Shown here in pieces: positions 1-41,789 of a DNA stretch of 41,789 nt. Position 1 is the first letter of the stretch. Each line of letters opens with the position of its first letter. The translations under genes and the position numbers were made by a program. The notes beneath the pieces are model-generated. The model had not been told where the DNA came from. It did no database searches and was given only the letters and a program-made list of their open reading frames with translations. The DNA comes from Candidatus Blautia excrementigallinarum (GTDB lineage: Bacteria > Bacillota > Clostridia > Lachnospirales > Lachnospiraceae): assembly GCA_019119235.1 (NCBI GenBank), contig DWXL01000013.1, positions 1 through 41,789 of the forward strand. The letters are read 5' to 3'.

Positions 1-297
1 CATTACAAAAACCTGAACATGTCGCATGAATTTCCGGAAATACCGGATCAGGACATGTCCCTGGCGGAATTCGAGTTCAAGGAAATGCTGGGGCTGGTAA
101 AAGAAGAGTACCGGATCGTGCTGATCCTGTATTATGTGGAAGGGCTGCGGATTTCTGAAATAGGGGAACTTCTTGATCTGAACGAAAATACTGTGAAGTC
201 AAGGCTTGTAAGAGCAAGGGAACAGATCAAAAAGCAGTATGAGGCGGCTGCGGTCAGAGCGAACGGGGCGGCGCAGAGCGGAATGATATCACGGTAA
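1..297 (+). CDS. ECF/sigma-70 family RNA polymerase sigma factor, C-terminal part (5' truncated by the window edge)
   Basis: Frame is open from base 1; region-4 helix-turn-helix sequence EEYRIVLILYYVEGLRISEIGELLDLNENTVKSRLVRAREQIKK; stop TAA at 295-297. Confidence 0.9.
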   Translation, partial: HYKNLNMSHEFPEIPDQDMSLAEFEFKEMLGLVKEEYRIVLILYYVEGLRISEIGELLDLNENTVKSRLVRAREQIKKQYEAAAVRANGAAQSGMISR

Positions 298-321
298 CAG
301 GCACAGGAAAGGGATGATCAG

Positions 322-2010
322 ATGAAAAAATATACAGATTTCAATATCGAAAAAGAGGACAGACAGACGGATCAGATGATAAAGAGAACCCTGGACGCGG
401 ATTTTCCTCTTCCGGAAACTGTGGAGAACGCGAAGCGGGAAGCTTTCGCAAAAATCCGGGAAAAAGCGAAAGATAAGAAAACAGGAGAGAAAATATATAA
501 TATTGATAACCGTTCCGGCGGCACCGATTCCGGCAGAAAAACTGCCATGAGACTTCGCCGGACCTTCCTCGGCTTTGCGGCCGCTGCGGCGGCGTTTTCC
601 GGAGTATGTATCGTCAATCCGGCTTTTGCATCGAATATTCCGGTAGTGGGAGGCATATTTGAGACTCTGGGTAATTCCCTGGGATTTTCAGGAGATTTCG
701 ATAAATACGCGGAACCCGCAGGAGATACGGAAGCAGAAAACACACAGAAATCGGGTGATCCGGAGGCAGAAGATGTGGATAACTCCGGTCAGAAGACAGA
801 TACTGTGGAAACAGGCGGCAAAAATACAGGCGAACCGAAGAATGGTATCACGGCAACACAGAACGGAACTTCCGTGACTCTGTCGGAGGTATATTGTAAC
901 GATTCTGCTCTGTATCTGGCTTTTAAGATCGAGACTGAGGATAAATTCCCGGATACTATGATGGATCAGGAAGGGAAACCCGTTGTGCGTTTCGGTTTCG
1001 ACTCTGCTTTCAGCACCAGTTTCCAGTCCGGAAAGGATGAGATGCTTCTGAACAGTTATCTGGACGGACAGATACTGGACGAGAATACATATGCAGGAGT
1101 CCTCCGTATCGAAAGCACAGATTTGACGGTGGATGAAAAAGGCTGGAACGACTTTTATAACGCCAGAAATTCTTTCTTTGAGGAAAACGGTATTGACGTC
1201 GATAGCTTCAGTACAGATCAGATCAGCAAGGTGTTTGGAATCGAAGAGTATACCGATGAGATCCTCCCGGAGATCGGCGGTCCGGATATCCACGATTATG
1301 TAAAAGAGATATCTCTCCCTGAGGATTTTACTCTTGATCTAACTGTGAGAGATATCATCGGAACACTTCCGGAAGACCAGAGTAAGTTGCCGGAGATACC
1401 GGAAGATATTAAAAAGGCATATGAGGACGCCATGGCCGAAAACGGTCTCAGCACAGAAGAGAGCGCTTATGATAATTTCACGGAAGAGCAGAAGGATACG
1501 GAGCACCGGCTCTTTACGGAGATGTGGAACGCTTACTATGAACGATATCCGGAAGCGGCGGGACCGGGCAATGAATATGAGAACTGGATCCTGGATGGAG
1601 AATGGAAGTTTACGGTTGATGTAAATAAAAACCTCTCCGATACAGTTACAAAAGATATCGATGTGACAGACGGCGACGGATACGGCGTAACTTCCATCAC
1701 AAAAACCCCATTTGAGATCACAGTGGAAATGAATGACCCTGAAGCAAAATATGTCCCGGTAGTGCTGGACGCTGAAGGGGAATTGATGACCGGAGGCGGA
1801 CTTGTAGGAAACATGGAAACTGTAGCTGTACAGGGAAAAGACACTTCCACCGTTTATGTATATATTTGTGATTATTATGAATACATGGACGAACTGAAAG
1901 GATACTACTGGTCGGAAGACTACGTAGAAAAGGCAAAAGAGAAAACCTTCCGGGAGCTTCTGGATGAAAGAGCCGTTGCGAAAGCGGAAGTGAATTTTGA
2001 CGAGCCGTAA
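322..2010 (+). CDS. DUF4179-type membrane-anchored protein, probable anti-sigma partner of the upstream sigma factor
   Basis: 562 aa; cytoplasmic N-terminus, one TM segment (TFLGFAAAAAAFSGVCIVNPAFA) followed by NIPVVGGIFETLG, then a large extracytoplasmic region; directly downstream of the sigma gene with RBS-like aaaggga. Confidence 0.8.
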   Translation: MKKYTDFNIEKEDRQTDQMIKRTLDADFPLPETVENAKREAFAKIREKAKDKKTGEKIYNIDNRSGGTDSGRKTAMRLRRTFLGFAAAAAAFSGVCIVNPAFASNIPVVGGIFETLGNSLGFSGDFDKYAEPAGDTEAENTQKSGDPEAEDVDNSGQKTDTVETGGKNTGEPKNGITATQNGTSVTLSEVYCNDSALYLAFKIETEDKFPDTMMDQEGKPVVRFGFDSAFSTSFQSGKDEMLLNSYLDGQILDENTYAGVLRIESTDLTVDEKGWNDFYNARNSFFEENGIDVDSFSTDQISKVFGIEEYTDEILPEIGGPDIHDYVKEISLPEDFTLDLTVRDIIGTLPEDQSKLPEIPEDIKKAYEDAMAENGLSTEESAYDNFTEEQKDTEHRLFTEMWNAYYERYPEAAGPGNEYENWILDGEWKFTVDVNKNLSDTVTKDIDVTDGDGYGVTSITKTPFEITVEMNDPEAKYVPVVLDAEGELMTGGGLVGNMETVAVQGKDTSTVYVYICDYYEYMDELKGYYWSEDYVEKAKEKTFRELLDERAVAKAEVNFDEP

Positions 2011-2025
2011 GGAAACGTTGGGGAG

Positions 2026-2103
2026 GATTTCAGAATTGGATCTTAGAATCGGATTTCAGAATTGAATTTCAGATTTGGGTTTTAGATTTGGATTTCAGAT
2101 TTG
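2026..2103. repeat. Six tandem 13-bp repeats (consensus gatttcagatttg)
   Basis: gatttcagaattg / gatcttagaatcg / gatttcagaattg / aatttcagatttg / ggttttagatttg / gatttcagatttg, contiguous and each exactly 13 bp. Confidence 0.9.
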
Positions 2104-2110
2104 AATTCCC

Positions 2111-2145
2111 GGGGGCTGCCTGTTAATTCAGGCAGTCCCCGTTTT
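2111..2145 (+). terminator. Rho-independent terminator of the sigma/DUF4179 operon
   Basis: gggggctgcctg-ttaatt-caggcagtcccc: 12-bp stem with one GU pair, 6-nt loop, followed by gtttt. Confidence 0.8.
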
Positions 2146-2160
2146 GCCGTTAAATCGAGG

Positions 2161-2530
2161 ATGTACCGCTTGAATTCGCATTTCTCTTATTTTAACCGTA
2201 CAAATTTCCGGTATGTACCGCTCGAATTCATTTTTTTGTATGTAACCGTGCGAATTTCCAGAATGTACCGCTTAAATTTACATTTCACTTATTCTAACCG
2301 TACAAATTTCCGGTATGTACCGCTCGAATTCATTTTTCTTGTATGTAACCGTGCGAATTTCCAGAATATACCGCTTAAATTTACATTTCTCTTATTTTAA
2401 CCGTGTGAATTTCCGGAATGTACCGCCTGAATTTGCATTTCACTTATTCTAACCGTACTAATTTCCAGGATGCACCGCTTAAATACAATTTTCTCGCATT
2501 TTAACCGTATAACTTCACAGAATGTACGGT
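2161..2530. repeat. ~52-bp tandem repeat array (7 units plus a partial one) with nested ~26-bp half-units and a ~103-bp dimer period
   Basis: atgtaccgct-like motif starts at 2161, 2213, 2263, 2315, 2366, 2418, 2470 and (degenerate) 2522; unit lengths 50-52 bp. Confidence 0.9.
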
Positions 2531-2601
2531 TTGGCACCGGGAATTATCTGCAGCAGCAGTATCAAACTAACGAAATCCGGATTAATGGAATATATTTGTC
2601 C

Positions 2602-2697
2602 TACTTCAAATCCGGAACAAGCTTGTACTTCAAACCTGGAATCAACTTGCACTTCAAACCCGGAATCAGCTTGCACTTAAAATCCACAACCGGTTTG
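2602..2697. repeat. Four tandem 24-bp repeats
   Basis: tacttcaaatccggaacaagcttg / tacttcaaacctggaatcaacttg / cacttcaaacccggaatcagcttg / cacttaaaatccacaaccggtttg. Confidence 0.9.
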
Positions 2698-2704
2698 TAT
2701 AATC

Positions 2705-2733
2705 TTGCGTCCACGTGTCTGACATGTTAGAAT
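2705..2733 (+). promoter_or_regulatory. Candidate sigma-A promoter for the radical SAM operon
   Basis: TTGCGT - 17 bp - TAGAAT, ~38 bp upstream of the ATG at 2771. Confidence 0.5.
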
Positions 2734-2770
2734 AGCTGGAAAGAATAAATTAAGACAAAGGTAATAGAAG

Positions 2771-4639
2771 ATGAGAAAATTAGCTTTAAGCGATGAAATT
2801 CTGCTGCAGATTGACAAAGCTGCCCGGTATATCGGCGGCGAGGTCAATTCCGTAATGAAGGATAAGAAAAAGGTGGATATCCGGTTTTGCATGGCGTTCC
2901 CGGATGTCTATGAGATCGGCATGTCCAACCTGGGCATGATGATCCTGTATGATATGTTTAATAAAAGAGAGGACGTATGGTGCGAGCGCCTTTTCTCTCC
3001 CTGGACAGATCTTGATAAGATCATGCGCGAGCAGCACATTCCGCTTTTTGCCCTGGAATCCCAGGAACCGGTGAAGGATTTTGATTTCCTGGGCATTACC
3101 ATGGGTTACGAAATGTGTTATACCAATGTGCTCCAGCTCCTTGATCTTTCCGGGATCCCTCTGAAGGCGGCCGACAGAACGGAAGAGGATCCCATTGTCA
3201 TCGGAGGAGGCGCCTGCGCCTATAATCCGGAGCCAATGGCGCCTTTCTTCGACCTCATCTATATTGGGGAGGGAGAAACCTCCTACGACGCATTGTTTGA
3301 CGCCTATAAGGCCAACAGGGCCGCAGGCGGCACAAGGGAGGATTTCCTCCTTGCGGCGGCGAAGGTCCCCGGAATTTATGTGCCGGCGTTTTATGATGTT
3401 TCCTATAATGAGGACGGAACCATTGCCTCTTTCGCGCCCGGACGCCCGGGAGTTCCTGAAAAAGTGGATAAACAGCTGGTACTTGATATGGAGAACGGAT
3501 ATGACAGGCTGGAATCTCCTGTGGTGCCTTTTATCAAGGCCACTCAGGACAGAGTGACTCTGGAGATCCAGAGAGGCTGCATCCGCGGCTGCCGTTTCTG
3601 CCAGGCGGGAATGGTCTACCGGCCCACCAGGGAAAGAGATGTGGAGACTCTGAAAGAGTCCGCCCGAACCATGCTCCAGCGGACTGGTCATGAGGAGATT
3701 TCCCTGAGTTCCTTAAGTTCCAGCGATTACAGTGAACTGAAAGAACTGGTTACATTCCTTATCAATGAGTTTGACGGCAAAGCCGTGAATATTTCCCTTC
3801 CTTCCCTCAGGATCGACGCTTTTGCCCTGGATGTTATGAGCAAGGTGCAGGATGTGAAAAAAGGCAGTCTCACCTTTGCGCCGGAAGCCGGCACACAGAG
3901 ACTGAGGGACGTGATCAACAAGGGACTGACAGAAGAGGATATCCTCTACGGAGCCGGACAGGCTTTCGAGGGAGGCTGGAACAAAGTGAAACTTTATTTC
4001 ATGCTGGGCCTTCCCACAGAGACAGAAGATGATATGAAAGGTATCGCTTATCTGGCGGAAAAGATCGCCGAGCGGTATTATGAGATTCCCAAGGATCAGA
4101 GAAACGGAAAGGTGCAGATCTCTGTCAGCACATCCTTCTTTGTTCCCAAACCTTTCACTCCTTTCCAGTGGGCTTCCATGTTCCGGGAGGAGGATTTCAT
4201 TGAAAAAGCAAAGGTGGTAAAAGAGGAGATCCGCGCCCAGCTGAATCAGAAGAGCATCCGCTATCACTGGCATGAGCCGGATGTGACGGTGCTGGAGGGA
4301 TTTCTGGCAAGAGGAGACAGAAGATGCGCGGATGTGATCCTTTCCGCTTACCGGAAAGGCGCGCTCTATGACGCCTGGTCCGAGACGCTCCGCTACGATC
4401 TCTGGAAGGAAGCCTTCCGGGAGACAGGCGTTTCGCTGGAGTTCTATACCATGAGAGAGAGAAGCACGGAGGAGATCCTTCCCTGGGATTTCATCGACGC
4501 GGGAGTGTCAAAAGACTTCCTGAAGCGGGAATGGAAGAACGCCCGTGAGGAAAAAGTGACGCCAAACTGCCGCCAGCAGTGTTCCGGATGCGGCGCAAGA
4601 AAATATAAAGGAGGTGTGTGCGTTGAAGGTCAGGATTAA
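2771..4639 (+). CDS. B12-binding-domain radical SAM protein (TIGR03960-like)
   Basis: 622 aa; radical SAM motif IQRGCIRGCRFCQAG (CxxxCxxC); N-terminal AFPDVYEIGMSNLGMMILYD; family recognised by sequence. Confidence 0.92.
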   Translation: MRKLALSDEILLQIDKAARYIGGEVNSVMKDKKKVDIRFCMAFPDVYEIGMSNLGMMILYDMFNKREDVWCERLFSPWTDLDKIMREQHIPLFALESQEPVKDFDFLGITMGYEMCYTNVLQLLDLSGIPLKAADRTEEDPIVIGGGACAYNPEPMAPFFDLIYIGEGETSYDALFDAYKANRAAGGTREDFLLAAAKVPGIYVPAFYDVSYNEDGTIASFAPGRPGVPEKVDKQLVLDMENGYDRLESPVVPFIKATQDRVTLEIQRGCIRGCRFCQAGMVYRPTRERDVETLKESARTMLQRTGHEEISLSSLSSSDYSELKELVTFLINEFDGKAVNISLPSLRIDAFALDVMSKVQDVKKGSLTFAPEAGTQRLRDVINKGLTEEDILYGAGQAFEGGWNKVKLYFMLGLPTETEDDMKGIAYLAEKIAERYYEIPKDQRNGKVQISVSTSFFVPKPFTPFQWASMFREEDFIEKAKVVKEEIRAQLNQKSIRYHWHEPDVTVLEGFLARGDRRCADVILSAYRKGALYDAWSETLRYDLWKEAFRETGVSLEFYTMRERSTEEILPWDFIDAGVSKDFLKREWKNAREEKVTPNCRQQCSGCGARKYKGGVCVEGQD

Positions 4640-5330
4640 ATTTTCCAAAACCGGCCCCATGAAGTTCGTGGGCCATCTGGATACCATGCGCTTTTTTCAG
4701 AAAGCGATCCGCCGCTGCGGTCTTCCGGCCGCTTTTTCCGGCGGATACAGTCCCCATATGATCATGTCCTTTGCCGCGCCTCTTGGGGTGGGAACGGAAA
4801 GCCTGGGAGAATATTTCGACCTGGAGCTTACGGAAATTGTTCCCACCGCTGAAATTGAAAAGAGACTGAACGAGGTAATGGTGGAGGGGATTTCTGTCTG
4901 CTCCGCCAGAAAAGTGGAGGACGGAAAAGCCGGAACCGCCATGGCCCTGGTGGCCGCGGCCGATTACTTCGTAAGATTCCGCGGGGGAAAAGCTCCCACC
5001 GTCTCCTGGCAGGATAAAATCGGCGAATTTGCCGGTCAGAAGGAGATCGTCGTCACCAAAAAGACAAAACGGAGCGAAAAGACGGTTGATATCCGTCCAT
5101 GGATCTACCAGATGGAAGCGTCCGGGGAAGGCGTGTTCCTGAAACTGGCAGCCGCCAGTTCCAACTACACGAAGCCGGAGCTGGTGATGGATACATTCCT
5201 TAAATGGATGGGAGAGGAGCCGGCTCCTTTTGCCTATATGATCGAAAGACGGGAGGTATACGCGGACAAAGGTACGGAAGGAACGCATTCTTTCATACCT
5301 CTGGAGGCGTTGGGAGAAAAAGTTGAGTAA
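4623..5330 (+). CDS. Radical SAM-associated DUF2344 (TIGR03936-like) protein
   Basis: KVRIKFSKTGPMKFVGHLDTMRFFQKAIRRCGLP...GYSPHM; RBS aaaggagg suggests the TTG start at 4623 rather than GTG 4614; overlaps the upstream gene. Confidence 0.88.
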   Translation: MKVRIKFSKTGPMKFVGHLDTMRFFQKAIRRCGLPAAFSGGYSPHMIMSFAAPLGVGTESLGEYFDLELTEIVPTAEIEKRLNEVMVEGISVCSARKVEDGKAGTAMALVAAADYFVRFRGGKAPTVSWQDKIGEFAGQKEIVVTKKTKRSEKTVDIRPWIYQMEASGEGVFLKLAAASSNYTKPELVMDTFLKWMGEEPAPFAYMIERREVYADKGTEGTHSFIPLEALGEKVE

Positions 5331-6534
5331 GCTGATCATTAGTAAAATGCCGGTCCACGGATGTCCCTGTATCGTGTGCGCAGTAGTCTCGGATAATAAA
5401 GTGCAGGAACTCCGGCTGGAACCGTTTGAAAAGAAAAGTATTCTCGGCAATATCTATGTGGGAAAAACGGAAGAGATCGCCTCCAATATCCGCGCGGCTT
5501 TTATCCGGTTCGCCGACGGACAGAAAGGCTACATGCCCCTCAGCGAAGGAGACAGGGCCATCTATACATCCGGACGGAAGGGGAACGCGCCGCTCCGGCC
5601 CGGAGACGAACTTCTCGTTCAGGTAAAGCGAGACGCAATGAAAGGCAAACTGCCCGCCCTGACTTCCGACCTTAATCTCACCGGAAAATATTTTGCCCTC
5701 ACAACGGGAAATAAAAAAATCGGGTTTTCCGCGAAACTCTCGAAAGAAGAGGCGGCGCTCGCAGCCAAATGGCTGGAGGACGAGCGGCAGATTCCGGAAA
5801 GAGAATACGGTCTCATCGTCAGAACCAACGCGGCGGACGCGACCAAAGAAGACTTTCTCCATGAACTGGAATATCTGAAGAAACTGTACCGGAAAACTGC
5901 CGTTGAAGGCAGGAACCGCACCTGTTTCAGCTGCCTTTACGAGGCGGAACCTTTTTATCTGGCGGCGGTGCGGGATATCTACAGCCGCGATCTGGAGGAA
6001 ATCGTTACAGATGTTCCGGAGATCCATCAGAAATTATCCTATTATCTTCAGGACTTCAAGCCGGAAGAACTGGAGAAGCTGCGGCTTTATGACGACGCTC
6101 TGCTTCCCTTATATAAACTGTACCGTCTGGAAACTGCTCTGGAAGAGGTGGAACGGGAAAAGATCTGGCTGAACAGCGGAGGTTTCCTTGTGATCCAGCA
6201 GACGGAGGCCTTCGTTTCCATCGACGTGAACAGCGGCAAATATACGGGAAAGAAAAAAGCCGAGGAAACCTACCGGAAGATCAATCTAGAAGCGGCAGGA
6301 GAGATCGCACGCCAGATCCGCCTTCGGAATCTCTCCGGGATCATCCTGATCGATTTTATCAATATGGAGAATCCGGACCATACGGACGAGCTGTTCCATG
6401 TGCTTCAGAAATACCTCCGCAAAGACCCGGTGAAATGCAGGGCTGTGGATATCACGCCTCTCCATATCCTGGAGATGACAAGAAAGAAAGTGAGACGGCC
6501 GGTGGCGGAAGAACTAGCCGAGATAAAAAGGTAA
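5323..6534 (+). CDS. Ribonuclease E/G family protein
   Basis: 403 aa from a TTG start; GNIYVGKTEEIASNIRAAFIRF (S1-like) and SIDVNSGKYTGKKKAEETYRKINLEAAGEIARQIRLRNLSGIILIDFI catalytic region. Confidence 0.92.
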   Translation: MSKLIISKMPVHGCPCIVCAVVSDNKVQELRLEPFEKKSILGNIYVGKTEEIASNIRAAFIRFADGQKGYMPLSEGDRAIYTSGRKGNAPLRPGDELLVQVKRDAMKGKLPALTSDLNLTGKYFALTTGNKKIGFSAKLSKEEAALAAKWLEDERQIPEREYGLIVRTNAADATKEDFLHELEYLKKLYRKTAVEGRNRTCFSCLYEAEPFYLAAVRDIYSRDLEEIVTDVPEIHQKLSYYLQDFKPEELEKLRLYDDALLPLYKLYRLETALEEVEREKIWLNSGGFLVIQQTEAFVSIDVNSGKYTGKKKAEETYRKINLEAAGEIARQIRLRNLSGIILIDFINMENPDHTDELFHVLQKYLRKDPVKCRAVDITPLHILEMTRKKVRRPVAEELAEIKR

Positions 6535-6615
6535 AGTAAAAAATATAAACGGGAATAGAAAAGACCGGAATATAAATAACGAAAATATGAAAGAAACAGA
6601 ACAGGAGATAAATAT

Positions 6616-6981
6616 ATGCTGAAATTTGCACACTTTAATTTTAATGTACTGGATCTTGAAAAAAGCCTTGCTTTTTACAAAGAGGCGCTGGGAATCGAAC
6701 CGGTACGTGAAAAAGAAGCCGCAGACGGCTCTTTTAAGCTGGTCTATCTGGGAGACGGGGAAACGGATTTCCAGCTGGAACTGACCTGGCTGAAAGACCG
6801 GACAGAGCCATACAACCTTGGAGAATGTGAATTCCATCTTGCCTTTGTAACAGACAGATATGATGAATTGCGCAGACACCATGAGGAGATGGGATGTATC
6901 GCCTTTGAGAATCCGTCTATGGGAATCTACTTCATTACAGATCCGGACGGATACTGGATTGAGATCGTACCGGAAAGATAA
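6616..6981 (+). CDS. VOC/glyoxalase I-like family protein
   Basis: 121 aa; FNVLDLEKSLAFYKEALG ... FITDPDGYWIEIVPER. Confidence 0.88.
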   Translation: MLKFAHFNFNVLDLEKSLAFYKEALGIEPVREKEAADGSFKLVYLGDGETDFQLELTWLKDRTEPYNLGECEFHLAFVTDRYDELRRHHEEMGCIAFENPSMGIYFITDPDGYWIEIVPER

Positions 6982-7024
6982 GGAGAAAACCTGTAAAAAA
7001 CCTGAAAAAATCAGGAAAACTGTC

Positions 7025-7056
7025 TTGACGAACCCATAAGGCCATGCTATTATAAT
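7025..7056 (+). promoter_or_regulatory. Candidate promoter of the rplU operon
   Basis: TTGACG - 17 bp - TATTAT (overlapping TATAAT 7051-7056). Confidence 0.6.
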
Positions 7057-7061
7057 ACAGT

Positions 7062-7175
7062 ATGCCGCACAAAGAGGTAGAAGTATTCCAGAACAAACCG
7101 AAAGCGAATAATATAAATGCCGTATAAAGTTTGTGTAACAGGATCACCGTATTTGGCGAGTAAAGATTATAGGAG
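7062..7175 (+). ncRNA. Probable ribosomal protein L21 leader RNA (5' UTR of rplU)
   Basis: ~120-nt untranslated leader between promoter and rplU, ending in RBS ataggaggtg; position fits the known L21 leader, but the structure was not modelled. Confidence 0.45.
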
Positions 7176-7184
7176 GTGCCACAG

Positions 7185-7490
7185 ATGTACGCAATTATTG
7201 CAACAGGTGGTAAACAGTACAAAGTTGCCGAGGGCGACGTAATCAGAGTAGAAAAGCTCGGTGTTGAGGCTGGCGAGACCGTTACATTTGACAATGTACT
7301 TGCAGTAAGCAACGACGGACTGAAAGTCGGAGCTGACGTAGCAGATGCCAGTGTTACCGCTTCTGTAGTTGAGAACGGCAAGGCTAAGAAAGTCATCGTT
7401 TACAAGTACAAGAGAAAAACTGGATATCACAAGAAAAACGGTCACAGACAGCAGTACACAAAGGTTAAAATCGAAAAGATCAACGCTTAA
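7185..7490 (+). CDS. rplU: 50S ribosomal protein L21
   Basis: [25 protein letters not shown]...[28 protein letters not shown] 7185 preferred over upstream GTG 7176. Confidence 0.98.
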
Positions 7491-7502
7491 TCTGGTGTTT
7501 GT

Positions 7503-7823
7503 ATGATTACAGTTACAGTCAGTAAGAAGAACAATTCCTATACAGAGTTTGTTTCCAGGGGACACGCCGGTTACGCGGAGGAAGGGCAGGACATTATATG
7601 CGCCGCCGTTTCCGCGCTGATCATCAGCACGGTGAATTCTCTGGAGGCCCTTACGAAAGATCATTTCCGGCTGGAAGATAAGGACGGATATGTGCGTATC
7701 CTTTTTCCGGAGGAACTTTCCGACGGCGGGAAACTTCTGATGGATTCCCTTGTTCTCGGGCTGACCGAAATTGAAAAAAGTTATTCAAAACGATATCTGA
7801 AAGTAAAAGTCAGGGAGGTGTAA
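7503..7823 (+). CDS. prp: Ribosomal-processing cysteine protease Prp
   Basis: [26 protein letters not shown] (conserved His/Cys region); located between rplU and rpmA. Confidence 0.93.
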
Positions 7824-7827
7824 CGAT

Positions 7828-8115
7828 ATGATGAAAATGAACCTTCAGTTATTCGCACATAAAAAAGGTGTTGGTTCCACAAAGAACGGCCGTGATTCCG
7901 AGTCCAAGAGACTGGGCGCCAAGAGAGCTGACGGACAGTTTGTAAAGGCTGGAAACATCCTGTACAGACAGCGCGGAACCAGAATCCACCCGGGCGTAAA
8001 CGTAGGCTGCGGCAGAGATTATACTTTATTTGCTCTGACAGACGGTGTGGTAAGATTCACCAGAAAAGGACGCGATAAGAAACAGGTTTCTATCGTTCCG
8101 GTAGAGGCAGAATAA
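7828..8115 (+). CDS. rpmA: 50S ribosomal protein L27
   Basis: [53 protein letters not shown]; carries the Prp-cleavable N-terminal extension. Confidence 0.98.
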
Positions 8116-8223
8116 TCAAGTTCAGGCAAGGCTTCAAATCGTTCAGGTTTGGAGCCTTTCTTTGAATATATCAGATGTGAGACGACTCCCGCCGGGCCGG
8201 CGGGTTTAGAATAGGAGTTTAGA

Positions 8224-9510
8224 ATGTTTGCAGACAGAGCGAGAATCATCATCCGTTCCGGTAAAGGCGGCGACGGCCACGTAAGCTTCCGGAGAGAACT
8301 TTATGTTCCCAACGGCGGTCCCGACGGCGGCGACGGCGGAAGAGGCGGAGACGTTATCTTTGAAGTGGATAAAGGCCAGACGACTCTGGGAGATTACCGC
8401 CACAAAAGAAAATTCAAGGCCCAGGACGGACAGGAGGGCGGCAAAAGACGCTGTCACGGCGCGGACGGGGCGGATATTGTATTGAAAGTTCCGGAAGGAA
8501 CTGTTATCATGGAAGCAGAATCCCGCAAGGTGATCGCGGATATGTCCGGAGACAATCAGAGACAGGTTGTGCTGAAGGGCGGAAGAGGCGGTAAGGGCAA
8601 CCAGCATTACGCAACAGCCGCCATGCAGGTGCCAAAGTACGCTCAGCCGGGACAGCCGGCACAGGAGCTCGAGGTCCTTCTGGAGCTTAAAGTAATTGCC
8701 GACGTGGGACTTGTCGGTTTTCCTAATGTGGGGAAATCCACGTTCCTGTCAAGGGTGACAAACGCACAGCCGAAGATCGCCAATTATCATTTTACTACAT
8801 TAAGTCCGAATCTCGGCGTCGTGGATACCGACAACGGCGGTTTTGTCATTGCCGATATTCCCGGCCTTATCGAAGGCGCCTCCCAGGGTGTGGGACTTGG
8901 ACACGAGTTCCTCCGCCATATCGAACGTACCCGCGTTCTGGTGCATATCGTGGACGCGGCCTCCACGGAAGGCAGGGATCCGGTGGACGATATCTATAAG
9001 ATCAATAAGGAACTGGAGGCGTATAATCCCGAGATCGCAGCAAGGCCTCAGATTATCGCAGCCAATAAGATCGACTGCATTTTCGGAGACGAAGACCCTG
9101 TGAAACGGCTGAAAGATGAATTCGAGCCGAAGGGAATCCGTGTATATCCTATTTCCGCGGTAAGCGGCAAAGGCATCAAGGAGCTTCTGTACGGTATCCG
9201 TGAGCTTCTCGACAGCTGTCCGGACGAAAAGATCACGTTTGAACAGGAATTCTTCCCGGAAGATGTTCTGATCACCGAGAATCTTCCCTATACTGTGGAG
9301 CGGGATAAGGACGATCCCCATGTTTTTGTTGTGGAAGGTCCGAAGATCGAGAAAATGCTTGGTTATACCAATCTGGATTCCGAGAAGGGATTTGCTTTCT
9401 TCCAGAAGTTCCTGAAGGACGGAGGCATCCTTGACGAAATGGAAAAAGCCGGAATTCAGGAGGGCGACACCGTCCGCATGTACGGTTTTGATTTTGAGTA
9501 CTATAAATAG
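8224..9510 (+). CDS. obgE: GTPase Obg
   Basis: Glycine-rich Obg fold FADRARIIIRSGKGGDGHVSFRRELYVPNGGPDGGDGG; GFPNVGKST; NKID. Confidence 0.98.
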   Translation: MFADRARIIIRSGKGGDGHVSFRRELYVPNGGPDGGDGGRGGDVIFEVDKGQTTLGDYRHKRKFKAQDGQEGGKRRCHGADGADIVLKVPEGTVIMEAESRKVIADMSGDNQRQVVLKGGRGGKGNQHYATAAMQVPKYAQPGQPAQELEVLLELKVIADVGLVGFPNVGKSTFLSRVTNAQPKIANYHFTTLSPNLGVVDTDNGGFVIADIPGLIEGASQGVGLGHEFLRHIERTRVLVHIVDAASTEGRDPVDDIYKINKELEAYNPEIAARPQIIAANKIDCIFGDEDPVKRLKDEFEPKGIRVYPISAVSGKGIKELLYGIRELLDSCPDEKITFEQEFFPEDVLITENLPYTVERDKDDPHVFVVEGPKIEKMLGYTNLDSEKGFAFFQKFLKDGGILDEMEKAGIQEGDTVRMYGFDFEYYK

Positions 9511-9528
9511 AAAGGTCTGAACACAGTC

Positions 9529-9819
9529 ATGACAAGTAAACAGAGAGCATATCTGAAAAGCCTGGCCATGAAGACAGAGCCGATCCTGCAGCTTGGCAAA
9601 GGCGGAGTCACACCAGAGAACACAGCTTCCGTGGAAGAGGCTCTGGCAGCCAGGGAACTGATCAAGATCAGCATTCTTCAGAACTGCATGGAAGATCCCA
9701 GGCAGATGGCGGAGACTCTTGCAGAACGTACCCATTCTCAGGTAGTACAGGTGATCGGCAGGAAGATCGTCCTGTACAGAGAAGGAAAGAACGAAAAGAA
9801 GAAAATTGTACTTCCCTGA
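9529..9819 (+). CDS. yhbY: YhbY family RNA-binding protein
   Basis: MTSKQRAYLKSLAMKTEPILQLGKGGVTPE... CRM domain. Confidence 0.95.
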   Translation: MTSKQRAYLKSLAMKTEPILQLGKGGVTPENTASVEEALAARELIKISILQNCMEDPRQMAETLAERTHSQVVQVIGRKIVLYREGKNEKKKIVLP

Positions 9820-9836
9820 GACCAGGAGGGACAGAT

Positions 9837-10472
9837 ATGGGAGTAGACCGTAAGAAGATTGGGATAATGGGCGGAACTTTCGATCCGATTCATGTCGGAC
9901 ACCTGATCCTGGGCGAAAAAGCCTATGAGCAGCTGAATCTTGACAAAGTCTGGTTCATGCCCAGCGGCAACCCGCCTCATAAGCGGAACAGGGACGGATG
10001 CGCCAGCGATGAACAGAGAGTGGAGATGGTAAAAAGAGCCATCAGCGGTAATCCGCACTTCGAGCTCTCACTTATCGAAATGAATGAGGATGGATACACA
10101 TACAGCTACCGCACCCTGGAGACCTTAAAAGAACAGAATCCCGACACGGATTATTATTTCATCATAGGCGCGGATTCCCTGTACAGCTTCGCTACCTGGA
10201 AGGAGCCGGCGCGGATTTGCGGCGCCTGCACTGTGGTGGCGGCCTCCAGGAATCATGTTCCCGCAGAGAGTCTTGATCAGCAGATGACATTCCTTTCCCA
10301 GCAGTACGGAGGATGTTTTATCCGTCTGGATACCATGAATATTGATGTTTCCAGCCGTCATCTCCGCCAGTGGCTTCAGGAGGGAAAGAGTCTGCGCTAT
10401 TATGTTCCGGACAGTGTGATCGAATATATCCGGAAGAATAATATTTACCAGACAGAAAACAGACTCGTCTGA
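9837..10472 (+). CDS. nadD: Nicotinate-nucleotide adenylyltransferase
   Basis: GIMGGTFDPIHVGHLILGEKAYEQ; IDVSSRHLR. Confidence 0.97.
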   Translation: MGVDRKKIGIMGGTFDPIHVGHLILGEKAYEQLNLDKVWFMPSGNPPHKRNRDGCASDEQRVEMVKRAISGNPHFELSLIEMNEDGYTYSYRTLETLKEQNPDTDYYFIIGADSLYSFATWKEPARICGACTVVAASRNHVPAESLDQQMTFLSQQYGGCFIRLDTMNIDVSSRHLRQWLQEGKSLRYYVPDSVIEYIRKNNIYQTENRLV

Positions 10473-10511
10473 CTGAGTCTGAATAAATACAAAAGGAGTC
10501 CAGAAGGTATT

Positions 10512-11132
10512 ATGGCTGAATATGATTTTAATAAAATGCAGAAAAAACTGTCAAAATATCTTGACGAGGACCGTTATAACCATACACTTGGGGTCATGTA
10601 TACATGCGCGGCACTTGCAATGGTGCATGGCTGTGACATGAAGGACGCCCAGGCGGCCGGCCTTCTCCATGACAGCGCCAAATGCATTCCCAATAAAAAG
10701 AAACTGAAAATGTGCGAGCATAATAAGATCCCGGTGACAGAATTTGAAAAGGGACATCCTTTTCTTCTTCATGCGAAGCTTGGCGCGTATCTGGCAGAAG
10801 AGAAGTATGGGATCAAGGATCCGGAAATCCTCTCTGCCATTACCTATCACACTACGGGCAAACCGGAAATGAGTGTTCTTGAAAAAATCGTTTATATTGC
10901 AGATTATATTGAACCGGGCCGTTTTAAGGCTCCGAATCTTGCGAAGATCAGAAAACTTGCGTTCCAGAATCTGGATGAATGCATGTACGAAATATTAAAA
11001 GACACTCTGATCTATCTTGAGGAAAATCCAAAAGATGTAGATTACGCTACAAAAGATGCTTTTGTATATTATAAAGATCTACATATGGAAAGGTTAAGGA
11101 TCGCCGCGGATTCCCTTTCCGGAAAGGAGTAA
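10512..11132 (+). CDS. yqeK: YqeK-family HD domain hydrolase
   Basis: RYNHTLGVMYTCAALA ... GLLHDSAK; YIADYIEPGR. Confidence 0.95.
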   Translation: MAEYDFNKMQKKLSKYLDEDRYNHTLGVMYTCAALAMVHGCDMKDAQAAGLLHDSAKCIPNKKKLKMCEHNKIPVTEFEKGHPFLLHAKLGAYLAEEKYGIKDPEILSAITYHTTGKPEMSVLEKIVYIADYIEPGRFKAPNLAKIRKLAFQNLDECMYEILKDTLIYLEENPKDVDYATKDAFVYYKDLHMERLRIAADSLSGKE

Positions 11133-11138
11133 CAACCT

Positions 11139-11501
11139 ATGAATAAAGAAATGGAAATGACAAAACTGGCTGTTAAGGCACTGGATGAAAAGAAAGCTAT
11201 GGATATCAAAGTCATTGACATCCACGAAGTATCCGTTCTTGCCGATTATTTTATTATCGCAAGCGGCAGCAATCAGAATCAGGTACAGGCCATGGTAGAC
11301 AACGTGGAAGAGCAGCTGGGCAAGGCAGGATATGAGCCGAAGCAGATCGAAGGAACAAAGAATTCCAGCTGGATCCTTATGGATTACGGCGATCTGATCA
11401 TCCATATTTTTGATGAAGAAAACCGTCTGTTCTATGATCTGGAAAGAATCTGGAGAGACGGAAAGATCATGGAAACAAATGAATTCCTGTCACAGGACTG
11501 A
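11139..11501 (+). CDS. rsfS: Ribosome silencing factor
   Basis: DIKVIDIHEVSVLADYFIIASGSNQNQVQAMVDNVEE; SSWILMDYGDLIIHIF. Confidence 0.97.
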   Translation: MNKEMEMTKLAVKALDEKKAMDIKVIDIHEVSVLADYFIIASGSNQNQVQAMVDNVEEQLGKAGYEPKQIEGTKNSSWILMDYGDLIIHIFDEENRLFYDLERIWRDGKIMETNEFLSQD

Positions 11502-11541
11502 TTTTGTTTACCGTAATAATATTATGTAAATTAAATACTGT

Positions 11542-11586
11542 AAAAAAGACAGCAGTACTTCAAAATGGAAAACTGCTGTCTTTTTT
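11542..11586. terminator. Bidirectional terminator between rsfS and lexA
   Basis: aaaaaagacagcagt ... actgctgtctttttt, 15-bp inverted repeat. Confidence 0.9.
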
Positions 11587-11587
11587 G

Positions 11588-12208
11588 TCAGTTAAAAAAA
11601 CGGAAAACACCGAATACTTTACCAAGAATTTTAAGGTCGCCGTGTACAAGGATAGGATCCATGGTATCATTTTCCGGCTGAAGACGATAGTATCCGTCTT
11701 CTTTATAAAATGTCTTAACAGTGGCAGAATCTTCCACAAGAGCGACAACCATATCGCCGTCCTCTGCAGTGGACTGCTGTTTGACAAGCACCTGATCCCC
11801 ATCGAAAATACCGGCATTGATCATACTGTCGCCTTTAACCTTCAGCATGAAACTCTGTGCATTTGGCATCATTTCCGCCGGTACCGGGAAATATGTCTCT
11901 ATATTCTCTACTGCCAGGATCGGCTGGCCTGCAGCGACAGTGCCAATCAGAGGCACATTAACAATCTCGCGGCGCACAAGATTAAACTGATCGTCGATGA
12001 TCTCAATCGCTCTGGGTTTCGTCGCGTCTCTGCGGATATAGCCGTTCTTCTCAAGCGCCTCCAGATGGGAGTGAACGGAAGACGTTGATTTCAGATGAAC
12101 TGCCTCGCATATTTCTCTGACTGCAGGCGGGAATCCCCGGTTAATGATCTCGCTCTTAATGTAGTCGAGAATTTCCTGCTGTTTTTTACTAATTCTGCCG
12201 TATGCCAT
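11588..12208 (-). CDS. lexA: SOS repressor LexA
   Basis: [21 protein letters not shown]; cleavage site VAAGQP; catalytic [14 protein letters not shown] and [13 protein letters not shown] ggagg supports the start at 12208. Confidence 0.97.
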
Positions 12209-12268
12209 GATAAAATACCTCCAGATTTTGGTCATACTAATAAGCTGATTTTGAAATGACTTTTATTG

Positions 12269-12297
12269 AGTATATCATATTTCTTGCATAAAAGCAA
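12269..12297 (-). promoter_or_regulatory. Candidate lexA promoter
   Basis: On the minus strand TTGCTT (12297-12292) - 17 bp - TATACT (12274-12269). Confidence 0.55.
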
Positions 12298-12307
12298 ACA
12301 GATATTC

Positions 12308-12321
12308 GGAAAATATGTTCG
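12308..12321. promoter_or_regulatory. Candidate LexA-binding (SOS box-like) site
   Basis: GGAAAATATGTTCG; matches 12/14 of the Bacillus-type CGAACATATGTTCG core. Confidence 0.5.
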
Positions 12322-12346
12322 TGAATTTGAAAATCCCTCTTTTTTC

Positions 12347-12375
12347 TTGTCATATGTGTCAGAAAATGGTACAAT
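12347..12375 (+). promoter_or_regulatory. Candidate promoter of the HlyD-like/yggS/sepF operon
   Basis: TTGTCA - 17 bp - TACAAT. Confidence 0.65.
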
Positions 12376-12408
12376 ACCACTATATGTTGATATAAAGGAG
12401 GCATTTGT

Positions 12409-13818
12409 TTGCCTGTTAACAATAATAACAGGAATCCCAGAAGTCCCGGGATCCTGTCAAAAATCAGAAAAATTTTCAGCCTGAACATCGGTACGATACT
12501 TTTTGGCATTCTGCTTATTTACATGGTTTTCAGCGCTGTTCTTTACCTTACATCTACAAAAATAGAATCCTATCAGGTTATCGCAGGGCCTCTTTCCAGA
12601 AACGCCACATATACCGGACTTGCCGTGCGGGAAGAATCCGTCTATCAGGCCGGTTCAGGGGGATATGTTTCTTACTATGCACGCGAGGGCAGTAAGATCA
12701 ACGCTAACGGTATCGTATACGGCATCAGCAGCACGCCGGTCCCGCAGAGCGAGACTTCTCTTACGCCGGAAGAACTGTCGGATATCCGCAGCGATATGTT
12801 GAGTTTTTCCAAAGGATTTAATTCAAGTAAATTTAATAGCACCTACAGTTTTAAATATGGGCTGGAAGGTGACATTCTTCAATATGCCGGAGTTTCTGAG
12901 GAAGATTCTTCTGTAATCACTCTGGGTAATCAGAGCCTTACCCGTGCGGACAGCGACGGTATTGTGCTTTATTCCACTGACGGATATGAAGATAAGACGG
13001 TATCTTCACTGACAGCCGCAGATTTTGACCAGAATTCTTATCATGAAACTGATCTGAAATCATCCGGAGAAGTGGAGGCCGGAGATAATATTTACACTCT
13101 GATCACAGACGAACGGTGGAGTCTTCTGATCCCGCTCAGCAGCAAACAGGCGTCGGATCTTGCCGACCGGACTTCCGTGAGAGTCAAATTCTTAAAAGAC
13201 GGAATGACTCAAAGCGGTGATTTTTCCGTTGTGGAAATTGACGGACAGCAGTACGGGCAGATAGATTTCAACAAAGGTCTGATACGTTATGCATCAGATC
13301 GTTTTCTTGAAATCGAACTGGTCACCAATACAGTGACCGGACTGAAAATCCCTCTTTCCGCTATTGTCACAAAGGAATTCTATAAGATCCCGGAGGGATT
13401 TGCCACTACGAATGAAGACAGCCAGGATACCGGATTTATGGTTACCAGCGTTAATGACAACGGGGACGAGGTAAACACTTTCGTCACCGCCACCATTTAC
13501 GCAAGTATCCAGGACGACAGCCAGAAGAATGAAGACGGAGAACCACTTGTATATTACTATGTAGATAAAGATGATTTTACCGAAGGCGACGTAATCGAGA
13601 ATCAGAAAGACGGCAGCCGCTATGTGATCAATGACGTGGGAGTGCTGGAGGGTGTATACTGCATCAACCAGGGATTTGCCGTGTTCCGCAGAATTGAACT
13701 TCTTGATCAGAATGAAGAGTATGCGGTAGTTTCCAGAGGCACATCCTACGGGCTTTCTCTTTATGATCATATTGTGAGAAATGCTGATAAAGTGGATGAA
13801 GCGGAAATATTATATTAA
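12409..13818 (+). CDS. HlyD-like/barrel-sandwich membrane-anchored protein of unknown function
   Basis: 469 aa, TTG start with RBS aaaggagg; one N-terminal TM (IGTILFGILLIYMVFSAVLYL); HlyD-like YVSYYAREGSKINANGIVYGI. Confidence 0.75.
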   Translation: MPVNNNNRNPRSPGILSKIRKIFSLNIGTILFGILLIYMVFSAVLYLTSTKIESYQVIAGPLSRNATYTGLAVREESVYQAGSGGYVSYYAREGSKINANGIVYGISSTPVPQSETSLTPEELSDIRSDMLSFSKGFNSSKFNSTYSFKYGLEGDILQYAGVSEEDSSVITLGNQSLTRADSDGIVLYSTDGYEDKTVSSLTAADFDQNSYHETDLKSSGEVEAGDNIYTLITDERWSLLIPLSSKQASDLADRTSVRVKFLKDGMTQSGDFSVVEIDGQQYGQIDFNKGLIRYASDRFLEIELVTNTVTGLKIPLSAIVTKEFYKIPEGFATTNEDSQDTGFMVTSVNDNGDEVNTFVTATIYASIQDDSQKNEDGEPLVYYYVDKDDFTEGDVIENQKDGSRYVINDVGVLEGVYCINQGFAVFRRIELLDQNEEYAVVSRGTSYGLSLYDHIVRNADKVDEAEILY

Positions 13819-13869
13819 TATGGATATATCCGTTCAACTGCAGAATATATTGACAGGAGGAATCGTCCC

Positions 13870-14562
13870 ATGGTGGCAGATAATTTAAGGCAGGTACAGA
13901 AGAACATTGAGAAAGCCTGCCTGACAGTGGGCAGAGACCCGGCGGAAGTAACCCTGATCGCTGTCAGTAAGACAAAACCTGTTCCGCTGCTTCAGGAAGC
14001 CTATGAAGCCGGAGCACGATGTTTCGGGGAGAATAAGGTTCAGGAGATCATGGACAAATATCCCCTGCTGCCTTCAGATATCCGGTGGCATATGATCGGG
14101 CATCTGCAGAGAAACAAAGTAAAATATATTGTGGATAAGGCGGCAATGATCCACTCTGTGGATTCTTTGCGGCTTGCGCAGACAATAGAGCAGGAAGCGG
14201 CGAAACGGGGAGTGCGGGTTCCCGTACTTTTTGAAGTAAACGTGGCTCAGGAGGAAACGAAATTCGGCCTGAAAACAGAAGAAGTACTCCCTCTCGTACA
14301 GGCTGTCGCAGAATTTCCCCATGTAGAAATCCGCGGGTTGATGACCATTGCTCCTTATGTAAACAATCCTGAGGATAACAGGGGCATTTTCCGCGAATTG
14401 AAGAAATTAAGTGTTGACATTGCCGCCAAAAACATTAATAATGTTACTATGAGTGTTCTCAGTATGGGTATGACTGGAGATTATGAAGTCGCCGTACAGG
14501 AGGGCGCTACCATGGTTCGTGTCGGAACCGGTATCTTTGGAGAAAGAGACTATTTACGATAA
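13870..14562 (+). CDS. yggS: YggS-family pyridoxal-phosphate homeostasis protein
   Basis: LIAVSKTKPVPLLQEAYEAGARCFGENKVQE; SMGMTGDYEVAVQEGATMVRVGTGIFG. Confidence 0.96.
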   Translation: MVADNLRQVQKNIEKACLTVGRDPAEVTLIAVSKTKPVPLLQEAYEAGARCFGENKVQEIMDKYPLLPSDIRWHMIGHLQRNKVKYIVDKAAMIHSVDSLRLAQTIEQEAAKRGVRVPVLFEVNVAQEETKFGLKTEEVLPLVQAVAEFPHVEIRGLMTIAPYVNNPEDNRGIFRELKKLSVDIAAKNINNVTMSVLSMGMTGDYEVAVQEGATMVRVGTGIFGERDYLR

Positions 14563-14592
14563 CGATAACTTTAATGGAGATTGGAGAATAAA

Positions 14593-15225
14593 ATGAGCGT
14601 TTTAGACAAGCTTTTAGATGCTGTGAAACTGAATGACAATTATGATGAAGATGAATTCCTCGATGATGATCTTCTTGACGAGACAGATGAGGATTTTCTG
14701 GATGAGGATGGCAAACCCGTAAAGAAATTCTTCCAGAAATTCGGCAGGAAGAAAGAGACGGAAGACGATCTTGACGAATTTGAGCTTGATGAAGAGCCTG
14801 AGAAACCGGCTTCCAGATATACGCCTAAGGCGGCCGCCATACCGAAGAGTACACCGAGACAGGAGAAGCAGGAACGGCCGGTGCGCGCATCCTCCAAGAT
14901 CACTCCTATGAGGAACAGCAGACGCAGCAATCAGACGGTGAATATGGAAGTATGCGTGATCAAACCTTCATCCATGGAGGATACCCGTGAAATCGCCGAT
15001 ACCCTTGTCGATAATTCTACAGTTATCCTTAATCTTGAGGGAATCGATGTGGAGCTTGCCCAGAGGATCATTGATTTTACTTCAGGAGCATGTTATTCTC
15101 TCGGCGGAAGTCTGCAGAAGGTTTCAAGCTATATTTTTGTTCTGGGACCGTCCAATGTGGATATTACCGGAGATCTCCAGAATATTTTAGGAGGATCTGT
15201 TCCTTCAGTCAGAGCTGGGTATTAA
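14593..15225 (+). CDS. sepF: Cell division protein SepF
   Basis: MSVLDKLLDAVKL; acidic linker; C-terminal VCVIKPSSMEDTREIADTLVDNSTVILNLEGIDVELAQRIIDFTSGACYSLGGSLQKVS. Confidence 0.96.
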   Translation: MSVLDKLLDAVKLNDNYDEDEFLDDDLLDETDEDFLDEDGKPVKKFFQKFGRKKETEDDLDEFELDEEPEKPASRYTPKAAAIPKSTPRQEKQERPVRASSKITPMRNSRRSNQTVNMEVCVIKPSSMEDTREIADTLVDNSTVILNLEGIDVELAQRIIDFTSGACYSLGGSLQKVSSYIFVLGPSNVDITGDLQNILGGSVPSVRAGY

Positions 15226-15231
15226 TAAACA

Positions 15232-15978
15232 ATGGAAAAAAATGATTTTTTCATTAAGAGAATCCGGGAACTGGCGAATATCTCCTATCAGAGAGATATT
15301 GCCACTTTTTCGGATTTTCTTAATTTAAACGAACAGAATCTGATAAAAATGGAAAGATTCCCCGGAGTTTCAGCGGAATTTTACGGCGGATATGACCATG
15401 CAGAACGTGTTATCGCCGCCTTTCATCCGCCGACAGTGGACTATGAATGGACATATCCCATCAGCTGCCTGAGAATCGAAGCCAGGTCAGCCAAATTTTC
15501 CGAGAAACTCACACACAGAGATTATCTCGGCGCAATCCTGAATCTTGGCGTTGACCGCAGTGTTATCGGTGATATCCTCGTCAAAGAACATACGGCGTGG
15601 CTGTTCTGTCATGACTGCATTGCGGATTTTCTTGCGGAGAATCTTTTTCGCGTCAGGCATACGGCTGTCTCTGTTTTCCGTTCAGTGGCAGAAGACAGAC
15701 TTCCTGAGCCGGACCTGGCGCCGGTAACCGGAACATGTTCCTCCGTCCGTCTGGATTCACTTATTGCACTTGCCTTTCAGGCTTCCAGGAACAGTATGGT
15801 TTCCTTCATAGAAAGCAGGCAGGTTTTTGTAAACGGAAAACTCATATCCTCCAATGGCTATGAACCGAAAGAAGGGGATATAATTTCTGTACGGGGAAAA
15901 GGCAGATTCATTCTGGACAGTATTAACGGACAAACGAAAAAGGGCCGGATCAGCGTCCGGCTGCTTCGTTATCAATAG
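15232..15978 (+). CDS. ylmH: YlmH-family RNA-binding (S4 domain) protein
   Basis: C-terminal S4 domain RLDSLIALAFQASRNSMVSFIESRQVFVNGKLI; follows sepF. Confidence 0.93.
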   Translation: MEKNDFFIKRIRELANISYQRDIATFSDFLNLNEQNLIKMERFPGVSAEFYGGYDHAERVIAAFHPPTVDYEWTYPISCLRIEARSAKFSEKLTHRDYLGAILNLGVDRSVIGDILVKEHTAWLFCHDCIADFLAENLFRVRHTAVSVFRSVAEDRLPEPDLAPVTGTCSSVRLDSLIALAFQASRNSMVSFIESRQVFVNGKLISSNGYEPKEGDIISVRGKGRFILDSINGQTKKGRISVRLLRYQ

Positions 15979-15996
15979 CATATGCAGGAGGGAACT

Positions 15997-17088
15997 ATGG
16001 CAGAAAACGTTTTGAATGTAAAGCGGGAGGGCGAATTCACCTATCCCATTCTTTTTGAAAATGATTTTGAGAAGCTGGCAGAATCCGTAAAAAAAGAAGG
16101 CCTGGACGGCCGTAATGTCTGTATTGTTGCAGACAGCAACACAGCGCCTCTTTATGCAGAAAAAGTTAAGAACGTACTTGCGACGGTATGTCCGAATGTT
16201 TTTCTGTTTACGTTTCCGGCCGGAGAGGCCAGCAAGAATCTTGATACCGTCCAGGAACTGTACGAAACCCTGATCGTCAATAAAATGGACAGGAAAGGCT
16301 TTCTGGCGGCTCTGGGGGGAGGCGTTACGGGCGACCTGACAGGTTTCTGCGCGGCCACATATCTCAGGGGGATCGACTTTATACAGATTCCTACGACACT
16401 GCTTGCCCAAGTGGACAGTAGCGTGGGAGGAAAAACGGGCGTTGATTTCCGCCAGTACAAGAATATGGTGGGCGCTTTTCATCAGCCCCGCCTTGTATAC
16501 ATGAATATGGAGACACTGAGAAGCCTGCCTGTGGAGGAATTTGCCTGCGGCATGGGAGAAGTGCTGAAGACAGGTCTTATATGCGACGGTGAATTTTTCC
16601 GTTCTGTATGCAGGAACCAGGAAGCTATCCGGAGCCATGACGCTGATCTTCTGGCTTCCGTGATCCACAGATGCTGCGAGATTAAAGCCGGTGTTGTAGA
16701 ACGCGATCCGAGAGAGCAGGGAGAGCGCGCTCTTCTGAATCTGGGACATACGGTGGGACACGCAGTGGAGAAACTGATGGATTTTCAGCTGCTTCATGGA
16801 CAGTGCGTCAGCATAGGACTGGCCGCGGCGGCGGAAATATCAAGGAAACGCGGTTTTCTGACAGATCAGGAATATGAAGAGATCCGCTCCGGATGCAGAC
16901 TTTTCGGCCTGCCTGTCGATGTTTCCGGTCTCAGGGCGGAAGACATACTGGCGGCTACAAAGAACGATAAAAAAATGGAACAGGGACAGATCAAATTCAT
17001 TCTTATGAAGGGAATCGGACACAGCTTTGTGGACAGGACAGTTACAGATACTGAACTGTCAGAAGGAATCCGGAGTATACTGAGATGA
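15997..17088 (+). CDS. aroB: 3-dehydroquinate synthase
   Basis: GGGVTGDLTGFCAATYLRGIDFIQIPTTLLAQVDSSVGGKTGVD; ATG 15997 has RBS aggaggg. Confidence 0.97.
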   Translation: MAENVLNVKREGEFTYPILFENDFEKLAESVKKEGLDGRNVCIVADSNTAPLYAEKVKNVLATVCPNVFLFTFPAGEASKNLDTVQELYETLIVNKMDRKGFLAALGGGVTGDLTGFCAATYLRGIDFIQIPTTLLAQVDSSVGGKTGVDFRQYKNMVGAFHQPRLVYMNMETLRSLPVEEFACGMGEVLKTGLICDGEFFRSVCRNQEAIRSHDADLLASVIHRCCEIKAGVVERDPREQGERALLNLGHTVGHAVEKLMDFQLLHGQCVSIGLAAAAEISRKRGFLTDQEYEEIRSGCRLFGLPVDVSGLRAEDILAATKNDKKMEQGQIKFILMKGIGHSFVDRTVTDTELSEGIRSILR

Positions 17089-17606
17089 AAGATAATCAGC
17101 AGCCCGTGAAAGGAAGAACGGCCAGTATGTGGAGTCTTCTGTTTATCGCAGGAATCGTCCTTCTTACAGCGTCTGATCAGTTTACAAAATATCTTGCCTC
17201 TTTTTATCTCAAAGACACAGAAGGAATTACTCTTATTCCCGGAGTTTTGAAGCTTCAATATCTGGAAAACAGAGGAATGGCCTTCGGTATGCTTCAGGGA
17301 AAACAGGTTTTTCTTATCCTGATCTGTGTTATATTTTTGGGAGCCGCTGTTCTTTTGTTTTTCCGTGTTCCCAAAAACAGTTATTATGTTCCGCTGATCA
17401 CTGTGACGGCAGTGCTTGCCGGGGGCGCCGCGGGGAATCTTATTGACCGTATTTTACGGGGATATGTAGTGGATTTCATATATTTTTCACTGATCGATTT
17501 TCCGGTTTTTAACGTCGCGGACATTTATGTGGTCTGCGGCGGGATTGCTCTGGTGCTGATCGTGATCTTTAAATATAAAGACGGAGATTTCAGTTTTCTT
17601 TTTTAA
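17085..17606 (+). CDS. lspA: Lipoprotein signal peptidase (signal peptidase II)
   Basis: SDQFTKYLA; NRGMAFGML; GGAAGNLIDRILRGYVVDFIYF; FNVADIYVVCGG. Confidence 0.96.
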   Translation: MKDNQQPVKGRTASMWSLLFIAGIVLLTASDQFTKYLASFYLKDTEGITLIPGVLKLQYLENRGMAFGMLQGKQVFLILICVIFLGAAVLLFFRVPKNSYYVPLITVTAVLAGGAAGNLIDRILRGYVVDFIYFSLIDFPVFNVADIYVVCGGIALVLIVIFKYKDGDFSFLF

Positions 17607-17622
17607 GGAATTATAATTAATT

Positions 17623-18537
17623 ATGGATATAAAGGATTTCATCGTAGAAGCGGGAGAGCAGTCTCTGCGGATCGACAGATATCTGTCCGAACGCTGCGCA
17701 GATTTTTCCCGTTCCTATCTTCAGAAACTTCTCAAGGACCAGGCTGTTTCCGTAAATGGAAAGCCGGTAAAAGCAAATTATAAGACGCAGGAGGGTGACC
17801 ACATCCTCCTTGAAATTCCGGATCTCAAAGAACCGGACATTCTTCCAGAGGATATTCCTCTGGATATTCTTTATGAAGATGAATATCTTATGGTCATAAA
17901 CAAGCCGAAAGACATGGTGGTGCATCCTAGTGCAGGACACATGGAAGGAACCCTTGTTAACGGTATCATGGCTCACTGCAAGGGTCATCTTTCCGGGATC
18001 AACGGGGTTCTCCGTCCCGGAATCGTACACAGGATCGACAAGGACACCACTGGAGCTCTTCTGGTGTGTAAAGATGACGCAGTACACAGGGATATCGCGG
18101 AACAGCTGAAAGAACACAGCATCAAAAGGCGTTACCGGGCCATTGTCCAGGGAAACCTGAAAGAAGACGAGGGTACGGTGGACGCTCCCATCGGCCGCCA
18201 TCCCATAGACCGCAAAAAAATGGCCGTGAATTATAAAAATGGCAAAGAAGCGGTAACACATTATAAAGTACTGGAGCGTTTCGGCCAGTATACTTATATT
18301 GAATGCCGTCTGGAAACAGGTCGCACCCATCAGATCCGCGTGCATATGGCAAGTATCGGACATCCCCTTCTGGGAGATACGGTCTACGGAACGGCCAAAA
18401 ATCCATGGAAGCTTCAGGGACAGACTCTTCACGCCATGATCCTTGGTTTCCGCCATCCTGTTACCGGTGAATATATGGAATTTGAGGCTCCTTTGCCAGA
18501 ATATTTTTGCAAACTGTTGGATAAATTAAGAAAATAG
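17623..18537 (+). CDS. RluA-family pseudouridine synthase
   Basis: S4 domain, then GIVHRIDKDTTGALLVCKDD and LETGRTHQIRVHMASIGHPLLGD. Confidence 0.97.
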   Translation: MDIKDFIVEAGEQSLRIDRYLSERCADFSRSYLQKLLKDQAVSVNGKPVKANYKTQEGDHILLEIPDLKEPDILPEDIPLDILYEDEYLMVINKPKDMVVHPSAGHMEGTLVNGIMAHCKGHLSGINGVLRPGIVHRIDKDTTGALLVCKDDAVHRDIAEQLKEHSIKRRYRAIVQGNLKEDEGTVDAPIGRHPIDRKKMAVNYKNGKEAVTHYKVLERFGQYTYIECRLETGRTHQIRVHMASIGHPLLGDTVYGTAKNPWKLQGQTLHAMILGFRHPVTGEYMEFEAPLPEYFCKLLDKLRK

Positions 18538-18567
18538 TTGTCTTTTCTTCGGAAAATATTGTATAAT
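18538..18567 (+). promoter_or_regulatory. Candidate promoter of the cytidylate-kinase-like gene
   Basis: TTGTCT - 18 bp - TATAAT. Confidence 0.6.
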
Positions 18568-18609
18568 ACTAAATAGATATAATGTTTTCGCAGAAGGGAG
18601 TGTACATCA

Positions 18610-19245
18610 ATGAATAAAACAAGTTCAATTATTACCATCGGACGTGAATACGGCAGCGGAGGAAGACAGATCGGTCAGGAAGTCGCCAATTATTTCGGCA
18701 TCAAATGCTACGATAAAGAGCTTCTGGAGCACGCGGCCAGCGACAGCGGTATCTGTAAAGAATTATTCGAGCATCATGATGAGAAGCCTACCAACAGTTT
18801 CCTCTATTCTCTTGTCATGGACACCTATTCTTTCGGATATTCTTCTGCGGGATATAACGAAATGCCAATGAACCATAAGATTTTCCTGGCGCAGTTTGAA
18901 GCGATCAAGAAGCTGGCGGGAGAGGGCCCCTGCGTTATGGTAGGACGCTGCGCGGATTACGCCCTTGCGGACTGGAAAGACTGCTTCAGCGTATTCATCC
19001 ATGCGGATCTGGACGCCCGTATCCGAAGGATCGCCACGAAATATAAACTGTCTGACAAGAAAGCGAAGGATACCATCATTAAGACAGACAAGAGCAGATC
19101 CAGTTATTATAATTATTATACGAATAAGAAGTGGGGCGACGCCCAGAGTTATAATCTCTGCATCGACAGCAGCAAGCTGGGTATCGACAGCACCGCGCAG
19201 GTGATCATCCAGGCTGTTCAGATTTTCGACGCCTCCAAGAAATAG
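18610..19245 (+). CDS. Cytidylate kinase-like family protein
   Basis: [43 protein letters not shown]. Confidence 0.9.
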
Positions 19246-19259
19246 GGAGAATTAGACTT

Positions 19260-19706
19260 ATGAAATTTCTGATCCAGCGTGTTCTGGAGGCATCTGTAAA
19301 AGTAGACGGAGAGACTGTAGGAAGCATCGGAAAAGGCCTGCTTGTTTTTGTGGGCGCCGGAAGAGAGGACGACCGGGCGGCTGCGGACAAATATCTGAAA
19401 AAACTTCTTGGACTGAGGATCTTTGAGGATGAAAACGGTAAAACGAATCTTTCTCTGAAAGATGTGAACGGAGAGCTTCTTTTTGTATCACAGTTTACGC
19501 TGTACGCCAACTGCAAAAAAGGCAACCGTCCCAGCTTCATCGAAGCAGGCGATCCGGATACAGCCAACGAACTGTACGAATATATTATCCGTGAAGCCTC
19601 TAAATCTGTTCCCGTTGTCCGGCACGGAATATTCGGAGCCGATATGAAAGTCCATCTTGTTAACGACGGACCGTTTACCATTATTCTTGACGAACATATC
19701 CTGTAA
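19260..19706 (+). CDS. dtd: D-aminoacyl-tRNA deacylase
   Basis: [52 protein letters not shown]. Confidence 0.97.
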
Positions 19707-19809
19707 AATCCGCAGGTATTTGTACCATATCAGAGAGTAATGGATTATGCAGGTGTGATACATCTATACGACAAACCCGAGTTTTTCAAATAGATCTGGA
19801 GTTATTTTT

Positions 19810-20868
19810 ATGGAAAACAGACAGACTTATCATGAACATACAGATATCGAAAACACTCTGCGTCTCCGTCAGGTACTGGAAACCCTACCTCCGTTCTGCA
19901 GGGACTATTTCCGTTCCATAGACGCCACCACAACAACGAAAACCAGAATATCCTACGCATACGACATCCGCATCTTCTTTCAGTTTCTTCTGGAGAGCAA
20001 TCCTGCTTTTAAGGGTAAAACCATGAGGGATATCGACGTAGGCGTTCTGGACCAGATCAAGGCACTTGATATCGAGGAATATCAGGAATATCTTAAAGTC
20101 TACCAGAACGGCGAACGTATGGAAACCAACGGCGAACGTGGCCTGAAACGCAAGATTTCCGCTTTGCGAAGCTTTTATGCCTACTATTATAAAAGGGAAA
20201 TGATCCACACCAATCCTACCGTCCTCGTGGACGTTCCCAAGATCCATCAGAAAAGTATCATTCGTCTGGACGCGGACGAAGTCGCCATGCTTCTGGATTA
20301 TATCGAACACTGCGGCGATCATCTTACCGGACAGAAACGTGTGTTCTATGAAAAAACAAAAGAGAGAGACCTGGCTATCGTAACTTTGCTTCTGGGAACG
20401 GGGATCCGCGTGTCTGAATGTGTGGGCCTTGATATTGAAGACGTCGATTTTAAGAACAACGGGATCAAAGTAACACGTAAAGGCGGAAATGAAATGGTTG
20501 TCTATTTCGGTCCGGAAGTGGAAAAAGCGCTGAAACGGTATCTGGAGGTAAGAGAAGGGATCACTCCTCTCGCCGGCCATGAGCACGCGCTCTTCTACTC
20601 TTCCCAGCGCCGCCGGATCGGCGTGCAGGCTGTGGAAAACCTGGTGAAAAAATATGCCCGTCAGATCACCACCACGAAGAAAATAACGCCTCATAAGCTG
20701 CGCAGCACCTACGGCACTGCTTTGTATCAGGAAACAGGCGATATTTACCTTGTAGCGGACGTTCTGGGCCATAGGGACGTTAATACCACCAAGAAGCATT
20801 ACGCCGCCCTGGACGACGCCAGAAGACGTCAGGCTGCCTCCGCGGTACGGCTCCGTGAGGAAGAATAA
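19810..20868 (+). CDS. Tyrosine recombinase, XerS-like
   Basis: 352 aa; catalytic GTGIRVSECVGLDIEDVD ... HKLRSTYGTALY ... LGHRDVNTTKKHY. Confidence 0.9.
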   Translation: MENRQTYHEHTDIENTLRLRQVLETLPPFCRDYFRSIDATTTTKTRISYAYDIRIFFQFLLESNPAFKGKTMRDIDVGVLDQIKALDIEEYQEYLKVYQNGERMETNGERGLKRKISALRSFYAYYYKREMIHTNPTVLVDVPKIHQKSIIRLDADEVAMLLDYIEHCGDHLTGQKRVFYEKTKERDLAIVTLLLGTGIRVSECVGLDIEDVDFKNNGIKVTRKGGNEMVVYFGPEVEKALKRYLEVREGITPLAGHEHALFYSSQRRRIGVQAVENLVKKYARQITTTKKITPHKLRSTYGTALYQETGDIYLVADVLGHRDVNTTKKHYAALDDARRRQAASAVRLREEE

Positions 20869-20889
20869 AACAAATTCAGGTACAGAAAT

Positions 20890-20924
20890 ACCCCGGAGGG
20901 ATTTATATGAAATCCTTCCGGGGT
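20890..20924. terminator. Bidirectional terminator between the recombinase and the acyl ligase
   Basis: accccggagggattt-atatg-aaatccttccggggt, near-perfect inverted repeat between convergent genes. Confidence 0.88.
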
Positions 20925-20945
20925 TTCTCTCCTGCGGCCATAGGA

Positions 20946-22454
20946 TCAGAATCTCTTGATCTTCCTTGTGGTGGTCTTTTCAAATTCCTGTTCGCGGACG
21001 ATCAGGCTGTAGATCTTTTTCTGGGGAGCCGCGCCGCGGTTGTATTCATCGATAACTTCCTGAAGTTTGGCCCGCACGTCTTTGATATGTTTTTTCTTAA
21101 CATAGTCCTGATCCGGATAGATCTCCGCTTCGATCACTCCGTTGTGCTCGCGCACCAGTACCTCTCCTACCAGGCGGTTCGTGCTGAGAGCGTTTTCCAG
21201 TTCCTCGGGAGAAACATTCTCTCCGTTTTTGGTAATGATCAGGTTCTTCTTGCGGCCGGTCAGAAATACAAATCCGTCCTCGTCCACATAACCCAGATCG
21301 CCTGTCTTCAGCCATCCGTTTTCCAGTGTTTCGGCCGTCTCCTCCGGCATCTTGTAATATCCCTGCATTACGCTGCTTCCCTTCACCCAAAGCTCGCCGT
21401 CCACTGTTTTTGCCTCGCAGTTGGGAAGAAGCTGTCCCACGGAACCTTTGCGGATATTCCATTTCTGGTTGGTGCTGATCACAGGAGAACACTCGGTCAT
21501 GCCGTATCCTTCCTGGATGGTGATGTCGTATTTCTTAAACAGATCGATGTAGGACGGATCCAGATAGGCGCCGCCGCTGCATATAGTGTGGAACTGTTTA
21601 CCGAACACCTGGCTTTTTACGATTTTGGCCGGAAGCAGTGCCGCCTCCTCCAGTTTTTTCGCCATGGTTTCGATCATCAGAGGAACCATAAGGATCATTT
21701 CCGGTTTAAACAGTTTGATATTCTTTGCCACACGCATCAGAGAATCATTGATGCAGATGATGGATCCCAGAGAAACGCCTTTCAGGATATCCATGCTGAG
21801 ACAGTATGCGTGATGGATGGGGAGCACAGTCATGAGCACGGTGCGCTCGGGAATCTTCATATCCAGACAGGTTGCGTTCTCCGCAACATTTCTGTGGGTA
21901 AGCATAACACCTTTGCTTTTTCCTGTTGTTCCGGAGGTAAACATGATGGTACAGAGATCCTCCGGCTGGGGCGCATGATCAAAACTTCCCTTATGTTCTT
22001 TAAGAAGCGGCCAGAACGCCTGGGCGTCCCCGTCGTGTTCACTTTTCTGCATGGAGATCAGTGTTTTCAGCTGCGGACAGCGCTCCTTTGCCATAGCCGC
22101 CACGTCTTTGCGCACTTCGTCGTATACAAGGACAGTGGAATCAGACCGGTCGATCAGATCGCACACATCCTCCGCGGGAAGATTCACGTCAAGGGGAACA
22201 ATCACACTGCCGCTGTTTACGGTTCCAAAGTAGGTAACCAGCCACGGATAGGAGGTCATTCCGATAACCGCGATATGCTTTCCCTGCTCTCCCATATCCC
22301 GGAGAAGGCAGGAGAAACTCTCGCTGTCTTCTTTCAGCTGTGTGTAGGATTTTGATTCAATTTCATTTTTACTTATTTTGTAACGGACAGCGTCCTCCGG
22401 GCCGTATTTTTTCTCTGTATGGACCAGAATATCGCGCACTGTACTGTAAAGCAT
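20946..22454 (-). CDS. AMP-forming acyl ligase (class I adenylate-forming enzyme)
   Basis: IMFTSGTTGKSKGVMLTHRNV; EGYGMTECSPVIS; GWLKTGDLGYVDEDGFVFLTGRKKNLIITKNGENVSPEELE; C-terminal KTTTRKIKRF. Confidence 0.95.
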   Translation of the reverse strand: MLYSTVRDILVHTEKKYGPEDAVRYKISKNEIESKSYTQLKEDSESFSCLLRDMGEQGKHIAVIGMTSYPWLVTYFGTVNSGSVIVPLDVNLPAEDVCDLIDRSDSTVLVYDEVRKDVAAMAKERCPQLKTLISMQKSEHDGDAQAFWPLLKEHKGSFDHAPQPEDLCTIMFTSGTTGKSKGVMLTHRNVAENATCLDMKIPERTVLMTVLPIHHAYCLSMDILKGVSLGSIICINDSLMRVAKNIKLFKPEMILMVPLMIETMAKKLEEAALLPAKIVKSQVFGKQFHTICSGGAYLDPSYIDLFKKYDITIQEGYGMTECSPVISTNQKWNIRKGSVGQLLPNCEAKTVDGELWVKGSSVMQGYYKMPEETAETLENGWLKTGDLGYVDEDGFVFLTGRKKNLIITKNGENVSPEELENALSTNRLVGEVLVREHNGVIEAEIYPDQDYVKKKHIKDVRAKLQEVIDEYNRGAAPQKKIYSLIVREQEFEKTTTRKIKRF

Positions 22455-22486
22455 ATTTTCAATCCTTTCTCCTGTACGGAAATCAG

Positions 22487-22720
22487 TTAATTTTCAGCGG
22501 TGAGCTTCTCAAGATAATCTACAGCTTCCTGAACGGTACGGATATTTGCCGCTTCCTCCTGCTCCACTTCCACGTCGAATTCGTCCTCGATCTCTCCCAG
22601 CATGCTCATGAAATCGAATGATGTAAAACCGAGATCCTCCATAAAACGGGATTCCGGATGTACGTTCTCCGGAGCCACTTCCACATAGTTGCAGATGATT
22701 TCTACTAATTTCTCAAACAT
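22487..22720 (-). CDS. Free-standing acyl/peptidyl carrier protein
   Basis: 77 aa acidic; phosphopantetheine site context LGFTSFDFMSMLGEIEDEF. Confidence 0.93.
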   Translation of the reverse strand: MFEKLVEIICNYVEVAPENVHPESRFMEDLGFTSFDFMSMLGEIEDEFDVEVEQEEAANIRTVQEAVDYLEKLTAEN

Positions 22721-22774
22721 AACTGTTCTCCTTCTTTATATTATAAATTGTTTTACACACAGGCATTCTTAAGT

Positions 22775-24181
22775 TTATACCAGTTTGATAATATCCCCGA
22801 TGGGCAGATCCGGGTTCTCCGTGCCCTTGAACATGATCTTGCACAGATAATAGTAAAGATACTCCAGTTCCTCTCTGGAAACGGCCTTGATCTGATGCTC
22901 GAAGTTGAAGTCAAGCCCGTTGTCCTCGGGACGGTGCATTACAGTAAGATACATTGCCTGAGGACAGGTTCCGTTGGGATACCATTTGGTTTTGTAACGG
23001 GTATCCCCGATATCGTTCAGTCCTTTCTCCTTAAGCGTCAGGGGCTGATAGGTCAGGGACATCGCCTCATAGGTAAGACCTGCGTGGGGCTGGGGATATA
23101 TCTTTGATCTGTACGCGAAATAGGCAGTGGGATCATAATTCGCATGGCGGAAAATCTCATTCTGCTTGTCCCTGATCGCGTATACGCCGTCGATAAACTT
23201 CATATCCTCCGGGAAAACCGTTCGGATCGGGAAGGAATGGATTCTTGTACCGCCGCATTTTTTCTCCTTCAAAGTAGCGCGTCTCGCGATGGCGTTGTTG
23301 ATGGAAACATCCTCGAATCCGTTCATCTTCTGGAAATATGTACGCAGTCCCATGAGAAGAAGGCACGCCAGGGAAACATGATATTTCTCACAGAAGTCCA
23401 TCAGACGTTTTGTGGGCTCTTCTTCCAGGTGGAAAATATCCAGAGCGGATTTTGTATCGTCGGAGGCATTGAAAGCAGAACGGAGCTCGGGATTTTTGAA
23501 CATCTCTCTTGCCGCTTCCAGTTTGTCTCTTCCATGGATGCCGCTGTAAATTGGCTCGCTTTTTTCAATTTCTTTCTGGAAATATTCGATATCTCTCTTC
23601 TGCGCTTTGCTTCCCGCCTCGTAAGCAAGATCTTTTTCCAGCTGTTCGATGTAGGAAGTCATTTCTGTGGGATAAGGAACTCCTTCATATTTCTCGTTAC
23701 AGTAGAGCTCGATAATATCCTTCAGGAAGCAGATCAGAGACTGGGCGTCCACAATCATATGATGTCCCAGGAAATATACTCCGTTGAAACCGTCGGGCAT
23801 TTTGATCATAACCACACGGGTAAGTGGAGAATCCGCCATTTTAAATGGTACGGTGGTCCATTGCTGCATGGTTGCCTCCGCTTCCTCCATGGTCTTATCG
23901 GAGAAATCCACGAATTCTATCTCTTTTTCTTCCGGATCCACAACGTACTGATACCAGGTTCCTTCTTTGTCCTGCGCAAAACGGATCCGCATTCCCTCGC
24001 TTCTTGCATAGGCTTTATTGATAGATTTTGCCAGAAGGTCCCAGTCGATATCAATCTCGATGGTCAGGCTTGTACCGATATTCAGTACCGCCGCGCTGGG
24101 ACAGAACGGCAGGTAATACAGGTGAAACTTCTGCGCTACGGTCAGCGGATAAACTTTGTATCCTTTTCTCTTTCTCATCAT
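22775..24181 (-). CDS. Free-standing condensation-domain (CoA-dependent acyltransferase superfamily) protein
   Basis: 468 aa; YPLTVAQKFHLYYLPF; active-site motif HHMIVDAQS (HHxxxD). Confidence 0.85.
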   Translation of the reverse strand: MMRKRKGYKVYPLTVAQKFHLYYLPFCPSAAVLNIGTSLTIEIDIDWDLLAKSINKAYARSEGMRIRFAQDKEGTWYQYVVDPEEKEIEFVDFSDKTMEEAEATMQQWTTVPFKMADSPLTRVVMIKMPDGFNGVYFLGHHMIVDAQSLICFLKDIIELYCNEKYEGVPYPTEMTSYIEQLEKDLAYEAGSKAQKRDIEYFQKEIEKSEPIYSGIHGRDKLEAAREMFKNPELRSAFNASDDTKSALDIFHLEEEPTKRLMDFCEKYHVSLACLLLMGLRTYFQKMNGFEDVSINNAIARRATLKEKKCGGTRIHSFPIRTVFPEDMKFIDGVYAIRDKQNEIFRHANYDPTAYFAYRSKIYPQPHAGLTYEAMSLTYQPLTLKEKGLNDIGDTRYKTKWYPNGTCPQAMYLTVMHRPEDNGLDFNFEHQIKAVSREELEYLYYYLCKIMFKGTENPDLPIGDIIKLV

Positions 24182-25122
24182 TTCATTATCCCTCCGATAA
24201 ATGTATCAAGTGCGTTTTCATAGTCCTGTGTGGCTTTGTAATAACTTTCCCCGTGGCCGGCCCCTTTAACGATCAGTTTGTGTTTCGGGGAGGCGCAGTT
24301 TTTATATATCTCTTCGCACATCCAGCAGGGAACGAAGACGTCGTCCGCCCCATGAATAAACAGGATCGGAACTTCCGCCTTTCTCACCTCTCTCGCCGCG
24401 TTGCAGTCGTCAAGGCCGTATCCGGCGTTTTTTCTGTTCAGCTTATCCGCAATCTGGATCATGGGAAACGCCGGCAGGTGATACATACTGTGGAGCACAT
24501 GGGTGAAAACGTCCTTCGCCGAAGTGAAAGCACAGTCGGAAACGATTCCTTTCACCTGAGGCGGCAGATCCAGACCGCTCATCATACAGACGGTCGCTCC
24601 GCCCATGGAATTGCCGGTAAGAAGAATCTGCGCGTCGACGCCGATCTTATTTACCATCCACTTTACCCATTCCAGGCCGTCATAGCGGTCCATGGTGCCG
24701 AAACCAATATAGGTTCCCTCGCTCTCTCCGTGGGCTCTCTCATCGATGAGAAGCATACGGAATCCGTGCTTCAGATAATACCAGGAAAGACTGCCGTAAT
24801 CATTCAGGCCTTTGCTGGTGTAACCGTGAAAACAGATCACGGCCTTCGATCCTTCTTCTCCTTTAAAGTAAGTACCATGCAGCTTCAGGCCGTCCCGTGA
24901 TGTGATCCACACGTCCTCGTGAGGCTGCTCCATCATCCATTCCCGTCTTTCCTGCATAAAGGGAATGTACTTCGGCCAGTCCACGCCGGACATTTTCATG
25001 GTCCTCTCTGTTTTCGCGTTATAGCGCATCATGGTTCTTCTGTAAAAATACGCCGTTCCCCCGGCTTCTGCCAGCGCCGCCGCACCGAGAAGCGCAGCCG
25101 CTCCTTTTGCTATAATTCCCAT
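24178..25122 (-). CDS. Alpha/beta hydrolase with N-terminal membrane anchor
   Basis: KAVICFHGYTSKG; nucleophile elbow TGNSMGGATV; IDERAHGES; hydrophobic N-terminus; 4-nt overlap with the next gene. Confidence 0.92.
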   Translation of the reverse strand: MGIIAKGAAALLGAAALAEAGGTAYFYRRTMMRYNAKTERTMKMSGVDWPKYIPFMQERREWMMEQPHEDVWITSRDGLKLHGTYFKGEEGSKAVICFHGYTSKGLNDYGSLSWYYLKHGFRMLLIDERAHGESEGTYIGFGTMDRYDGLEWVKWMVNKIGVDAQILLTGNSMGGATVCMMSGLDLPPQVKGIVSDCAFTSAKDVFTHVLHSMYHLPAFPMIQIADKLNRKNAGYGLDDCNAAREVRKAEVPILFIHGADDVFVPCWMCEEIYKNCASPKHKLIVKGAGHGESYYKATQDYENALDTFIGGIMK

Positions 25123-25173
25123 ATACGTTCGCCTGCCTTCTGATAGATTTAAATAATATGGTTCCGCTTATTT

Positions 25174-25506
25174 CTATTTCATTCTGCTGTCGATCAGGTC
25201 TTTCAATCTTAACGCCTTATCGATGTTGCCCTCGACTTTCAGTTTGCCGATCGTAAAAGCAAGAACCGGATCTGTTTTGCCTTCCGCCAGTTTAAACAGA
25301 GTTTCCGCCGTGCAGGTAAACATGGCGTCCCTGTCAAAGTATTCATAGGGCTCCACATAGAGCTGTCCTTCCTTTACTTCTGCGTAAAATATACCTTCGG
25401 CCTCACCGGTGATGTTGAACTGATAAGCCAGATGCTCGTGAATATCGCTCACATCCGCGTCCATCAGCATTCCTTTTACTTTTGCAAACATTTCCGCGTA
25501 GGTCAT
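25174..25506 (-). CDS. SCP2 sterol-binding-domain-like small protein
   Basis: MTYAEMFAKVKGMLMDADVSDIHEHLAYQFNITGEAEGIFYAEVKEGQLYVEP...FTIGKLKVEGNIDKALRLKDLI; RBS gggagg upstream of 25506. Confidence 0.8.
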   Translation of the reverse strand: MTYAEMFAKVKGMLMDADVSDIHEHLAYQFNITGEAEGIFYAEVKEGQLYVEPYEYFDRDAMFTCTAETLFKLAEGKTDPVLAFTIGKLKVEGNIDKALRLKDLIDSRMK

Positions 25507-25540
25507 AATTTCCTCCCTTTCATCCACTGATTCGACATTT

Positions 25541-25600
25541 TTCGACCAGCGGTCATATCTTTTCTTTTGATAGAGTATCATCTTTTCGACCAGTGGTCAA
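25541..25600. promoter_or_regulatory. Twin TetR-type operators (GACCAGCGGTC 25544-25554; GACCAGTGGTC 25588-25598) around a minus-strand promoter
   Basis: Two ttcGACCAGYGGTCa palindromes with centres 44 bp apart; minus-strand TTGACC (25600-25595) - 17 bp - TACTCT overlaps the distal operator. Confidence 0.75.
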
Positions 25601-25751
25601 TCAGCGTTACTATCAAAATATCAGTGTTTTTAAAATTATTTTTTGGTGAATTTTATTGCTGGTTCATATTTTTTCCATGTGTTATACTTAATATTAATTC
25701 CTAAAAGAGATAAAATATCCGACATGTAAAAGACAGAAAGGTGATGGATCC

Positions 25752-26360
25752 ATGCCTAACCAGCAGAAATACGAGCGTATTCTTGACGCGTTGCAGGAAC
25801 TTCTGGAAAACCATAAGCTTCAAAGCATTTCCGTAAGCGAGATTGCGGAAACAGCCGGGATCGGAAAGGGAAGCATCTACTACTACTTTCCTTCCAAGGA
25901 CGCGATCCTGGAGGCCCTGGTGGAGCGAAGCTACGAAAAGCCTCTTCAGACAGCCAAAGCGCTGGCAGGACGCACAGAAATCTCCCCGTTTATCCGGATG
26001 GCGATGATCTTTGAGGCCTGCCGGAACTCTTCCTCAGAATTTATTAAATCCGAAAACAATAAGAATTCCGGCACGCAGGAGAAATCTTTCCTGCACCAGA
26101 AATATATCAATCATATCATCACAGAACTGAAGCCGGTTCTGGCGGAGATCATCCGCCAGGGAATCAAGGCCGGGCAGATCTGCTTCAGTGATCCGGACGC
26201 CCTTGCAGAGATCGTCCTGATCGTGCTTACGGTAAAAATGGACAATACTCTTGTTCCTTCCAGCAAAGAAGATATAGAGAATACCATCAGCGCTCTTGTT
26301 TCTCTTCTGGAAAAAGGGACAGATAATCCTCCGGGTTCACTGAATTTCCTGATCAGCTGA
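25752..26360 (+). CDS. TetR/AcrR family transcriptional regulator
   Basis: ILDALQELLENHKLQSISVSEIAETAGIGKGSIYYYFPSKDAILEALVE. Confidence 0.95.
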   Translation: MPNQQKYERILDALQELLENHKLQSISVSEIAETAGIGKGSIYYYFPSKDAILEALVERSYEKPLQTAKALAGRTEISPFIRMAMIFEACRNSSSEFIKSENNKNSGTQEKSFLHQKYINHIITELKPVLAEIIRQGIKAGQICFSDPDALAEIVLIVLTVKMDNTLVPSSKEDIENTISALVSLLEKGTDNPPGSLNFLIS

Positions 26361-26375
26361 AGATTATATGTTTAT

Positions 26376-26410
26376 AGGGCATGGCCATACAAAAAGGTCA
26401 TGCCCTTTTT
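26376..26410 (+). terminator. Terminator downstream of the TetR gene
   Basis: agggcatggcc-atacaaaaa-ggtcatgccct followed by ttttt. Confidence 0.85.
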
Positions 26411-26416
26411 CGATGT

Positions 26417-26452
26417 GATAAAAAGAGAGTCTGCATATAATATGCAGACTCC
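26417..26452 (-). terminator. Terminator of the minus-strand P-loop gene
   Basis: gagtctgcatat-a-atatgcagactc perfect inverted repeat; reads into tctttttatc on the minus strand. Confidence 0.8.
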
Positions 26453-26502
26453 CAAAAACCTTCCCCGATATTGTCTTATGTAACCTAACGGCTGAACATA
26501 AA

Positions 26503-26922
26503 TTATAATGCTGTAATAATGCTGTCCTGGAACGCGGCAGGAACATCTTCCTTATCCAGAGACATACTGATGATAAAGTTGACGCCAAATTTCTCTCCCA
26601 CTGCCTTGAGCTGGTCAAGAGTACCGGTAACATCCTGGCCCTCCAGCTTCGCTGTGGTAAGGAAACTGTCCAGATATATTTGTTCAAGATCGTGATCCTG
26701 GGAAATAATACCGCAGACAAAACCGACAAATTCATCGGCGTTCTTAATAGGATATACGGATACATCGATAAGACGAACTTTATTGTTCAGTTCATACATA
26801 TGCTTCGTGCTTTTGTCCAGGTAAACAATGCTGCCATTCACTTCTTTAATTGCGCCGTTTACTTTGTCTAACAGTACTTTTGTTTTGCCCTTGCCTTTCC
26901 TTCCTACAATCAGTTCAACCAT
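26503..26922 (-). CDS. Small P-loop (Walker A) protein of unknown function
   Basis: MVELIVGRKGKGKTKVLLDKVNGAIKEV (GxxxxGKT); 139 aa; RBS aaggagg supports the start at 26922. Confidence 0.8.
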   Translation of the reverse strand: MVELIVGRKGKGKTKVLLDKVNGAIKEVNGSIVYLDKSTKHMYELNNKVRLIDVSVYPIKNADEFVGFVCGIISQDHDLEQIYLDSFLTTAKLEGQDVTGTLDQLKAVGEKFGVNFIISMSLDKEDVPAAFQDSIITAL

Positions 26923-26998
26923 CCTGTTTTCCTCCTTAGACACAATTTAATATTAATTAATATAACTTTTGAACAAAAACCTTAATTAATATGTTTCA

Positions 26999-27027
26999 AT
27001 TATAGTGCATTTTATCAAATAATTCAA
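26999..27027 (-). promoter_or_regulatory. Candidate promoter of the small P-loop gene
   Basis: Minus strand TTGAAT (27027-27022) - 17 bp - TATAAT (27004-26999). Confidence 0.65.
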
Positions 27028-27057
27028 TGTTTTTTTCTGAAAAAAAACGGATTTTTT

Positions 27058-28194
27058 TCAGATATTATTTTCTGTATTCACATTCTGCAAAATAGAACTC
27101 ATCTGCTTATACAGTAATTCTTTTGAAGATGCGCCCATAACGATAGAAATATAGGGCTCTCCATATGCGTCCTGACAGAGAAGGGCAAGACAGTTGCCGG
27201 CGTCGCTGGTGGTACCTGTCTTTCCTCCCAGAATAGTGATACCCTTCGGCGCGGTAGATTCTCCTGTAAGATACTGGTCTGTAGCCATAAGTGAAACACT
27301 CATATCTGCACCTTCACTGTTCTTATAGGTGAGCGTATAGGAACTCATCTGGGTAATTTCTGTAAATTCAGGATACTTCAGCGCCTCTTTCAGCATCAGA
27401 TAGATATCATATGGCGTCGTATAATGATTTTCGTCCTGGAGGCCGTGGGGATTTGTAAAATGTGTCCCGGTACATCCAAGCTTTGCCGCGTAGCTGTTCA
27501 TCATACTGACAAATTCTTCTGTAGAGCCTCCGATATGCGTGGCAATGGCAGAAGCTGCATCGTTGCCGGAATACACAAGAAGTCCGTGGACAAGCTGGTC
27601 CATGGTCACCTGATCACCGGGAACAAATCCGATCACCTGGGAACCTTCTTCAAGTGTTACGTTTTCCTGGGTGATCGTAACCACATCATCCATATTGCCA
27701 TATTGGAAAGCCAGAAGTGCGGTCATGATCTTGGTGATACTTGCCGGATAGACTCTCTCATAGGCGCCCTTGGAATACATAACTGTCTGATCGTTCAGAT
27801 CAAGAAGCAGACCTTCCTGATCTTCTTCAAGTGATACGGAGTCCAGCGGCTGGTCTCCGGAAACGACACAGAGACCGTCAGCAAACAGCCCTGCTCTTTC
27901 GTCTGCCACAGCAGACTGGTAAGAAGCAAATTCCTGCTTGATACTGTAGGAACATACCGGACCAGCAAGAAAATCTCTGCCGATGTAAAAGAGCGCTGTC
28001 CCGGCTCCTCCTGCCAGGAACAGTACAAGAAGCGCTGAAAGGATCATCTTACGGCGGCGGCGTTTCCGTTTTATCTGACGGATACGGGCAGCCCTGCGCC
28101 TTCTTTCCAGTTCCTGGGGAGGCAAAGACTCTAACCTGCTGCTGTATCCGGAAGAATTGGAAACTTTTCTCCTGTTATGCTGTTCATTTCTCAT
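27058..28194 (-). CDS. D-alanyl-D-alanine carboxypeptidase (S11 family)
   Basis: PASITKIMTALLAF (SxxK), YSGNDAASAIA (SxN), GGKTGTTSDAG (KTG). Confidence 0.95.
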   Translation of the reverse strand: MRNEQHNRRKVSNSSGYSSRLESLPPQELERRRRAARIRQIKRKRRRRKMILSALLVLFLAGGAGTALFYIGRDFLAGPVCSYSIKQEFASYQSAVADERAGLFADGLCVVSGDQPLDSVSLEEDQEGLLLDLNDQTVMYSKGAYERVYPASITKIMTALLAFQYGNMDDVVTITQENVTLEEGSQVIGFVPGDQVTMDQLVHGLLVYSGNDAASAIATHIGGSTEEFVSMMNSYAAKLGCTGTHFTNPHGLQDENHYTTPYDIYLMLKEALKYPEFTEITQMSSYTLTYKNSEGADMSVSLMATDQYLTGESTAPKGITILGGKTGTTSDAGNCLALLCQDAYGEPYISIVMGASSKELLYKQMSSILQNVNTENNI

Positions 28195-29351
28195 AGATAT
28201 TCCTCTTTCTGGTTTATGGATTTCTTCTGAAGCTCTTTGTTATAGGCGCTGCTCTGCAGACCGACATTCAGCACAATTCCCATTCCGATATAAAGACTGA
28301 TCAGTGATGTCAGACCGTAACTTACAAACGGCAGCGGAGTTCCTGTGTTCGGGCCCATTCCGGTTGCTACGCAGATATTCAGAAAGCTCTGAAAGGCCAC
28401 GATACTGCCCGTACCGCAGCATATGATCTTTCCTGCCAGGTCCTTCGCACGCAGGCTCATCCGGATACATTCCACGGATATCAGCGTAAGCAGAACTATG
28501 ATCACTGTGCACCCGATAAAACCGTACTCTTCTCCCGCTACTGCAAAAATAAAGTCTGTCTGATTTTCCGCAACAAAGTTTCCCTCATTTACAGAAGTAA
28601 CGTCTTCATCTCCTGAAAGCTTTTTTCCTATAAGCTCGCCGGAGGCGATAGCCATCTTGGAATTGTTCTGCTGCTCTATATTATCCGAATACTCTTCATT
28701 TTCCGGATAGAGAAATGCCATGATACGGTTTCTCTGATAGTCCTGGATCAGCTTTTGATCGGGCTGGACCACAATGATAAGAAAGATTATCATCAGAGGA
28801 ATCGTGATCAGAAGCGCTCCGCCAATAACTTTATAACTGAGTCCCGCGATATAGATCAGAACACAGAATACAGCCAGGATCATGATTGTATTTTTCATAT
28901 CAGGCTGTTCATAGATCAGAAACAGGGGAACTGCCAGAAGCCCGGCAGCCTTGGCTATTGTCCGCAAAGTGTTCAGGTTCTCTTCATGATCCATAAAAAA
29001 ACGGGCGAAAAACAAAATGATTATTATCTTGGATAACTCAGTAGGCTGAAAGCGGATAAAACCGAAATCGATCCATCTGGCTGCTCCGCCGGCAGTATCT
29101 CCGAAAAAACGGACAAGAAGTAAAAGAACAATATTTGCTCCGTACATGATCCACTGAAAATTCAATATCCAGGAGTAATCCATAAGGGACAGTATCACCA
29201 TAATGATCACTCCGACGATCACGCCTGCCAGCTGCCTGTATTTCAGGTCGTCCCTGGCCGCCGAAACAAGCACCACTCCAATGGAACTTACGGCCAGAAG
29301 AAAAAGCATCAGTCTGAAATTATAAAATCGTAATTTATACTGTTTTATCAT
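28191..29351 (-). CDS. rodA: FtsW/RodA/SpoVE family glycosyltransferase, RodA-type
   Basis: GGAARWIDFGFIRFQPTELSKIIIILFFARF; GPNTGTPLPFVSYGLTSL. Confidence 0.93.
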   Translation of the reverse strand: MIKQYKLRFYNFRLMLFLLAVSSIGVVLVSAARDDLKYRQLAGVIVGVIIMVILSLMDYSWILNFQWIMYGANIVLLLLVRFFGDTAGGAARWIDFGFIRFQPTELSKIIIILFFARFFMDHEENLNTLRTIAKAAGLLAVPLFLIYEQPDMKNTIMILAVFCVLIYIAGLSYKVIGGALLITIPLMIIFLIIVVQPDQKLIQDYQRNRIMAFLYPENEEYSDNIEQQNNSKMAIASGELIGKKLSGDEDVTSVNEGNFVAENQTDFIFAVAGEEYGFIGCTVIIVLLTLISVECIRMSLRAKDLAGKIICCGTGSIVAFQSFLNICVATGMGPNTGTPLPFVSYGLTSLISLYIGMGIVLNVGLQSSAYNKELQKKSINQKEEYL

Positions 29352-29359
29352 AGTGTATC

Positions 29360-29599
29360 TTATTCCTTCTCTGAACGGACGGGAATGTCCGCATGAAGCA
29401 CCAGGGAATCCTTGGACGTTATCCTGATGCGCACCTTAGTCTCGTCAACAGACAGATATTTTTTTACCGTATGAACCAGGTCGTTTTTCAGCATTGTCAT
29501 CATCTGTGGAGAGCAGCCGATCCGTTCGGAATTCAGCAGAAGTTTCATTCTGTCTCTGGCGTATCCGGCGGATCGGTTGTTTGCATTTAAAGAATTCAT
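29360..29599 (-). CDS. minE: Cell division topological specificity factor MinE
   Basis: SAGYARDRMKLLLNSERIGCSPQMMTMLKNDLVHTVKKYLSVDETKVRIRI. Confidence 0.92.
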   Translation of the reverse strand: MNSLNANNRSAGYARDRMKLLLNSERIGCSPQMMTMLKNDLVHTVKKYLSVDETKVRIRITSKDSLVLHADIPVRSEKE

Positions 29600-29640
29600 C
29601 AATGTGCATCCTCCCCTGTCGGCTCTCTGACCTGTATATA

Positions 29641-30429
29641 CTACTTTCTGAAAATATCGCCAAGCCGGTGGAACATACCTTTTTTCTGGCGTATTTCCAT
29701 AAAAGGTATGTCCTCGCCGAGAATACGTCTGCAGATATTGCGATACTCGTCTTCCGCCAGTGATTTCCTGCCGGAAAGAGGTTCCCCCTGATTGGCGGCT
29801 ATCACAATCTGCTCGTCGTCCGGAATCGTGCCGATCAGATCCACAGAAAGGATTTCTGTAACATCATCTACAGACATCATATCCCCTCTGGCGATCATAT
29901 CAGGTCTGAGCCGATTTATGATCAGCTGGATATTTCTCAGGCCTTCCGCCTCGAGAAGACCGATGATACGATCAGCGTCTCTTATAGCAGAAACCTCGGG
30001 GGTTGTTACAACAAGCGCTCGTTCAGCGCCCGCAACGGCATTGCGGAATCCCTGCTCAATTCCTGCCGGACAATCCAGCAGGACGTAATCAAACTCTTCT
30101 TTCAGTTCCTCTGTAAGTTTGATCATCTGTTCCGGAGATACAGCAGATTTATCCTTTGTCTGGGCCGAAGGAAGCAGAAACAGCTGCGGATGGCGTCTGT
30201 CTTTGATCAGAGCCTGGTTCAGGCGGCAGCTGCCGCTGATCACATCCACAAGGTTGTATACGATTCTGTTCTCCAGACCCAGAACCACATCCAGATTGCG
30301 CAGTCCGATATCCGTATCCACAACAACTGTCTTTCTGTCAAGCATGGCAAGACCTGTACCGATATTGGCCGCGGTAGTCGTCTTGCCCACGCCGCCTTTG
30401 CCGGATGTTATTACAATAACTTCACCCAT
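29641..30429 (-). CDS. minD: Septum site-determining protein MinD
   Basis: MGEVIVITSGKGGVGKTTTAANIGTGLA; DTDIGLRNLDVVLGLENRIVYNLVDV. Confidence 0.98.
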   Translation of the reverse strand: MGEVIVITSGKGGVGKTTTAANIGTGLAMLDRKTVVVDTDIGLRNLDVVLGLENRIVYNLVDVISGSCRLNQALIKDRRHPQLFLLPSAQTKDKSAVSPEQMIKLTEELKEEFDYVLLDCPAGIEQGFRNAVAGAERALVVTTPEVSAIRDADRIIGLLEAEGLRNIQLIINRLRPDMIARGDMMSVDDVTEILSVDLIGTIPDDEQIVIAANQGEPLSGRKSLAEDEYRNICRRILGEDIPFMEIRQKKGMFHRLGDIFRK

Positions 30430-30526
30430 ATTTTTATATCCTCCTGATAATGATATGTTCCATGCTTCTGGTATTCTCTTCAGTATCTGCTCCTGTTGTC
30501 TTACCGGATATCAGCAGGACTGCATA

Positions 30527-33427
30527 TCAGTCGTTGGATGTGTTGCTGACATCTGTGGATGCGTATCCTGTCAGAATTTCATCTTCATCCGCAAGATTGA
30601 AAATATATTCAATGATATCATTTGCGGTTGTACATGCGTTTCCGGAAGAAAACGAATTGGGAATCCTTACCGCAACTGCATACTGTGGATCATCAGCCGG
30701 CGCATAGCCGATAAAAAGGCCGTGGTTCGGCTGCGTATAATCGATCTCTGCTGTTCCCGTCTTACCGGCAAGAGACACTCCCAGACTGCTGAATTCCGCA
30801 TGCGTCTGTACCACACGCTGCATACCGTCATGGATATCTGCCCATACATTCTCAGGCACATCAGACATCTCACTGTCGACAGAAGGTTCATATGTTTCAA
30901 GAGTCTGACCCTGGGAATCAGTAACTTTATCCAGAAGCGACAGATTATAAACGGTTCCTGAAGTCGCCAGCGCAGTAACATAGCGTGCAAGCTGACTGGT
31001 GCTGTACAGATGATTTCCCTGTCCGAGATACGAGGGAACTGCATTGACGTCAGAAATATGGGGCGTTCCTTCCGACAGCTCTATTCCCGTAGCCCTGTCA
31101 AGCCCGAAAGCCGAGGCATATCTCTGCAATGTCGTCAGACTCTGATTCTCTGAAAATTCATGTTCATCATTAAGACCGGCCTCATATCCGATCATATTGA
31201 AAAATACGTTACAGGACTGTTCGATGGCTCCTCTGATTTCCAGAGAACCGTGTCCTGCTCTGTTCCAGCAGTTGATGGGCGGTGTCACCAGATCAAAAGA
31301 ACCGCCGCACTCTATATAAGTTCCGTCGTCAATAACGCCCTCCATCATTCCGGCAACCGCAGATACAAGCTTAAAGGTAGAACCGGGAGCGGTTGTCTGC
31401 TGTGTGGCTTTATTGAAAAAGGGACTGGACTGGTCAAGCGCAAGTTTTGAGTAGTAATCCGTATCCATTTCGTTGCTGAGACGGTTATTGTCATATCCGG
31501 GATAGGATACGCATGCAAGAACTTTTCCTGTTTTTACGTCTGTAACGACTGCTGAAGCAGAACAGGGGGTAAGCGCAAGCTGCGCCGGCTCTATTTCCAG
31601 AGTAGATATCTTGTTGATCATAAAATCATATGCGCTCATATCTCCGGACGCGAGTCTTTCATAAGACTCGTCTTCCTTTGACAGGATCCCCTGCTCGTAC
31701 AGAACAAGACAAAGCTCCCGCCCTGTGATCTGATCATTCATCAGCATATATTTATAGAGCAGTTTTGAAAATCCAGTGTCCGTCCTGAGATAATCAATGA
31801 TATAAGCTGTCAGCGCCTGATAAATCTCAGCGGAATCCAGATACTCCCCTTCCGGTGAGATCACAGAAATATCGATCCAGTTCTGGCTCGCCGCATAATT
31901 AAGATATTCTTTCAGGCTGATGCTCTCATCTACAGTCCATGCCTGATAGACAGGATCAGAAGTATCCACTGCATCACTGTATATGACTCCGAGGCTGTCT
32001 CTCAGGACAGTATTGCATATGTAAGACAGATATTCCTGCATCTCTTCACTCTCATTTTTGTACGCAGGAGGAGTGTCTTCTGTCAGTCTGTTAGTTATTG
32101 TACCAAAAACTTCCTGCTGCTTTTGCTGAAATCTGTCGTACAGACTTTTTTCTGTCGCCGAAGCATCCTCATCGTCAAAACGGTTAATATCGATCACACT
32201 GTTTGAAACAAGCGCATTATATACATCATAGATCGGAATAATGATCCGTGCGGCGTCCTGTACGCCCTCGTAATCAAATTCTTTTACCGCTTCTATCTTG
32301 TTCAGAAGAATACCTGCCACTCTCTGCTTGAGGATCTGATAGATCGCCGACTGCCAGTTGGAGTCAATAGAGAGATATACGTCGTTCCCCGCAACCGGCT
32401 CGACCGTGGTATTCTCATCTATTTTCAGGACTTTTCCAAGATTGTCCACGGTGACTGTTTCCTCACCGTCCGTACCCTGCAGTTCCAGCTCCATATACTG
32501 TTCGATTCCGGCTTTTCCAATAATGGCGTCGTTGGAATAATCAGGGTTGGATTCTTTCAGTTCCTCCAGCTCCTCTGCAGACGCGCTGCCCGTATATCCG
32601 AGAACGGGTCCCATGCTTTCATCATCAATATACTGGCGCACAGAATCTTCCAGGACGTCAATACCCTGAAGTTCATTCTGGTTCTCCCTGACCGCGGCCA
32701 CAGTACGTTCGCTGACATTGGTGGCAATAGTCACCGCCATATACCGCTGGAAAGTATTTGTACTCAGCTTATATCGCATAATGGCGATATCTAGGATCTC
32801 CTGTTTCGTGAGTTCCTGCGGAAGCCCGTATTCTTCCAGTTCTTCCGCCGTATAGGCATCATCCCCGTAAAGTACAATGGAGAATCCGTCGCTGCCGCTG
32901 AGATGACTGATCATCTGCTCCGCAGTAGCGTTGGCCTCCTCCTCGCTCATATCGTCAATCAGAGGATATCCGAAGATATCCGCCCGGAAACGGTCAAGGG
33001 TAAAGCCCTCATCCACATCAAAGGCGTAATTGCCGTTTTCATCCACTATAATATGAAAATCATGGGTGAGGCTGTCTCCATTGGCCGCAAGGATTTTGAG
33101 CACCTTATAAGCCACGCCGTTCAGAGTCAGATTTTTCTGCCTTGCGGTCTCATAACTGCCGTTATCTTCAAAAGTAAGCGAATAAGAGAGAACGTTGGAA
33201 GCCACAAGGGTTCCGTTTCTGTCATAAATATTTCCTCTTGTACTTTTCAGCACACGGGTCTTGGTCGTTCTGCTCTGAAACTCACTGATATAATTCTCTC
33301 CCTGAATGATCTGCAGCTGAAAAAGCTGACGGATCAGCATAAAAGACATGAGTATGAAAACGATCAGAAGGATGGTCGTTCTTTTCAGTTGGATTTTTTT
33401 GATCAGTTTTTTTATTTTAGTACCCAA
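30527..33427 (-). CDS. mrdA: Penicillin-binding protein 2-type transpeptidase with a large internal insertion
   Basis: 966 aa; STRGNIYDRNGTLVASN; APGSTFKLVSAVAGM (STFK); SCN; AGKTGTAE. Confidence 0.93.
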   Translation of the reverse strand: MGTKIKKLIKKIQLKRTTILLIVFILMSFMLIRQLFQLQIIQGENYISEFQSRTTKTRVLKSTRGNIYDRNGTLVASNVLSYSLTFEDNGSYETARQKNLTLNGVAYKVLKILAANGDSLTHDFHIIVDENGNYAFDVDEGFTLDRFRADIFGYPLIDDMSEEEANATAEQMISHLSGSDGFSIVLYGDDAYTAEELEEYGLPQELTKQEILDIAIMRYKLSTNTFQRYMAVTIATNVSERTVAAVRENQNELQGIDVLEDSVRQYIDDESMGPVLGYTGSASAEELEELKESNPDYSNDAIIGKAGIEQYMELELQGTDGEETVTVDNLGKVLKIDENTTVEPVAGNDVYLSIDSNWQSAIYQILKQRVAGILLNKIEAVKEFDYEGVQDAARIIIPIYDVYNALVSNSVIDINRFDDEDASATEKSLYDRFQQKQQEVFGTITNRLTEDTPPAYKNESEEMQEYLSYICNTVLRDSLGVIYSDAVDTSDPVYQAWTVDESISLKEYLNYAASQNWIDISVISPEGEYLDSAEIYQALTAYIIDYLRTDTGFSKLLYKYMLMNDQITGRELCLVLYEQGILSKEDESYERLASGDMSAYDFMINKISTLEIEPAQLALTPCSASAVVTDVKTGKVLACVSYPGYDNNRLSNEMDTDYYSKLALDQSSPFFNKATQQTTAPGSTFKLVSAVAGMMEGVIDDGTYIECGGSFDLVTPPINCWNRAGHGSLEIRGAIEQSCNVFFNMIGYEAGLNDEHEFSENQSLTTLQRYASAFGLDRATGIELSEGTPHISDVNAVPSYLGQGNHLYSTSQLARYVTALATSGTVYNLSLLDKVTDSQGQTLETYEPSVDSEMSDVPENVWADIHDGMQRVVQTHAEFSSLGVSLAGKTGTAEIDYTQPNHGLFIGYAPADDPQYAVAVRIPNSFSSGNACTTANDIIEYIFNLADEDEILTGYASTDVSNTSND

Positions 33428-33939
33428 ATAGATTCCCTTTCTTTTCTGACAGGCGTCATAAAATGGCGGTTCACATAAAAGAAGATCCGGTAAACGATCA
33501 CCGTAAGAATGACTGTATATACGATTTCCGGAATAATGATCCTGTAAAGATAGGTAAAAAGCCCCACTCTTCCTCTGAGCAGAAACTGGAGGACATAAAC
33601 CGCAAGACCATAAAACAGATCCAGGACTGCAGTAAGAAGCATGGGAACTTTTATATCATCATCATAGTAAATACGGAAAGCATATCCGCTGAAAAATCCC
33701 GCATACATATAAATAAACGCATAAAATCCGAAAAGAGAGCCGTAGAAAAGATCGATAAGAAGACCGCAGAAAAATCCGGTCCATAAACCGCTTTTACGCC
33801 CTCTCATCAACCCCATGGACACGCAGAGGATCAGCATCAGATTCGGCGTGATAGAGCCGATTGAAATGATTCCGAGCACTGTAGTCTGCAGCAGGAAACA
33901 TATGATGATCATAAAAAACAATACGATCCGGCTTTTCAT
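33412..33939 (-). CDS. mreD: Rod shape-determining protein MreD
   Basis: 175 aa, multi-TM, SGLWTGFFCGLLIDLFYGSLFGFYAFIYMYAGFFSGY; between mreC and mrdA. Confidence 0.92.
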   Translation of the reverse strand: MKSRIVLFFMIIICFLLQTTVLGIISIGSITPNLMLILCVSMGLMRGRKSGLWTGFFCGLLIDLFYGSLFGFYAFIYMYAGFFSGYAFRIYYDDDIKVPMLLTAVLDLFYGLAVYVLQFLLRGRVGLFTYLYRIIIPEIVYTVILTVIVYRIFFYVNRHFMTPVRKERESIWVLK

Positions 33940-34880
33940 TCCTCCACTCCTTCCTGTGCGTCTGAAGCCTCCTCCGTATTTACGGATTCAGGCACGTCCG
34001 TCTGTCCTTCTCCCTGAATGGAATCCTGTTTGTTGACTGTGATCACGAACACATCTTTCAGGTGCTGGAAGTCCACTGGAGTCACGATTGTTCCTGTTTT
34101 CGTAAGATTGTTGGTATCAAGTTCGATTTCGCTCACATATCCGATGAAAAGTCCTTCTACATATTTTTCGCTGATACTGGATGTGACGATTCTTTCACCC
34201 GTGGTAACGCGGTCATCACGGTCGTAAAGCTGTGTGAACCTCAGCTTTCCTTCATCGATCAGTTCCAGATCGCCTTCCACCACACAGTTGTCGTCTGTGC
34301 TTACCGTCATGGCGCTGACGTTACTGCTGTCGTCAATGATGGCGCGCACGGTTGCCCAGGTGGATCCGACCTCCGTAACGATTCCCACCAGGCCCTTCCC
34401 GGCGATAACATTATTATCCACACGAACACCGTCGTTGCTTCCTCTGTTAATAATAAAGGTATCATACCAGTTACCGGGATCCTTGGAGATGATCCTGGCG
34501 GCGATTTTGGGATAATCTGTATATTCTTCATCCAGGTCGTAAAGCTGTTCCAGCCGTGCCAGTTCGGCCTGATCCTGTATAAGAATATTATTCTGTTCCG
34601 TAAGCGTATCTACCGCTGCCTGCAGTTCTTCATTGGCGTCGATCAGATCCTGCTTATCCCTGAAATTCTCCCTCGCATCAGACATCCATCCGCCTATGGT
34701 GTTCAGCGAATTCTCAAAAGGAATCACCAGCATTCCCGCAGCCTCTTTCAGAGGAGCGGAAGTGATACCCGAAGCCAGCGTGGCAATGATCGCGCTGAGG
34801 CAGAACAGGGTCATGACGGCGAGAAGATGTTTACTTTTTAAATGAAAATGAAATCGAAACTTCTTTTTCGGATTTTTCAT
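33936..34880 (-). CDS. mreC: Rod shape-determining protein MreC
   Basis: ARIISKDPGNWYDTFIINRGSNDGVRVDNNVIAGKGLVGIVTEVGSTWATVRAIID; N-terminal TM and coiled coil. Confidence 0.96.
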   Translation of the reverse strand: MKNPKKKFRFHFHLKSKHLLAVMTLFCLSAIIATLASGITSAPLKEAAGMLVIPFENSLNTIGGWMSDARENFRDKQDLIDANEELQAAVDTLTEQNNILIQDQAELARLEQLYDLDEEYTDYPKIAARIISKDPGNWYDTFIINRGSNDGVRVDNNVIAGKGLVGIVTEVGSTWATVRAIIDDSSNVSAMTVSTDDNCVVEGDLELIDEGKLRFTQLYDRDDRVTTGERIVTSSISEKYVEGLFIGYVSEIELDTNNLTKTGTIVTPVDFQHLKDVFVITVNKQDSIQGEGQTDVPESVNTEEASDAQEGVEE

Positions 34881-34898
34881 GAATAGTACCCCTAAAAA

Positions 34899-35915
34899 TC
34901 ATAATTTACGCTGTTTGACAGGCTGTGCCCACCGGCGCGTCAGATCTCTGTCCCGGATGATCTTTTCAAGACCGTTTACGGAAGACGTTTCGTAGAGATC
35001 CGAAAGTTTAAAGGAAAATCCGGTATAACTTGCAAGATAATTATCAATATAGGGAAGCCTGGTGCTTCCTCCGGTAAGATGGATCCCTTCCCTGGATATA
35101 TGATAGGATATCTGGGGAGGAGTCCGCTCCAGAAATGTTTTCATTTCTGCAGCGATCTGGTTAACGCAGTCCATAATTCCCGCATTTACCACATATCCGG
35201 ATATCACTTCTTCCCGCGGAAGGCCCGAAATACTGTCGATTCCCACTACTTTGCGGGCGTCTTTCCTCTGGTCGCTGAGCCTTCCCATAAAAAGTTTCAG
35301 CCTCTGTGCAGTACGTGTTCCGATCTGCAGATTATATCTCTTGCGGATTTCACTGCAAATGGCTTCATTCATCTGATATCCGCCGACAGGTATCTTCCTG
35401 GAAATAATCACCCTGCCGCCGGAGATAATGGAAAACTGCGTGCTCTGGGCGCCTATGTTCACCAGCATGGTCCCCTGGTCTTTTTCCGGGTCGATTCCCA
35501 TGGCCAGAGCGTCCGCAATGGGAGCCTCCACCATATATACGCGGTTCTGATGAAGCCAGTTCCCGTTTGCCACATGATAATACGCTCTTTTTTCCACGGC
35601 TGTCATATCCAGCGGAACAGAAAAGAACATATCCGACCCGATTCCTAGAAAACGGTCGATTTTCTTCATCATGCTGTAAAGCGTGATCTCCTGAAGTTCC
35701 AGATTGGCTATCATGCCAAAAGCCATCGGCGAATTGACCACGATATCTGCCGGCGTTTTTTCCGACATTTCGTATGCTTCATTGCCCACGGCTATGATCC
35801 TGCGTCCCCTGGACGCAATCATATTCTTTTCGATGTATGTTTTGTTTCTGAGAAACGAATAAACTTTAATACTGCTGCTTCCCAGGTCTATTCCATAGGT
35901 TTTTCTTAACAGCAT
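34899..35915 (-). CDS. MreB-like actin-family protein (divergent)
   Basis: YGIDLGSSSIKVYSF (phosphate 1), MLVNIGAQSTQFSIISGGRVI (phosphate 2), LTGGSTRLPYID; upstream of mreC. Confidence 0.85.
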   Translation of the reverse strand: MLLRKTYGIDLGSSSIKVYSFLRNKTYIEKNMIASRGRRIIAVGNEAYEMSEKTPADIVVNSPMAFGMIANLELQEITLYSMMKKIDRFLGIGSDMFFSVPLDMTAVEKRAYYHVANGNWLHQNRVYMVEAPIADALAMGIDPEKDQGTMLVNIGAQSTQFSIISGGRVIISRKIPVGGYQMNEAICSEIRKRYNLQIGTRTAQRLKLFMGRLSDQRKDARKVVGIDSISGLPREEVISGYVVNAGIMDCVNQIAAEMKTFLERTPPQISYHISREGIHLTGGSTRLPYIDNYLASYTGFSFKLSDLYETSSVNGLEKIIRDRDLTRRWAQPVKQRKL

Positions 35916-35927
35916 ATAACTGCCCCT

Positions 35928-36638
35928 TTATTCCGGGTATTTCCCGATAATCCCCCGCTCGTTCAGACTGACGAAAGCCTGATCCCCGATAATAATATGA
36001 TCAAGAAGACGGATACCCAGTATTTCCCCTGCCTGACTGATCCTCCGTGTTGTATCTATGTCGCATCTGCTTGGCTCGGGATCGCCTCCCGGATGATTGT
36101 GGACCAGAATCAGACTTACCGCATGGCACCGGACGGCTTCCAGATAAATCTCCCGGGGCGTTACCAGAGTGGCGTTCACTGTTCCCCTGGAGATCATCCT
36201 CTCGGAAAGAAGATGATTCTGATTATCCAGCATCATGCAGATCATCAGCTCCTGTTCCTGGTGACGGAGCTGTTCCATATAGTAGGCTGCGATGGATCCC
36301 GGCTGGTGAAAACTCAGTGTCGGCTTCGCGGAAGCTCTGGCGATCCTTCTGGAAAGCTCTCCGATGCATTTCAGCTGGACTGCCTTGACTTTGCCTACTC
36401 CCCTGATCTTCCTCAGCTCCTCCTGGGAGCTGTGAAGGAGCCCGGCCAGACCGGGATAGGAAGAATCCTTCATCTGATTGAGAATATCGTTTGCCAGTTT
36501 CAGTGAGGAAATCCCCTGTGTTCCGCAGCGCAGGATCACCGCAAGAAGTTCGCTGTCGCTGAGGGCGCTCTCTCCTTCCCGGATACATTTCTCATAGGGC
36601 CGTTCCTCTGCCGGCATTTCACTGATGGTGTATTTCAT
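35928..36638 (-). CDS. radC: DNA repair protein RadC (JAB/MPN domain)
   Basis: RPYEKCIREGESALSDSELLAVILRCG; LVHNHPGGDPEPSRCDIDTTRRI. Confidence 0.96.
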   Translation of the reverse strand: MKYTISEMPAEERPYEKCIREGESALSDSELLAVILRCGTQGISSLKLANDILNQMKDSSYPGLAGLLHSSQEELRKIRGVGKVKAVQLKCIGELSRRIARASAKPTLSFHQPGSIAAYYMEQLRHQEQELMICMMLDNQNHLLSERMISRGTVNATLVTPREIYLEAVRCHAVSLILVHNHPGGDPEPSRCDIDTTRRISQAGEILGIRLLDHIIIGDQAFVSLNERGIIGKYPE

Positions 36639-36699
36639 ATCTTTCACCTGCTGCTCTCTTATGCAGAACCCGGAAAGAATCAAACTTAATTCTAACATA

Positions 36700-36726
36700 A
36701 AAAGAGAGAGATGTACACTCTCTCCT
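36700..36726 (-). terminator. Terminator of the flavoprotein operon on the minus strand
   Basis: gagagag-tgtacat-ctctctc followed by ttttt on the minus strand. Confidence 0.6.
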
Positions 36727-38311
36727 AGGAATTTTTATTTTTTTCACAAATCCATTCCGCAGTGCGGATCCCATCCATAGCCGCGGAGGTAATGCCTCCG
36801 GCGTATCCCGCGCCCTCTCCGCAGGGATAGATCCCCTCCACGTTCGACATTCCGTTCTGGTCTCTTACCAGGCGCACCGGGGATGACGTCCGGCTTTCCA
36901 CGCCGCTTAAAAGAGCGTCCTCTCTGTCGAAGCCCTCTATTTTCTTCCCGAAAGCCGTAATACCCTCTTCAATGGAATCTCCTATCACCTTTGGAAAAAT
37001 GGAGCGCACGTCGGAAAGGGTGTAGCCGCCTTTTATCGCAGGACGTATGCCACCGAGAGTTTCGCTTGGCCTGCCCTCTTTATAATCCTTAAAAAGCTGT
37101 ACCGGAACATTGCTTTTTCCGGCCTCCCAGGCCTTCTTTTCCAGTTCTCTCTGAAAAGCGACGCCGCCAAGGGGTCCATCCTCCGGAAAATCTTCCGGCG
37201 ATACGGTAACGATCAGGGCGCTGTTGGCGTTTTCACCGTCCCTCGCCTGATAGCTCATCCCGTTTACAGCCAGCATCCCCTCTTCGGAAGACGCGTTGAC
37301 CACATAACCGCCAGGACACATACAGAACGAATAAACGCCTCGTCCGTTTTTGCAGGTATGGGTCACTTTATAACTGGCGGCTCCGAGGATATCGTGATCT
37401 TTTTCGCCGTAAAGGGCCCTGTCGATCATATCCTGGGGGTGTTCGACGCGCACTCCCACCGCGAACGACTTCGGTTCCATAGAAACGCCCCGCTCTTTCA
37501 GCATACGGAAGGTATCCCTGGCGCTGTGCCCCGGCGCAAGCACGCAGATTTCAGCCGGAATCCGTTCCTCTCCATTGACCTCCACTGCCTCCAGGCGGTC
37601 TTCCCGGATGATAAGATCCGTAAGTTTCGTGCGGAAACGGAAGCTTCCTCCCATTTCCTCAATCTGACGGCGCAGCGTCTGGACAATCTCTATCAGGATA
37701 TCCGTGCCGAGATGAGGCTTCTGCTGATAGAGGATTTCTTCCGGAGCGCCGGCCTCAACAAAGCGCTTCAGTACTTCATGATTCCTTCCCGATGAATCTT
37801 TTACCAGGGTGTTAAGCTTCCCGTCGGAAAAAGTCCCCGCCCCGCCCTCACCGAACTGCACGTTGGAATCGGGATCCAGAACACCGTTTTTCCAGAAAAC
37901 GTCGACGGTCTCCTTCCTTTTGTCCGCTTCTTCCCCGCGCTCCAGTACCACGGGTCTCATGCCGGCCCGGGCCAGATACCAGGCGCAGAAAAGCCCCGCG
38001 GGGCCGCTGCCGACAATTACAGGCGGATGTTCCGGTGCCTTCCCTCCGACGGATGGAAAGCGGTATTCCTTTTTTGTAGTCAACATAATATTATTATCGT
38101 GAACTTTGCGGAGAATTTTTTTCTCATTCTCTACGCTTACATCCACTGTATAGACAAATTTTTTATCGTCTTTATGTCTGGCGTCCAGCGACTGGCGGAC
38201 AATCTTCCAGGAGAAATTCCCCTGAGGACACCGGAGCTTTCTGGCGATCTGCTGTCTGAGATCCTCTTCCCTGTGATCTACAGGGAGTTTCAGTTGTGTG
38301 ATTCTGATCAT
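36725..38311 (-). CDS. FAD-dependent oxidoreductase (COG2509-like)
   Basis: PPVIVGSGPAGLFCAWYLARAGMRPVVLERGEEADKRKETVDVFWKNGVLDPDSNVQFGEGGAGTFSDGKL. Confidence 0.92.
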   Translation of the reverse strand: MIRITQLKLPVDHREEDLRQQIARKLRCPQGNFSWKIVRQSLDARHKDDKKFVYTVDVSVENEKKILRKVHDNNIMLTTKKEYRFPSVGGKAPEHPPVIVGSGPAGLFCAWYLARAGMRPVVLERGEEADKRKETVDVFWKNGVLDPDSNVQFGEGGAGTFSDGKLNTLVKDSSGRNHEVLKRFVEAGAPEEILYQQKPHLGTDILIEIVQTLRRQIEEMGGSFRFRTKLTDLIIREDRLEAVEVNGEERIPAEICVLAPGHSARDTFRMLKERGVSMEPKSFAVGVRVEHPQDMIDRALYGEKDHDILGAASYKVTHTCKNGRGVYSFCMCPGGYVVNASSEEGMLAVNGMSYQARDGENANSALIVTVSPEDFPEDGPLGGVAFQRELEKKAWEAGKSNVPVQLFKDYKEGRPSETLGGIRPAIKGGYTLSDVRSIFPKVIGDSIEEGITAFGKKIEGFDREDALLSGVESRTSSPVRLVRDQNGMSNVEGIYPCGEGAGYAGGITSAAMDGIRTAEWICEKNKNS

Positions 38312-39489
38312 ATCTTCTCCTTTGCGCTGCAGCAGCCGGCCAGCCAACCGCTGGACCACGCCCACTGAAGATTATAGCCTCCGCAGGCTCCGTCGATATC
38401 CAGGATCTCCCCTGCGAAAAAAATCCCCGGACAGATCAGGGATTCCATGGTATCCTGGTTCACTTCCCCGGTATCCACTCCTCCCGCGCACACCTGCGCC
38501 TGCGCCATGCCGGTGCTTCCGGTGACGGTAAGCGGGAACTCATGAATCGCCGCTGTCAGATCCTTCTGTTTCAGCAGCACCCTGCACAGCCTGTTCGGAA
38601 ACAGGCCGGAAAGAATATCCCCGTCAGAAAGATAAGGGGTAAGTTTCCTCCTCCCGGCGATAAAGGCTTCTGTCTCCTCTTTAGAGCGACCTGGAAGAAA
38701 GTTGATAAAAAGCTCTGCTTTTTTTCCTTCATGGAGGGCACTGAGAGCGTATCTGCTCAGCTGAAACACAGGGATACCGGATACTCCGTAATCTGTGAGC
38801 TGAAGCTCTCCCGTTTCCTTACCGCAAAGAGCGCCCTCCACAAAAAGACGGATCTCTCCCTCCGTGCGCACTCCTGCCCATCCAGAAAATTTTCCCCGGC
38901 ATTTCAGTCCGGTGAGCGCGGGAAGAAGCGGCACGATATGATGACCCAGCTTTTCCGCCAGAGCATATCCGCTTCCGTCCGATCCCTCCACAGAGGAAGC
39001 GGCGGAGCCGCAGGCAAGGACCACCGCGTCTCCCTCATAGTGCCATCCCTCTGTGTTTACTGTCCATGAACCATTTTTACGGTGAATATCCGTCACATGT
39101 TCCCGTGTCTTTATTTTTACTTTCAAGCTGCGCGCCCTCTGTTCCAGAAGGTCCGGAACACACTTAGCCTGTCCGCTTCGGGGATAGAGCCAGCCGTTTT
39201 TATCAACTACAGAAATTCCTGTTTTTTCAAAGAATTCTATTGTGTCTTTTACAGAAAATTTTGCCAGGGCGTTTTCGGCAAATCCGGGATGAGTTCCCCG
39301 GTAACATCCCTGATATTTACGGAGATTGCCAAGATTACAGCGCCCGTTTCCTGTGACGCAGAGCTTGCGTCCGGTTTTTTCATTATGTTCCAGGACTGTG
39401 ACCGCTGCTCCGGATTCCGCCGCGGCAATGGAGGCGATAAGTCCTGCCGCCCCTCCGCCTATGATAATGATCTTTTTCTTTTCATTCAT
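38308..39489 (-). CDS. HI0933-family NAD(P)/FAD-dependent flavoprotein
   Basis: KKIIIIGGGAAGLIASIAAAESGAAVTVLEHNEKTGRKLCVTGNGRCNLGN; GEILDIDGACGGYNLQWAWSSG. Confidence 0.95.
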   Translation of the reverse strand: MNEKKKIIIIGGGAAGLIASIAAAESGAAVTVLEHNEKTGRKLCVTGNGRCNLGNLRKYQGCYRGTHPGFAENALAKFSVKDTIEFFEKTGISVVDKNGWLYPRSGQAKCVPDLLEQRARSLKVKIKTREHVTDIHRKNGSWTVNTEGWHYEGDAVVLACGSAASSVEGSDGSGYALAEKLGHHIVPLLPALTGLKCRGKFSGWAGVRTEGEIRLFVEGALCGKETGELQLTDYGVSGIPVFQLSRYALSALHEGKKAELFINFLPGRSKEETEAFIAGRRKLTPYLSDGDILSGLFPNRLCRVLLKQKDLTAAIHEFPLTVTGSTGMAQAQVCAGGVDTGEVNQDTMESLICPGIFFAGEILDIDGACGGYNLQWAWSSGWLAGCCSAKEKI

Positions 39490-40760
39490 AATGTGATCAG
39501 CTTCTTTTCGTACAGCTTCTGTACCGACATAAGGATTCCCAGTTTCGCGTGTTCCCAGGTAAGTCCTCCCTGGAAGTATACAGCATAGGGCGGCTTCATG
39601 GGACCGTCCGCCGAAAGTTCGATAGAGGAACCCTGTACAAAGGCTCCCGCGGCCATGATCACCTGACTGTCGTATCCCGGCATATCCCAGGGTTCCGGAT
39701 CCACATAACTGTCCACCGGAGCGGCGGCCTGGATCCCCTTGCAGAAAGCGATCACTTTCTCAGGATTTCCAAGCGTTACCGCCTGGATGATATCCTGACG
39801 GGGTTCTCTGCCGTCGGGAACGACAGGGAATCCCAGCCGCTCATAGATGTTCGCAGCGAAAACAGCTCCTTTCAGCGCGCCTTTCGTAACCATTGGCGCC
39901 AGGAAAAAACCCTGGTAAAAAGAACGGTTCACCCCGAGGGAGGCTCCCACCTCCATGCCAAGTCCCGGGCAGGTCATGCGGTTGGCCGCGTTCTTCACAC
40001 ATTCTTTTGTTCCCGCGATATATCCGCCTATGGGAGCAAGTCCGCCGCCGGGATTCTTGATCAGGGATCCCACTATCATGTCAGCGCCCACATCGCTGGG
40101 CTCTATGGTATCCACAAACTCTCCGTAGCAGTTGTCCACCATGCAGATCACATCCGGTTTCAGGCTTTTTACAAATGAGATCAGCTCCCCGATCTGTTTC
40201 ACAGAGAAGGAGGGTCTTGTCTGATAGCCTTTGGAACGCTGGATCTCCACAAGTTTCGTCTTATCGTTTACCGCTTTGCGGATCGCGTCATAGTCGAAAG
40301 ATCCGTCCTCCTTCAGTTCCACCTGACGGTAAGTGATCCCGTATTCCGCAAGGGATCCTCTGGACGGGCGGATACCGATCACTTCCTCCAGAGTGTCGTA
40401 GGGCTTTCCCGCCGGAGCAAGGAGCTCGTCTCCTGGCCGGAGATTTCCGAAAAGGGCGATTGCCAGGGCATGTGTGCCGCAGGCAATCTGTGGACGCACC
40501 AGGCACGCCTCTGTATGGAAGGTGTCCGCATATACTTTTTCCAGAGTATCTCTGCCGAAATCATCGTATCCGTATCCGGAGGAACTGTTAAAGCACTCCG
40601 CGCTCACTTTGTTTTTCTGCATTGCCAGAAGGACTTTCATCTGGTTATATTCCGCAGTTCTGTCAAACTCCTCAAATCTGTCCTTCAGTGTATCCTCAAC
40701 CTTACGGCCGAAATCATAGACCTCAGCCGAGATCCCAAGCTGTTCATATAGCTCTCTCAT
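39486..40760 (-). CDS. Methionine gamma-lyase family (aluminium-resistance-like) PLP enzyme
   Basis: SSGYGYDDFGRDTLEKVYADTFHTEACLVRPQIACGTHAL; GSLIKNPGGGLAPIGGYIAG. Confidence 0.93.
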   Translation of the reverse strand: MRELYEQLGISAEVYDFGRKVEDTLKDRFEEFDRTAEYNQMKVLLAMQKNKVSAECFNSSSGYGYDDFGRDTLEKVYADTFHTEACLVRPQIACGTHALAIALFGNLRPGDELLAPAGKPYDTLEEVIGIRPSRGSLAEYGITYRQVELKEDGSFDYDAIRKAVNDKTKLVEIQRSKGYQTRPSFSVKQIGELISFVKSLKPDVICMVDNCYGEFVDTIEPSDVGADMIVGSLIKNPGGGLAPIGGYIAGTKECVKNAANRMTCPGLGMEVGASLGVNRSFYQGFFLAPMVTKGALKGAVFAANIYERLGFPVVPDGREPRQDIIQAVTLGNPEKVIAFCKGIQAAAPVDSYVDPEPWDMPGYDSQVIMAAGAFVQGSSIELSADGPMKPPYAVYFQGGLTWEHAKLGILMSVQKLYEKKLITL

Positions 40761-40762
40761 GT

Positions 40763-41716
40763 CTATTGTATTCCTTTCATTCCTTTTTCCCGGCACACAG
40801 AAAGCATATATTCAAGGATCCTGTCTTCCCGGTAATCAAATTCGTCTTTGTTGACCCAGATCACATCCCGCTCTCTCCGAAACCAGGTCAGCTGTCTTTT
40901 CGCGAAATGTCTGGTGTCCCGTTTCAGGATGCGCACGGCTTCTTCCAGAGAGTATTCCCCCTCAAGATAAGCCAGTATTTCTTTATATCCCAGGCCCTGC
41001 ATGGAGACCATGCCCCGGGTGCATCCCTCTTCTTTCAGCCGCTTTACTTCCTCCACAAGGCCGTCTCCCAGCATTTCATCCACTCTCTTATCGATCCTCT
41101 CATACAGAAGCTCTCTCGGAACGTTCAGCACGAAATAAGCGAGATCATACGGGCTTTCCTGTTCCCGTTGGGTCATATTGTGGGCGGAGATGGGGCTGTT
41201 GTTCTGATGATAGAATTCCAGCGCGCGGATCACCCGTTTCACGTTATGGGCGTGAATGGCCTTCGCGCTCTCCGGATCCACCTTTTCCAGCATTTCATGG
41301 AGATATTCGCAGCCCTTTTCTTCCGCCAGTCCCTCAAGCTCTGCCCGGTAACCGTCCTCCTGTCCGGCTTCGGTGAAATCTATATCCCGGGTTACCGCCT
41401 GGATATAAAAACCGGTACCGCCCACAAGGATGGGGATTTTCCCTTTGGCGTAAATTTTTTCCATGGCTGCTTTCGCCATCTGCTGAAATTTCACAATATG
41501 AAATTCTTCCCGCGGATCCAGAACGTCGATGAGATAATGGGGGATCCCTCTCATCTCGTCCTTCCTGATTTTGGCGGAACCGATGTCCATTTCCCGGTAG
41601 ACCTGCATGGAATCCGCGGAAATGATCTCTCCGTTTATACGTTCTGCAAGAGAAACGGAAAGGCTTGTTTTACCCGCGGCCGTGGGCCCGGTAAGGACGA
41701 TCAATGGCTGTTTCAT
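40763..41716 (-). CDS. miaA: tRNA dimethylallyltransferase
   Basis: LIVLTGPTAAGKTSLSVSLAERINGEIISADSMQVYREMDIGSAKI. Confidence 0.98.
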   Translation of the reverse strand: MKQPLIVLTGPTAAGKTSLSVSLAERINGEIISADSMQVYREMDIGSAKIRKDEMRGIPHYLIDVLDPREEFHIVKFQQMAKAAMEKIYAKGKIPILVGGTGFYIQAVTRDIDFTEAGQEDGYRAELEGLAEEKGCEYLHEMLEKVDPESAKAIHAHNVKRVIRALEFYHQNNSPISAHNMTQREQESPYDLAYFVLNVPRELLYERIDKRVDEMLGDGLVEEVKRLKEEGCTRGMVSMQGLGYKEILAYLEGEYSLEEAVRILKRDTRHFAKRQLTWFRRERDVIWVNKDEFDYREDRILEYMLSVCREKGMKGIQ

Positions 41717-41729
41717 AACGCCTCCTGTA

Positions 41730-41789
41730 TCACACGATTCGCTTAAATTTCTTTTCCAGTTCTGCCTTTGTCATGGCAATAACTGTAGG
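41730..41789 (-). CDS. mutL: DNA mismatch repair protein MutL, last 19 codons (truncated by the window edge)
   Basis: Minus strand reads PTVIAMTKAELEKKFKRIV*, matching the MutL C-terminal tail; immediately upstream of miaA. Confidence 0.75.
   Translation of the reverse strand, partial: PTVIAMTKAELEKKFKRIV

Follow-up and report, generated by a model that had tools for sequence, protein, structure and literature searches.

Gene content and borders of the locus

The window, the whole stretch of 41,789 nucleotides of Candidatus Blautia excrementigallinarum that was analysed, contains five minus-strand ORFs, whose ends, gaps and overlap agree exactly with those given in an earlier sequence-only reading; Pfam profiles confirm each of the five gene products. 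The genes are closely spaced, with gaps of 51 (25174/25122), 54 (22775/22720) and 32 nucleotides (22487/22454) and one overlap of four bases (24178-24181). The features of the locus are:

20890..20924, minus strand: terminator-like hairpin at the operon end (-22.9 kcal/mol, z -4.5)
20946..22454, minus strand: AMP-forming acyl ligase, 502 aa (Pfam AMP-binding, 2e-62)
22487..22720, minus strand: free-standing acyl carrier protein (ACP), 77 aa (Pfam PP-binding, 1.4e-12)
22619..22621, minus strand: codon of ACP Ser34, predicted 4'-phosphopantetheine site (context GFTSFD)
22775..24181, minus strand: free-standing condensation (C) protein, 468 aa, predicted amide-forming acyltransferase (Pfam Condensation, 4.7e-37)
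23744..23764, minus strand: C active-site motif HHMIVDA, residues 140-146
24178..25122, minus strand: alpha/beta hydrolase with N-terminal hydrophobic helix, 314 aa (Pfam, 4e-13)
25174..25506, minus strand: SCP2-like lipid-binding protein, 110 aa (Pfam SCP2, 2.2e-13; sterol carrier proteins in the PDB, 8.6e-7)
25539..25554, minus strand: palindrome 2, GACCGCTGGTCGAAAA, 44 bp downstream of palindrome 1 and just past the likely transcription start; probable TetR operator (from conservation)
25572..25600, minus strand: operon promoter, -35 TTGACC, 17 bp spacer, -10 TACTCT (layout conserved)
25583..25598, minus strand: palindrome 1, GACCACTGGTCGAAAA, overlapping the -35 box; probable TetR operator (from conservation)
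25752..26360, plus strand: TetR-family regulator (TetR_N, 2.4e-13, and TetR_C_39, 2e-8), divergent from the operon

The earlier reading had limited the unit to five genes; the TetR gene on the opposite strand, the promoter and the two palindromes had gone unnoticed. This boundary was rejected because the TetR gene and its intergenic region are part of the unit; the unit consists of six genes. The start which it had chosen for the SCP2 gene holds: position 25506 is preceded by a good ribosome-binding site, and the alternative upstream ATG (25581) falls inside the promoter. At the other end a strong terminator had been claimed. The hairpin is indeed very stable, yet its U-tract is poor. Convergent genes flank it, so that it probably serves both sides as a bidirectional terminator.

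The flanks are chromosomal housekeeping genes according to Pfam and NCBIfam: dehydroquinate synthase, lspA, pseudouridine synthase, cytidylate kinase, dtd and a XerS-like recombinase on one side, DacA-like, RodA/FtsW, MinD-like, PBP and MreBCD proteins on the other. The XerS-like tyrosine recombinase (19810-20868, plus strand), which is convergent with the operon, is found beside the unit in just three other loci. A 146-aa ORF (26503-26943, minus strand) has no Pfam or NCBIfam match and is 93-100% kept in four related loci, and a 562-aa protein (322-2010, plus strand) carries a DUF4179 domain.

Conservation of the neighbourhood, which had been named as a check on the operon, is pronounced. Each of the 80 named related loci encodes hydrolase, C protein, ACP and ligase; SCP2 is present in 79 of them and the divergent TetR in 75. 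The loci, most of them from metagenome bins, were found by a C-protein search, so that co-occurrence is counted only where a C protein is present. Such conservation puts the arrangement far beyond chance. The flanks differ between the loci, the most widespread flanking family occurring in 23 of 80, and the unit therefore has clear edges. Some loci in which TetR or SCP2 gave no match end at a contig edge near the unit (e.g. L006, L071), while in L047, L055 and L081 a TetR match was not detected despite several kilobases of upstream sequence. The loci belong almost exclusively to Lachnospiraceae, many of them of chicken-gut origin. L055, with a C protein 78% identical, lies in a bin named Faecalibacterium, outside this family, by transfer or binning error.

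The condensation protein, its carrier and the ligase

The best solved relative of the window C protein in a PDB sequence search is entry 12KH (E = 1.9e-107, residues 9-467, i.e. 459 of 468), which is OaaC of Coprococcus eutactus according to its authors (PMC13142362); the next match, a modular NRPS, reaches only 3e-13. Identity to OaaC is approximately 39%. In our tree the window protein falls into a clade of its own (type I), beside and separate from the OaaC clade (type II); this is a quick tree with SH-aLRT support only and a midpoint root, into which no canonical NRPS C domains were included. The motif HHMIVDA fits the set (D/H)HxxxD(S/A/G) published for fatty acid amide (FAA) C proteins (PMC13142362), and none of the 97 type I proteins departs from His141, Asp145 and Ala146. 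At residue 140 (23762-23764), where HHxxxD begins with His, the window clade has D, H, N, Q or S, with the remaining motif fixed.

OaaC is a homodimer opened by holo- or acyl-ACP, as shown for OaaC only (PMC13142362). The segment matching its insertion helix (Gln214-His224) aligns nearly gap-free in types I and II, and a helix is present at residues 219-227 of the AF2 model of the window protein (pLDDT 91), which has a C-domain fold. Among the top structural matches of this model are starter C domains that take acyl groups, namely CDA C1 and RzmA with C8-CoA. Since 12KH is absent among the structural matches listed, the fold cannot rank OaaC, and the sequence match was used instead.

The FAA C proteins are related to starter C domains (PMC13142362), and this kinship together with the structural matches would fit a C protein that initiates a lipopeptide or siderophore whose remaining modules lie elsewhere in the genome. 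We regard this as the least probable of the readings considered: an acceptor carrier or NRPS module was found neither in the unit of the window nor in the conserved unit of the 80 named loci, a search of the genome (assembly 78% complete) with the window C protein detected no second C-like protein, and OaaC uses free amines.

The ACP gene sits between the C and the ligase genes, which gives the order C-T-A. Ser34 is kept in all 97 type I and all 12 type II carriers; in the window ACP it stands in the context T-S-F instead of the common D-S-L. One AcpS-type transferase was found in the genome. In the ligase the core motifs TSGTTGKSKG, GYGMTE and TGD as well as the C-terminal Lys498 are intact and conserved. 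Its best NCBIfam matches are long-chain fatty acid ligases, under the cut-off. This, and a regulator weakly resembling a fatty acid regulator, would be expected if ligase and ACP served fatty acid uptake or scavenging with the C protein in a minor or non-catalytic role. If it were dispensable, however, its catalytic residues would not be kept invariant in 97 of 97 type I proteins, and we consider such a function very improbable.

Demonstrated chemistry is available from relatives. In vitro, OaaC together with OaaACP and OaaA joins free fatty acids to free amines, which gives fatty acid amides (PMC13142362). An acyl amine operon of the order C-T-A was reported in 36 Lachnospiraceae species, and CTA-positive Blautia and Coprococcus catus produce more oleoyl-, palmitoyl- and linoleoyl-ethanolamine than CTA-negative ones (PMC13060934). 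Further, dopamine rescues B. wexlerae from oleic acid, with oleoyl dopamine being formed, and the fatty acid amides that gut Clostridia produce act on receptors of the host, with links to appetite and to the secretion of GLP-1 (PMC13060934).

Because the C motif, the carrier serine, the ligase motifs and the C-T-A order match the published CTA clusters, we read the locus, with good support, as a unit for type I fatty acid amide (N-acyl amide, "CTA") biosynthesis and assign this a probability of about 0.86, with product, amine and acyl chain inferred. The acyl activation and transfer proposed by the earlier reading is thereby supported at the level of OaaC homology, motifs and gene order, and the link to gut-clostridial fatty amide clusters, which it had raised, is borne out by the best match of the C protein and by the published operon order. 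In favour we also counted the published detoxification of fatty acids by acyl amines in Blautia wexlerae; against it we counted the identity of only about 39% to OaaC, the separate clade, the TSF context of the carrier and the missing Pyridoxal_deC match (see below).

By analogy to these relatives, the ligase would adenylate a free fatty acid with ATP and load it onto Ser34 of the holo-ACP. The C protein would then use a small, freely diffusing amine as acceptor for the acyl group and thereby release the amide. The purpose may be to convert toxic free fatty acids into harmless amides, which could also reach host receptors.

The divergent TetR gene and the intergenic region

The TetR protein has its best NCBIfam match in the FadR fatty-acid regulator (2.5e-11), well below the family cut-off. 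We compared 75 TetR/SCP2 intergenic regions, i.e. that of the window and 74 of its relatives. A -35 box TTGAC(N), a spacer of 17-18 bp and a -10 box TA(N3)T are present in 75/75 regions, against 1.7% of shuffles, and the spacer has 17 bp in 73 of them. Each of the 75 also contains two or three GACC(N3)GGTC palindromes with at most one mismatch, at a density of 2.05 per locus compared to 0.05 in shuffles. The first palindrome overlaps the -35 box and the second follows 43-44 bp further on in 72/75 regions. As the pattern was derived from the same loci, the shuffle figures describe its strength and are no independent test; more weight lies on conservation across loci with TetRs of 64-99% identity.

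The window's two copies of GACC(N3)GGTCGAAAA are the sole exact matches in the genome assembly. Palindromes with one mismatch elsewhere in the genome were set aside, their frequency being at the level of a reversed-pattern control. A generic sigma-70 scan returned only chance-level promoters. The conserved promoter escaped it owing to a poor -10 box, TACTCT, and was found through conservation.

The divergent TetR is probably a dedicated repressor of the operon, and it probably binds both palindromes, of which the first overlaps the -35 box and the second follows shortly after the start site. It would probably let go on binding a fatty acid or an acyl derivative. A fatty acid as the signal is possible in view of the similarity to FadR, which is weak and under the cut-off. 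Most likely, then, the window encodes a TetR-controlled N-acyl amide pathway, and possibly one that is induced by fatty acids.

Accessory genes, the two types and known systems

The predicted catalytic triad of the hydrolase (Ser172, Asp261, His290) is invariant in 97 of 97 type I proteins, and its AF2 model (pLDDT 90) has the Pf2001 esterase as nearest fold. The sequence-only reading had let the hydrolase and the SCP2-like protein edit, release or bind the lipid product. A releasing hydrolase was rejected as unnecessary because the C protein would pass the acyl group straight to a free amine; editing and lipid binding stand as probable roles. With release at the C step, the hydrolase would more likely act upstream than as a releasing enzyme, and its task is probably to liberate fatty acid from esters or to edit misloaded ACP. 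For the SCP2-like protein, binding and carrying the fatty acid or the amide is the probable role. The conservation of these two genes suggests extra steps in fatty acid supply or handling.

For the amine we looked for a decarboxylase as a clue to its identity. A gene of the Pyridoxal_deC family was not found in the genome, which is 78% complete. This is in line with amine uptake from the gut, and the source of the amine may lie elsewhere.

The earlier reading had left amine and alcohol open as acceptors. We favour an amine, as OaaC forms amides. Were the acceptor an alcohol or a lipid headgroup, the product would be an ester or a modified membrane lipid, handled by SCP2 and the membrane-anchored hydrolase. 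C-fold enzymes are in general able to form esters, SCP2 and hydrolase are conserved in the window clade, 25 clade-specific positions separate its C proteins from those of the OaaC clade, and the first motif residue is variable. The nearest assayed relative, however, yields amides with free amines as acceptors (PMC13142362), acyl amines are the products of CTA-positive Lachnospiraceae (PMC13060934), and the core gene order and catalytic residues are common to the amide-forming systems. An ester or lipid product is therefore improbable, and amide formation remains our preferred reading.

Loci of the OaaC clade have the order C-T-A, often a hydrolase of about 30% identity and a different TetR (TetR_C_8); SCP2 was not detected in those examined. 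In a further family of the order, three loci (L157, L158, L159) show TetR-hydrolase-C-T-A, and SCP2 was not found in them. From these few loci the hydrolase looks older in the unit than SCP2. Beside their TetR gene the three carry a related palindrome, e.g. TTGACC(N3)GGTCAA.

A stand-alone C protein scoring above 300 bits is present in 52 of 397 genomes of the family. Among 64 genomes of the window's genus, 13 have a full-length type I protein (at least 58% identity) and 11 one in the OaaC-like range (35-39%); none of the 64 has both. L125, L126 and L127 (C near 6490 in each) encode a stand-alone OaaC-like C protein with 43-45% identity to OaaC, with no ligase or carrier gene detected nearby, and the genome of one of them, G149, has a second such protein elsewhere. 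In L128 (6480-10000) and L130 (4548-7900) the stand-alone C protein is highly divergent, with 26-28% identity to OaaC, and the gene orders are C-A-T and T-A-C. 

It is conceivable, and we propose it tentatively, that the window unit represents a distinct subclass, SCP2-hydrolase-C-T-A plus TetR. Such a self-contained fatty-acid-induced module would combine a two-palindrome switch, a lipid carrier and a substrate-freeing hydrolase, and would use an amine unlike that of the OaaC type.

Chang et al. 2021 reportedly described clusters of gut Clostridia that make N-acyl amides with discrete ligase, carrier and C genes, as in the window; these clusters are compared here by description only, via citing papers.

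Starter condensation domains of lipopeptide synthetases have the C fold and the acyl donor in common with the window C protein. They differ in acting on carrier-bound amino acids within large synthetases, whereas the window unit has no acceptor carrier.

The excerpts drawn on here of the two recent accounts (PMC13142362, PMC13060934) present a three-gene pathway without describing its transcriptional control, the conservation of hydrolase, SCP2 and TetR, or the palindromes. The study of 2021 stands outside this comparison, and we do not claim the conserved TetR switch and the SCP2 and hydrolase genes as new. Together with the promoter, the conserved TetR and the paired palindromes offer a direct handle on the timing of amide production in a pathway that is already known and yields compounds able to act on receptors of humans or animals.

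The pathway of oleoyl aminovaleric acid in Coprococcus eutactus (OaaA-OaaACP-OaaC, PMC13142362) likewise consists of free-standing ligase, carrier and C protein, with C homology over the full length. In contrast to the window, the paper describes three proteins only, the motif of OaaC is DHxxxDS instead of HHxxxDA, and the two C proteins, at about 39% identity, belong to separate clades, that of OaaC with TetR_C_8 regulators and no SCP2 found. These two clades form a natural set for finding the determinants of amine choice. For Blautia wexlerae and further Lachnospiraceae the CTA operon (PMC13060934) is described as three genes, while the window unit has six; gene order and family are common to both, and the genus is probably the same or a close one, the relatives of the window being named Blautia.
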